Below are positions 1 through 64,000 of a stretch of DNA of 64,000 nt, piece by piece. The first letter of the stretch is position 1. Each line of letters starts with the position of its first letter. The stretch spans positions 62,001 to 126,000 of the forward strand of contig JADNRY010000101.1 in assembly GCA_015501585.1 (NCBI GenBank), read 5' to 3'. The stretch comes from Rhodocollybia butyracea. Lineage: Eukaryota > Basidiomycota > Agaricomycetes > Agaricales > Omphalotaceae. Both the position numbers and the translations under genes were made by a program. The notes beneath the pieces were generated by a model. The model did no database searches. It saw nothing but the letters and a program-made list of their open reading frames with translations, and was not told the DNA's origin.

Positions 1-180
1 ATACCTGAAGCGTCCGGTGATGGCATGGCTAGAAACAGCTGTTCAAGCCGGGACCCTGCCCGGACTCAGCGCCTTTACCGTGACTTTGATGTGACTTCAG
101 GGTTTGATTGGTATCTGAGTGGGACGGATCGAACAGTACCTCGACAGATGTGAGGAAGTTATTTTTGACATTCACCACGC

Positions 181-1200
181 TTAATGTTCTGAGTGATATA
201 GAGAGTGTGTGTAGCTCCAACAGAAGGGCAAGCCGCTATAGTTGTATTTTTCTCTCGCAATCAGAGAAAGTCGATGGAGATTTGAACAATTGTCAAGAAT
301 TTCATAGAAATTGTCCGCAATAAGGTTATACTCCAAGTCGCGCAACGTCGTCCTTGCTGAAGGCAGTGGAAAGCCCGAGCCTTGATGCCAGAGACAATCC
401 ATTCCTGGTGCATGGAAAGCACGGAGCATCGGAGTTTTTTTGAGCATTTCGAGTGAACAACTATCGGCACCATATGATGAAAGATTGAGTGTATCCAGTA
501 TGGGAAGGTCAAGTGAATCCCATGTAGGGTAATTGTCGGGAACAAAACTAGCACCACGAAAAGAGACATGCTTCCAACGAAAAGATTGTCGCGCAATTTG
601 TTTGAAAATAGGATTATCAGAGCCATCATCACTATCAGGACGCCAGGGGATACTGATAAGTGTAAACCTGAGTGGATGAGATTTCGAACGACCAAGATAA
701 AGGTTGACGCGGGCAGCGAGCCGTACATCCCCCACTTCATCAAATTCGTCCTCGGCGACAATACATATGTTCATATTCGACCACAGCTCTGGACATTCAA
801 TAGTCAATTGTCTCCATCGCAGGCAAACAGAACCAAGGGTCAAAGCCGAGCCACATCCATATGTCAACTCGTTTTCGATGCAAGCGTAGCCAAAAACGCG
901 CATCAAAAGCTCATTAGGGAGCCTACGAATGGGTGAAAGCAGCGATTGGAGATTCTCTGCATGGGTTCTCAGCCTCGTACGTCGCTTTTCTATGTCCGCA
1001 ATGCGAATCTGGAGGGCATGAATCTCGGATTCGTAATCATCGAGATCTTTCTCTATAGATAACAGGAGTGCCGAAGTATTGGGAAGAATATTTTCTGGAA
1101 GAGTGTTTGTGGACCGCAAGTGTTCGTACACGTCGCTTGTAACATTGACTCGTGGTTTGAACACGGTGGAGTGGCACTGGGAACAGCTTTCGAGGGCCAT
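181..1200 (-). CDS. F-box domain protein (3' end uncertain)
   Basis: This is probably a substrate adaptor for an SCF ubiquitin ligase. After a short N-terminus containing a CSQC motif there is a coiled coil (roughly residues 30-75), then an F-box beginning RRLPNELLMRVFGYA, then a leucine-rich region with NLHRLSL-type turns. This layout is typical of the large F-box family of Agaricomycetes. I start at the ATG at 1200, because the open frame upstream of it lacks family features. The frame stops at 181, giving about 340 residues, shorter than the usual 450-550. Leucine-rich coding-like sequence continues in another frame left of about 250, so the real gene either has an intron I could not place or is frameshifted and runs off the window. 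The fold assignment is firm; the target is unknown. Confidence 0.72.
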   Translation of the reverse strand: MALESCSQCHSTVFKPRVNVTSDVYEHLRSTNTLPENILPNTSALLLSIEKDLDDYESEIHALQIRIADIEKRRTRLRTHAENLQSLLSPIRRLPNELLMRVFGYACIENELTYGCGSALTLGSVCLRWRQLTIECPELWSNMNICIVAEDEFDEVGDVRLAARVNLYLGRSKSHPLRFTLISIPWRPDSDDGSDNPIFKQIARQSFRWKHVSFRGASFVPDNYPTWDSLDLPILDTLNLSSYGADSCSLEMLKKTPMLRAFHAPGMDCLWHQGSGFPLPSARTTLRDLEYNLIADNFYEILDNCSNLHRLSLIAREKYNYSGLPFCWSYTHSLYHSEH

Positions 1201-1602
1201 GGAAGTTCTTGACCTGTGGGGATTGAAACTTGTTGACGCGATGTGCCTAAGGCTAAAAGTTATTGACGCGTACCTGATAGATTTTTTGTGCTGTCGTCGT
1301 GGTCGTGCGTTCAAAACGCTCACTTTCTTTCGGGAACTCGAATCATCTATGGGCCCGGTCGGTCCGCACTGAGGAAGATGGAGGTTTGAATTTGTCTTTA
1401 GCTCATCATTTTGAACGCTTACTCCTTATATCCTGACTCGTAGACACGTCGAAACGAGCTGACCAGGCGTTATTTACAATACTTACCTGAGTTCCTGTTA
1501 TGTATATAGGGCTGTAAGATGTTATCTTATCGGCGGCGTCTCACGTGATACTCTCCGGATTCTTCCGGAGGGCCGGGAAGCTTTACCTTGTCTCTTTCTG
1601 CC

Positions 1603-2190
1603 ATGTTTTCCCGAGCAATCTCTGCAGCTCGTCCCTCAGTAACTCGCGTATTGCGCTCGACTGTCGCGCCTTCCGCTACTCGTGCGCTCTCCGCCACTTC
1701 TCGTGCCTCTTCTGGCGGCCACGGTCCTCCACCACCTGGTCTTTTTGGTCCTGGTTCAAAAGCTGGTGAAGTTCCCAGCATTGCTGACCAGTCTACTGGT
1801 ATCGAGCGTCTTCAGTATCTTGGTGAAGCTGAAGGAATCGAAATCTTTGACACGGCACCTCTGGACTCGAGCCGTATCGGCACCAAAAAAGATCCTATTC
1901 TTGTTCCTTCTTCCGTTAGTATTCCAAGTGCAAGCCTTTGTCTCTGAGAACTAACAATCTCTCAGGCCAAAGAGCGCATGGTTGGATGCACTGGCTCCCC
2001 CGCTGACTCGCATGATGTCCTTTGGTTCCCTCTGATGCACGACAGGTACCACCGTTGTCTCGAGTGTGGTTCTGGTCCGTAATCATCCACTCTTTTGTAT
2101 GCTCGACCATTCATTCTTTCTCTCTTTTCAACAGTTTACAAGATGGACTATTACGGAGAAGAACACGACGATGGCCACGGTCACCATTAA
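1603..2190 (+). CDS. COX4: Cytochrome c oxidase subunit IV (COX4; mammalian COX5B)
   Basis: Nuclear-encoded structural subunit of mitochondrial respiratory complex IV. It has three exons (1603-1914, 1966-2074, 2135-2190) and encodes 157 residues. The first ~40 residues are rich in Arg, Ser and Ala with no acidic residue, as in a mitochondrial presequence. The conserved core follows: ERLQYLGEAEGIEIFDT, then RMVGCTG, DVLWFPLMHD and the zinc-binding CLEC near the C-terminus. The His/Asp/Glu-rich tail (GEEHDDGHGHH) is usual in fungal orthologues. The start is the ATG of MFSRA; an upstream in-frame TTG is not a credible start. Both introns are about 50-60 nt with canonical GT-AG ends. The neighbouring F-box gene is divergently transcribed. 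Confidence 0.95.
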
Positions 2191-3634
2191 ACTTGTTTAG
2201 ATGTGCAAGTCAGAATAAAATGAAACTCGTTCATATCAGATCGACAAATGTTTTCATGGAACAATCTAGATGCGCATTCTGACGGTGTATTGGTCTCTTC
2301 TTCATTGAACATTTTTTTTGAGCGCGTTGCGCGCTTTCCAATTATGCCTCAACTCTTGCCCAAGGTAAAGGCTAGTTCTTCGGGTCGCACTCACTTTCGA
2401 ACTATCTACGACTGTCCATGCCGACGACCCCGCGTTTTCTAGACTTTTGACTTCGATATAATCATCTCTGATGGTTTTCCTCAACGCGATGAGGATTTCT
2501 ACGCCGAGAGCGTGGTATCCTCAGTGCGCTGGTTGCGTTCCTGGAAAACGTTTTCCGTTTCTTTTTTCTCTTCTCTGCGTTCTCAGGCCTCTCTTGTGAA
2601 TGTTACTGTCGAAGTTTTCTTTTGTGGATGTGCGCGTTGAGCATCAGACGTCATTCCCTGACAGACTAAGCGCTTCGGCCTGGCTTCCCGACCATCCAAA
2701 TCACTAGAACTAAGCGACAATTCTCGTGGTACAGGACTATTGCTCCCTATCATAATCACTTCCCCTGGATGATAATATCAATCATCGACGGTGATACTAA
2801 GGGTGATAGTGGTTAGCTGGTTACCCGCTATTTGATTTCTTTGTCTTCCTCAAGTTGCTCATACCAGGTCAGACCCTAGGTTGGGACTCGCCTGGTAAGA
2901 GCACATCCATGCATTCAATGTTAACTTACTAACAAGTTCAGTGCTTCCCTGGTGCTTGTGCTTCCATTCAATGAAAGACCAATTTTAGCCAATTTTAGAT
3001 GATTGACGCCAGTTGACGCCTTCTGTCAAAGATGTTTTGAATGCGCTTTGCCCTCGAGGATGTGCCTTCCTACTAGTACTACCTTCCTTCACAGCAACTG
3101 TCCCCTGTCCGCTGAGCTCCTAGGCACATGAAGCCTGGATGCTTGATACATTGACCTCATGTTCCTCGCAAGTGTCTCGACGAGCAGATGTGCGCTGACG
3201 CTCAAATAGCCGAGCCTCGTTTTTTATCTTTTCGGTGATGTTCTTCTGTTCCTTGCCTGTATTAAAAATACCGAGCAGCTCTCTGGTTGCCTATGCAACT
3301 AGGAACACAATTGATTCACTGATCCTGCAGGCCTGACCTTCCATGGGAAGAACAAACACTAATAGCAACCGGTTTTTTCTCGGGGGCTTCTCCATATAAA
3401 GACCAGCGTACCTGGTTGCAATTCTCTCAACCTACGCGTTTTTTCTGCTTTGCATCTTGTTTGCGTGTCCTTGACGGGTCTTGCTCTTTTCCTTCCTTTT
3501 CCTGACCAGGTGTCCACTTCCATTGGCCTTTGTACAAAGCCTTAGCCTGAGACCTTCAAGTTGTTCTTTTCTTCAACAAACGCGCGCCGGCAAGCGACCA
3601 CTTTCATTCCCTTTTGCAAAGCTCGACGCTCGAT
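2191..3634. other. Gene-free interval, 1.4 kb
   Basis: No reading frame here resembles a protein family. It carries the 3' flank of COX4 and the promoter of the next gene. A TATAAA lies at 3395-3400, and pyrimidine-rich sequence from about 3420 to 3630 looks like a 5' leader. Confidence 0.5.
3395..3400 (+). promoter_or_regulatory. Putative TATA box of the secreted Ala-rich gene
   Basis: TATAAA followed by GACC, about 235 nt upstream of the start codon at 3635 and before a pyrimidine-rich leader. Many highly expressed secreted basidiomycete genes have such a box. No transcription start was measured. Confidence 0.4.
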
Positions 3635-5446
3635 ATGTTTACTCAAATTGGTTCTGTTGCTTTATTCGCCCTGGCTGCTTCTGAGAGCGCCCTGGGTCGT
3701 CCTCTTCTTGTGCAAAGACAAAGCTCGAACTCATCCGTAAGTCACGGTACCGAAATCATTTGAATTCTCATTCTAACAAGTTATTGTTACCTATTCATGA
3801 TGCTGTAGATTGGAAACTTTGGATCGTGTTCAGTGCCGGAGATTTCGTTTGGTGTAGGATTTGATAACCGAAAGGAAACGTCTTTTGAACCCACCGACCA
3901 AGGTGAGGATATTATCTTTTGCTCATAATGCTATAGCGAACGTGAAATTCATTCTCTAGCATCTTACAACCACGGATCGGCTGATAACATTGCCATCATG
4001 TATGCCAACTGTAATGTGTTTTTCATAGCGTTGACTCACTCGATCCTTGCTCCATAGCACCCAGTTTATGTGTGATAACTTGGTAAATTCATGTAAAGCT
4101 GATGCGACAGTGAGTGTTCAACTCTACGAGCGTGGCCAATGTGATCCTCATTATTACTAGGCACAAGCAACTTGTGTCACTGCCACCAACGCCGCTGCTG
4201 CTGCTTTGCCTGGAACTGGTGGACAAGCCGATGCCTTCAATGGTAAGTTCGTTTTATACGTGGGTGATCAACACGCTCATCTTTCAATATCTTCAGCTGT
4301 GTTCGGTATCAAGACTAATTTCGGTATTGACACTTTTCCCGGATTTAGCCAATGAGAATTGCTCATTGTCCTTCTCAGCGAACATTCCTGTGGTCAGCGA
4401 TCAAGGAACTACTCTCGGAGGTAAGAAATAGTTCCTTCCCAGTCACTTCGTTGGATATTAATGTTTCTCTTCTTAGTCGATGGTACAAACTCAGGTAATT
4501 AGCCACGCTGTCCGGTTTATGCAGATATTGATCTCACCTTCCAGTGTCTGGAGCCGCCGCTACCTCCATTGATGCATCGGTGACAACTGCTGCTGCTGCT
4601 GCAACTTCTGCCGCTGCCACTGAGGACTGCCCTGCCGCCGTGACGGTAGGTGATTACGCACTTCACCCCCGTTCTTTGTTAAATTCGTTTTCATAGGTCA
4701 CCGTTACTGGTGCTGCCGCTGCCGCTACGTCCGCTGCTGCAGAAAGCGCTGCTACTTCTTCTGCTGTTGCTGCTGCTGCAAGTGCTACGGGAACCGCCGC
4801 TGTAAGTAGTTTTGCCCTGGCGAATTTCCTATTCTATCAATTCACTAAATCCTTTTACAGGCGGCTTCCAGCACCGATTCCGCTTCAATTGGAAACTTTG
4901 GTTCCTGCACTGTCCCCCAAATCCAGTTTGGTGTCGGTTTTGATAACCGAAAGGAGACAGCTTTTGAGCCCGTCGATCAGAGTATGGATTTCTTCCACCC
5001 TGCTTTTTCTTCGAGTGCTAAGCTCTTGATAAATTTTAGCTTCCTACAACCACGGTTCAGCCGACAACATCGCTGTCATCACTCAGTTCATGTGTAATAC
5101 TCTCACAAACACATGTAATGCCGACGCAACCGCCAAGGAAACTTGTGCTACTGCAACCAGCGCTGCTGCTGCCGCTTTATCTGGCACTGGTCAACAGGCT
5201 GATGCCTTCAACGGTGAATTTATTTCCTCTTTGTGTGACGCCTATGATAGTGATATTCTTTTCATTCTAGCTGTGTTCGGTATCAAAACCAACTTTGCCA
5301 ACGTCCCCGTTGTCTCCAACACTGGAGTCACCCTTGGAGGCATGTACTTCATTCAGTAGCTGACGCAAATGCTAATGTTGTTAAAAAATCTAGTGGATGG
5401 GACTAACTCGGCAACTGCTGCCACTGCTGCGACCACTTCCGCCTAA
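3635..5446 (+). CDS. Secreted Ala-rich protein with two copies of a Cys-containing domain
   Basis: Protein of unknown function, 359 residues in 14 exons (3635-3736, 3809-3902, 3960-3999, 4058-4109, 4161-4242, 4297-4323, 4379-4420, 4477-4494, 4545-4645, 4697-4801, 4861-4981, 5040-5213, 5271-5339, 5394-5446). It begins with a signal peptide of about 20 residues. A ~100-residue domain follows (GNFGSC, VGFDNRKET, SYNHGSADNI, ITQFMC, GQADAFN, FGIKTNF, TLGG-DGTNS). An Ala/Ser/Thr linker and a second copy of the same domain come next. The unit has a few conserved Cys and resembles unnamed secreted basidiomycete proteins, so a wall or extracellular role is inferred. The last intron has a GC donor (GCATGT at 5340). 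Without its removal the second domain would end prematurely. Confidence 0.85.
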
Positions 5447-6307
5447 AAGACCTTGACGTCCTTTCGTGTGAATTTCATGCCCCAGAATAAAAGTATACCA
5501 GTTTCATCTTTTCCATACCAGTTTTTGTCGTATCGTAGCATTTTTCAGTCAAATTAAAATTCGTATGTAGGCCTATTCATGGTGCAGCGGGAATGTACAA
5601 CCTCGGCGAGTCGAATTCCGGCGTTCAAGAATGGGCCAGTACTCAGAGGTGAGGGGGATCAAGCTGGAGAAGAAACCACCGACAGCGACTGACAACGATA
5701 ACTGAACTGGATTTGGCTAAAGTTGACCCCAACGAAATGACCCTTACCGATCGTATCTGGAGCCAGGCCGAACAGAAAGAAATTCAAGAAGAGGTTGGCT
5801 ATGTGGTGGACATTTGGAAGCGAGTATTGGCGTAACGCCAAAAAAAATCACAATTATGTATGTATTATCTTCTGTACGACGGTATATATCTGGTGGATTG
5901 TCAGTGCATAACCAGACCGTAGATACGTTCGCGGACAACACTGGCGCTGAACGTTAACTGAACGTTCGAACTACGACCCGAGCCATCCCATATGACACGA
6001 GTGCTGTTCAGAAATGACACCACTCTTTGGACCCTACTACGGCCCATGTTTATGTGACGCCCACTGATACCACCACCCTACGGGACCCAGAAGTCAGACT
6101 TTCCAGGATTACCTGGAAGGATTCTAACCAGGAAGTTCAATTTGTAATCAGCTAGTTTGTAGTACTGAATCTTCCCAGATCTGACCACCAACCGACTAAG
6201 CATTAGAATTTGTGAAGCTTCTCTTAGTAAAAGAAGAGGTCAAGCTAAGGTTGACGCGTTGACGCTTGCTCAAGCGATGAACGAAAATTTTCTTGTCTTT
6301 TACCACC
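5447..6307. other. Intergenic, 0.86 kb, no gene seen
   Basis: Terminator and 3' flank of the secreted protein gene, then the upstream region of the kinase. Short open frames on both strands have no recognisable domain. I see no RNA gene. Confidence 0.5.
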
Positions 6308-7767
6308 ATGCATATGGGCGAAAGCATCCACGGATACCGCCCTGGTGGCTATCATCCTGTCCACATCGGAGACAAGTTTCACAATGGGCGGTACACTGTC
6401 GTGAATAAGTTTGGGAATGGCGTGTATGCTGTCGTGTGGTTGGTTTATGACTCTGAAACCAGACGCCACGCTGCGTTGAAGATCTGTGTTGCAAACCGAG
6501 AAGGCTCTGAATCTCGTGTCTCAGACGAAACTGCCGTCGCTCAATACCTCCAGCAAGTCCGCAACCAACAACCAGACGGAGACGATGAAGGTAGCAATCA
6601 TGTCATCCAAATCTTCGACGTATTCACTCACCAAGGACCGAATGGGACCCATCTCTGTATTGTGACCGAAATCGTTGGCCCAAATCTCGCAGATGCTCTC
6701 TCTGAAATGTATATAGATAATTCTCCTCCTACCGGTATAGCAAAGCGCATAGCTGCGCAGATTGCGTATGGCCTAAGGTATCTCCACAAGCACGGTATTG
6801 TACACGGAGGTCAGTTGTTAAGCTTGTACAAATCTCTCGTTCCTCTGACCAAATAGATTTTTCAGATCTTCACATCGGAAATGTTCTGCTCTATTGCCCA
6901 ACGGTTATCTCCTCCTTCGAAGATATCGAAAACGAAAAGATTAGAAAGCCTTGTCTTTATGACCCTTATCGCTGGGCTGGCTTAGAACCGCCTTCGGAAC
7001 TATCTGATCACGTCCCTCAATACTTCGTCAGACCCTGCCTCGCCGAGGAGTACATAAAAGAATGTTTCGCAAATCCTGCGTCGTTGCATATTAAGTTATG
7101 TGACTTTGGCGAATCATTCCTTGTTGTCCCACCAAGCTCAGACTCCCAATCCAAACCCTCCCCTAACCAGAAACAATTTGAGCGTACCAGGATACGACCA
7201 TCACATTGTCCCGTGGAATACCGTTCTCCCGAACTTTTATTCGAGAACTTGCACAGTCCCGCGTCGGACGTCTGGGCTCTCGCCAATCTCATAAACTTTC
7301 TCCTTCTAAGGCAGTATCTCTTCTATAATTCCGAGTTGTCGAGGGCTCATATGGTATTGAAACTCGGCAAGTTCCCACAGAGGTGGTGGGCTATATGGTC
7401 TGCGCGTATCAAAGGACCCACCTCTTCCTCCGGATCAATCAACGTTAGTGGCGAGAGGTGGGATTGGTTCGACGAGAATGAAAAATGGTGTTCGAAACGG
7501 TTGTTCAGTCGGAATGACTGTGAGGTTGAGGGTTCGGATTGTGGCAATTGGCTCAATCTCCGATGGCTGTGGCTCCCAGGGATCGAGGGGGAGGCCGAGG
7601 AAGAGCGGGCAATGGTGGAGAAGATTCTGCGGAAGATGACAGTGTATGATATCGAGCAAAGGGCAACTGCGGCGGAGGTGGTCGAGTTGATACCTGATAA
7701 TTGGATGAGGGAAGATCCAAGAGAGGCAATCCGGTGGCCTCGCGATGACGACTCGGATGAAGAGTAG
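6308..7767 (+). CDS. SRPK-like serine/threonine protein kinase (intact tandem copy)
   Basis: Protein kinase of the SRPK-like group expanded in Agaricomycetes, 467 residues in two exons (6308-6809, 6866-7767). The N-terminus GGYHPVHIGDKFHNGRY precedes a glycine-rich loop and the ATP-binding lysine in AALKI. The catalytic loop reads HGDLHIGNVL and is split by the single intron. The magnesium-binding segment is CDFGESF, and the P+1/APE region reads CPVEYRSPELLF. The C-lobe ends in a DDDSDEE tail. HGD in place of HRD is common in this family and keeps the catalytic Asp, so activity is likely. The start sits in an ACCACCATG context; the next Met (6314) matches the start of the second copy. SRPKs phosphorylate SR-type splicing factors, but the target here is unknown. 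Confidence 0.88.
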
Positions 7768-8085
7768 TTTTGCGATCGGAGTTATGGCTCGATTCAGATG
7801 CTGTAGTCTTTTTTGCTGTGAAATCAATGATTGTATTATACGAGCTGCGAGTAATAATACGTACTACGCTTTGTATATAGTTTGGTGCACCAGGACTGGC
7901 TGCAACGTGTAGCTGGCTCGAAAGAATTTAAGATGTTAGACATTTTACATGACTCAAGTGACGACCTCAACGTCCGCTACTGTTGTACTCTCCAACTAAG
8001 AAGGTTTCTCACATCACGATCTCTTATAGGAGACTGTACTAGGCGTAGAGACTGAAAGCACCCGGTTTTCTTGTATCTTACCACC
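7768..8085. other. Spacer between tandem kinase copies
   Basis: About 320 nt. The first half resembles the region downstream of the second copy (9899-10090), for example TTTGGTGCACCAGGA at about 7880 and 10036. The duplicated unit therefore included 3' flanking DNA. Confidence 0.6.
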
Positions 8086-9898
8086 ATGGGCGAAAGCATC
8101 GGCGGATACTGTCCTGGTGGCTATCATCCTGTCCACATAGGAGACAAGTTTCACAACGGGCGATACTCTGTCGTGAATAAGCTTGGGAGTGGAATGTATG
8201 CTGTCGTTTGGTTGGTTTATGCTCCGAAACCGGGCGCTATGCTGCGTTGAAGATCTGTTGCAAACCGAGAAGGCTCTGGATCTCGTGTCTCAGACGAAAC
8301 TGCCGTCGCTCAACACCTCCAGCAAGTCCGCAGACAGATACCATACGAAGACGATGAGGGTAGCAATCATGTCATCCAAATCATCGATTTATTCACTCAC
8401 CAAGGACCGAACGGGACCCATCTCTGCATTGTAACCGAAATCGTTGGCCCGAATCTCGCGATGCTCTCTTTGAAATGTATAAGGATGATCCTCCTCCTAC
8501 CGGTGTAGCGAAGCGCATAGCTGCGCAGGTTGCGTATGGCTTAAGATATCTCCACAAGCACGGTATCGTACACGGAGGTAAGCTTATACAAGTCGCTCAT
8601 TCTCCTGACCAAACAAACTCTCAGATCTCCATATCGGAAATGTTCTGCTTTACCCCAAAGATTATCTCCTCCATAGAAGATGACGAAAAGATGACGTAGC
8701 TTGCTACGTTCTTTCTACTCCTAAATTAACAAGCGCTCGTGCATTTTCTTCCCACAGTCAGATTCAAAGTCGAACTACATTTACGCTTCAACATCATAGT
8801 ACGCTACATTTACTTATCCTAATACTCAACTATCATACTACGAAAATTGTATTAGGAAATTGTAGATACCGTACAAAACTTGAAGTAAAACTAACCGAGC
8901 TTTAGACAATATTTCGTCTACAAGTTGCAGACAAGTAGTCGTTCATAAGTGGATAAGTTACGATGTAAGTCTCGTCTTCGTTTGCGTAGAGTTCAAAAAA
9001 AGGTGTTGTCGCTGCACGAAGTCGCCGGCAAGCTACGTCCGAGGAGCCCCAGGAGGGGATCACTAGTTACAAACCCATGCCTCTATGACCCTTATCACTG
9101 GACTGACTTAGAACCGCCTTCGGAACCATCTGATCACGTCCCTCGATACTTCGTAGCATCTTGCTTTGGCGAGAAGTACATAAGCGAATGTTTCGCAGAT
9201 CCTGCGTCGTTGCATATCAAACTATGTGACTTTGGAGAGTCATTCCTCGTTGTCCCATCGAGCTCAGACTTCCAATCCAAATCTTCCCCTAACCAGAAAC
9301 AACCTGAGGGTACCAGAGTACGACCATCACATTGTCCCGTGGCCTACCGTTCTCCCGAACTTTTCTTCGACGGGTTGCACTGCCCCGCATCGGACGTCTG
9401 GGCTCTCGCCAATCTCATAAACTTTCTCTTTTCGAGCCAGTTTCTCTTCTATGATTCCAAATTAGTGAGGCCACTTATGGTGTTGAAACTTGGCAAGTTC
9501 CCAGAGAGGTGGTGGGCTATGTGGTCTGCGCGTACCAATAGATCCTCCTCCTCCTCCTCCTCCTCTTCCTCCGGATCGATCGACATCAGTGGCGAGAGGT
9601 GGGATTGGTTCGACGAGAATGAAAAATGGTGTTCGAAACTGTTGCTCAAACTGAATGACAGTGAGGTTGAGCGTTCGGATTGTGGCAAGTGGCTCAATCT
9701 CCGATGGCTGTGGCTCAGAGGGTTTGTGGGAGAGCCGAGGAAGAGCGGGCAATGATGGAGAAGATTTTGCGGAAGATGACAGTGTATGATATCGAACAAA
9801 GGGCGACTGCGACAGAGGTAGTCGAGTTGATACCAGATAAATGGATGAGGGAAGATCCGGGAGGGGCAATCCAGTGGCCTCCCGATGACGACTCGTAA
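8086..9898 (+). pseudogene. SRPK-like kinase pseudogene (decayed tandem copy)
   Basis: This aligns along its length with the kinase at 6308-7767 but cannot make a full protein. A base is missing after VWLVY (near 8220), which gives a stop a few codons later. Two bases are missing just before the lost lysine-region codons (near 8262), one near 8460, and one near 9735 in the C-lobe. About 350-380 nt of unrelated sequence interrupts it after about 8692, where the homologue reads straight through. Downstream of that the activation segment and C-lobe are still recognisable (CDFGESFLVVP, CPVAYRSPELFF). A TCC microsatellite (9543-9572) has enlarged a Ser run. Several independent lesions make sequencing error an unlikely explanation for all of them. 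Confidence 0.88.
8693..9039. mobile_element. Possible MITE-like insertion in the kinase pseudogene
   Basis: The foreign segment inside the pseudogene begins with GACGTAGCTTGC (8693-8704) and contains its exact reverse complement GCAAGCTACGTC at 9028-9039. That gives 12-bp terminal inverted repeats around 347 bp of noncoding, AT-rich DNA. I cannot identify a target-site duplication, and about 30 nt beyond the right repeat also lack a counterpart in the intact copy, so the true ends are uncertain. Confidence 0.45.
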
Positions 9899-10447
9899 TT
9901 TTGCGATAGGGCTATGGCTTGATTCGACCCATGAACTTCAACGTTCGTGCTGTAATTTTTTTTGTTGTGAAGTCAATGATTATATTATACGACTCTAAGT
10001 AATGATTAATGATACCTACACGTTGTACTTATCTAGTTTGGTGCACCAGGATTGTCGTTGCGGGTTTAGCTGGCTCGAAAGAGTTTAACCTGAAGTGGTA
10101 GATGTTTCCGTCGCCTCCTCAACATGATTAGTATTGAAGCGCAGGACTCTAGTAGTAACGAGAAAGTTGTAACAAAACCGTCTTAGTAATTTCATTAGTA
10201 CACTTCGCAAGCTCAAGTTGTAGAGATGGGATTCGATAGCCAAAATGTTGTTCTTTATTGTTGGCGTTGTGCAATGGCGTGTTGACTCATCTATAATTAG
10301 TTCATCGATAGTAAGCGTCACTCAAACAAGGCCTTCCGTCAATATTGATTTTTGGTCATACTACTAAATTTCTTACCAGTAATGAACTCGAATCGACGAT
10401 TTAAAAGTTTCAACAACTACAAGCTGGATTAGCGCATGCATTAACCT
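9899..10447. other. Intergenic, 0.55 kb
   Basis: The first 190 nt are duplicated 3' flank shared with the intact kinase copy. The remainder is the 3' flank of the convergent uridine kinase gene. No gene seen. Confidence 0.5.
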
Positions 10448-12926
10448 TCACAGGTAATATCGATCCCCTAATTTGAGATTAAGCTAAGCGCATGTTCCTG
10501 TTCCAGAGGCAGCGTACCTATTTGACCCATTCCAGGGTTCATTACCCAAATCTTAATTTTTCGGCCTTCTTCATTTCCTTCTCCTCGATCACCCTCTAGC
10601 CAACCTTCACGCATGTCATTGTCGATCGTACCGCTCACAATTCTAACATGAGGGAATGCGCGACGCAATGTTGTGATACCACCTGTCCGAGCGACCAAGA
10701 AAGTAACGAAGATAATATGATCCTGCTGTACTCCATGGTCCAGTAGGATTCGTATTGACATGAACGCTGCGGCTCCGGTTCCAATCTACAGTGGGAGATG
10801 AGGCGAATGCAAGCCTCGAATAATCCTAGGACGGTACCTGAGCATCGAGAAGGAAAACCCAAGTATCTTGTGCGGAAGACCTATGACGAACCAACAGAGG
10901 CAATTTGACATCGAGAAGTAAAGGCTCGCCATCTTGCGAGTTTGACTGTATGAGCAATGTACCTATAGGAACATCGTTGATAACTCTTAGGAAACCTATA
11001 TAATGAATCAGTTACAAACGTGTAAACTAGTGGAGCCTGGTATCGTACCTCGCTCAAGTGCACTTCCGCTGTATATTTGTTAGAATGGAGTCCAATCAAA
11101 AGTAAGGCGGCTATCCTTACGATCGCTGTATAGACACACCGCAGAGGTGCTGTAGAACACTTTATTTAGATCGCCGACTAATTTTCAGAAACATCGGAAA
11201 AGCACCTTGGTGTCGAGCTTCTTACCGTAGGACGGAACATCAAGAGGCGTCGTTACTAAGTGGGGTGAATAAGGAAGTAGCTGGAGCGCATGTTCGACGA
11301 GGATTGTTGACAATCTGTCCGTGAAGAAGATGAAGTCTTGACGGCTAGTATCCTTCGAGCGCAGTATAGTAAATATACCCTTTAGAGAGATAAAAGCACG
11401 CTGCTGAAAGTCTATAGACAGGAAATTACCTTCAGTTGTGAAGTGGAAGGCAGTATCATTAGATTGGGGTCATTTTCGAGAGGTTTATTGATTAAATCAG
11501 GCGAGTATGAAGAAGATGTAACCATCTTTGGCCGAAAAGAATTAGAACGTTCTGCAGAAACTGTCAGCCATTTGAAAGCACTCGAGACAGTGATATGTAC
11601 CTTGCAGTTGTCGACGAGTGTGTGTCGAGATGAGCTCAATGGCCACTTCGTTATTTTGCCCAGGAACAATCTAGGATGAAAAGAGTAAGAGAATGAGCAG
11701 GGGATTCGGTGACGAAAGAGCCTACGATGTCCGCAAAAGCAGAAGTAGGTCGTACAAAGTTATCATAGGACGGTTTCACATAACGCAAATATCTAAAGAA
11801 AGATCGAGCTTTGAATCAGGAGAATATGGCGACAAATACTGTTCGAGGATCCCATCTACACTCCTTCCACGTTCTTTGGTCTAGGAATTGCGCGTTAGGC
11901 CAATCCCACAGCCATGGAGATTAATGATATCAACATCACGGGCAATACGTCGCGCAAGCATAAGATCCGAATCGCATTGCACGTAGACCTGACATAGCAC
12001 ATCAATATTAGTTGCCTCTTGGTTTTCAGAACACGAACCTTCAAATCATAAAGGTTCCTAAGGGCAGGATCTTGTAGAGCCATAATTCCTTCCGCTGGAG
12101 GTCCAGGATGATTAAATTTAGTATCACTCAGACTATTGGGCCCGAACCAATAATGACAGTGGCACCGTAGGCTAAGAGATACTCTTAGCATTCGAAACAA
12201 TCCTAGGCAACGGGAGCATTTATAGATACCATATTTTGTTTCCTCTAAACGTTGATGTTCCTCAAAAGAATACACCGGGATATTTGACTGTCTGCAAGCT
12301 TTCAGATCCGCAAGGCACTGAAAAGCGTTGTTAATCTAGGCATATGTAAATCAAGGCAAGAAGCGATAATACAGAAGCGAACAGTTTCATATCAATCGCA
12401 TGAGGAGAATCAAAATCGAATTTGCTTTCGAACGCGAGTTTTATCTCTTCAGGTGAGTGGTGTTTGTAGAAACTATCCTAGTAGACGAAATCAACGGAGA
12501 ACATGGTTTTGAGCAAGAGCAATGCGAACTTGAGAGAGAATGAGGACAGTGGGGATTGAGCCTAATGCTTTGACGATTTGCCTTGCAACATGGGTCTGCA
12601 ATTTCAGGGAGCTGAGTTTGAGTTGACATTGAACCAGATTTACGTGAAGTACCTTCCCGCTCGCTGAACCGCCTAGACCCAAAAATTCTAGCCTCGTTTT
12701 ATTCTACGTACGACGTCGGTGGACGCACCAGCTACACCAATCACAAAGGCATCACTTGTGCGCTGTCCATCTGGGCCATACCTAGAGCATGTTAGCTGGC
12801 GGTACTACCCTTGGTAGAATTAATTGACCAAGGCGGGCGACCGTGACTGATTAACAAAGTGTTCTTTTGGGATTTCAAGGATACACTTGCTGGCTGAAGT
12901 TCTTGCTGCAAGAAAGATTGAGACAT
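10448..12926 (-). CDS. URK1: Uridine/cytidine kinase with C-terminal UPRT-like domain
   Basis: Pyrimidine salvage enzyme that phosphorylates uridine and cytidine to UMP and CMP. I assembled 19 exons that close in frame as 510 residues. From 5' to 3' they are 12926-12829, 12781-12729, 12672-12653, 12595-12530, 12477-12373, 12317-12230, 12171-12148, 12094-12039, 11988-11935, 11880-11840, 11792-11726, 11670-11601, 11551-11430, 11379-11206, 11149-11121, 11068-11049, 10995-10838, 10785-10518 and 10467-10448. The P-loop GGSASGKT lies at residues 51-58. Kinase motifs follow (SQDSFYKHHSPEE, EGIMALQDPALR, CDSDLMLARRI). The C-terminal third is UPRT-like (RVINDVPIGTLLIQS, GTGAAAFMSIRILLDHG) and ends DRYYL. 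Several exons are only 20-41 nt. Confidence 0.95.
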
Positions 12927-13035
12927 GACGGTGGCAGGTTGATTATTAGGCGCTCATGCCCCCACGGTTAAACAAGACAGTTACTATGTTATAAAATACC
13001 TATAGATAAGAAGGATAATGTACATTATTCTCGGA

Positions 13036-14836
13036 CTATTCTATCAAGAAATCTCCTATAGACGCTTTCATCTCGTCTCGTCCAACTTTACGCGCTATCC
13101 ATACGTCCGTACCCGCTTCCTTCACCTCCTCTTGCACAGTCTGATCGATGGACCTAGTGTCATTTGAAGGCTCCTGCAAGTGTGCCGATGCCCACAGAGG
13201 AAGAACCAGAGACGCACTTGCAGAGCTCGGGATAGACTTCGAGCTTCGACTCGTTAGAGTCGTGTGACATGAATAGCACAAATGAGGTGTTAAAGATTTC
13301 AACAGTGGAGATGGAACTGCAGATGGAGAGTTGGTGGTCGCCCGTATTGATATACTCGATTTCCATTCTTGGACGCCGGGTTGCAGTGGTCTGTAAAGGA
13401 CGATCAGTTATGCGACGAAAATGTATGACAAGAGCTCAACTCACCTTTCGCAGAGGATACATAGTCCTCCCGCGCCGACTTTGGGAGTTAGTTTGGCACA
13501 AGTACGTGCAATCGTTGAGACCGTGGAGGGATAATCACGTTCAAGACCAACAATGAAATCTGAAGGCTAAGTCAGAACCCTCAATCGTAGCAGTCATAAT
13601 AGCTCACTCTTGGTCAAGGCTCCGATACCCTGCTGATGCTTCTCTCTCCCCAAGACCTGTAAACCATTCCACCAGGCCCAGATCGAGCATTCCTTCATGG
13701 TAATCTCTTGTAGAGGCCTGACCAAGCGAATAGGGCTTGTCCCGCTAGGATTCCACTCCTCCTGTGACTCCTCACGGACGGAATATCCGCCGCCTTGAGA
13801 GATAGACGAAATCAAACCGATGGACAATGAAGTTAGGCTTGTGCCCAGAAGTAGATGGGATGATTGGTTATGATGTGCGGTATGAAGGAGTAGGAGTCTA
13901 GTTAGCGTGCGTATCCCGCTGTCTACTGCGGTACGTGTTGGGAGAGCAGATATATATGAGTGAAGCTTGGCAGTGGGATCTGATATGGAGTCGCCGCAAA
14001 CGGTCGAGAAGAACAGATCTATCATCGATTGAGAGAGTGATCGCAGATGGAGGAAACGAAACACACCTTCGCTATTCCCATTTGCGATTACATCCAGTGC
14101 AGCCTTCCCACCAGCTTTATCCCACCATTTGGGATCAAAAGCATCTTCCAGTCTCACAGGAATAAACTCGAATGCTTCATATTTTTCCTCTATCAGCCGC
14201 CTAACGTCATCCGTCCTATCTACCATCTGCGAAAACGAGTTCAACGAAAAAGAATCTGCACAGATAGAGCCAACTCACTTCTGGAAACCCAGCGGAAATT
14301 TCCACGTAGCATACCGATGCTTTCTTCCACACAGGCTCATTTCGGGGATGATCTTTGCCGCCTCTTGCTTTCGCTTCCTGTGACTTTATTTCCAGCTTAT
14401 TCGAAAAATATATCCTCGAAATGAGATCCAAGAGTACAGTAGATCCCAAGCCACCTGAAAACCCAATAAACAAGTTTCCTGAAGCCTTGAGAGATTTTTT
14501 CCTCGATGACTCGGGTTTAGAATTGATAAAAGGTTCGAAGGATCGTTTGACTTTGGAGTTTAGCAAGGCCGGGAAACACTCTCTGTTGTATATTTCAATC
14601 AACAAGAACGAGCTTGAAGCATGAAACCGTACTTGCAATAGACAGCATGGCGGACTACAATTTTCCCATTATTGACTTTGCATTTGATGCATCGGATATC
14701 GCGATCGTATTTTGGCCGGCCTGGTTTGGGGTAAATAAACTATTGTAGAGCTTCGGTTGAAGTTGAAGGGCATACGGCTCATTAAAGCTTCATCGGACTC
14801 GGCTGGATTTCCACAGGACGAGTCAGTCGATGCCAT
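13036..14836 (-). CDS. NCS2: Cytoplasmic tRNA 2-thiolation protein 2
   Basis: Orthologue of yeast Ncs2 / human CTU2. It acts with Ncs6/CTU1 to thiolate wobble uridine (s2U34) of Lys, Glu and Gln tRNAs, using sulphur carried by Urm1. Six exons (14836-14776, 14720-14633, 14582-14279, 14226-13608, 13559-13445, 13390-13036) encode 513 residues. An N-terminal zinc-type CIKC motif is followed by the PP-loop SGGLGSTVLLDL near residues 90-105. The C-terminal cysteine pairs (CILCERPLQPGVQEW, CYSCHTTL) are family hallmarks. The start is the first ATG, and the second exon uses the CAG acceptor at 14721, which keeps the frame. It is a head-to-tail neighbour of the uridine kinase, with 109 bp between this gene's stop and the start of URK1. 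Confidence 0.93.
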
Positions 14837-14902
14837 GATGGGAGAAGGGAAAAAATGTTGGCCTTGGCGCTTAAATGTCGCAACTGTTCATTCTCGGCCA
14901 CC

Positions 14903-15669
14903 ATGGCTGATTTAACGTTCTCTAGCTTTTTCTACGGTACATTAATGCACCCCAAGATTCTCAAGCGTGTGATCGATAACGACGCGTCACATCTACAGAT
15001 CGCGCCCGCCGTTCTCCTCGTAAGACTTACCCCTCGTTTTCTCCAGGTAAACACAGCCGATTCATCTGATAGGAACACACAAGACACAAAGTCAGGGTAT
15101 GCTTAGATAGATGTCCTCAAAATCAGACTGAGAGGTTCTTCAGTACGCTGATTATCCGGGTCTCGTACCTTGGCCCAAAGCCCAGAGCCTTTTCGACCGA
15201 GAATTAACCCAGGACGAGCGCTGCGTGCGGGGAACTTTGGTCACTGGCTTAACCAAGAAGGATATGGTCCGCCTAGACAACTTCGAGGGAGATGTAAGCT
15301 TTATCTGCTCGATCGGATACTTATATTTCAACTATTGCGAAGGAATACAGCAGGCGGAACATTTCCGTTCATCCTCTACAGCCTCTTATTGATATCATTG
15401 GTTATAACATTGCTTCAGATGATAGCTCTCTAGTTCCCGCAAGTCCACCACCACTTCCTCCACTTACAGAACTCCTACCAGCAGTTGCGGCCCAAACCTA
15501 TATCTACAATGATGTGAACGACTTGGAAGCAGAGCTTTGGTCGTTTGATGACTTTATTAAAAATAACGCTTGGAAATGGTATTCGAAGGACAATCCTGAT
15601 ATCGCAGAGGTTGATCGACGGGCGGCGCTGGGGACGACAAGCATAGTGGTAGAAGAAGTCGTAGCTTAA
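14903..15669 (+). CDS. Gamma-glutamylcyclotransferase-like (AIG2-like) protein
   Basis: Small enzyme of the AIG2/GGCT-like fold (PF06094), which generally forms 5-oxoproline from gamma-glutamyl substrates; the substrate here is unknown. Four exons (14903-15019, 15073-15096, 15144-15293, 15343-15669) give 205 residues. The nucleotide-like signature FFYGTLMHPKIL is at residues 9-20, followed by EHTRHKVR (a 24-nt exon), YADYPGLVP, RGTLVTGL and the acidic RLDNFEGDEY, which should carry the catalytic Glu. The C-terminal ~80 residues include a proline-rich stretch and YIYNDVNDLE. It is divergent from NCS2 with a spacer of only 66 bp, so the two probably share a promoter. Confidence 0.88.
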
Positions 15670-15901
15670 GGATGCGGAAGAGATTAGGGTATTTCAGTCG
15701 CGATACGGGATGTATGAAATACAGCAACGAGAATACAGCAATTTGCATCCAGTCCAAATGCTCTCGAGTTTCTTTCTCCAGTCCACCTTTCCTCAAAAAG
15801 ACCATGTCAAATCGCATCGTCCTCGAGACGATCAGTCTTGGAGAGCTAGCATCTCCCAGCAGCCATCGACTATGGCTGAAGTAATATGTACCGCAAAGAC
15901 T

Positions 15902-17425
15902 TTACACTTCCAACTCAAATCTAGACCACACCCAAGCACTGTATGTCCGAACTTCATTTCTAGCCAGTAGCCCATCGACCAACTCGCTAGGAAGCCCCAG
16001 AAGAGAGGTACGCGACCAGGACGCCAGTGGAGGCAAGATAGAGGCAAGACGAACTCGTGGCGGTTCACTGTCGTCTCCAGGTGCAAGCACGCATCCTTCA
16101 GCTTCTAAAGAGTCCATTAGGCTATCCAAAGCCCGATCGACACAAGCATCGACCAAATCCCCAAACTGGGGAGACGCAAAAAGAGCTCGTGTCTCCAATA
16201 AGAGGTCATCGAAAGCAGAGGGCGTTTTAGAAGAAGAATATGAACCTGGGTCATCCCGGCCTCCAAGGACTAGCACATTACGGACCATTTCTTCCGTATT
16301 TGGCAGAAGAGCCGTTTCGAATGAGCTTTCGAGGGTTACTCGATGCATGATGTCTTTCAGCAGCCTATGGACATCGCTCCGTGTGAAGCGTGTTTTGAGA
16401 GAAACACCCTCGAGAGCATCTTCAACAGCAGGTTGAACACGCGTCGAAAGGTCCTTCCAACCAATGTGTAGTAGATAGTAGGAAAGAGTGAGATAGTCTG
16501 CACTCAGAGATTCGAATGTCATATCTGACGACGAGGCATGCTCGAAAGAACGATCATCGTCATCTTCGCAAGCAAAAAGAAGGTCGTGTGCAGCTGGAAA
16601 GAGTGTTTTGAACAAGGGCTGCTGTGGAAGACCAAGTTGAGCTTTGACCGCCATGAGAAGCATGTTAGGCATGGTCATTTCGCCGTGTAATGCAACATCT
16701 TGGTCCTCTTCGGAAGACATTTGTCGTATGGCATGTATGTATTTCACACGCGCAAGTATTGTGAGTTGGGTGAGAGTGAGGAGGGAGAGCAGGGAAGTCG
16801 AGTACATTGTTGTCAATGTCCGTGTAAATGTGAGCAATTTCACGGAGTTCCATAGTTGGGCTTTGGTGCGTGAGGTGGGCCCAGATGAAGTTGACGGTAA
16901 TGAAGCCACGGAAGCAGAGCTGGAACCTGGCTCTGATTCTGAGGTAGAAATATTTGTGATGAAAGAACTGGACATTACGCTGCTGGCTTCTTCGCTGCTC
17001 GAGGAATCTACTGGTGATTGAGCTTGTGATGCCGTAGCGTCGACCCATCCTTGTAGACCAGAAGTACTAAGTCCACTCGACTCCGATGCGGCGCTGGTTA
17101 TTGACGCCGCCAAAGAATCGGAGCCTCCGGCCACTGAGGTTTTATTGGACATCGTTTGCAGCTCTCCGATAACTGCTTCAACGTCCATTTCTTCCAATAT
17201 CTGCTCTCCAAGATTGGAAAGCAGAGCCATGACCGTATAACCTACGTCTTCCTGTGTCTGCTCGTATCGCCGGTGGAGAATCTCTCTCGCTAGCCTTTCT
17301 TGCTCCATTTTCTCCTTCACCTCCTCTAGACGCTCTTTAACGTATCCTCGAACCAAGTATAAACCCCCTGTAATACCAGCAGCCTTTCGGAGTCCATTTC
17401 GGTGGCGCTCTAAGTAGGAGATCAT
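15902..17425 (-). CDS. PEX3: Peroxisomal biogenesis factor 3
   Basis: Integral peroxisomal (and ER-derived) membrane protein that docks Pex19 and so allows insertion of other peroxisomal membrane proteins. It is a single uninterrupted frame of 507 residues. The N-terminus RHRNGLRKAAGITGGLYLVR has the basic patch plus membrane segment typical of Pex3. Next come a coiled coil (VKERLEEVKEKMEQERLARE) and the conserved block LWNSVKLLTFTRTLTTMYS before a second hydrophobic stretch. A Ser-rich insert of about 60 residues separates the two conserved parts. This is the only multi-hundred-codon intron-free gene in the housekeeping block. It is convergent with the upstream cyclotransferase-like gene. 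Confidence 0.92.
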   Translation of the reverse strand: MISYLERHRNGLRKAAGITGGLYLVRGYVKERLEEVKEKMEQERLAREILHRRYEQTQEDVGYTVMALLSNLGEQILEEMDVEAVIGELQTMSNKTSVAGGSDSLAASITSAASESSGLSTSGLQGWVDATASQAQSPVDSSSSEEASSVMSSSFITNISTSESEPGSSSASVASLPSTSSGPTSRTKAQLWNSVKLLTFTRTLTTMYSTSLLSLLTLTQLTILARVKYIHAIRQMSSEEDQDVALHGEMTMPNMLLMAVKAQLGLPQQPLFKTLFPAAHDLLFACEDDDDRSFEHASSSDMTFESLSADYLTLSYYLLHIGWKDLSTRVQPAVEDALEGVSLKTRFTRSDVHRLLKDIMHRVTLESSFETALLPNTEEMVRNVLVLGGRDDPGSYSSSKTPSAFDDLLLETRALFASPQFGDLVDACVDRALDSLMDSLEAEGCVLAPGDDSEPPRVRLASILPPLASWSRTSLLGLPSELVDGLLARNEVRTYSAWVWSRFELEV

Positions 17426-17567
17426 GGAAGAATTTAAAGTTCAGTTTCCGGCTTTCTGCGTTTTTACCCGGCGCTTGATGGAAAAAGATGGATTATTGAC
17501 TAGATTTAAGCTAGGATTAAGCGTACTGATAGTATACAGAATGATACGATAAAATTTAATGATGCAG

Positions 17568-19109
17568 CTACGTGCATGGAACACTCTGGATCTTTCCATA
17601 CCCGTCGTCCCCAAATTTCACTTTGGAGCTCAAGAGATTCCCGTCTACGTCGATGGCTTCTCCGTCATAATCTATATCTTCCTCTTCAGTTTCTGAAAGC
17701 TGATCTGACTGTCCACCGATAACGAGAGCAGTCAGCTTCCGCCCATAGACCTAAATAAAAGTCAAAGGAAGTCAGCCTAAGAATATGAATATACACATAC
17801 ACAACCCGTGTCGATCCCCATAGTCCAGCGTCTAATATCAAGGCCCCTACTCGCAGAATGTCCGTATATAACGGTCGACGGATGACAAGGAAAAGCGTCT
17901 GGTTTCTCCGGTTCAAAGCCGTCACAGCGTTGCATGTCGTTGTTGTAGAGCTCGGCCCAAGGTGTACCATCCTTGCCTCTTTTGAAGCAGTCAGAGAGCA
18001 TTCGCCTTTGAGGGTTTACGGATTTACCTCGTAACAGTGTTATCCTTCAAAATTCCCCTCATATTGAGGGTATTCCAAGGCTTCAAATTTTGCGGGACAT
18101 CTTTGAGGATCGCCACCTCCTGCAGTCGTCGAAGAGCAGAAGTCTCCTCTTGCTGTGATTCTGTTTCAAGTTTGGGGAGCGTCGGAACATGTGCCAGTGG
18201 CTGCCGCTTGTGTCCAGGCTTGTAGTTTGGGTCCGAAGCTAAAACTCCAGCGTGCACGACGAATGTATGGGCATGAGGGATATGGATCTTTAGAGGTCGC
18301 TGAATCAGATACGCATATTCAAAGCTGGTCATTTGTTCCGCAATCTGATAATGATCCCCGAATAGCTGCCATCCGTCGGGGATTCTCTTCCACCATTTGC
18401 TGTACTTCTTATCGTTCTTGAATTGTTCTTCTAGCCACTTATCCACGTTCGTGCCGTCTTTCCGGGCCTTATCCCATCTCGTATGAGCATCGTAAAGCCA
18501 CCGGGTACCACCAGGAAGAGAATGAATGTACTCGAGCCAACTTCGCCATTCGATGACTTTTTGATCCTGGTTTCCTCGGACGGCGGTAATATTATGAGAT
18601 GCCATGAACTGGAGGACTCGCATGGATCCACTGTGCGGACCTTTGGAGACGATGTCTCCTACGCTGACAAGGACATCGTAGGAAGGATTATAGTTGACTT
18701 TGCCGAGAAGATTTCTAGAGATAGAAAATTAGAATACCTAGATGATAAATAGATGGACAACTTACTGGAATTCGAGGAATTTCCCGTGAATGTCGCCGAC
18801 AATGAGAACTCGTCTGTTGACGTCGTCTATAGAATAGTCTCATTGAAACTATTTTCATCATACACGCTAGTACTCACCAGTAGGAAATTGTTCAGGAGTC
18901 AAAGTCTCTAAATCGACATAGCAACTAAAGTCCGGAATGTCTGCTATGCGGGACCATTGAATGACAACTTGAATGTTGTGGTGTCACATACCAGGCCCAA
19001 ACAACCTTGACTGAGATTTTTGAACATCAGCGAGGAGCAAGTAAAGAATGAAACCACTGAGAGCAAAATAGATCAGCATTCGAGGCAACGCGGAAGAAGG
19101 CGACTGCAT
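17568..19109 (-). CDS. PPN2: PPN2-like membrane-anchored metallophosphatase (endopolyphosphatase)
   Basis: Calcineurin-like metallophosphoesterase resembling yeast Ppn2, a vacuolar zinc-dependent endopolyphosphatase. Six exons (19109-18992, 18943-18878, 18826-18766, 18714-18028, 17978-17801, 17750-17568) give 430 residues. An N-terminal membrane anchor (residues ~10-28) is followed by the metal-binding motifs GDIHG (residues 72-76), GDIVSKGPHSGS and GNQD, then HAGVLASDP and YGHSASRGLD. These make up the complete PPP-type metal site. The long insert between the GNQ and HAG motifs, with a WWKRIPDG segment, is typical of the Ppn2 group. Vacuolar location is inferred from the family. Confidence 0.88.
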
Positions 19110-19388
19110 GGCCAACGAGGCTAAAAGCTAGAGCGAAACAAGGTTTAGGAGGTCGGTTTGCGGCCTTGAAGCCCTGAGGCTCGGCGTTTGGATGACCAAA
19201 TAAGTCATTGTTGCATCATTGATCGCGTCCCCGCCACGCCCGCCCGCCGATGAAATAGAAAAAAAGACATTTAGCTACTTACAACAAATACCTACCAGCT
19301 ACGTCGTAAGATTACACTCGAGTACTCAATTATACACTATATATTGTCCAAGTTTCTTCTGGATGCTCGAGAGATATACTCAAATCCA

Positions 19389-21706
19389 TTAACAAATAAA
19401 CATCAGGTTTGTGTCCTAAACACCAAGATCAACAAATATTATATACCAGTCAAACGCAGAATACATACCATTGGATGAGAAGCAGATAACTAGTTGAAAC
19501 CAATTATTAGAAAAGGCGAATAAAGTCGTTCGTAAACTTACCTGAGGTTTCTGCGAGTACTTTGCTTGAAGGATTTGACGTATACTGACTAGTAGCATCT
19601 GATAGCTTTGTTGGGGATTTTGAGCTAAACAAACAGTTAAGAAGGGGAGATAAGAATATAAACGAAACGATCTCATACTTAGAGCACTGATGAAAGCCTG
19701 TAAAAAGATCGCTCAATAACTCATATCCGCCAAAAGAAAAATCGACACGACTTACAAAGCTCATAGCTCCCGTGGCCGTTCCAGCTTCTACAGCATCCGC
19801 CGAAGTTTGAGAATCCTTCAAACAACTATGAGTATCGAAGAAGAAAGCTCTGGCAATTGCGCACCTTGCATCCACTCCAAGAAATCTTTCAAGAAAATTA
19901 AGGTCAGTCCACGTCATGACAAAACGATCAAGAACACACGCACAGCGTCAGCAGCACTAGTCTTTGTACGCTTCGCAAAGTCTTCTGCCTTTTTCGTATT
20001 TCCTGATGCAACCTTCACGATACCCATTGCCGATTTGAACACCCCTCCCATATCGCCCCGTGCATACGAAGAGACAGCAGACATGAGACCCTGCCCGGCT
20101 TCAGCATACATATTAGGTTCTTTGATCTTTCCTTCAGTTGAATACATATACGGAAGGTCTATAAGAGCGTTGAGAATGGCAATTACAGTGTCGAGCTCGG
20201 AATACGTACCAAGGGCAGATCCTGAATGGCACGACTGTAGTTCATACATAAGAATCTAAAGTAACAAAGAAAAGACGGTCAACCCACGTCAAAAATGGCA
20301 GTCAAACGACATCCAGCTGGCAAGGGCTTGATAAGGATATCGTGCATTAACTACATGGACCGTTGAGACGAGCTTGGCTGACATGACTGGTCACCTACAT
20401 CATCAACAATAAAACCGTTTCGTTCATGGTCAGCCTGTGTCGTCGTCGATGAGATGCAGATCATGTACGTAGGTTAGGCTTACGGGATAAATCACTATGA
20501 TAGATGAATTTGGACAAATGAAATCAACAAAGGTTAAAGCCTGAAGGACGACGTTGGGCGCTGACCTTCATCATAACCATCGTCTTCGTCGCCATCTAAA
20601 TCTTTAGTTTGTCCGCCATGTCCAGAGTCTGAGGTGACAGTGAACTACGGCTATGTTGGATTTTATCACAGGACATACAATGGAAAAAGAGAGAATCATT
20701 TGGATGAGCATTATTGACGAGCCATTGCATCGCTTGAAGCTTGAGATCATTGAGCCATTGAAAGGGAGGCGGGGTAATAGTCACTCACGATGTTATCCCG
20801 AGTGGGTAATTGCCGTGGGTTCTGGGCATCGTCAGTCAACATCACTACGTCCTCCTGCTTATACCCAAAATGTTGACACAGGAACTTCTGCATATTTTTC
20901 GCATCGTTGATGCACCCTCGGAGCTCGCTACTGGTATTAAAGTAGTTGATACCAATCTAGAGAAGGATCAATAACTGTGGTAGCCCCAAAAAGTATGCAC
21001 AAACACAAAGAGCCTTTTTCTTCCCATTACATTGCGAATATTGAAAATAAGGTTGCTGCGGTTGACCAGGTTCACCGATTTGGGGTCCATAGTGCTGTTG
21101 CTGTTGAGGAGGCATAGGAGGCGGCCCAGACGGAGGAGCAAATTGCTGGCTGTGCTGTTGATGATATTGCTGTCCGGGATAGGAGTTACGCTGTGGCACG
21201 GGAGGTGGACCATACCTAGATTGAAGAGTCAGAGGATTGATTGTGGAAAGTGCTAGTTTGTGTACCCAGGCTGCGGTGGACCAGGAGGAGGAGCATAAGC
21301 TCCCGGTGGAGGGCCATAAGCTCCAGGAGGAGGACCCGGAGGAGGACCATACCCTCTGAATGAAGCGATTAGAGCCTGAGAATGACTGCGGAGAGTAGTA
21401 GTTTGTTTACCCTAGTGGTGGCGGACCAGGTGGAGGAGCATATCTGCTGAACAAGTCAAAACGCGTAGAAAAACGAAAGGTAACGGGTGTACGCACCCAT
21501 GCGGAGGTGGTCCAGGAGGCGGATTGTATCCAGGAGAATAACCACGATCCCTTTGTTAAAGTGAGTGATCGTCGATAAGAAGATAAGAAGGATTACGGGG
21601 TGGGAAACCTGGAACGAAGTATAATTAGTTGAAGATTCAACGGAGTCTTTAACGGAAGCTGTACTTGCCCTGGTACACTTTGCTGATTATGATGGTGGGA
21701 GTACAT
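19389..21706 (-). CDS. MCA1: Type I metacaspase
   Basis: Calcium-dependent cysteine peptidase with Lys/Arg specificity, linked in fungi to proteostasis and cell death. Twenty exons close in frame as 437 residues. The first ~140 residues are a Pro/Gly/Tyr/Gln-rich prodomain, as in yeast Mca1. The catalytic dyad is His227 in SGHGG and Cys283 in DSCHSG. The C-terminus reads LSASHPMDTNLMFIC. Notable structure: intron 1 uses a GC donor (GCAAGT), exon 2 (21608-21597) is 12 nt and exon 10 (20494-20484) is 11 nt. Other exons include 21215-21005, 20956-20789, 20739-20679, 20628-20566, 20234-20210 (Cys exon) and 20158-19944. The prodomain splicing is less certain than the peptidase core. Confidence 0.92.
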
Positions 21707-21767
21707 GATGAAAGAGGGATAGACGCCGAAGATTATTTGTTCCGGATCCGGCGTCAGCATCTCGACT

Positions 21768-22025
21768 TCAAGTGCGGTCAAGTTTTCCACCGGTCACCGA
21801 AGTAGGGTGGAAAACTCTGTGGCTATTTGTGTTCCGTGCATACAAATAATCTTTCTGTTCGAACGCCTTCTCCCGTATTTTGCAGAGAGATGCACCTTTG
21901 GTGATTGAATTCTGAAAACTTCTTCTCACGAGCGCTAAATTCAAAAATGTCGAGCTCGTTGCTTGGTCTCTCTTCAGGCCTCCCGCATGGCTCAACCTTC
22001 TGATGGCAAAGCCGAGGAACGACAT
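21768..22025 (-). CDS. Small possible mitochondrial protein, unrecognised
   Basis: An ATG-started frame of 85 residues. The N-terminus is basic and lacks acidic residues for about 20 positions, so it could be a mitochondrial presequence. A later segment, REKAFEQKDYLYAR, faintly resembles the FxKREKAxEDxYxR core of F1-ATPase inhibitor IF1, but the match is too weak to name it. It lies just upstream of the metacaspase on the same strand. It could be spurious. Confidence 0.22.
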   Translation of the reverse strand: MSFLGFAIRRLSHAGGLKRDQATSSTFLNLALVRRSFQNSITKGASLCKIREKAFEQKDYLYARNTNSHRVFHPTSVTGGKLDRT

Positions 22026-23127
22026 CACCGATATCCGTGGCGCAAAGAGAAGGTAGGTATAATTTTATCGGCCCACTTTTCCCTAGCGTTGGCCATCTCT
22101 AATAACCAACAAATAACCAAGGGCAATGGTACATACTAGGGGAAGGGCTGAATTCTTGGAACCGGTTTTGCTTCTGGCTTTTCGACAACTTGAATGTCCT
22201 CAGCTGACTCATGAAAAATATATGGCGGCTTCGTTCTGAAAATATACGTCCGCGGCTACTTTGGCCAAATGAAAGGTAGGACCAGTGTACCAGTGTTTGT
22301 ATCCCCTATCAAACTTTCTCTTGCATCTGCCTGCTTTCAGGGGTGGCCCGTACGCTGGTCATTGGTCTGGGTCTGTGGTCCATTGTACGTTGGTATGAGC
22401 CTGTCCGCATGCGTGTTTCGCTATCTACCAAATTTACTTTTGCCTTTGTAGTACCAGCTACTAGTAGCTTTACTGGGCGCAAGGAATTCTCCAGGATATG
22501 CAGGCGGCAGCAGCAGCAGACTTCGCACTTGCTGCGCGCCAGAGCTTATCCGACTATGGTTTACTGCTATGTCGGCTTTTGTTTGATTGTCGGGTTCTCA
22601 CTCTGACTGTAAAGTTTTTGTTTTATACGCTGAATGTGTTCAACCTTGTGTTCCTAAACTACATCTGTATGCTGCATAGGTCTGTTGTTGAGTCTTTCAT
22701 TTACAAAGCGCCTTATTGTACGGTACTAGTGTATGTAGTTGGCTTTGTGATTGCTTCAAGCTGCCACAGCAAAGCTGACCGCACATACATACTATAAGTA
22801 TGGCGCAATGTGTGTTGCGTGGGGCCCGGCGGTTCCTCAATGAGACGCGCAGGTTATTCCTTCCTTCCTTCCCTCCCAACCCGACCTTCTTCCCGCCTGA
22901 GTAAGCCCATACAGTAAGGGTTCAGAATATACTTTTTAGGCTCCGAGATTGCGATTCGATTAATCCTATACGGAATATCATGGGGCAATAATGAATTCTC
23001 GGAGAATCCACGGTCTCCTATTTTCTGAAATATAAAGAACCCGATGACCTATATGGATTCAGCTGGAAGCCCTCAAATAGTCGAAATATAGAGTATGTGG
23101 AACCGTTCACCCCCGCTTTTTACAATC
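22026..23127. other. Intergenic, 1.1 kb
   Basis: No convincing gene. A plus-strand stretch at about 22269-22600 could encode a short hydrophobic segment (ARTLVIGLGLWSIV) flanked by plausible splice sites, but it has no family signature and no clear start. TTCC repeats lie near 22860. The right end holds the transporter promoter. Confidence 0.4.
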
Positions 23128-26109
23128 ATGGCTGGTGGAGTTGCAGTAACTACCTCTCGTAGAAGGGCCCTCGCAGGAGAATCAGGCTGGGTACGCGTCG
23201 ATAATTTACTTATAATAATCACTCCATAACCATTCGGAGCGCAGAAAGGCCTTGTACGAAATCGCAGGATCTTCGCGGTCGCAGTCTTTGCCTCTCTTGG
23301 AGGATTGTAAGCTACAGCGCTGTCTCATTCTCTTTTTTTTTATACTGATGACCCCCTCAGGCTCTACGGTAATGTTCTCAATGGTGTACAATGCGTGTTT
23401 ACTTACGGCCCATATAGGTTATAACCAAGGAGTATTTTCTGGGGTACTTGGGTAGGTCATAACCACTCGCATGTAATGCCAGCTTTGACAGCGTACTCTG
23501 CAGAATGCACAACTTTGACCAAAAGTAGCTCAAAAACATATCGTTTATTCGACACTATTATCTCATTTGTCCGCGAAGGATGGCCTCTGTAGTTGATAAC
23601 ACCGCTAGTAAAGGATGGTTCGTGTCTATTTTAGAACTTGGAGCTTGGTTTGGTGTACTTGTGACCGGTATTTTTAATTCAAAGCGGCTTTCACTGCTTC
23701 GCACACTCATCTATCATATAGGGTACTTTGCGGACAAGCTTTCTCGCAAGTATACTATTGAACTCGGTCAGAGAAAAGTTATTTTATCTCTCCCCCCTTT
23801 ACTGACTTTAGCTTCGAAGCTGTTGTGGTATTCTGCATTGGAGTCATTGTCCAGACAACCACCACGGGCTCACAGGGCATTTTTGGAGGACGGTTTATCA
23901 CTGGAATGGGTGTAGGGTCTTTGAGTATGGCTGTGCCTTTATACAACGCTGAGGTAGCCGTCATTTCGCTTGTGATACACTGCTTAGGCTCAATCGTCCC
24001 CTCCCCATCGAAAGATTGCTCCTCCGGAGGTGAGAGGGAGTCTTGTCGCCTTACAGCAGCTCGCTATTACCTTTGGTATCATGGTATCATTCTGGATTGA
24101 TTACGGGAGGTGTCTATCCTATGAGATTTTGGAGTCTAAGCTTATAGGAATGAACGTTTAGGCACAAACTTTATTGGCGGGGCTGGCGATAGACAACCAG
24201 AGGCAGCATGGAGAATTCCGTTGGGTCTCCAGCTGATACCGGCTCTGATTCTTGGCGCTGGTATCTTGTTCATGCCCTTCTCTCCTAGGTAAGAGCAATT
24301 TTATTCAACACCTAGAGTTGTCTTATGTGATTTGAATAGATGGTTAGTGAACCAAGGGCGAGACGATGAAGCTATAGCCGTCTTGAGTAGGGCTCGAAAC
24401 CTACCTGCAGACGATGAACTAGTCCAAATAGAGTTTCTGTAAGTCTTCCTCGATACTTAGGATCATGAAGCCAACAAAAATCATAACAGCGAAATCAAGG
24501 CGCAGTACCTATTTGAGAAGGAAATTTCTGAACAGAACTTCCCAGAGTACCAGGATGGGTCTTTTTCATCCAATGTAAGGTTGGCTATCGGCGGATACAC
24601 TAGCCTTTTAGCTAACCCTAGTGAGTATAGCAAGAATACGTTTTGGACTGAGGCTAATATGTTTGACTTAGCAATTTTCCGCCGAGTCATGATCGGAAGT
24701 CTGTGAGTTGGGACAAATATTATATGGGTTTCCCGCCATAATTTGAATTCTCTAGGATCATGTTCTTCCAACAATGGACCGGGATAAATGCAGTCTTGTA
24801 CTATGCTCCGACGATATTTCAAAATCTCGGTCTAACCGGCAACACATTGTCTCTCCTTGGTGTGTCCCGTTTCTTCTATGTGACCGTATTTGTTAACCTT
24901 TCTTTGCCTTGTACAACCTTTAAAGCCACTGGAATAACGGGAATTGCGTGAGTGGCTTTTCACAATTCCTGGACCTTCCGTTGATATCGCTGTCAGTACA
25001 TTTGTGTCAACTATTCCTGCCGTGATCTATGTCGACCAGGTAGGTCGAAAGCCAGTAATGGTTTCAGGTGCCTTCTTGATGGGAGTGTAAGTACCTCGGG
25101 ATGCTGTACCATCCTTGAACTGGCTGATTATCTTTGCAGCTGTCATTTAATCATCGCAGTCTTGGTTGGGCTATTCCATAACGATTGGCAAAAGTAAGTG
25201 ACGCTGTTTGCCTCATTACTGCTCTTATCCAATTTTTACCTATAGCCATCAAGCTGCCGGTAAGTTTCCCCGTGTTCCCAGGAACTTGCTTCGAGCCAAA
25301 TGTTTTTTTAATGAAGCTGCCGGCTGGGCTGCCTGTTCTCTTGTTTGGGTTTTTTCTCTGGGTAAGCTGAACATCGGTCATGTATAGCTCGCACACTGAC
25401 AACGGGCACAGGTTTCGGCTACAGTTGGGGGTGCGCTTAATTATCACATCCGATGCTATATCCACTCTTACATCTTTTTTACAGACCTTGCGCATGGGGT
25501 TAGTCTTCAATGAAAAGCCTCGTTTAACTCATTTAACCTTTGATTCACCGTATTTCCATAAACGACAGTGATAGTTGCGGAGGTAAGCATCATCATGATA
25601 CATTTGGAGTAGCCAATGAGAAACGTCGCGCAGATATTCCCACTGAGTGTCCGCGGAAAAGGGCTCTCCATCGCAGCCAGTTCCAAGTAAGTTTTAAACA
25701 TAGGTTTAAATCCCGAAGCGTTGATGCAATGCTGATATGCGATTTTCAGCTGGATGAACAACTTCATTGTAGGCCAAGTTACACCAACAATGATACAACA
25801 CCTTGTACGTCGCTTATATGTTTGCAGTGTTCCAAGCGGTTTGAACGTATATGTCACTATCAGGGTTTCGGGACCTTTGTGTTCTTCGGCGTGTTTTCCT
25901 TGATGGGTGGCTTTTTCGTTATGTTTTTTGTCCCCGAAACAAAGGGGGTAACCCTGGAGGAGATGGAAGAAGTCTTTGGGGTGACTGAACAAAATCTGGC
26001 AGCTGAGGATGCTCGACGATTGGACGCTATCCATAGAAAGATAGGTCTGGTCACGGATGACAGTCCTCTTGAGTCTGATTCGAAGAACGATGCATACGAG
26101 AAATCTTAA
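23128..26109 (+). CDS. MFS sugar (hexose) transporter
   Basis: Twelve-helix proton symporter of the fungal monosaccharide transporter group, in about 25 small exons. Family motifs appear in order: [24 protein letters not shown] (the GxxxDrxGRR-type loop), [92 protein letters not shown] and [18 protein letters not shown]. The QQWTGIN and PETKG signatures are complete, and I found no stop or frameshift once introns are removed. One junction is odd. After SFWIDYG the usual join to TNFIGG is not possible, and the only in-frame solution (intron 24110-24147) adds six residues, RNERLG. The product is probably functional; the substrate is not decidable from sequence. Confidence 0.88.
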
Positions 26110-26805
26110 CGATGCGTAACGATGCGTTTAAACAGGAATACGAGTATGCTTGCAATGATTTACCAATATCAATACTATGTTCTAACTCATAACTTGAGAA
26201 AACCCTGAGCGATAGTCATTTTTTGTATATGCGTCTCCTGCAGGCCTCATTGGCCAGTGAAGCTTTTATCTCTCGATTTCCACAGATATACGCCATGAGC
26301 CTGGACATTTATACTTACTCAATACGGATGGTCAAAGCGATTGTTCGCATCATTCCATTACAAAATGATATACGTGAGAACATTGCCTCGCCACCTTGCT
26401 CACCTTATTTAACAATGCATCATGGAGGTGCTCACATACGGTGAGGGCATAATTTATTAACTCTTAGTGTGGCGAATATCAACATACAGCAGTCAGAAGA
26501 GGTCACCTTCAGAAATTTCACAGTCGGTATCATCAAAAATGAAGCGATACGAACAATCCTTTTGACCACCGTACTGAGTACAATTTCTAGCAAACGACTG
26601 GAAATCTGGAGTCAGCTAGCGCAAATAATGGTCCCTCATTTCGCCTCAATCTTTCATCGCACGCAACCTTACGGTCTTATCCTTCTCCTCAGTGACGTGC
26701 ACTCGACATGCCACAAATACCCCCACTGTAGCAATCTGCTTATAACATATTTAGCATAATCATAGTCAGGAGAGATACATATAGATATCAGATATTGTTC
26801 AACAA
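26110..26805. other. Intergenic, 0.7 kb
   Basis: Region between the convergent transporter and disordered-protein genes. Short open frames only; nothing recognised. Confidence 0.5.
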
Positions 26806-29800
26806 CTACGGTTTCCATGTTGGCCTGTTGCTTTTCTCGCCCCCAGGTATCCCCTTCTTCCAATTTCCGATACTTTTAGCTCTAGTCAGGCTCTTCGAAC
26901 GTGAATCAATGCTTTCAAAGTCATTGATCAGATCTTTGACGCTACTCCCACTACTTCTTCGTGGTCGCACTGCAGGTACTACCACCTCCCGTTGTTCTGG
27001 TGGTTCGATGTGTTTCAGGTCTGTCAATCTCTTCGGCGCTCTCTTCGGTATCCGCGAAACGTCTTTCTGCTCCGGGACCGGTTGGTGATTCAAATTCACC
27101 AGATCCTTGGGAGGCTTCGCTTTGGGGACTTCTGGACGTGCAGGAGTAACAACTGGACCGCGAGGTTTTTCCAACAGTTCAGCAGGAGGGAGAGGAAGGC
27201 CCGGCCTCATATCGTAACGGGGAGTCTTTGAGTTTCGAGCGGGGGTTTTCGAAAAACCAGGGATGTAAGAGAACAGGCGACCCAGACTCGTCTGACGTTG
27301 AGGAGTGTCTGTTTCTGGCGGTTGGTTTGGGGTAACACTTATGTCTTCCAGAGACATAGAGGTATTAGACGACGCTTCTGCCACATCGACATCCTTCAGT
27401 GGGTTGGAATTGAGCTCTGGAGTCGGCAATTCACGGCTAATCGCAACTGCTTCGTCCAAGAGATGAGAATAACGAGGAGCTAACAAAGAGGCAGGGACTC
27501 TAGGTCGCCGTGGCTGTTCTTCCAAGTTATCCGGAATATTGCTAAAAGGAGCGGCAGGCCCAGCAGGAGAAAGTAAGGAAAACCACTTCCTTGCTGTGGG
27601 GAAAGGCCGTCGATCAGAAGGTGTGAAATCAGGCACTTCTAAATTGATTGGCTCAAGCCGAGTTTGTGACACGCTCCGCGGGGTATATGGCGTAGTGGGT
27701 GGGGCAACATGACCAGCTCGTTGTTTATTCTGAATGGCTTTGGCGCGCGCACGAAGACTTTCTCTGCGAAGATCGACGAGGTTAGCAGATGAATATGTTT
27801 GGCCATATAGTAAGTACCTTGACCAACCGCAGACCTCCACGACCTCTTCTCCACCGACGTCAGCTACAAATCTTTCGACCACATTGTCAATATCAACGAG
27901 ATCAACTCCCACTATCGGAATATCCTCGTCGTCACCATTGTTGATTGTAGACATAAGAACTCCCGGTTGTGTTCGGGATGCGAGTTCGATTCGCTCATCC
28001 GTGAAACAACCATCCAGAATCTTCCACTCCTCCTTCGTCCAGTCCCTACGGGTCAGAGCTGATTGGGCTCTGGGCTCCTCACTTTCGTCTTCTTCACCTA
28101 AGACCTCATGCACCAGGGTACTTTGCAGTCTGGACCGGTACTTTGCGGAAAATGGTGTATGGAGTGCAGCTTGGTTGCCTAATCCCATGCCTACCAGCAT
28201 GTTCTCTTTAAAGGGCGATGGAGTCGGCTTTGCCGACTCACGTGGTGTAAGGCCCTTAGATTGCACTTCTTTCTCGGCTTCTTCCAACAGTCCTCCTAGG
28301 GTCATTACAGGGCTGCCAGGGATATAAACCTTGTCCCCGACGACTGTACCTAGCGAACGTCTTGCGGTAGTGGGGGCTTTGCCTTTGGAGATGCCTGCAC
28401 CAGCCAGCGTCTTTCGTCGGTTGTCTCGTTTCAGCCCGTCTACGGTCGAATGTGAAAAGCTTTCTGATTCGCGTCTGCGCTGCTGCTGCTGCTGCTTCAG
28501 AACAATTTTAGTGAAACAGTCGTAGTCATGCTATAAAGAAAAGGTTTAAAACATCACAGGTCAGACATAACTGGATTAGACTCGCCTGTTTCAAAATCGC
28601 AGCAGCCCTTGCAGCAGCTTTAGGATCAGAGCTAGTAATTTGAACTAATCCTGGATCGTCAAACGTGGGATCAGAATCAGAATCATCACCACTGATTTCA
28701 GCGGTGTCCTCTTCTCGACTCCGCAGTCCCTCCTCAGCGGCCTCTACCTCCTCCTCAGTGGAGCGCTGCTGCGAAGGCACAGTCTGCTCATATAGCGGGG
28801 CCTGAGGCAAGACATTGACCGAATCCATCTCGTCATCCTCGTTGAGTACCTCTGGCAAAGCCGAAGATGGTTTGAGAGGCGTAGCCTTGGGACGAATGCC
28901 AAACAGTGCGGCCGCGCGTTCAAAAGAAGCGGATGCACGAGCACTCTTGCGTTGCTTGTCATATGTACGGCCGAGGAAAGATAGATCTCGTAGCGGAGCT
29001 GGGGAGGACTGAGCTTGAAGAGAACGAGTATGGAGCGGAGTGTGGGATATCGGGGAAGTACGAGCGTAAGCATGCTCGGGAGCCATACTGGGGTCATCAT
29101 CGTTGACATCCAGTTCCAGTTCTTGTCGCTGTAAACGATCAACTTCTGCCGATGTAGTTTCTTCCTCTACGAGTCGGACTTCCTCCGCTTCCGCTTCCTC
29201 TTCCTCCTCCTCATCCAGTGGAAGGCTAAGAGCTCGGACCTCTTGCTCCTCCTGCGCTTCTTCGTCTTCCACTTCCTCCATCAAGTCATTTGCTGCTTCC
29301 TGTGATGTAGACAGGGGCTCGACATCCATTACTCGAATGGGATCCTGCTCCTGCTCATCCTCGAAACTATCGTCGCCTGCCTGCAATGCACTAGGAGGCT
29401 CTATGCTCATGGCGCGAACTTCCTCCTCTTCCGCTTCATCTTCTGCGTGACTGCGGCTGATGGTAACGGTATGGTCTTCTTCTTCTTCCTCTTGGGGGGG
29501 AGGTACATTCATAGCAACTGGCTGCACTTCAGTAGTAGACTGACTGACAGGAGATGGAGAGGGACTAGCACTGCCAACCCTGGGTCCATCCCTAGAAGAA
29601 GGACGCTGGTAAGGATACGGACTAATGGGATTCCCCCATTCTTCCTGCCGCATACGAGTCGCACTGCTCGGAGGGTCTCTCTTGGTAGGAAGCTGTAATA
29701 AACGCCAGCGGCCAGTGAATTCACCAACTCCTTCATCAATGAAACCTGCTTCGTGTTCAGGAGCTCCAGGAGGTCGCTAGAAAGATTATTAGCGAGGGGA

Positions 29801-31381
29801 TCGGACTATATTATGTATGAACTCACTTCGTCATCATCATCACTATCACTCCATCCGTCTGCGCCCGTGAGATCACCCAACCCAAAAAAGGTAGGGATAC
29901 CGCCTTCGACTTCATCATACTCGTGTGGTTGCATGTCCATATCCATGCTGTCGGTTGAACGGTCATCATCATGTATGTCCTGGAAGTGAAAAGTAGTTGT
30001 AGGAGACGAGATATCTCGTGCCGGAGGTGAAGAGGGAGGAAGGCTCTCCTGTTGACGTACAGAGGCTGGGTGGGGGAGACTCGAAATTCCTGACTCAGTA
30101 GGAGGAGAGTTCTGGGGCAAACGGGAAAAGCTTGGAATTTGAGGAAGGCTTGAAGCGCCTGTCCTCGTGATTGCAGGGGCCTCAGCAGAGACAGACGCAT
30201 CGCACATAAGACGTCTGCGTGGAGAAGAAAAATCTTCATCCGGGGGTCCGCTAAGCAACAACGGATCGTCGGTGGGACTCGCGGGAGGCATGGGCTGCTG
30301 GATGTAGTCGTCATCAGGAGGTTCTGGCTTCACAGTGATATCCAACTTCAGCCCTTTGGTTTTACCCATCTTGCGTTTCGTCCTCGACCTAGATACCGAA
30401 GCGATAGGACTGACAACTACTTCCCTTGGAGGTGTGAAAACTACGGCCGGAGGCTCATACGGAGGTACTACAGCAGGAGTTGCGCTTCGCCGCCGCATAG
30501 GAGACCGCACGTGGGGCCAAAGCAGATTCTCCTCGTCTATGTCTGTGGGCTCTTCAACCGATGTCGGTCGAAAGGGCGGGAAGTAGTCGGCATTGGGATT
30601 GTTCACATGAGGAGACCGCAGGATCTTAGACTGCTGTCTCCGTCTACGGCTAGGCGAAGATTGAATAGAAGGAGAGGAAGGGCGGACTACAGAGATAGTT
30701 GGCCCCCTTGAAGGACTCTCCATCGAGATATCGGACTGATTCGAGTGGGTTCGTACATGGGACTTTCTGACTTGTTTCCGAGGTTTGGGATTTGGGGTAA
30801 CCTGGGCTGCCGTGCCACTTGCGGCAGTAGAAGATGAAGAAGTATAAGAGAAAGTGGGTGCCATGGAACGCTTGCGTTTGGCATGTAAGCCAATAGACGA
30901 TAAAGCAATAGGATCCGTAATATTGTTTAAATGAGATATCTAGGCAGGAGTAAGAAACGATGGACGGACGAATAATCGAATAACTGACAGATGGTTTATG
31001 AAAACTAGATCTTCGACTCGCATTTTCCAACTGCAATTCTTCCTCTGGTGGAGGGCTGATCAAATGCCTGGAAGGGTCTTCTTCCCATTCTCTCTCCCGA
31101 GACGCATGGTCTAGATGACGGTCCAAGCTCTGTTCGTCACCCGACAATACATTTGACTTGCTGGCAGGAGGAGAGAGTAGGCCTAAGGGGGCGTATTGAC
31201 CAGACGGTCTGTTAAGATTGCCCATTGGCTTCCGAGAATATGAGTTGGATGGTGTGGAGAGTGTAGAGTTGTTGTTCTTGTTTCTGTTCCTCTTTACACT
31301 AGCTGCTTTCGCTAGATCTACATGGGGGACCGAGTCACGCCTAACATTATTTTCTGGCAGTGAGTTCTCCGTTGTGGCCAT
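26806..31381 (-). CDS. Large disordered protein of unknown function (1432 aa)
   Basis: I do not recognise this protein. Five exons (31381-30989, 30870-29827, 29776-28586, 28530-27818, 27763-26806) close exactly in frame. Most of it is low-complexity: Ser/Pro/Arg-rich in the first 600 residues with many SP and TP sites, then acidic Glu runs, then a Gln/Arg-rich patch. One compact, probably folded segment lies in exon 4 (TLGGLLEEAEKEV, then RRDWTKEEWKILDGCFTDER and VERFVADVGGEEVVEVCGW). The many SP/TP and basic motifs suggest a CDK-regulated nuclear or cytoskeletal protein, but that is inference. Intron 3 has a GC donor (GCGAGT). Intron 4 is 54 nt with no stop, so its retention would leave the frame open. 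Confidence 0.78.
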
Positions 31382-31733
31382 CGTTGTCCAAAGAGACGAT
31401 GAGGGGATTAAGTACAAGTACAACAGTGAGCGAAATGAATAGTAATGTCCAACCTGCACGTGGTCGCTTGTGGGGCTGATAAGATGCCTGAGAGATGCCG
31501 GAACCAGCATAGCCACGATCTAATCTACAACAGGCGCTTGATGAGCTGCTTTCACGACCTTAGACCTACTATCGAGTGCGCCAGGTAGTCGATATTTAAT
31601 AATTGCAGAGGACGTCTATATGCGAATTGCTATTCGTGTGTGATGCTACAAGCGACCAAAAGACCCAAGAACATCAAATAAGCGCCCAACAATCAACGAA
31701 CACGATCACACTTTTCTTTCATGACTTGCACTC
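31382..31733. other. Divergent promoter region, 352 bp
   Basis: Shared upstream region of the disordered-protein gene (-) and the SRS2-type helicase (+). No further gene. No clear TATA box seen. Confidence 0.5.
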
Positions 31734-34700
31734 ATGTCATTATCTCAGGACTCCATGGCTGTTCTCAGCTATCTCAAGTCACTCAATTCTGCCCAGCTTA
31801 AAGGTTATTGCTTTGCGGAAATAACTCAAAAACCGAGTACTGACGCGTTACAGCTGTACAACATCCGCCACAGATTCCTCTTCAGATATTGGCAGGTCCT
31901 GGTAGTGGAAAAACTAAGGTTTCTGCGCCACTCTGGACATTCTGAACCATACTCATACTCGCCCTCCCCAGGTCTTAACATCACGCATCGCCCATTTGAT
32001 TCTCCACCATAAATTTCTTCCATCTTCCATCTGCGCCGTAACTTTCACCAATAAAGCCGCCAATGAAATGAAAGAGCGGCTCACCAAGCTCATTGGCAAG
32101 GAGAAGACGGCAGAAGTTCGCATGGGCACTTTCCATGCTCTCTGCGCGTTATTTCTGAGGAAATATGCGTCAAGTATCGGATTGGAAGGGAACTTCACGG
32201 TTTGTGACGCGGAAGAAAGGTGTGTTTCAAGCTTGTACGAGGCGTAACCGGTACTGATTATTGGACGCAGCAAGAAGATTATCACACCATTCTTGAAGAA
32301 ATACAAGGACGACCTCGCTGCAAAGGATATTACCCTCAAAGAAGCCACGGTTCTTGCCATCATCTCCAAAGCCAAAGCCAAGGGCCTTTCTGCCAGTGAT
32401 TTCCACCACGATATACGAATCCGAAGCCACGCACCCAAAAATTCGAGTGATTCCCAGATCTCATCTTCCACCGTCAACGACATTGATCTCGTAGTGGCTG
32501 AAATCTACGAAGACTATGAAAAAACATTGCGAAAGAACAATAGTCTCGACTTTGACGATCTGCTACTCTTTGGAGTGAAACTCTTCACCGAAAATCCAAC
32601 TTCTGTGAAGTGGTGCAGGCATGTCCTGGTGGACGAGTTGTGAGTTAGACCGTTCTTTCTCTTCCCTCGCCTGAACCGTATCTAGTCAGGATACGAATGT
32701 GACACAATACGCTTTGATGGAAGCCATCGCTTTTGCACGCTGCGTCACCGTCGTTGGAGATCCTGACCAGTCAAGTTCGTCTTGGATCGTTCGATGCGCT
32801 ACGACGCTATTATTGACCTTTCTCAACCTCTAGTCTACGGATGGCGATCGGCCGAAGTTGGAAACCTGGCTAGGATGCAGAAAGGTATATTTGCATTGTC
32901 ATACATCAATGCTAATCTTACGATTCTTAAAGACTTCTCCTCTACCGAACAAATCTTTCTAGAGCAAAACTACCGGTCATCCTCGTCTATACTTAAAGCC
33001 AGTTTAGCAATTGTAGCCCAAGGCTCGTTGTGAATACCAACTCGTTCGACCAATCATTGATTCTTCCTGACAGATAAAACTCGCATCCAAAAATCTCTCC
33101 ATACGTCTCATCCTGTTGGCCCAATTCCAGTCCTACGGTCTTTTAGTTCAGAACAGATGGAAGCTTCGTTCTTGGCAGGAGAAATCAAGCGTATCGTGGC
33201 GCATATGGGAGGTGCCCTCAACTGGGGAGATTTTGTCGTTCTACGTATGTTTCCAGTCCTGGGTTCTGGAAAAAACGAACAATCTGACTAACAATTAACC
33301 AGTCCGATTCAACGCTCTTTCGCGTACAATCGAAAGCGCGTTGCAAAAAGAAGGCATCCCCAGTCGTGTCTTGAATGGACACAAGTTCTTCGAACGTTTA
33401 GAGGCAAGCGATCTTTCCTATGGGCGTCGAACGCTCAACTAATATTTTAAGAAAAAAGATCAAAGACCTACTTGCGTATCTACAGCTTGTAGACAATCCC
33501 CAATTCGTCCCGGCGTTCGTACGGGCAATCAATACTCCGGCTAGAGGAATTGGCGAAAAGGTTTCGTCCACGCTTTTCTAAATCAGCTCTGTTTAGACTC
33601 ACTTGTCCAACCCTACTGTAGACTGTATCAGAGCTCCTGGCGCGGGCCGACAAGTCAAAGGTCACACTCCTCGATCTTGTAGAGAAAATTCACAATGGAA
33701 AAATTCCTGACATCAAGCCTCCCGTTAGACGCAAGCTAGCTTCATTCGTTCCATCTATCCGCGTCTTGCGCAATTTGGCTTCGGAAAACACATCGCCGTC
33801 TGATCTTATTCGTCGACTCGTCGAATTAATTGGCTACGAGGATTATTTACGCAAGACACAGCCGGACTGGGATACCAGATGGGAAAACGTCCAGGAGTTG
33901 ATAACATTTGCGAGCGATGTTCAGTCTGACCTAGAAGACAATTTGAACCTCACCGTTACTGCTGAAGCGCAACAACAGGAAACTGATGTCGCGGAAGCGC
34001 CTAGGTAACTTTTCATGCAGTCTTTCTTGTATGCGTGCTGATTTCATTGGCTATTTTAGAGAAACCCCCCTCCGTCTGTTTTTACAAGCGTCTATGCTAT
34101 CGTCCGAGGGCGATCAAAGTAAAGAGGGTGAAAATGAGGTATATTTCCAACGAAGCTAGTCTCATAGCAATGTTAAACCAAAGCTTCATAGAAGGTCACA
34201 ATTTCAACGTGTCATTCTGCTAAAGGCCTCGAGTGGCCCGTGGTTATGGTACCAGCGGGTGAATAGATTCCATCAAGTACTCGTAAAGACGCTGCTGACA
34301 ACTTGGCTCCAGTCGAACAGGGGACCTTCCCTTTTTACCGAACTGATGATGCCGAAGAAGAAAGGTGAGCAGTCGAGCTAATCTGGCCTTGCTTCCATTG
34401 GTAACCTTCTTTAGGCGACTGCTCTACGTAGCATGCACTCGAGCTCAATCCCTGCTCTACCTATCACATGCAACATCAAGGAAAGTCGCTGGAGAAACTA
34501 AAACTAAGGAGCTGTCAGCCTTTGTATCTTCGGTCATCAAAGAGGATCCAGTGAGCCTCGATGGATTTTGTGGTTATAGCGCTGACCTTTGAATTCACTA
34601 GACGCTCTTCTTCGACAGACCAGCGATGTTTTCAGCCCCAGAACGTAAAGTAATCTGTCAAGTTTTGAATCGACCGGACCCCGATGAGGGTGAGGTCACG

Positions 34701-35340
34701 AAACGCATTACGGAATAGTGAGTTTATTGTCGCCGATTATCGAAACTGGTATAAATGTAAATCACTAGCAACAAAACTTCGAGAAATCGTGCATCAGAAT
34801 ACGAATACGACCATTCACAGGGCTCTTCTCAAGGTATGTCTCTTGCCAGAGCGTCTTACTTGTTCCTTCATCGCTGACCCGTCCGAAGGTCCACAATTCA
34901 TGACCTTCACTTCGTCAGGAACTTGGAACTCTCTGAATGCACATCATCAGAGCTCATCATCCCATCTTCACTCATCCACGACCTCTGGTCCACAACATCG
35001 TCCGATCCCAACTCCCCAACGTCCTCACAACGTGTCTTCCACGTTTTCGTCATCGCTAGTACCTTCGAACACTGTATACTCATCGATACCTCCTGTTTCC
35101 CATACCCCCGTCTCCCACGGAATACATGCTGCATCGACAGCGCCCAAATCAGTCATCCCTTCCGCGAGGCCAGGAATACAGGGGATCCAAGGTATCCAGC
35201 CTTTACAGCCCATACAGCATATACAGCCCACACAGCCTTCCAATGCTGCTTTGCCTGTAGTCGGTATAAAGCGGAGGCTGGGGATGGGTCGAGTTACTAC
35301 TACGGGTTACACGAACAAAAAATTCAAGCCTCCTACATGA
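31734..35340 (+). CDS. SRS2: UvrD/Srs2-type DNA helicase
   Basis: Superfamily 1A 3'-5' DNA helicase. By family knowledge it strips Rad51 filaments and limits recombination. It is a gene of many exons (roughly 18) encoding about 900 residues. Motif Q/Ia sequence is followed by Walker A GPGSGKT (near 31896), then VTFTNKAANEM, GTFHALC, motif II VDEFQDTN (split by an intron), GDPDQSIYGWRSA, FLEQNYRSS, CHSAKGLEWPVV and ACTRAQ. The C-terminal ~130 residues are Ser/Pro-rich, with short degenerate repeats GIQGIQGIQPLQPIQ, and end in a basic KRRLGMGR...KKFKPP tail. Intact motifs I-VI indicate an active enzyme. Exon ends in the 34.0-34.9 kb part are less certain. It is divergent from the disordered-protein gene. 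Confidence 0.9.
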
Positions 35341-36776
35341 CTCTCTTGTTGTTTTTATGACTTTACGTTGACCGTTTGTAACATTTCTTCCGCGCATGCA
35401 CTTTGTACAATATCAAAATGGACTCAAGGATGACATACTTACTTATTCTGCACCTGTACTGTATATTATCTCTTCGTGCTTCAAATATAAAGAAAGTCAG
35501 GACCCGGTTTGAGCGTTGACAACCTTAATCACAGTGCATGCCAGCTTTGACCACTTTGCCACTTGCGGCCAGCCCCCCAGTCATCATAGTTACACTCGAT
35601 GTATCGAAGGTATCGAAACTGCCGTTCCAATGCCTTCAATTGCGCCACCGAGGCTAGCAATGGCAAAGGCCGTGCATCCTTCGACCGCTGCAAAGAACCC
35701 CGAGCAGAATCCACCCAAAAATCCTGCTACTAAGTGTGGAAGATTCCTAATCACTGCGTCATCGACACATCGGAAGTACACAATCTCTCAGACGCCACTC
35801 AAGAGCCTGAGACTGCATATAAGGGCGGGGAGTCTTCAACATTGCTTAAAGTATAGGTTACAAGGACGATTGTAGTAAATTTTTACTGGTGAATTGAAGG
35901 TCCACAAGCCTACCATGGAAGGTGCCTCCTCTCGACGGAGGCGCAGGTCGATGCTAATATTTCCGCCGAAAACATAGTCAGACCCGGGGTCGAAATACTG
36001 AGTTTGAATAACAGAACGCAACTTAGAGGTGGATTTCTGTAAGTGGGTCTTTGTCACAATCCAGCAGCTTTGACCGTTACGCCAAAACGGCAGTATAAAC
36101 ACAAACTATGTGTTCAGCCTCTGGATTGTATATAAGCACATCTTGACGGTTCAAGTGTGGTAAGCCACGGCAGGCTTACAATTTCCTTCGTGTTCCGTGA
36201 GGGCTTACAGGTTAAGCTATTCCGAAGCAACTCCCAAGTGGAGACAATATCTGTCTGCCATGATGTTCGCTTGCCGATGTAGCAGCGTGGACAGTTTCCG
36301 TCTTGGCAGGTAACACTTTACCACCTCAATGTACTACATATTCTGTACTGCGTGGCTCGTCAAAAACCTACAAATCCACTTTCATCTTTCTTTGATAGTA
36401 AATTGATCGGTCAAATTGACTATTTAAAAGAATTCAAGGACGATATAATGTCTAGAAGAGCAGTTTGGGACTATGGTTGGGCATGCAGGTAGAGTTTGGA
36501 CAAGACTGGCAGACAGTTCTAATAAGGACATTAAATCTCGGACTGCGGACTGTGTATCATTGCATAGTAAAGAAAAATAAAAGGAACCACATTCTTATAG
36601 TAACAATTGTCCAAGCGGGATTAGAAGAAGCAACCTGGTACTACAGATCATTTGTTCCTTGACAACCTACTACGCTCTCAGCCCACTCGAGTGGTGGGTT
36701 ACTCTAGCTGTTGCGGGGAGGGGACGATGCGTCGGGGGTTTTTTTCGCGACTTTTTGCTGAGCGTCACTTGATTCA
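35341..36776. other. Gene-poor interval, 1.4 kb
   Basis: The 3' flank of SRS2, then noncoding sequence. On the minus strand at 35590-35781 a frame reads as a Gly/Phe-rich hydrophobic stretch (VAGFLGGFCSGFFAAVEGC) with no ATG; it may be a gene remnant. The direct repeat at 35554-35582 lies here. Confidence 0.4.
35554..35582 (+). repeat. GC-rich 29-bp direct repeat, copy 1
   Basis: It contains CTTTGCCACTTGCGGCCAGC followed by a run of C and AGT. A near-identical copy in the same orientation lies at 39209-39237, on the far side of the P-loop NTPase gene. Confidence 0.6.
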
Positions 36777-39111
36777 TCAAACACGTTGTCGCCCGACGTA
36801 TTGTGTGGATGTGACGATGAGGATTCGTCGGGCATGTTTTTTGCGCTTCTTTCTGACCGTTTTAACCGCTGTACAATGACGCGGGAAAAAGCGTAGAAAA
36901 AAATCCCTGACATCTGCCTCCATTTCTTCGTAGCTGGTGGTGATTATGTATTCCTCGGACACCTTACCAAGTAGGATTGGTAGGACTTCGTCCGTAGTCT
37001 GCTGTGCGACACTCTCAACATCCATTTCCTCAAGCTCCGTAACACTCTCAGCATCCATTTCCATGATTTCTTCCGATGCGATACTCTCAACATCCATTTC
37101 CTGTGCCACAGACACAGACCCAATTGCTAGATTCTTCTCTGCCTCAGCCTTTCTAGAATCTAGCGTTGCTTGAGCCTTTGCAAGCTCTTCAACCTTGTAT
37201 GGGAGCTGAAGACCCAGATAGTGCACACTACCTTCAGGGAAACCTGCTGCAGTTATCCTCCAACTTCGCATTTCGGAAGGAAGAAATTCAGGGCACACAT
37301 AGATGTACACAATCTTTACTGGTTTTCCAAACTTCTCCCTAGCACGACGAACAATATTTCTAATTGAGGGATAGCCTGCCTCTGTTACTTCATGAGAAGG
37401 CCTAGTAGAGGTTCGAGCGAACACAGCATTGATGGCTGAAGCCTCTTCGTAAAAAAAGAACGAGTCGAAGAATGGATTTTTGATGTGCTTTGGGGCATAG
37501 TAACACTTTAGATCGAGGTCTTCAAGAGGTAGAGTTTCATATTTCACTAATCGTCTTTTAATGGGAGTAATTTCTGGGTATTCAGAAAAGGCCTGAATGG
37601 AGATGTCATACCAATGGATGCCAGAACCAGTGACAGGGAGCATTGGTTGCAGCGAAAGGAGTGGCCTGTTATTTGAGGAAATGACTTCATGTACAAACGG
37701 CTCATATGGCCAACGACAGCCGAGGATTTCGAATATCGCGTAAAGTAGGCAAACAGCTCTGCTCTCTGTTCCTCATTCAGCATGCCACCATGCTGCTCAG
37801 CTATCAAGTGGATTTCAGGGGTCTTCCAGATGACCATAAATGAATCACTTGACCGAAGATTCTCTGGCTTCACTGGTTTGATAGAGACAAGGTCATTCGA
37901 CAACGCTTTGCCGGTATTAGAGAACCGCTGTATGAATGACACCGCCTCTCGCCACATAGGCATGTCCATTCTGACAATAGCCTTGGGGAACCTGCCACTA
38001 AACCTGCGACTATCAGGACTCAGGAGAAAATCGTAGACATTGCGTGCCGAATAGCCAACGCGCCGTATAGCATCTGATACAAGCAACTTTATCGCTTTCT
38101 CTTTATCATCGCGAACCAGATCTCCCTCTCGCACGAAGTGAGCCAAAGTGTCACAGTGAACCTGTGGGAGTTCTGTCTTACCCCCCTGAAGCCAGGCAGT
38201 TACTATGGCCTGAAACATGGGGTTTTTGGGATCTGATTTCAAGCTGAGAACAGATATTCAGCGTAACATATAATATACAATAAGCAATAGAGTCATACCC
38301 GCGATGAAGGAGTGCCTCGTCCCAAAGTGGTAGTCCAAAATAGGGTGAATCCCTTGCGCGACTCCAAAGCCGGTAACAGATAGGATCAGGTGAGGCCGAT
38401 TGGACTGGAAAGATCGTTGACAGTGCATGCGATGGAGGTTCTTCTTGTTTTAGACCCATATCTACTAGGACCCATACAGGAGTACGTGTGCCGTTTAGAG
38501 ATTCAGGCAGTGTATTCATCTGGAATGTGCGAAAGCAATTCGGGACATAGAATTTACCATTATAAAAGAGGACCTGCTTCCAAGGGGTGTAAAAGAGGAC
38601 GGGAGCAGACTCGAGATGAAGGACTTGGTCTGGAGTGTCACCACCAATTGGGATACCTTCATCAGGGATGCTCAAGAGTACGGCAAGCAAGTAGGCTAAG
38701 AATACACTTTTCCCTGTCAAAAGTAAAGTTAATAATATACATGCAAAAACAATAGTATGTCAACACGTACCAATACCAGGCTCACCCGTAATAACGACTC
38801 CTTTTCTGTGGTCAGTAAGATAAAGCTTCATGATGCGCTCTACCGTCTCACGGTACTCAGGCAAAACGAGAATTTGACCATCCTTGCAATTTTGAATTTG
38901 AGAAAACGGAATAGAGTCACGCTTCAAGTTGGTTGGGAGCAGGCGTAACTGGTCTTTGGTGGAATTCAAGAGGTTCGGCTGCGATTTGCAGTGGTCGTAA
39001 AATTTCTGCCAGAACCTCTGATCCTACCGGGCCTGCTTCCAGTCTCCATTCGCTCGTTTGATAATACCTTGGCCAAAAGGAGGATGTTAAGTGACGAGAC
39101 ATATATGTCAT
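36777..39111 (-). CDS. P-loop NTPase of Crinkler/RHS type with repeat tail
   Basis: Predicted ATPase of a family expanded in Agaricomycetes and related to the NTPase halves of Crinkler/RHS-like proteins. Function unknown. I infer five exons. The ATG at 39111 is followed by a small intron joined at GTTCTGGCAG. Walker A is GEPGIGKSVFLAYLLA, split by the second intron. WVLVDMG is a likely Walker B. Next come DSPYFGLPLWDEALLHRG, a helical middle part and YAPKHIKNPFFDSFFF with a REKFGKPVKIVYIYVCPEF strand. The C-terminal tail has three or four 9-10-residue repeats of EMD(V/A)ES(I/V) and ends in a very basic RKKRKKHARR stretch, possibly nuclear localising. Stop at 36777-36779. There is no Crinkler header domain at its N-terminus. 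Confidence 0.72.
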
Positions 39112-40655
39112 TGCCGAACCTTTAGGTTTGGCTCCTTGGATGAAAGTATTTCCAAACCATTCTCACGGTCCCGTTTTGGCAACCCTAACCTTAGAGCTAG
39201 GCTCGGCCCTTTGCCGCTTGCGGCCAGCCCCCCCAGTGAGTGTTAGAGAGAAACAAAGACAGCCAGTTGCTGACGTAACGACATCACTGTGCGCTACTGT
39301 GCGTCAAAAATTTCTGCAAATGGAAATATGGCGCTCAACACACAGGCCTACAAATTACACCGCTCATAGCTCCTATTGTTAAGGTAAGTTATAAGTATGT
39401 CAGTAAGTAGACGAAATAAATACACGGGAACGGTCTCACCTCAGTTGTGGAAAAAGCAACTGAGGGAGACGTATACGCCGTTTCTACATGACCTAAATAC
39501 CAACTGTACAGTATAGGGTAAGCACGGCGTATACGAGAAAGGGAATAGTCAAAGCAGTAAATATCAGTCCCAATATGTACGTACGGAGTATACTCCAACA
39601 CCTATAACCTTCACAGACTGTTTAACATACAAAACAAACATCGCTGTGCAGACGCTGGTATAATGTATTCAGGACAGCGGCACTAGTATCTGCAGACGTA
39701 TGGATGATCCCCTCGTCTGCTACCACAATCTAACCCACTGGGCAGCTACATGCTGCTACAAATCCTGCACTGTCAGAAATGAATGATAAAATAACCCTCG
39801 CGAATAGTCAATAACTCCCGTCTGGAAAAGCCACCTCCCCAGATAGAATATACGCTGGTCGTAGGGAAAAGTGAGGAACGGACATGCGCGCGGTGGGATC
39901 CATGCGACCGTGGAGAGGGCCTGCGATAATGATAATAGGCTAAGAGCTCCGAAGACGAACTGTAAGTAAACCATAGCAGATAGTGAAAATGCCTGGAAAA
40001 GAACAGAAAGCTGTGATTGGCTGAGTTCTTGTGCCATGGACACTACTGGACCAGGTCTACATCTTGCAGTCCTGCAGTACCCACTGGACGATTAAAAGTC
40101 GTGGAGATGCCCCATGAAAGCGCTGTTGATAGCCCAATTTTTCACATAAGTCCAGCATAGTATCTTGGGGAAGTGTCAGTGCAATGGAGATACTTCCATG
40201 AAGCTCATAGAAAACTCGCAAAATCTGGGATACTCTGCCGCCGAGAGTCGAAATGTCTATTTTAACAGTGGTAGCAAGAAGATAGAATGAGCAAAAGCAT
40301 GATACGTGACGGAGGCTTTCGGCCAGCCTACTAGTAGTATTTGGGTTTGAGAGCCTGTGTGCACCTGCACACATGTACTTTTATCTGACATTTTGCCGGT
40401 GGAGGTAAGCATTTCATCGAAGTACCAAGGGTTACTAGTGTGTCCAGTAAAGAATTAGGTAGATAAATTTGTATCGAGTGAAACGATTGTCCGTTCTTAG
40501 ATGGGAGAAAATTGTCCATTTTTTTTGGCAATGATAACTTGAACTGGATGCGTTCGAGTATCCTATTCTTATTATTAATGCCCAGGAAGAAAAATTAAAC
40601 ATCCAGCCCAGAGATTGGTCTGCTTCAAGTTTATTCAACATGAATTAGCCCATTT
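39112..40655. other. Gene-poor interval, 1.5 kb
   Basis: It contains the second 29-bp repeat. Several minus-strand open frames at 39756-40640 have fairly protein-like composition (for example TLGGRVSQILRVFYELHG) but no start, no clear splice chain and no family match. They could be remnants of an accessory gene. Confidence 0.35.
39209..39237 (+). repeat. GC-rich 29-bp direct repeat, copy 2
   Basis: It reads CTTTGCCGCTTGCGGCCAGC, then a C run one base longer than copy 1, then AGT. It differs from copy 1 (35554) by one substitution and one C. The two copies are 3.66 kb apart and bracket the NTPase gene. Confidence 0.6.
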
Positions 40656-42962
40656 TCAATCTATTTCTAAGCGAAGTTGACCACCCAACAAGTGTGCTGG
40701 CCTCTGGAAGGGAAGGCGAATTGAATCATCACTTGACACGAACGAAGCGCGACTACAAGAACTTTGCTGTGGCTCCAGCATCTGCTTTACATACCGCAAT
40801 ATCTGCTGCTCCACTGCTTTGAGGACATGGGAGGGGAGCGAGTCGGGTGGGTACCATGCATGATACCGTGAGTGGTTTCCCGGTAGATAAAGTTTGATGT
40901 TCTCTGTCGTCTCTAGCACTGTCGCCAAATGCTGACAAACTGGGCAGCAATCCTTGGCGACCCCAATAACATGTAGCTGCAGGAAGTAATTAGCGAAAGG
41001 ATCGCAGAGGCCGTATGCAGAATGCAGAGCATACCGTGGTCCGGGGTATGGAGTGGAAATCAAAACTATTATTTTTCGGCGCACTTGGAAAGAGAAGAGA
41101 AGCAAGAAGCCCAGCCTCACAGTGTATGTCCCCACTACAATTGTGAATCCTCTTACTCAGCCCCTGTATTTTGGCGGAATGTTCTTCAAGGCCCCAGACA
41201 CTGAGCGCACTGTCCAATGTGGGTTCAGCAAGCTCGCTTTGAGGGAGGTCTATAACATGGATGTCCAGGGTTATTCCCTGAGATCCAAGGTGCCGATATG
41301 ATAGCAACTTCTTGACAGCTGTTGTCCATGCACATATAGCATCAATGGCATGAAAAAAGAGTGAGCACTCGGGTAGCGGTCGTGGTTTACTAACTTTATC
41401 AACATTATTAGTAAGAAGAAGAATAGTATGCTAGCCACATGAAAGACTAACTTGAACTGGAAGTTTGTGCCCCCACAGTGTCTCCAATCTGCTCACCCTC
41501 AGCGTTGTCTTCACCCTCACCCTCATTCCCAGTCTTGGTCTCCACTGACAATACAAAATATCAGTATGTGGACAAAAACATTCTTCGAATGGATGCATAC
41601 ATCGAAGACTTTTAAGATAATCATTAAGTTTAGTGATGGCCCACAGCTCTGCAGGAGCACAATCAATGATCTCATGAAGGAGTTGTAAAACGAGCGATAG
41701 TTTCTCTAGATTATCCAGCGTTTTGTCAAATGGTGTTGAAAAAAAAGGCAAGAAATCGAGAAGTTTGAGGATCATTTGGATCCAAGATGGGAACGATGAA
41801 GAGTCGAGCGTGAATTTAACTGTGTCACCCATGTCCGTGGAAGGTACATGTTTCATCATGTATATGGAAAGATAGGTACCTTTCTGGATGGGACCCGTTT
41901 CACAGGTTGGAAGGTCGATCTGAACAGATTCAGTCCAAGATTTGAAGTGTCCGACCTTTTCGCCAAGATAGACTTTTTCGACTTCACGGAAGCGAGACAT
42001 TATTTCCGGTACACATTGTGCGAGGAAAAAGTGTAGGGTTCTTCTCAAAACAACCTCCTTGGTGTCACTTTGGTTGACGACGGCAAGCGCTGTATGGCGT
42101 AGAATGCACATTGCCCTTTCGATATATGCGTGGTATTCGAGCTCGTCATCTAGATTATTCCTGATTATTGGTAAAACTTTCAGCTGACAACGGGGGGACA
42201 AAAGACTTGGGCTCACAAGATACTTTCAACTTTAGCACCAAGTTCTTCCTCGATAACAGTAACACGTTGATAATTTGTAACGTCCGCCGAATTACGAGTA
42301 GGCAACTCCGTATGCTTGCTGAAGTAGTATAGTATCAGGAATGACTAGGCGTAGAAGTAGGACAGAGAAACACCTTGGTGGTATTTGAGCTACAGCTTCA
42401 GCACTGCTGCGAATTGAACTTGAGTGATATGTGAGGGAATCGTGGAAAGTCTGGGATCACCTTGAGCGGAATCTCGGCAGTTCGGGCATAACATCTGGCT
42501 CATCCAGTGTTGGAGGTCCACGAGGGCTACAAGGACGATCTTAGTCAGAATGGGGAGGGAGCAACAGGCCATCTGCTACCTAATGGAAATCTTAGTTTCC
42601 TTTTGACCAGCCGAAGTAGCGCTGATAAACAGAGAGCTTTAGATATACATCGAGACTTGAAAGTGAGTAGCATTTACACACCTGGCCACTACAACGGCGA
42701 GCCTATTTGCAAGGACAGGTCCAGCGTAGGTGGCAACCGCCTTGTCACTTTCTCGCGAAAAGAGAACCGCAAGGTGACTCAACAATTTTGCTTGTCGAAC
42801 TTCGATGGACGTGTAGTAACTAGAGGCGGATTTGACAGAGTAAGGATTGGTATAAGGATTATTATCTCGATTGGATTTTGTAGCCTGGATAACGGCGGCA
42901 ACCTTTGTGAGGAGATATAGTCTGCCTCGAATTGATTCAAGTTTGGGGTCCATGACGATCAT
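40656..42962 (-). CDS. OTT_1508-like nucleic-acid deaminase-fold protein
   Basis: Multi-exon gene whose C-terminal part has the zinc-binding layout of the OTT_1508-like deaminase family (PF14441): HCEAGLLASLL supplies the H-x-E, and IGVAKDCCPVC supplies the C-x2-C about 55 residues later. The N-terminal ~500 residues are helical (KLLSHLAVLFSRE, FFLAQCVPEIMSRF, LPFFSTPFDKTLDNLEKL) and match the layout of unnamed Agaricomycete proteins. Family members occur in toxin, effector and immunity contexts, but the substrate here is unknown. The start is the ATG at 42962; MDPKLES at 42953 is an alternative. The stop is at 40656. Introns were seen at least near 40980, 41310-41430 and 42220-42560, but I did not close the whole frame. 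Confidence 0.62.
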
Positions 42963-43823
42963 GAAGAAAGAGAACGGCGTAGTGGTGCAACGTTACATAC
43001 TTAGGAGTTAGGAGTCTTGACTCATGTGCAAAAGTAACCAGGCGAAAGAACGAACTGATCCAGTTTGTCTTCATCTTTTGTTTCGCTTTGCTTTCAGCCC
43101 AAAATCTGTCTATTCTTTACTGGTGACTCGGATAGTACCCGCGTAGTCGCAAATTGCCATATATAGTCTGAAATTGCTGGGCCGATAAGATGGATCAAAA
43201 AGAATGACTCTGAGTTGACTCTTCTGAACAGAGGCTTCGTAAGGTGGCTTCGGCGCTTCAACGTTTCAACGGAGTCGTTGGCGGTAGACGCCAGATGTAG
43301 AAGTTTCGGCAAGAATTACTGGAATAACTTCTGTAAACATGCGAAAAGAGCGCGATAGTGTGAGTATTGTAAAGCCGCTCAATGGGATTGAGCCTGAAAA
43401 CAAGATAAAACCGAGACGGCGAAGAGGTTGTGGACGTCAGATGTTGCACACAGTGTGTATTGTGCGGCTGGGACCGCGCCGGTTCTTCCTTCCTTCCTTC
43501 CGAAAGTAGATGCGCTACTTTCGCATAGGTCCACGACAACAAGATCAAATGGCAGGCTCGTATCTTCCTACTAGATGGCTGGGGCGTCTCACTTCTGCAA
43601 TTGCTTCCCACTGCAGGAGTCACTGACTGAAAATTAGACTCTGATCAGATTGACTCTTACCTCGTCACTATCGCTGACTTTGAGCGCGCGAATCAAAATT
43701 GGCAGGCTTCTTTTTAGCTTCCTTCGCTTCCCTGATGTACATAAAAACTCAGTTTTTTTCACTTGCGTCTGCCAGCCCTTGCTTTCTTCCCTTCACTACA
43801 AGCTACCGAGGTCGGCAGTCAAA
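42963..43823. other. Intergenic, 0.86 kb
   Basis: Divergent promoter region between the deaminase-like gene and the Arb1-like gene. A TTCC microsatellite lies at about 43485-43500, and pyrimidine-rich leader sequence precedes 43824. No gene seen. Confidence 0.5.
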
Positions 43824-46102
43824 ATGGCCAGTGGTCAAGAGCAAGCAGATAGGCCACTTGAATATTTCAAGCCTAGGGTTTTGACTCAGTCCTTTGATTC
43901 ACATGAAACATTGATACCGGAGCCGACACCTGAACTAGAGGAGCAGATGATAACGACGACAGCGACTGAAAACGAACCGGTACCGCGAGATCACAAGAAA
44001 TCCATCTTAACATGGTACGAGCGATGGGAATACACCGATGAGAGAAGGCCCCTTATGACGTTCAATCCGTGAGTACATATACTTTGCACCTGCGTCCGCT
44101 CTTCGAGAGACTTTTTTTTGTCATCCTTGCCTCGCGTCGAGCACAAGTGCTCACTTATTCTTTCCCCGCTAGCGGCGTGAACCGTGCCATACGTCTCAGA
44201 TCAGCTCGAAACTGGTTCAGCAAGTATCGCTACTGGCCGTACATGGATCCGACGTTGTGGGAGCAATGGGAGCAAGTAAGTTCAATCTAGTTTCCTCTCA
44301 GTCTTCAGTCTGAACATCCCTCTTTCCAGATTCAGATATTTCTTGGCCTCCAGATAATCATCCCCGTTTGGCACACTCGCGAACAGAACGAGGCAGACAT
44401 CGCTGCTCAGGCTGCAGAAGACGCGTCTGACTTTTCTGACGATGAATACGACCTCAAAAAGAGATCCTTCAAAGACGGACCGGTTGATAGTAGCATCGAT
44501 AATGACTCCGCATCTGACGTTGAACCAGAAGGTCCAGGGGACAATTTCGCAATAGAAACGGCAAACGCCTGCCCTGTCGTCGATGAACCTAAAGTGGGCT
44601 CGATCCAGTCTGACACCACCAGCTATGGTCGAATAGATGTCTCTCAACGCCCGCCGTATCGTGGTCGTGGTAATAGTACCGTTTTCCGTGGTCGTGGCCG
44701 TGGCTCCAATTTTCGTGGCCGTGGCCGAGGACGAGGACGGGGACGAGGCGGACAAAATAACCGCTGTAGACGTGGCTACCTTGAACAGGGAGGTAGAGGT
44801 AGGGGCGGCAAACAACTCAAGACCCGACCTCCTACTCATGCTTTCGGCCAGACTCCGCCTGTCATTGATTCTCAGGAAGAAATCGACGCGCTGTTCAGGA
44901 AAGCCGAGGAGGAGATGGACGATCACTTGAACGAATTCATGAATGATCCGGCAAAAATCGTGGCTCTTTACCTAGGAAGTTATATGCGACGACAAGGTTT
45001 ACACTTGTGAGTAGAAATCAATAATCTATCGGACAAACACTGACGTTTTCTTTCGTTTCTCTTTCTCTAGGACAGAAAAAAACCTCCACAGGGCTCCCCT
45101 CCTTCTCAAATTCTTTATCCGGTTTCTTCGCAAGCACAACGTCTTTGTCGGCGAAGACGACTTGAACGATTCAGTTCTCCCGAACATAGATCTAGACGTC
45201 CCACTACCCCGCTTTCTTCAATCGCATCCCCTCCTGTCCTCCAAATCCGGCCAACTCAATATCGCAGCCAACCTCGAGCTTGCTCTCAGTATCATCGACC
45301 TCGCTATCGAAGAGCTCCCGCTCGTATCGCAGGCGGCGAAGGCATTGAGCTGTGAAGCGTTCGGTGCTTTGTGTAAAGACATTTTCAGTGTCGGGGAGCA
45401 TGATACTCTGCCTGTGGCTTCCGAGGAAGGTCATAACGGCGAACACAGCCGTTCCTTGACACCGCCGTGTGTAATCGACGATGCCTCAACAGATGCTCTT
45501 GACCCTGCCGCATGGAGTGCTTTAGACTCATCCAGAATCGAAGCTATTCAATCTTTACTTGGGCTTTCGCGCTCCGCGCTGTCTGCTACTCTTTCAAAAA
45601 TGCATAAACTGGGCTTCGTCGTGCGCGGGTGAAGAGGATCCGAGAAATCATACCTCCTTCTGTACCTCAAGATATCGCGGATACTGATTCCGATTCCCAA
45701 TCCCAACCTGATCTCGATCAATCCGACTCTGCTCTCTTTGGAAAACTCACCAAAGTCGTTCTCGATCCGTGGCTGGGATGGGAGACAGAAATCGAGGAAC
45801 CGGATTTGTTCGAGCCGAGGGTCCTTCGAAGCCCAGTCTACCCTAATGAAACTACAACGGTTGCTCCAAAAGCTACTCATAACCCCGCCTGTGATGCGAT
45901 TACGCTTCTTCTCGAACCATGTAGTGCTTACGCGCTCCGTGTAGGAATGGGAGTAGGAGGTATCTGGAATCAAATGGCGCCTGCTTCGGTGTCGAACGGT
46001 GAACTCGGGCCAACTGCAACTGCAAAGAGTGAAGATGGGGTGTTTTGGTATTTGACAGATGTGAAAGTTGTGGTGCCAAGTTATTATTTTACAGAACGAT
46101 AA
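43824..46102 (+). CDS. ARB1: Arb1-like Argonaute siRNA chaperone subunit, with apparent frameshift
   Basis: It resembles fungal Arb1 (PF09692), which binds Argonaute and handles siRNA duplexes for heterochromatin formation. Exons are 43824-44068, 44173-44275, 44330-45006 and 45071 onwards. Family blocks are WYERWEYTDERRPLMTFNP, ARNWFSKYRYWPYMDP, FFIRFLRKHNVF, IDLAIEELPLVSQAAKALS, then KRIREIIPP, KVVLDPWLGW and RVGMGVGGIWNQM with a C-terminal PSYYF. An RGG/RGRG box of about 45 residues (44650-44815) is unusual and suggests RNA binding. The frame hits TGA at 45630, just before KRIREI in the next frame. Either one G is missing from the GGG at 45627-45629, or a 56-nt GT-AG intron (45580-45635) is removed. 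Confidence 0.7.
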
Positions 46103-46355
46103 TGTATTCTTGTAGCGTGAATTGAACGTCTCTAGCTTACGGTTCTGTACGATCATACGAAACTAGTTATTGTACCCGTTTGGGAACGACAAGCAGAAGC
46201 ATCTATCCTATTGGCCCAGAGCGTCCCAAAACTGTCAGTCATGTCAACACGAGTCGAACCCCATTAACACCTGTTTGAACTCGATTAGCATTAGGATGTA
46301 TCGATTCGGAAAGCTGAATGCTCTCGGAAGTTCGATCATATATGTTGATTACGAT

Positions 46356-48650
46356 TTACATATCTACATTCGTCAGCTCTCCAAAGACGGTTGGCTGAAG
46401 AATACCAATCTTCGTCGCCATCTCCAAATCATGTTTCATTTCAATCTCAGCTCCACCAGCTACTCCTTCCGGCCATTGGATCTCCCTGCTGTTTCGCCCG
46501 ATCGGTCCTCCCCAGTCAAAGTCCACAAGTTTGACCAAAGGAAGGCTGGGGTCAGCAGATGTTTTCTTATCAGAACGTTGACATCCCGCATATCGCCATG
46601 GACAAACCCATTCTCGTGCAAACGCTTCACAGCATCCAGGACATCACCCTGCGGGATTTGCGTGTCCAGTTGGTCTGCAGAGCATAGGTTTCGGAGACAT
46701 CAGCCATTACCACCATATACCAGTCGTAAAACTCGTTGACCGCGACTAGTTGTGGAGCAATGTTGGCATCCGAGGCGGCCTTGTGTGCATCTTCGGAATA
46801 GCGACGAGTGAACTTGACAACAACGCACTTTGAACGGTCGTCCTTCATACGTGCGCGGTAAACGAGTTTTTCTGATTTCACGCCGTTCGTCCTCCCAGTA
46901 CTCATAGACAAAATAATGCTTCTTCTCGTTGATTTCATAGAAATCACGATACGGAAAGTTGATGTTAGAGCGAACCGGGTTTTTCTTGAATAGTCGGGTC
47001 GAATAGTAGTTGGAGAGCTTTTCAGTAGCAATGCGCAACGAGTAAACCAATCGCTCTCCGGCAGCAACGGCTTCGATGTTAGTGGAATGTACATTTAGTA
47101 GAATCGACACCAACGTTTCGACGGTAGGTAGAGCTGCAAAGGTCGCCACTGAAACACCTATCTGAGGACCTAGCGTGAATAATAAGAGCGACGATGAGTT
47201 CTGAGCACTACAAGACGCACCAACATGAGTGAGAATAATCGCAGGAAAGTTAGTCTCGCATTGGTGTTCCTCAGGGATTGTGTCGAGGGATCGCCGAACC
47301 TGCTCGATGTAATAATGGGTACCTTCCACGAGAGGAATTCCACCACCAGTTCCACTTTCGTTGTCCACCTGTTGCACATACAAAAGAAAGCGCTCTAAAC
47401 CGTTTATGGATTGGGCAGACTCGCTGGAAGCCGTAATACGAACATCTCCATCAGTTGTGTACAGACCGATTGCACCACATGCTAGTCGGCGGAGTGGTGC
47501 AAGCTGCCGGAGAATGCAGATGAGCTCTGATTTTCGCTCGTCTTCGGTGGAAAAGATGTATGTTAAGCAAGACCTGAGCTGGCGAAAGATAACGCTGTCT
47601 TCATATTCAGGTTTTGATGCATGGAGATTGTATTGAAATTCACAGAGAATTGGGTCCATTAGCGATCAGGCAAAGGTTTATCAGCAGTAACGGGCCTTCC
47701 ATGGCAGGCAATGAAATGGTGATCTTTGGATTGCGCAAGGTGGAAATTTTCAGCTACTGCTTCCGACGATGGGGCTCGTGGTGGGTTTCGGATGAAAAAG
47801 GTATTCCGTGAATCAATAGTGGGAAGGTCCATTACTTGATCATCTTCTATGCAACGCGCGAAAAAGAATGGATATCATCTCGTACCTGGAGGTGCCAGAA
47901 TCAAGTGGACGTCCCTTTCAGCATCTACGATGCCCCATGGGTACAGTTTTTGAAACATGGTACCCTCTTCCAGCTTGTTTAACTTTTCGAGATCAAGAGA
48001 TGCGATCTGGTCTGCGTCGTACGCGGTGGCACTTGCGGGGGGCTGACAACATTTAGTATCGAACAGATGCTGAACAAGAACATCGAATACCTTGTAAAAC
48101 ACCACATTACGCATGCCAAGTTCTACTGCGATATCCATCAACAAAAAGGTTACAAGATTTATGTCGCCAGTCGAGACCAATTCGATGGCCTTTGTGTCTG
48201 TGCGATAGACTTGAATGCATTTTTGCATAACATTTCCTACTCAAAAAGTAAACACCTAGCTGATGAAAGAGTGCTATCGGGAGTACCTGTTACAACGAGG
48301 TGTAACTGGCCAGCATTGTAGGTTTCCTCTGAGAAGAGATCCTGTATCTTTTGCGCGCGTCCTACAGGCTGAAAATCGTCGAATGACATTTGGCTCAATT
48401 TTCGTTGAAACGCGGGACGTTCTGCTTCGGTATCTGGAAGGTCAATGGAGTCAGGTGGGACCTGTCGAGTCTTCAGAGATAAATCTGGTCCTTGTCATGA
48501 TTACCGCACTGAGTAAAGCAGGTCAAATTCATAGGAATAAACTTTGAAACGCTCCTTCAGATGCTGTCGTAAATCATAAAGAGTCCATCCAGGCTCGAAA
48601 TTCACTGCATGTAGTTGTGAAGCGGCCACGATATACACGTTTAGTCTCAT
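46356..48650 (-). pseudogene. Crinkler-like protein with kinase-like C-terminus, decayed
   Basis: The ATG at 48650 opens a beta-grasp-like header (MRLNVYIVAASQLHAVNFEP). A second header segment reads SFDDFQPVGRAQKIQDLF and closes with LHLVV, as in Crinkler N-termini. After a middle region the C-terminus is a protein kinase: KLVYRARMKDD with VVVKF, then RLHENGFVHGDMRDVNVLI and VKLVDFDWGG. The kinase part jumps frame at least three times without possible introns: near 46886 (before KSEKLVY), near 46675 (before QIPQGDVLDAV) and near 46573 (between VLIRK and TSADPSLPLV). It therefore cannot make an intact product unless the sequence has errors. Crinklers move to the host or own nucleus in oomycetes; the role in fungi is open. 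Confidence 0.7.
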
Positions 48651-49384
48651 GGAGGGCGGGGACCTGGGGCAAGAGCGCCCAAATCTTGGCGGAATTTCGG
48701 ACCGCGCGCGCTTCATTGATCGCCAGTTAGAACTCGACAAAGTGTCGATGCCAGAGTACTCTTCACTTGTAGGACTCTTTCGGCACGACTTACTCACCAA
48801 CTATTAGCCGCAGTAGGCCGCAGTTGGTGACCACTGACAGATCCATTCAAGATCAAACATGTCGCCCAAGCCGAAACAAACTCGTAATTTGAAAGGAAGG
48901 AGTTAACGTTAGAAGAATAAGTGTCCCGTTACAAGTTGTCCAATGCCAATATCGCAACTTTGGAGACTGTTGGAGACTGTCGTACGGCCTTCTCTGTCAG
49001 AAAACATACTGGAGAAAGAGCCATTGATGAGTAACCCTTCTATTTACACATGATGCGACAACATACAAAAGTAGTACGTACGCTTTGACCGCCTATTTAT
49101 GGGCGAGCGTTCGCTGAAGGCTCTGACTCACAATGTAAATGGTAGCAAGAATGAGTTTGTCTTAAAGTCTTATCGCTCTCTTAGGCTACATCTATACGCA
49201 GCATATTAGATGGAGTCACGCCGCCCATCCAGGGAGTCGGAGATGCCTTAAAATGTGATCTTTCTCTATATCTCATTCAGTGAGACGCCACTTTTAAGCT
49301 GGTACTTAAGCTGAACCTTGTACGTCAAGCTATTGCCACACTGTACCCATACTCATGATCAAATTTCCTACTAGTGCCTGGTAC
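48651..49384. other. Intergenic, 0.73 kb
   Basis: Region between the decayed Crinkler and the UstYa-like gene. A tandem GGAGACTGT duplication lies at about 48960-48980. No gene seen. Confidence 0.45.
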
Positions 49385-50467
49385 CTACGAGTAGATAACA
49401 GGGATATCTGGAAGGTCATTTTCAATATATGTCCCATCGATCCACTTATGTATCCGACGATCTAGTGCCCAATCCCTGACTTTATCAAAGTTTCTGCAAG
49501 AATGGATAATATCGCTATGTCCAACTACTTTTTCGATTTTGTCGTCCCACTGCCAGACGTTTACAGATATGTCTGCGCTACACCTGGAGATTTAAAAAAT
49601 GAGGATAAGTTATGCATATATGCACCAGCCATTTCAAGTAAGCGCTGGATGCGTGTGTGGAAGGGGAAGGCGAGGTAATAAAGTACTTACATGAGAGATT
49701 GGCGAATAGAATCAATGCAATGCCACGTATGGTCCATTCCCATGTCGGGATGGTCGCGATAGAGCTCGATGTTGAAGAACATGCGAAGATAATTCTATGG
49801 AAGATTGCATGTTCAAGACTGAAAAATAAAAGGCCAACACGTTACGCACTAAACAGTGAAGTTGATGAAAGACGTCGAGCTCTGCAAGATAATAACCAGG
49901 CTCGTGGGAGATGGGATAGGTTTTATTCGGAAGCAATACTGCTTGACTGTGAGGTATCTTGAACACGGTGTCTAGTACAAAGCATCAGTGAATCCGACAT
50001 GTGTAAAGTCAAGCCTGCCTTACGGTTATAAAGCTCTCCCCAAGCTCGATCTGCTTCTTTTCCTACACCTTGATAGGCTGTAAGACCGTCGCCATAGGTT
50101 GGTCTTCCAACAGTGAATGTCTTGACCTCAGATTGGAGCGCTTCTTGAGCCGGAGCTAGGTAGTATCATACTGTTCAGCCATCCCCGCACTGAGCCAACT
50201 GGTACAGTACTTACAATATAGAGTCTGTCCGTACGCATGCGCTTTCAACGTTTCGCATTGGAAACTCGTCGAGCTCGAGACTATTTGAGGACGTCTAAGA
50301 GCCAGCCAGCATAATGAAAATGTTTCTACAACGACAATGAGGAGAAGAACTGCTTCTCTCCAGCGGCTGCCATCGAGTAACTTTTTGGACGAGAACTTAT
50401 GGAGAAGTGGGTGTTCTTGCTCATCTTCCTCCTCAGCGACTGGGAGATAATTGCTCTTGGGAATCAT
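49385..50467 (-). CDS. UstYa-family (DUF3328) oxidase-like membrane protein
   Basis: Homologue of the UstYa family (PF11807), whose members catalyse oxidative cyclisation, cross-linking or halogenation of ribosomal peptides such as ustiloxin in fungi. Five exons (50467-50215, 50155-50024, 49971-49850, 49794-49691, 49577-49385) close in frame as 267 residues. A cytosolic acidic N-terminus is followed by one transmembrane helix (residues ~37-57). Both HxxHC motifs that define the active site are present: HQLHC at 164-168 and HTWHC at 191-195, the latter followed by IDSIRQSL. The C-terminus reads SVNVWQW then HKWIDGTY. No catalytic motif is missing. It is divergently transcribed from the repeat precursor gene at 51244, with 776 bp between start codons. 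That arrangement is the strongest hint of its job. Confidence 0.9.
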
Positions 50468-51243
50468 GCTGTACTGTTGGAGGGAAGCAAGTGATATCCA
50501 CTTTTATTGCCACCGTCACTGTTGTGTACTAGATCGCGGATTCGGAATAGAGCGTTCCGAAGTTCTAACTCCACCATCAATCAGTTGATTAACTCTCTAG
50601 TTCTCCGACAGATGATTGGGTGTGAGGGATCTGTTATACGTGCTTTCGTACTTTTGCAGTTCGGACAGACGACGTCTATTCATCTGTCATAGGGTGTCAG
50701 CTAAACACTTACTTACCCCGGTTTTTCTCCGTGAGACTTGAATGCTTTTACTGCGCTGTGAAGCTTGAAGCTCAAGCTCGGCTCACAAATCGAAATCAGC
50801 TTCGATAAGAACGAGTCTCAATATAGAATGTCAAAGCTGTATTGCTATAAGTAGTACCATAGAGATGAATAATTATTTCGGGGGATATTAACGATTATGA
50901 AACCTCGGGTATGTCTACTACGCCACATTTTACACTGACAAAGGACAATATGTTATCTGAAGCTTGAACCAGGGTAACTAAATTATGATCAAGTGCCATC
51001 TCCAGTTACTTACTGTAGAACCATCGTTTTTCGAGTTGACATACACAGTCAAGCTATCGGATTTTAAGTGACTGTGGACCGAAAGCGGCTTAAAGCGCAA
51101 CAGTCGGTTCCACTGATCAGAATCGACAAGATTGTCATAGTAAGGTGTGCCGCATATACATAAAGATATAAAGGAGTATTGTTTTTGTAAGTTTTCGAAA
51201 CACCTACTGTTACATCCTTTTCTCATCCCTCAGTAAAGTCAAC
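50468..51243. promoter_or_regulatory. Divergent promoter region between UstYa-like and precursor genes
   Basis: This holds no gene. It is the shared upstream region of the oxidase-like gene (-) and the small secreted precursor (+). A TATAAA lies at 51167-51172, 72 nt upstream of the precursor ATG. A shared bidirectional regulator site is plausible, but I could not identify one. Confidence 0.55.
51167..51172 (+). promoter_or_regulatory. TATA box of the repeat precursor gene
   Basis: TATAAA in the context GATATAAAGG, 72 nt before the start codon. The spacing leaves a leader of roughly 40 nt, typical of a strongly expressed small secreted protein. Confidence 0.5.
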
Positions 51244-51762
51244 ATGAAATTTACCTTTACTGCGCTTGCTACTCTCCTCAGCATCTCAGCTGTTCTTGCA
51301 GTACCGACTCTGGTGGTGAGTCCAATAACTTTTCTGTGCCTGTAGCACAACAGCACCGCCGACAAGGATTCTTATTCTAGACAAAGCGAGAAGTCGACCT
51401 GGATGTAGCGGACGGCAGTGCAACCACCATTTGGAGTACGTGATCACTGCCAACCGAAGGACCTCTTTCGCTAATCTCAACAACAGCGGTTAAACGAGGA
51501 GAAGTGGACATGGACGCAGCGGCTGCGAATGGCCCGGACACTTTCTGGGGTAAGGCTTCACTGCTAGAAAAATTGAAGTTGAGATATTTACTGACTTTGA
51601 CGACGGCAGCTAAACGAGCTGAATCTGGAGATCAATCTGGGGAGGTGGACACAGATGTGGTAGGTGCGAATGGTCCTGACTCTTGGTGGGGTAAGTATCT
51701 TCAGAACTCATCTCATTCACCAATACTCAACAAATTCCACTTTGACATACACTACAGCCTAA
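51244..51762 (+). CDS. Secreted Kex2-type repeat precursor peptide (candidate RiPP precursor)
   Basis: A 91-residue protein in five exons (51244-51315, 51381-51435, 51487-51549, 51610-51690, 51758-51762). Exon 1 encodes a signal peptide (residues 1-19, ending AVLA) plus VPTLV. Exons 2, 3 and 4 each encode one repeat that opens with Lys-Arg (26-27, 45-46, 65-66) and closes with Trp at 42, 63 and 90. Each repeat has an acidic spacer EVD(L/M/T)D, and repeats 2 and 3 then share ANGPD(T/S)(F/W)W. Lys-Arg is the Kex2 site, so three peptides ending IWTV, DTFWA and SWWA are expected. The layout matches fungal Kex2-processed repeat proteins, including dikaritin RiPP precursors. There is no C-terminal CaaX, so it is not a normal basidiomycete pheromone. 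Function unproven. Confidence 0.82.
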
Positions 51763-53131
51763 GAAAAAATTAGCAAAGAGCGAAGATAACAGGTGAAATG
51801 GACTGACATACATACTATGTATGATGTTCTTGTAGTAATGATATTGATCTTTTGGGTCTATTTCTCGAGTGATTGAGCTTTATTCGAGAATGGCGAGGAA
51901 CAGTGAAAAGCGATAATACAACGGCCGTGTGGGAGACAATGGATAATCACTGTCCCCAGCTTCTATAGTCCGTAGTTGGAACCCTCGGTTGCAGCGCGCG
52001 AAGAGAAGACCAAGATCGGACCACAACGAAGCAGGACCAACCAAGTAGAATCGAATTTAGCCTAAGACATTTCAGCATGTACAATTGAATCTGATATAAG
52101 AGACGAGAGACGCGGAGCTGTATGACGTGGAAAGGGGAATCGTGCATCAGCGTGGTGCGCATGCGACGTAAAATCATACAACCTTTACCTTCGTTCCAGT
52201 GTATTAAACACCTTACGAAGAACCGAATGCACTGTGTTATGGCTATGGAGTCTAAAACAATGAGCTTGGAGGATTCAAGAAAACACGCGACATGATACCC
52301 AACTTGATCAAGCTCAGGTGTTCTCAACAGGCGCCTTCATTTCATTTCTCCGATTCCAGGCCATCCATCACCACGCGTCATTAAAATATCAGCGTTGAAA
52401 CTGAGTGCTGAGAGTCGAGGTTCTCAATCCGAAAGAGACGGTTCACAAAATATCATTCGGCGTTTACAAAGTATTAAAACACACAAGAAAGGCGTAGACT
52501 ACAGAACCGCACTTCTTGGGGAACTATGAGGAAAAACTGGAAACACAGAGTCAGCGTACTTGAAAGAGCATAGATAAAAAAGTGAAATGGGGTATCAGTG
52601 TCAATTTTTTTCCTCAACGTGTAGATAGGTAGTCTAACATGCGTTTGACAAAGCTGTGAAGCGCATCATGGAAGGAAGAAACGAGAATGATTCGCTCACC
52701 AGTCTGTGGACGACGTAGTCGTGGTTTGAGTAAATTTTTCAGCGCTAATTTACTTGTATTGTTTCCGGCCGCATCACCGGTCAGACAAAGCTCCTGTTAT
52801 CTATCGATGATCTCCTCAACAAGCCTCGTGTTGACAGCAAGGCGGCTGTCTCATGTCGAAAAATGCGGCAATCGATCTCTGTGTACACTGTGGTTCTTCG
52901 TCGTCTTCAACACGTCTTTCTTCATTTCCAGGCTGCTTTCGATCGCTGTCTTTTCTGTATCTCTTCCGAGGTCCTCACCAACAGCGCAAGGCCGCTAGTG
53001 ACTAGTCACTCATTGCTCTGGTCGCTTACCATCTTTCCTATCTCGTCCCATCTCGGTGATCTCTTTGATTTTTAAACAGACAGCTCTTGGATCTTTTCTT
53101 TCTTCTCTAACACTAGTACACTTATTATTTC
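51763..53131. other. Intergenic, 1.4 kb
   Basis: The 3' flank of the precursor gene, then noncoding sequence. A minus-strand frame at 51947-52327 has no domain or start context. No second UstYa copy or peptidase is seen here. Confidence 0.5.
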
Positions 53132-53996
53132 ATGCCTCTGCCTAACCCCTCTTACAGTCGAAAGCCTACTAGGACTCTAGACAAGGGCTCTATAACCCCA
53201 AATACCCCAACACGCATCACGATACCCTCTTCGAGCATATATGCCCCTGCTGATTCTGAAAGATTACCGCCCTTTTCCTCATCGTCCAAGTCTGGCTCAC
53301 GTTCGCTATCACAAGAGGTCGATGATTCATCGCTGGAGGAATCATCATATGTGCCGCCCGACAACGGCTTAGATGATTTGTGGGAGACGTTGAGACACAA
53401 GAAGGAGCTGAAGATGGCCAAGGAGACTCCGAAAGTACAGTCTTTGCAGGAGCATCCATCAGTTGAAGAGGAAGAGTTCTCGCCTATCGAGGCACCCGAT
53501 GTCGAAGTTGCTGTGGGTTCTGGGGCTCAAGGGCCAGCTCTGAAAAGACAGAAATCCATGTACGTGAAAGCCATAAATCCATTGTCAGAATCTAAAATTT
53601 GGTTCATTCTTCAGAACTTCATTCCGCGAGTCTCCCGATGGTAGAATCATAGCCGCCTTTATAGAAATGCCAGGTGTACATAAACCAGATGTACATGTCA
53701 TCTACTCTCGCAATCGTCTGGTAATTTCATGGCAAACCATTGAGGTCTCAGAGTACGAGGAGAATGGCCGGGTCATACGAGATAGACTCATTCGTGACTG
53801 GCAGCGAGTTCATCCTCTGCCCGAGGGTACCAGGGTAAGTTCCTTGATATCACGTATTAGGTTCAAGTCATGCTTAACCGTTTCTATACAGTTTGAAGAA
53901 ATCAATGGAGTTATGAACGGTAAATTCCTGGTCTTGCGTTATCCGAACAGTCGATCGTTCAGAGTCGAGAATCGGCCCAGTTCAGTCGTTTCATAA
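53132..53996 (+). CDS. Alpha-crystallin/Hsp20-like domain protein
   Basis: Three exons (53132-53559, 53615-53834, 53892-53996) give 250 residues. The first ~140 residues are disordered and Ser/Pro/Glu-rich. The C-terminal ~100 residues form an Hsp20-like beta-sandwich: IIAAFIEMPGVHKPDVHVIY, NRLVISWQT, RDRLIRDWQRVHPLPEGTR and INGVMNGKFLVLRYPNSRSF. They follow the strand order of small heat-shock proteins, with the elements corresponding to the ELPGL and VxNGVLxV signatures. Agaricomycetes carry many such divergent sHSP-like proteins. Chaperone activity is not certain, because the usual C-terminal IxI motif is not visible. Confidence 0.72.
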
Positions 53997-54543
53997 TTCA
54001 ACATAATTCAGCTAGCAGACTTTGTTACTTGCATGTTTTTGTACCGCATTATGCATACTGATTGAATATTTTCTCATCGGATCAGTTCCGATAAAGAACG
54101 TCTGCGAAAACTGTTGGAACTCGCGGGATGTTTCGACGATTCGACGATTTTCGATGATAATATTCACGATTGAACTTGTCATCAGTCGAACTGTACAGGA
54201 ACTGTACGAGCATTCAGCAGCGGAGTCATATCGCGAGCTCACGATAACTGTAAACTCACTGACGATTGTGTGCTGGACTTTCGTTCGTAATGCCCCTATG
54301 CTCTGACTTTGCATCCAAATATTGGCCCAAGAGATATCAAGGAATATCGACTTCTTCAGCCTATAACTTTGAACAGTGCAACACTCAACTATATTTCATG
54401 ATAATCTTGGAGATGGAGGCCGAAGCCAATGGAATAGGTTTAAGCAACCACCGGCATATGGAAAAAGGAGGACGGAGCCATAGGACTTGCAAATTTCTGC
54501 GCGCTGCTCAAACTGTGGACTGAACGGACTATCGCAGCGCCAG
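53997..54543. other. Intergenic, 0.55 kb
   Basis: Convergent 3' flanks of the Hsp20-like gene and RAD10. Open frames on both strands near 54012-54314 are shadows of each other with no domain. The block at about 54060-54250 has many short inverted repeats around CGACGATT and TCGAA. Confidence 0.4.
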
Positions 54544-55684
54544 TTAAGGATCTAACTCAATATCCCAGACAGGACTTGGATCTCGGGGAGGCCTATACGC
54601 CGAGTCGTTCTCCTTGGGACTAGTCGCTCCATCCAAAGGTCCTCCACCATCCCCAGTACCTTTATCTCCATTATCTCCATTATCCCCCGCCTGCATCAGC
54701 TCCAAAGTATTCGTAGCATGGTTCCGAAACGGCTTCTCGAATGCGTTTTTGATATTTCTTACTTTGACTTGACCGAACCCTGGTAGTTCAGAAAGCTGCT
54801 CAGGTTGGGCTTTGGCGACGTTGGCAAGGCTCTGAGAAAAAGAGTGAGTTTGCATATCAGTTTTCGTAAAGGACATACCCCAAATGAGTTTCTTAGTGTT
54901 TCCACGTCAGTCCTGTTTACTCTGCTGATACTGGTGAGGGAAGTGCGCAGCATGGAGGTGTAGTCTTTATCCACTCGTTCTTTGATCATGGTTGGCGGCT
55001 TGTGCTCGTATTGTTTGAAGATACCAAGATAGTGACCTGCCTCTTCGGACCTTGAAGAAAGCGTTCTTTGTTACGAAGCGAAGACAAGAATTCGAGTCGG
55101 AAGAGGCACGTACGAAAAAGCAACGATGACGGTGATGTTGTTAGTTAGACAAACCTATATAGAAGTAAAGATATATACGTGGCATTAAACAACCACTTGC
55201 TCACTTTGGTGAGTTCACGAATTGCATCTTTGTGTTCCGTCTGGCAGGTCAGTGCTTCAGCAACAAAAGACAACTCGATAATTGATGCTCACGATGTCAC
55301 ATAGTATCAGTAAGATACGAAGCGTATAACGGATCCCAAGTTTTTCAATACGCGTATGGATGTATTCCGGATGAAGCCGATGGTATTTCAGACTGTGTCG
55401 AGGTCAAAAGGTATCATGATACTTATAGAGACACGCACCTCAAGAATAAAACACCAGTAGTTCGACCAACTTGATAATCAGCAACGATGTCCCCGAATTC
55501 CTTTCCAACGTTACGGATGCACTCTAGGACTGGGTTACCGCGCTGCGAAAGGTGAAGGAATCGTTTCTATAATAATACTGGAGAGTTAGTGGCGTACCTG
55601 CAACGTGCTTACAATAATGTTGTTGCCAGAGCCAGGTATTACAGCAGGAGGAGCTGGTCGTTTGGAAGAAGAGGCCGAAGACAT
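54544..55684 (-). CDS. RAD10: ERCC1/RAD10 structure-specific endonuclease subunit
   Basis: Non-catalytic DNA-binding partner of XPF/Rad1 in nucleotide excision repair and single-strand annealing. The ATG is at 55684 and the stop at 54544. The central domain starts [20 protein letters not shown] and continues through [35 protein letters not shown] and [12 protein letters not shown]. It ends with the tandem helix-hairpin-helix ([20 protein letters not shown] then [15 protein letters not shown]). The C-terminus adds a Gly/Asp-rich tail of about 60 residues with [10 protein letters not shown] repeats and a PPRDPSP motif. At least five introns were placed. The gene is 82 bp from the methyltransferase pseudogene on the same strand. 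Confidence 0.93.
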
Positions 55685-55766
55685 TGACGAAGACCACGTG
55701 ATAATGTTCGCAACGCGCTCGGACGCGACGCTTCTAATCTCACATCGAATTACAGCTTTTTAACAT

Positions 55767-56737
55767 CTACTTCCTCCTTGCAACAATAACTCTAGTCTTG
55801 TACGGATACTCAAACAATCCTGCGTCCTGATCGATCCACTTCTTATCCGCCTTGTTATCCCAATCTTCCTGACCTCCCCAATCAACTTCTCGAACTCTTC
55901 CTTCTTCTCCCTTTCCATAACTGCAATATAACTCTTACTTCTGACCCTCTCCACGATAGCGTCCACTGTCGTCGGAATAGTCCATTCGAATACATCTTCC
56001 GAAGGCTGTTCGAACAGCGTTGGATACCTGGGGCTCTTGGTTGCATCGAACGTAGCGCGCCAGAGTTCCAATCGGTATTGAGGCGACCCAGCCTCGTAAG
56101 CTTCGTACAAGGGCGTAGCTGGGCGACCCACGCGGCAGCGTCGGGGTCTTCGAGGTTCCATAAATACACGACGATTCCAGATGGTTTGAGAATCCGGCCA
56201 AACTCAACCGAGGCTGCGTCGTACGCAGGATCAGCCCAATGGTAGGCTTGAGCGATAACAATCATGTCTGCCCATCCTTCTTCGATTCCTGTATCTGTGA
56301 AACTGCCCTCTTTGATGGAGATTTTGCTTTTGATTTCTAGACATTAAACGTTAAGCATTACAGTGCGAAACTGAGAGGATTCGATTTACTGACCGTTTGC
56401 ATTCTGAAGCACAGTCTTTTCAAACTGGGCTCTCATTCCGGCGCTAGGTTCTACGGCTCGAATCTCGGCAATAGAGGAGGACCAATCTGGGTGGGCAAGA
56501 AGTGCACGAGTGAATATTCCTGTGCCAGCGCCGATTTCGACTATGTTGAAAGGCGAAGAGCGCTCTGTGGGGATGCTCTGACGAATATGAGCCAGGACAG
56601 AGGACTGGTAGGATGGACGTGCACTAGAATCGATAAGATTATTTCAGATTATATCTCAAGAATATGGGGCCACACCGATCATAAACCTCATTTGTTCCTT
56701 CAGCAAAACCTTGCTGTGCAAGTGAGTGAACGGCCAT
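55767..56737 (-). pseudogene. Class I SAM methyltransferase, frameshifted
   Basis: Related to the small-molecule methyltransferases of the yeast CRG1/TMT1 type. The start MAVHSLAQQGFAEGTNE is followed after an intron by RPSYQSSVLAHIRQSI. The SAM-binding motif I is VEIGAGTGIFTRALL, then EIRAVEPSAGM, IVIAQAYHWAD and YLWNLEDPDAAAW. Two frame jumps with no possible intron break it: near 56120 (between WVAQL and YEAYEAGSPQYRLELW) and near 55885 (between EEFEKLIG and WGGQEDWDNK). The far C-terminus FEYPYKTRVIVARRK still matches the family. It is either a young pseudogene or carries two indel errors in the sequence. The fold assignment is firm, the substrate unknown. Confidence 0.75.
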
Positions 56738-58330
56738 GGTAGATAGTCGGAGTAAACCGGAGAGATTTCGTTGCAGTGGTATCGGTTTGGAAAGAAAGAG
56801 GATCATGCTATTTTTGGATCATATCGTGAAGATGATAACTTGTTGATTTTACTTCGGATAATAAGCGCGTCAAACCGTGCGCGAGACGAGAGTCTCCTTC
56901 TCCTGTGTGGTCGCACAGTTTTCTCTATCGACTTTCTGGTGCATGACTGGGTGTGCGTCGGAGAGTCTAGTGATATGATTCTAAAAAATCGCCGGGTTAC
57001 TGGACGTTTGAACTTCCTGTAAGTATGTACTTTCGCTTGAGACTTCTTCCACTACATACGTCTAGAAGACGTATGTAAAGCCTCTCCCGAAATCCTGGTG
57101 AAAGCGAAGTTTTGCATTTGCCGCCGGCATTTACCATTTCTTCCTTTTCCATTCACCACCAACGCCATCGACCTCAATATTCAATATTCAATATCGACGC
57201 TCATAGTAATATAACTCATACCTGCGCCACCCAAACAGCACATTCTTTACTCTTTCTGGTTGGTTGATTCAAAACCTACGAGACTCACTATCTTCTGTAC
57301 CCGAGTCTCGTCATTCTCTTGCCAATTACCATATCCTTCATTTGTTGTATATTCTCGCCCCAGCAACTGTACTTGTACAAGTGGTTCTCGATATACTGGT
57401 CTTCAAGCCGTACTGCTTCGCATCTATCTCGTGGACTGAAATTTGCTCGGGTAGGCCAACTCGCGTGAATAGTACGATTCATTGGACGGCTAAGGTTTTC
57501 ATTTTCTTTGCCAATCCGGATCTCACCCGAATTTACATGATACGCCGCTGAATATGTGTGTCTGGATTCCTTGTGGTTTTTGCCTTGTCAATGCGTTGTA
57601 TGCTGACTGTTCATCACAGATACTGCTGACTCGCACTATAGTAGCTATAGACAACGTGTTGACTGCATCTGCGTACGCTTTTTGATTGACTGTGCAACTC
57701 TGCCTTTTTGACCTAAATGTTTCTCCGGAGATGTAAGCGATGAAGTTCAGGCATCAATGACTTAAGGTTCGGATCCTCAGACTTACAAGGGACGAAAACC
57801 CATGGGGGATGGAGTGCCATCGCAACAACCGGATGATAACTGACTCCGCTCGTTAGGATGCAACGAGAATAGTTGGATCCTCGACATTAACCTTTCCGCA
57901 TAGCCTATTTTGTCGCCTTACCGGACTTCGACCATCCACCCGCGTTTGTTCGCCTCGACTTCAAAGCTGGTCCGTGCAAAAGAAGGTACAAGGGGAGGGA
58001 ACGAAAGTATATCTTCAATGCCAATTGTAATCCCATGGATGCTGCTACAGTTCCAATACAGGAATTTATACGTATCATTGGAGTACGGTGGATGTACTGG
58101 TATTGCTGAAAGAGTTGGGTTGTGGGACAACTTATAAGCCATATCGAGTTTTTCGTGTCTCGCGATCGGATGAATCTACCAATATCGTCGTGCGGAAATG
58201 AGTTCACAACAGGCTCACATACGAGAACCAGTGACACGTGTGAGAGAGCGATACATCAGCAGTTCTGCACAGCCCTTTTCCTTTCGCTTCCACCATTCGT
58301 CTTCAACTTCGCCAGGTCTAGGGAATCCAA
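56738..58330. other. Gene-poor interval, 1.6 kb
   Basis: No family match on either strand. A tandem AATATTC repeat lies near 57175-57192. Frames at 57264-57551 and 57905-58237 overlap on opposite strands with no conserved motif. The right end is the promoter of the next gene. Confidence 0.45.
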
Positions 58331-60591
58331 ATGGCGTCACTCAAAGTAGGCTTCGAGAATGCATCGCAATTCAGTATTCAAGGGTCTGAATTCCACACCG
58401 TTGCTGGGGACCAAATCACGGTAAATCATAACACAAACTATGTAAGAGATGGTCCTTCAACACAACTTATCTCTGGAAGACGGGTTTGTTGAATGTTCTT
58501 CAGCCTTTCATCTCAACAACTCATTCCATTTCTGAATTCAGTTTCGTGTTATTCCGGATGGCGATGTTTTTGTTCTGAGGACAATATCTAGCGTTAGCAA
58601 GGACTCGCCGGACAAAGTAAGGGCCATTCGCTCAATTAGTACAGTTAAAGTGGTGGGGCTTGGGGAGTCGCACAACTTCACTGCCATAACCTATGAAGGC
58701 CCTCAATTTAAGCAGGTGTGCTCATCTGAAATAGTTGTGCTTGCTGAAATCTAAAGTTTTTGTTAGGCTTTTGAGGATGATTTGGTTCAATACTCTCAAT
58801 TACGGTGACCAGCTTTCAAAACCTACCTATATAGTATACAGACATTCTGATGACACGGCTGTCAGACATCATAATTTTGTCCAATTGTTTGGAGTTGTAC
58901 ATGGAGTCAGTGCCCCGGCATTGATATTCCATAGCGGTGAGTGTTTGTTTTTGATACATCTTACCAGCCATTGTTCAATGTTCTTTACTGCAAGAGTTGA
59001 TACCTCTGAAGTACTTTGCAGAGCTATGTTCATCAAGTCCTCTTGCAATTGCATATCTAAGGCACCGATATGTTAGTTCTTAAACCAGTTGAAACCAGTC
59101 TTAAACTCAATACTTTCAAAATACTAATTTATATCTTTAGGCCTTGGATTCTTTAGAAGCCAGGATAGCGACAGGGGTGACCTCAAGTTTGTGTCGCAAT
59201 TTGTATAATGAACTAACTTCTTCCTTTCAAGTCCGTGTACGGTTATGATAACACGTGGGAAGTTACATTCGAACAATATTGGATGCAGCCAACATCTGGA
59301 CTGATATGCGCTGGTCCCAACGTTGGTCTTCTTGCTCCGTCATCATATAATTCTGAGATGATGGATATATCTTGGAATCAAGTAAACCAGCTTAGAATTG
59401 TTCCTCAACTTGATTTCGCACACTACACATCAGACCATGATATCATAAAGCACATTGAAGATCATTTTGTCTCGGTTGTTTCATTTGTGGCATTACTACT
59501 TGGGATCAAAGATAGGGTGCTAGTTGATGGTTCAGGCCATTTATTCACGTTTGGGTCTGTTGTATCAAGTGATGTAAGTGAAGACCTGTGAAGTCATTTG
59601 CACTGATTTGAATATTTGATATTCATTTTCCCAGTATCACCCAGCGAAAATCATTGCCCAAATGTCTTCCACCTTTAAAGTGCCTTACTCGGTTGGCAGG
59701 TGGATTAGCATCTTGGGTACAGCTCCAGAACTACATTCATCAGGCTGGACCAGGTATAGTAGCCACTTTACCCTATTGCATTGGCCACTAACAAAAAATA
59801 GGGTATTATATGGCTCAGAGGAGTCACAGTCAAGAAGTTTTAAATGTAATATGGAGGCATATTTGTCAACCAACAATATTGAATCAGCTTGGTTGGCACA
59901 AGCTGAGTGCATTTTAGGGAATATTGAGCATAAATATGGTGATTGTATAGATTTTACTATTTTGTCATCCTTAGGAGAGCTCACTGCATTGATCTAGTTC
60001 TATTCAGCTCTAAGATAGAAATGATGCTCCACACTATGAGTGGGCCAAGGATGGGTCCTATCTTAGACAAGAACATATATCTTTTCATTGCACCTGTGGA
60101 GATTACAGAAATTGAATCCATCCCATATTTTTCCTTCAATGTTCAGCCTTACTTTTGGTCCTTTGATGAAAATGGAGCACAGCCAATATCCCACACAACA
60201 CAGGACCTCCTGGGTCTTCCATCATTCCAGGCCTATGTTTCTGGAGGGAGGTGGTGGTCAACTGTAGAACACATGGCGGTATCTCAATATTTAAAATTAA
60301 AAGGTTTCTCCTCTGGGATGGAATACTCATGCAAACATGGTTACCCTCTTTTCAAAGGTCCAAAAAGTACAGATGTAAATGATGAATTTGAAATTATTGA
60401 GGCAGTATCAGAAGGTAAGTGTCTTTGGGAATGATCATTTGGTGATCATCACATTCACAAATATGGCTTCAATTCTGACTAGCTCACCTTCTTTGTATGT
60501 CCACAAAGATGCAGGAGATGATTGGGACTTAATACCTGAAGACAACCGTCCTGTCTACCACTCATCTGGTGGGAATTCTCCAGGATTTTGA
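58331..60591 (+). CDS. Large hypothetical protein with degenerate kinase-like region
   Basis: Multi-exon gene of a lineage-specific Agaricomycete type; exon ends were not all fixed. The N-terminus MASLKVGFENASQFSIQGSE followed by EFHTVAGDQ resembles the nucleating motif (N-x-F-x-I-x-G-x-x-F) found before NACHT and kinase-like domains in these fungi. Next come ITYEGPQFKQ, an acidic helix and HHNFVQLFGVVHGVSAPALI, which corresponds to the alphaC-beta4-beta5 part of a protein kinase. No HRD or DFG motif is visible, so it is probably a pseudokinase or only kinase-derived. The C-terminus contains PYFWSFDENGAQPIS, GLPSF and a final PVYHSSGGNSPGF. Stop TGA at 60589. Its role is unknown; signalling or heterokaryon-type recognition would be a guess. 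Confidence 0.6.
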
Positions 60592-61950
60592 GCAAAATTT
60601 ATCACAAACATATTGAATTGACAGATGTTTCTACGGATCAGTGGCTGCCGGGCAGTGTCCACAATCATTTCCACAACAGTGGCGGTACTCAAGATAACAA
60701 GACACCCAAACAGCGACTGCGAAGAAGTAGATCACTCTCTTCGGTTAATCCAAAAGAGATCATTCGAGAGCCTATAGCAAACAGGTTGTATAACAAATTA
60801 CGGTGTGACTCCTGCTCAGGGTCCTCATTTGTTCATCCAGCTTTGAGAACACCCTGCCCATGCAGGGAACATCATATTCAGCAGAGTATGGAGTGGTATG
60901 GCTGCATCCCCTTGGAAGATGTGGATTTTTGCTTAGATCTTATTGACTACTAGAGCTTTGTACTAGGGCTATATATATTATACTTACATACACAAGCCTT
61001 GGAAATCAATAAGATTGGTAGATATCTGAAATATCAGAATATCCTTCATCTATGATGCTATGATGAGTGTGGTATTTGAATCCCAAGTTCTAGTCAAGTG
61101 TGCCTTAGACCACTCGGTAATTTTTAGTACTTAGTATGGAACTAGTGCTCTTTGATTTGTTTCTCCAACTATCCTTCATCTCTGACCACTGGCTGGCTGC
61201 CGGAGTGTATTTACCAGTGATAGCTTCAAACATGTCATCCTCCCTGAGAAACGAAGTTCCTTCACTTACTTTTCGCTTACTTCTACTAACAATACCTCGA
61301 CTCGTAGCCTTGCCGAGAGGTTTAGAGTCTGCCTATGGGAGATGGCAAGTAGATGGCAATCCCCTACTCTCTTACCAGAACTTCAGCCATTCCTACTGTC
61401 AGTGTTACACATTGCACAACTCAGAGCAGTCTAGGCAGAATGGATACAGACATTCAAATTTCAAAAGATATAGACCCCGGTGTCTTTCTCATGAGATGAA
61501 AACGTGTTTATCAGTGTTGCGACGGGATGTGGTGAGATCTTATGTGCCGAGCTTGCGCTTTTGAAGCTTTGGAGTTGGAAGGAGTCAGAACATCGAGGGC
61601 GGTTTATATCGGGTTGGGCCGTATCAAGAAAAAGTGGATGAAGGTAAGTAAATGTGCTCTCAGGTTACTACGTCAGATCAATGAGAACCAAGAGGAACGG
61701 CAATCAAAGAACAAGCAGCAAAAATCTTATACAGTCAAGTCCATGTAAGTAATTATCCAAGTTGTCATATACTCTAAGGAGAAGAATATTGATACAGGGG
61801 TTGAGTTTCTCAGGAACTAAGGATACTTAACTCTGGTCCCAATGATCATTTTTTCAGCATTTTTTATTTTATTTGGGACAGTGACCGACTAGAAATACAG
61901 CAAGCAAACTGACTGTTAAATCATATCGTATGCGACGTCATCGCGCATTA
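60592..61950. other. Gene-poor interval, 1.36 kb
   Basis: A plus frame from 60588 to 60953 has no ATG but has protein-like composition, including CDSCSGSSF and CPCREHH. It may be a remnant or an unspliced 3' exon. Another frame at 61542-61748 starts MCRACAFEALELEGV and ends in a basic coil. Neither matches a family I know. Confidence 0.35.
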
Positions 61951-62560
61951 TTACGTAGTATCGAGCTCACCACAGGTACCAGCGTATACTGGATCCACCA
62001 CCCTGCTCAACGTATCCAGTTCATCACTCCCATCCTCATCGTCGTCCGCTTCATCCCATTGATCGGGATCTAATGGAGCTCCTATATTACCGATGAATCG
62101 GTTCTCAGCAAAATTGAGTGAGCTAACTGGGGCCGTGTCCGAGAGACTATTACCACGATCTCGGATGGTGTGATTATTAGAGAAAGCACGGAGGTTGAGG
62201 ATGAAACGATTTATTCACACATTTGGTAGGCTGTAAGAAATTTGTTAATTGGGTTGATCAGTTGATTGAGATTAGACCAGGAGTGAACAGGAATCATACA
62301 CAGTGAGAAATGGGAAGAATATGGTCGCAATTTGTTCCTGTGTAACCGACAACTAGGGTTGTACAGCACATTCAGAATGTCATCCCACAGAACAAACAGC
62401 AGGATAGCTTACTGCGCCACCCGAAACGATGGAGTCCTGGATTGGAGGTTGGAAGGAACAACACGCAAAGTCAGACAGGACTCACCAGTGCAAACACAGC
62501 TTGGATAGTCGCAATTATGAAAATAGTGCTAGAGATGGGCAAGGGTATATTCGAAGCTGT
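61951..62560 (-). CDS. Partial model: small membrane-type protein with acidic C-terminus
   Basis: Minus-strand coding-like pieces: a hydrophobic segment IPLPISSTIFIIATIQAVFA, a 24-nt exon encoding DSIVSGGA, EQIATIFFPFLT, and a C-terminal exon with NHTIRDRGNSLSDTAP then PLDPDQWDEADDDEDGSDEL, ending at a TAA at 61951. The splice sites of the first three pieces look canonical, but the join to the last exon does not close in frame, and I found no certain start. The adjoining retrotransposon may have cut off the 5' end. Treat as tentative. Confidence 0.3.
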
Positions 62561-62611
62561 CACAGAAATTATTAAGAAAGTACTTACTGTTAAAAGTTGA
62601 TGATCTTATCT

Positions 62612-62907
62612 TGTTATGTCATCTATACGTTCGTGGATTCATGCCGTAACGAAACCAGAATATTTTCTGCTTTCATTACGTTACTTACATACGTCCCATG
62701 TGACACATTCTTTTAATTGTATTTTACATATATTGACACCTCAGCGTCGTTCTACCACTGTCGCTGAGGTTAGTACTCACATTCTTTATTTCTTGTACTT
62801 ATTACTGACTATGTACCTAGAACTCTCTTTTATTTCAATAGGTACATAATACAGCGTCATTCTACCACTGTCGCTGAGAACTCTCTTTTATTTCAATAGT
62901 TTCAATA
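62612..62907 (+). repeat. Putative 5' LTR with internal duplications
   Basis: Two copies of a hairpin-forming unit lie at 62742-62768 and 62852-62878. The first reads CTCAGCG, a loop, then CGCTGAG; the second keeps CAGCG-loop-CGCTG. Each is followed by, or near, a copy of AACTCTCTTTTATTTCAATA (62820-62840, 62879-62898). The boundaries are inferred from the TG start and the adjoining primer-binding site. Confidence 0.5.
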
Positions 62908-62919
62908 GGTTATGGGCCC
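62908..62919 (+). other. Putative primer-binding site (half initiator-tRNA type)
   Basis: GGTTATGGGCCC resembles, with one mismatch, the complement of the initiator tRNA-Met anticodon region (GGTTATGAGCCC) that copia-type elements use as a half-tRNA primer. It directly follows the putative LTR. Confidence 0.55.
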
Positions 62920-63033
62920 TGGTAGCCTGTACTGAATTAACGAAGCTTCTCTACTGCGCACAAGACCTCGGAACACACTCATTTCACTCTCTCACACTCA
63001 TTCATTCACCTACACATCCCATACATTCGTCCA

Positions 63034-64000
63034 CATGTCCCTACATCTGCCACATCATCAGATTCCATTCAAATCCCTACCCTTACCTACGGGACCTATT
63101 CTCGATGGGTTGGCCCTATTTCTGGCAAGCTCCAGAGGGCTATGGTCTGGAGATTCTGCAGTGGAGAGATGTCTGTCTATCCTAAACCTTCCGATCCTTG
63201 TCCATTGCCTAATGACGCCTCTGCCGTTGACCGGGCTGCTGTTAGACGAGATCACAGGGAGGATATGCGATCCTACGAGGAATCAATTACTCGTAATGAC
63301 AAGGCTATTGGGATCATCAAAGAGCACCTTGCGCCGGAACAGCTTCTTCTCATTGAAAAGCTCACATCCGCCAAGGATGTCTGGACTAAGCTTAAGGAAG
63401 CTCATGCTGGCACCACCGCTGGTCTTGAAGCCTTCTATATCAAGCGTGGTATGATGGATAAACGGTATGAACATGGTGATAACATGCAGGATCACGTTAA
63501 CTTCTATGCTCTCGAGAACAAGAAGCTCTCTGACACTGATGCTTTTGGAGACCAGTTCCTCGCAGAACTTATGCTCACTTCTCTTCCTCGTACTGTCAAT
63601 GACTCTCCTAACACTTGGGAGACGTTTACCATCGTCACTCTTGCTGCTGTTACTGAAACAAACAAGCTCACCTCTTCTTTTGTCACCTCCCGCCTCATTG
63701 CGGAGTATCGACGTCTCACTTCTGGTGATGATTCTTCCGAGGCGGCTAACGCTGCCGCTGTTAGAGGGAAATCTAAACCAAAGAAGAAACTCAAGAAAGG
63801 TCCGCTCTGTTCCTACTGTCACAAAGGTCCTCACCTTGTCGAAGACTGTAACCACAAGAAGCGAGATGAGGAAGCATCCCGCCGCACTGCGTCCGCTCCT
63901 AGAAGCAGTGGAGATCTAGTAGGAAGCCTACTGCCGCTGCCGCCCAACACTCTGATAGCAATAGCTCATCGGATGAGGAGGTCAGTGCAAAAGTCGCTTC
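63034..64000 (+). CDS. Copia gag (capsid-like, UBN2 type), partial
   Basis: The gag frame reads SIQIPTLTYGTYSRW, AKDVWTKLKEAH, AFYIKRGMMDKRYEHGDNMQ and LMLTSLPRTVNDS, and it has a CCHC zinc knuckle C-x2-C-x4-H-x4-C (about 63808-63849). This is the UBN2-type capsid and nucleocapsid of copia elements. The only nearby ATG (63035) is one frame off, and after about 63905 the Ser/Asp-rich continuation (DSNSSSDEE) is in a different frame, so two indels are likely. The C-terminus lies outside the window. Confidence 0.75.

Follow-up and report, generated by a model that had tools for sequence, protein, structure and literature searches.

In the current use of the term, dikaritins have a DUF3328 (UstYa-family) protein as their class-defining enzyme; an older five-gene definition (Ding et al.) listed a tyrosinase, a methyltransferase, multiple DUF3328 proteins and a transporter or peptidase, and functional clusters without some of the five were found later (PMC12048977). 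Cyclisation of ustiloxin requires the tyrosinase UstQ in addition to the UstYa-family proteins (PMC6514808), so that the statement of the initial annotation that a precursor and UstYa oxidases are exactly the minimal core was too strong. The asperipin-2a cluster of Aspergillus flavus comprises aprA, aprY, aprT and aprR, with no tyrosinase among these four (PMC6514808). For Basidiomycota, a survey of Kex2-cut repeat precursors (KEPs) reported a DUF3328 neighbour for 103 of 1,680 KEPs (6.1%); the ascomycete share was 30.1% (1,647 of 5,372), and the authors raised the possibility that basidiomycetes hardly cyclise such peptides (Umemura 2020, PMC7329392). The survey sought annotated proteins with at least three tandem repeats of at least 8 aa, bounded by dibasic sites and subject to a 0.6 identity rule, and took the neighbourhood as within 15 genes; the words 'exon' and 'intron' have 0 occurrences each in its main text (PMC7329392). 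Our literature search on exon-per-repeat precursors, judged by title and abstract start, found nothing on this topic.

KEP–UstYa pairs are thus already known from Basidiomycota, and the claim that such systems are rare outside ascomycetes needs trimming in view of those 103 basidiomycete KEPs, which likewise combine repeat precursors with UstYa-family gene neighbours and include some Trp cores (PMC7329392). The window, the whole 64,000-nucleotide stretch analysed here from the butter-cap mushroom Rhodocollybia butyracea (Agaricales), contains one such pair. We read it, with a probability of roughly 0.7, as a minimal dikaritin-type (UstYa-class) ribosomal-peptide cassette whose precursor would be cut by Kex2 and oxidised by the UstYa protein. 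Its features are as follows.

49385..50467, minus strand: UstYa-family gene, spliced model of five exons, 269 aa, stop codon at 49387-49385
49717..49731, minus strand: second HxxHC motif, HTWHC, residues 191-195 (translation and alignment)
49853..49867, minus strand: first HxxHC motif, HQLHC, residues 164-168 (translation and alignment)
50297..50368, minus strand: predicted membrane helix, residues 34-57 (AlphaFold2 model)
50468..51243, no strand: 776-bp intergenic stretch between both start codons (coordinates of both gene models)
51244..51762, plus strand: precursor gene, spliced model of five exons, 91 aa, each repeat unit in its own exon
51244..51315, plus strand: exon 1, predicted signal peptide and leader start MKFTFTALATLLSISAVLAVPTLV (hydropathy peak 2.63)
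51384..51389, plus strand: first KR (Kex2-type) site (translation)
51390..51491, plus strand: unit 1, EVDLDVADGSATTIWTV, split by intron 51436-51486 (translation)
51492..51497, plus strand: second KR site (translation)
51498..51611, plus strand: unit 2, GEVDMDAAAANGPDTFWA, split by intron 51550-51609 (translation)
51612..51617, plus strand: third KR site (translation)
51618..51759, plus strand: unit 3, AESGDQSGEVDTDVVGANGPDSWWA, split by intron 51691-51757, stop codon 51760-51762 (translation)

The two genes lie head-to-head across the 776-bp gap, as the initial annotation had it, and the stretch between them is a candidate shared promoter. The UstYa gene (exons 50467-50215, 50155-50024, 49971-49850, 49794-49691 and 49583-49385, with GT-AG introns) encodes a protein identical over its full length (100%) to the public R. 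butyracea protein BDP27DRAFT_1298076 and matching the Pfam family UstYa/DUF3328 (PF11807) with an E-value of 2.6e-40 and 139.1 bits, against a curated cut-off of 25. Both HxxHC motifs and the one predicted helix described for this protein were recovered, while its length had to be corrected from 267 to 269 residues. H164, H167, C168, H191, H194 and C195 are invariant among 62 aligned sequences, the window's included, as are H231 and C233. Residues 34-57 form the single predicted helix (AlphaFold2 block pLDDT of 75, 96 and 85 across residues 31-60) and, to judge from known families, the protein would be membrane-anchored with its two-HxxHC domain lumenal. Searches with this protein returned no match in the PDB by sequence, 78 matches by fold with 0 at E <= 0.001, and no match in viral and prokaryote contigs. 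In a quick tree search using 37 of 120 listed homologues, with the copies on contigs C305, C921 and C509 left out, the enzymes of the window and of contig C1160 fell into a common Agaricales clade (SH-aLRT 99); less than half of the alignment is filled in the rows of both C827 copies, both C1161 copies and the C427 copy, whose positions in the tree are uncertain. The UstYa clade of this tree includes genes of Armillaria, Guyanagaster, Gymnopilus, Phlegmacium, Cyathus, Coprinopsis, Schizophyllum and Flagelloscypha.

The precursor gene (exons 51244-51315, 51381-51435, 51487-51549, 51610-51690 and 51758-51762) encodes, in agreement with the initial annotation, 91 residues with three KR sites and three Trp-containing units, the third of which terminates at the stop codon and not at KR. 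Past residue 19, all three Lys and all three Arg lie inside KR pairs, and three KR sites arose in 0 of 100,000 shuffles of the precursor. V-D-x-D...A-N-G-P-D-x-x-W is common to units 2 and 3, as is the exon end TGGG followed by GTAAG, and unit 1 resembles these two loosely; set against the survey's KEP rule, the window offers three units and three KR sites, with one unit only loosely similar and one ending at the stop. In each unit, one or two residues separate Trp from the next KR or from the stop. The gene was found as a single copy in the R. butyracea genome, and the search for homologues of the precursor, across 13 and 5,916 candidates, yielded nothing beyond the protein of the window itself.

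The public model of this gene, P0001, matches precursor residues 1-80 and then takes an earlier donor, GTAGGT at 51660-51665, thereby omitting the final 11 residues VGANGPDSWWA, the end of unit 3. Were that model correct, the product would be a small secreted protein with two incidental KR units, and the modest repeat score of the window precursor (best pair 49, equal to one chance pair 21 kb away on the window's contig, C14) would fit such a splice artefact. The donor GTAAGT at 51691, however, copies the exon end of unit 2, the segment it retains repeats ANGPDxxW, and the exon-per-unit plan is also found on C1160, C431, C517 and C427, which makes the artefact hardly credible.

The gene neighbourhood bears on the class assignment. 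The combination by which a dikaritin locus is recognised, a precursor gene of KEP type with a UstYa-family gene close by, is found here in divergent orientation at 776 bp. The locus departs from the older five-gene definition, with tyrosinase matches off the contig, one UstYa match on C14, no transporter or peptidase family among the 47 ORFs compared with Pfam, and a methyltransferase-like gene about 4 kb away. The genome has two tyrosinase matches, on C805 and C179, both contigs without a UstYa match, and peptidase, transporter and synthetase families of Pfam matched none of these 47 ORFs, which have 110 aa or more and lie between 36.8 and 64 kb, a count that intron-split exons could escape. 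The absence of an adjacent methyltransferase claimed earlier has to be qualified, since methyltransferase families were matched, with scores below the cut-offs, by two ORF pieces at about 55.9-56.6 kb, about 4 kb beyond the precursor and with an Hsp20-like gene among the genes between. A Kex2-type P-domain gene is present in the R. butyracea genome. Among ORFs of at least 50 aa in nine UstYa regions, no gene other than UstYa was common to the window region at 1e-6.

DUF3328 proteins of cyclochlorotine clusters also hydroxylate or chlorinate (PMC12048977), and several homologues of the window UstYa protein bear the name 'Cyclochlorotine biosynthesis protein', as would suit an enzyme that serves a non-ribosomal or other pathway and has the precursor beside it by chance. 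We regard this as improbable, given the above lack of synthetase families among the ORFs of the region and the recurrence of KEP adjacency to UstYa genes in this genome.

This recurrence was assessed from 18 exon-level UstYa matches, which were sorted into 10 non-allelic genes (five models partial) after C305, C921 (two genes) and C509 had been set aside as presumed haplotigs on the basis of precursor DNA identity (95% for C509, 100% for C305) or, for C921, of common gene order, repeats and similar match scores. For six of the 10 genes, among them that of the window, a precursor with signal peptide and dibasic repeats lies at a distance of 0.6-1.4 kb from the enzyme model; four of the six pairs are divergent, and in five of the six precursors each repeat occupies its own exon. 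Outside the window, five of nine UstYa genes are so accompanied, and the C1160 paralogue likewise stands head-to-head with a KR-repeat precursor that contains Trp. This bears out the proposal of a UstYa/Kex2-repeat pair in an agaricomycete. Several observations count against the cassette reading: no repeat precursor was found at three of the 10 genes (C223 and two in C827), the C1161b gene lies 6.9 kb from a precursor, and a precursor with DSKGYDIT, paralogous to that of C427 (C1161, 81.3 kb; also on C24), has no UstYa match nearby.

In a dibasic-repeat scan of 165 kb, with C14 and haplotigs left out and same-frame overlaps excluded from scoring, all five repeat clusters (best scores 75-107) fell inside the 59 kb lying no more than 3 kb from a UstYa gene and none in the other 106 kb, for which the chance is about 0.006 (0.358^5), or 7e-4 before removal of the window and haplotigs. 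On haplotig C921, at 4.8 kb from a UstYa gene, a DNA repeat of 174 bp scored 111; this and the score of only 49 for the window precursor count against the cassette reading. From the recurrence and the scan, a chance origin of the UstYa–precursor pair was judged unlikely.

The units themselves provide weak indications of homology between the window and C1160. In a test of five comparisons, with window unit 3 cut to its last 18 residues, similarity to the C1160 units gave p = 0.016, the same test giving 0.054 for the unrelated-looking C427 units; in a second test, the best unit pair with C1160 gave p = 0.06, rising to 0.10 when Trp was kept fixed. The values for C431 (p = 0.19) and C517 (p = 0.59) were not significant, leaving homology of all four Trp-type precursors unsupported, with some signal in C1160 only.

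Most of the other UstYa-linked units lack significant homology to those of the window, which speaks for a rival reading: the precursor would be an ordinary agaricomycete KEP with linear signalling products, and the UstYa protein would serve another substrate. Linear Trp-ended peptides are indeed known from agarics: fruiting bodies of Lentinula and Pleurotus yielded SGTGEASAADW and SGVAADW, QYKAPSW was obtained when a Coprinopsis KEP was expressed in Pichia, and a homologue of the SGTGEASAADW KEP exists in R. butyracea (PMC9769878). These precursors, L. edodes KEP 2599 among them, resemble what is predicted for the window's in being secreted, with Kex2-cut repeats and Trp towards the end of the peptide (Vogt 2022, PMC9769878). 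They differ in that Trp is their peptide C-terminus, whereas the window Trp is not the last residue, and the R. butyracea matches to SGTGEASAADW, which served as a negative control, are each contained in one open frame, at C495 and C939, two contigs that gave no UstYa match, whereas the window precursor is built one exon per unit and is UstYa-adjacent, like that on C1160. Precursor adjacency at five of nine other UstYa genes is, moreover, unlikely to have arisen by chance. Linear products are a live rival, which we consider unlikely, though by no means negligible.

If the locus is the UstYa-class cassette that we favour, the signal peptide would take the precursor into the secretory pathway, where, as in known families, Kex2 would cleave after each KR and Kex1 would trim the basic residues, yielding peptides that end ...IWTV, ...DTFWA and ...SWWA. 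The UstYa protein, presumed from its family to be a membrane-anchored oxidase with a lumenal domain, would then oxidise these peptides, and a side chain near Trp would probably be cross-linked or otherwise oxidised. By analogy, asperipin-2a, with its one DUF3328 protein, is an apt model for the window pair, as a precursor gene is there combined with a single DUF3328/UstYa homologue (PMC6514808). It differs in its core FYYTGY with Tyr ethers, in its transporter and reductase genes and in its ascomycete host; the window units contain no Tyr. The ustiloxin B cluster of A. flavus (ustA, ustYa, ustYb, ustQ) shares with the window a signal-peptide-like N-terminus, KR-flanked cores and the UstYa family, but has 16-fold YAIG repeats, two UstY proteins and a tyrosinase; the Y-x-I spacing of YAIG is present in the C427 core DRKGYDIT and absent from the window core. 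We know of no characterised UstYa protein with a Trp-centred oxidative link as its substrate chemistry. The sequence itself establishes the gene structures, the motifs and the recurrence of such pairs in this genome; that the window UstYa acts on the window precursor, and that Trp is the modification site, is inference. In the survey, type P-3 KEPs (Trp with Pro) came from Galerina, Psilocybe, Coprinellus and two ascomycete genera, and the W content of UstYa-linked KEPs was not raised, which counts against the Trp reading (PMC7329392).

New here are the exon-per-core architecture and the density of such pairs in one mushroom. Because each peptide copy usually lies in its own exon, UstYa-adjacent precursors are easily missed, and this build can hide their genes from protein-based surveys. 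Public proteins were sought for three precursors: those of C431 and C1160 gave nothing recognisable within the length and word limits of the search, and the window's is truncated. If annotation-based surveys do undercount precursors built one exon per core, this would explain why so few UstYa-linked KEPs have been reported from Basidiomycota; with six UstYa-adjacent precursors in one mushroom, five of them exon-per-repeat, the question becomes testable at the DNA level. More tentatively, and as a possibility that we would not yet favour, mushrooms may hold a large, mostly unannotated class of UstYa-modified ribosomal peptides with one exon per core, in which the window enzyme makes a Trp-centred oxidative link and further UstYa copies of this mushroom handle cores with Y-x-I or with a Phe end. 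The Trp, Y-x-I and Phe cores constitute defined candidate substrate–enzyme pairs for exploring the scope of UstYa oxidases. Further cores in this genome are DRKGYDIT, SSDVDDAFPGWN and LTSLDDF; the C427 precursor carries 13 identical copies of DRKGYDIT in 13 exons, and all seven variable sites among these repeats are third codon positions.

The candidate pair lies on contig C14, one of 1,381 contigs of the 95.6-Mb genome, of which the window comprises bases 62001-126000, and a protein search matched both genes to public proteins of Rhodocollybia butyracea, an omphalotaceous agaric. Spliced models bear out the initial annotation of a UstYa gene head-to-head with a gene for a 91-residue secreted precursor with Lys-Arg (KR) repeats, with 776 bases separating the two start codons:

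50467-49385, minus strand: UstYa gene, five exons, 269 residues
51244-51762, plus strand: precursor gene, five exons, 91 residues, predicted to be secreted

The enzyme, previously put at 267 residues, is identical over its 269 residues to the public protein BDP27DRAFT_1298076. The locus is real and very probably functional, representing a known kind with a variant architecture that helps conceal it and its sibling loci.

Past the hydrophobic N-terminus, the precursor translation runs VPTLVT-KR-EVDLDVADGSATTIWTV-KR-GEVDMDAAAANGPDTFWA-KR-AESGDQSGEVDTDVVGANGPDSWWA. The three KR sites and three units thus stand as first described, except that the third repeat closes at the stop codon, without KR. 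Beyond residue 19, every Lys and every Arg (three of each) sits in a KR pair, an arrangement matched by none of 100,000 shuffles. Each unit occupies its own exon (exon 2 ends in TGGA, followed by GTACG; exons 3 and 4 end in TGGG, followed by GTAAG) and holds a Trp one or two residues short of its end. The public protein model, P0001, equals the spliced model for 80 residues, after which an earlier donor at 51660 drops VGANGPDSWWA. Searching 5.8 billion proteins for relatives close in length and with exact 5-residue words in common yielded 13 candidates and one match, the precursor itself; a profile of the window, C1160 and C431 precursors yielded 5,916 candidates from the same set and again one match, the window's own protein. 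C1160 and C431, whose precursors went into that profile, likewise lack a recognisable public protein at these length and word limits. Searching the assembly located the precursor region (51230-51780) only once, although haplotigs exist for three other loci; either the nuclei differ in carrying it or its second allele was collapsed.

The enzyme matches the Pfam UstYa family at 2.6e-40. In an alignment with 61 others, drawn from 120 listed of 273 homologues, the 22 invariant columns include H164, H167, C168, H191, H194, C195, C205, H231 and C233. The AlphaFold2 model (mean pLDDT 78) predicts one long N-terminal helix (34-57) and places the two HxxHC motifs on helices 161-176 and 189-204. Solved structures gave no match in a sequence search (E <= 1) or a fold search (E <= 0.001), and no relatives were found in viral and prokaryote contigs.

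Genome-wide, PF11807 gave at least 18 exon-level matches, a lower bound. Spliced models define 10 UstYa genes, on C14, C1160, C431, C517, C223, C427, C827 (two) and C1161 (two), with C305, C921 and C509 treated as haplotigs and not counted; the models of both C827, both C1161 and the C427 genes are partial. Six of the 10 have an adjacent repeat precursor, four of these pairs being divergent and five of the precursors exon-per-unit. The five outside the window are as follows, with distances measured from the enzyme models:

C1160: MKFLAIVLVAVVAVSAVGPVRR, then GTDMDKVAAPGGEVWIKR, GADFDEAAGPSDQTWNKR, GAGFDDGPSDSSTKSKR and GVDTDKEANPGGDIWNKR, each in a separate exon; head-to-head with UstYa, 612 bp
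C431: DVNDGAANPDRAFPGWN once and SSDVDDAFPGWN four times, each unit in its own exon; same strand as UstYa, 787 bp
C517: eight exons with SPDIFAKKAWEAE-KR units, one of the introns being modelled as GC-AG; head-to-head, 1,068 bp
C427 (extracted locus L032:6830-8294): 240 aa in 15 exons, each of the 13 DRKGYDIT cores in its own exon; same strand, 1,352 bp
C1161 (L027:1277-1941): RR-bounded LTSLDDF-type units, single exon; head-to-head, 1,182 bp

At C431, near-identical exon-plus-intron blocks of ~105 bp stand in tandem (L015:1356-1711), and repeat number appears to grow through joint copying of exon and intron. C1160 carries an extra copy of its second unit lacking an upstream AG acceptor. On its haplotig C305 (L020/L004), 681 bases of the precursor region are identical, and the UstYa copy differs in sequence over the second HxxHC motif and appears disrupted. 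C509 (L034) carries an allele of the C427 precursor, which adjoins a divergent-type UstYa gene; RR-bounded 17-aa repeats with terminal Phe (LTSLDDF-RR) also occur on C921 (L024:7980-8420). The dibasic-repeat scan found no repeat precursor at the C223 and both C827 UstYa genes. A hydrophobic, multi-pass-looking family with eight matches genome-wide adjoins UstYa on C517 (L018:7834-8784), C827 (L030:7532-8662) and C1161 (L026:5462-6479) and may be a recurrent cluster partner; comparison of the UstYa regions did not reveal it in the window's.

That scan took in the window and 26 loci (316 kb; 311 kb merged); at a pair score of at least 45 it recovered the five other paired loci (75-107) plus their haplotigs. 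The window's precursor scored 49, with one pair, as did one chance pair located 21 kb from UstYa on C14, so the scan alone would not single it out; a 174-bp DNA repeat present twice on haplotig C921, at 4.8 kb from UstYa, scored 111. With C14 and haplotigs excluded (165 kb scanned), all five clusters fell inside the 59 kb within 3 kb of UstYa and none in the remaining 106 kb (chance probability 0.358^5 = 0.006). The C427 copies share 91% DNA identity in the cores and 66% in the 12 introns, and all seven variable core sites are third codon positions; on this pattern, the peptide looks selected. Speaking against the pairing, paralogous C427-type precursors with the same signal peptide occur on C1161 at 81.3 kb (L040:399-860; DSKGYDIT and DSKGYGIT units) and on C24 (L041, similar), with no UstYa match nearby in the genome PF11807 search.

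Window and C1160 units are modestly similar (p = 0.016 by common permutation, one of five comparisons; p = 0.06 for the best unit pair in a separate test). The common-permutation value was 0.054 against C427 units, and similarity to C431 and C517 units was not significant. A quick tree search places both enzymes together in an Agaricales clade (SH-aLRT 99), making a shared cassette plausible, not proven; besides UstYa, the two regions have no gene in common at 1e-6.

If the locus works like the ustiloxin and asperipin pathways (PMC6514808; PMC9769878), the precursor would enter the ER, Kex2 would cut after KR and Kex1 would trim, and the membrane-bound UstYa protein would oxidise the resulting peptides. 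A Kex2-type P-domain gene is present in the genome. As initially annotated, no tyrosinase is adjacent; the genome has two tyrosinase matches, neither on a UstYa contig, so a one-enzyme scheme like that of asperipin is a better fit than that of ustiloxin. Since Trp is the aromatic residue in every window unit, near its end, Trp or its neighbour would be the likeliest oxidation site, and the change may be a cross-link, hydroxylation or desaturation, alike from sequence. Elsewhere in the genome, the C427 core has a Y-x-I spacing like YAIG of ustiloxin, and the Phe-ended C1161/C921 cores resemble victorin.

It is possible that the window's product stays linear. Agaric Kex2-processed repeat protein (KEP) peptides, mined from a predicted proteome, were shown to be linear by Vogt 2022, whose main text contains no occurrence of UstY or DUF3328 (PMC9769878), and Umemura 2020 suggested that cyclisation may hardly occur in basidiomycetes (PMC7329392). 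R. butyracea is reported to have a homologue of SGTGEASAADW, a linear peptide of shiitake (PMC9769878), and we located matches at C495:448277-448672 (up to 88% identity, 162-residue open frame) and C939:92244-92420 (69%, 95-residue open frame); as a negative control, neither contig is among those matching UstYa in the genome PF11807 search. Working from annotated proteins, Umemura 2020 counted 1,680 basidiomycete KEPs, of which 103 lay no more than 15 genes from a DUF3328 gene (PMC7329392). A 2025 lichen study described UstYa clusters without a recognisable repeated precursor (PMC12048977), and a mushroom-development paper mentions 16 UstYa-like genes in Pleurotus (PMC8893723); related work includes Le Marquer 2019 (PMC6339444) and Ford 2022 (PMC9233826). 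The openly accessible literature searched yielded no description of exon-per-core precursors with UstYa in basidiomycetes, a plan that might bear on annotation-based KEP surveys and on the lichen clusters.

A Pfam scan of all 47 ORFs of at least 110 aa in the 36.8-64 kb part of the window detailed the neighbourhood:

53577-53993: Hsp20-like ORF (20.4 bits, cut-off 20.8)
55426-55566: Rad10/Ercc1 piece (3.1e-10)
56389-56643 and 55885-56343, minus strand: methyltransferase-like pieces (Methyltransf_28, 4e-4; Methyltransf_11, 9e-4; both below cut-off)

The claim that no methyltransferase is adjacent needs qualifying, as these pieces lie ~4 kb beyond the precursor, in a gene within 55767-56737 (minus strand) that changes frame in this assembly. 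Given that distance, the DNA-repair gene beside it and the lack of a counterpart in the other UstYa regions compared, we leave it out of the cassette, although membership is possible. A Copia-type gag ORF (62941-63999, 1.7e-15) stands at the window's end.
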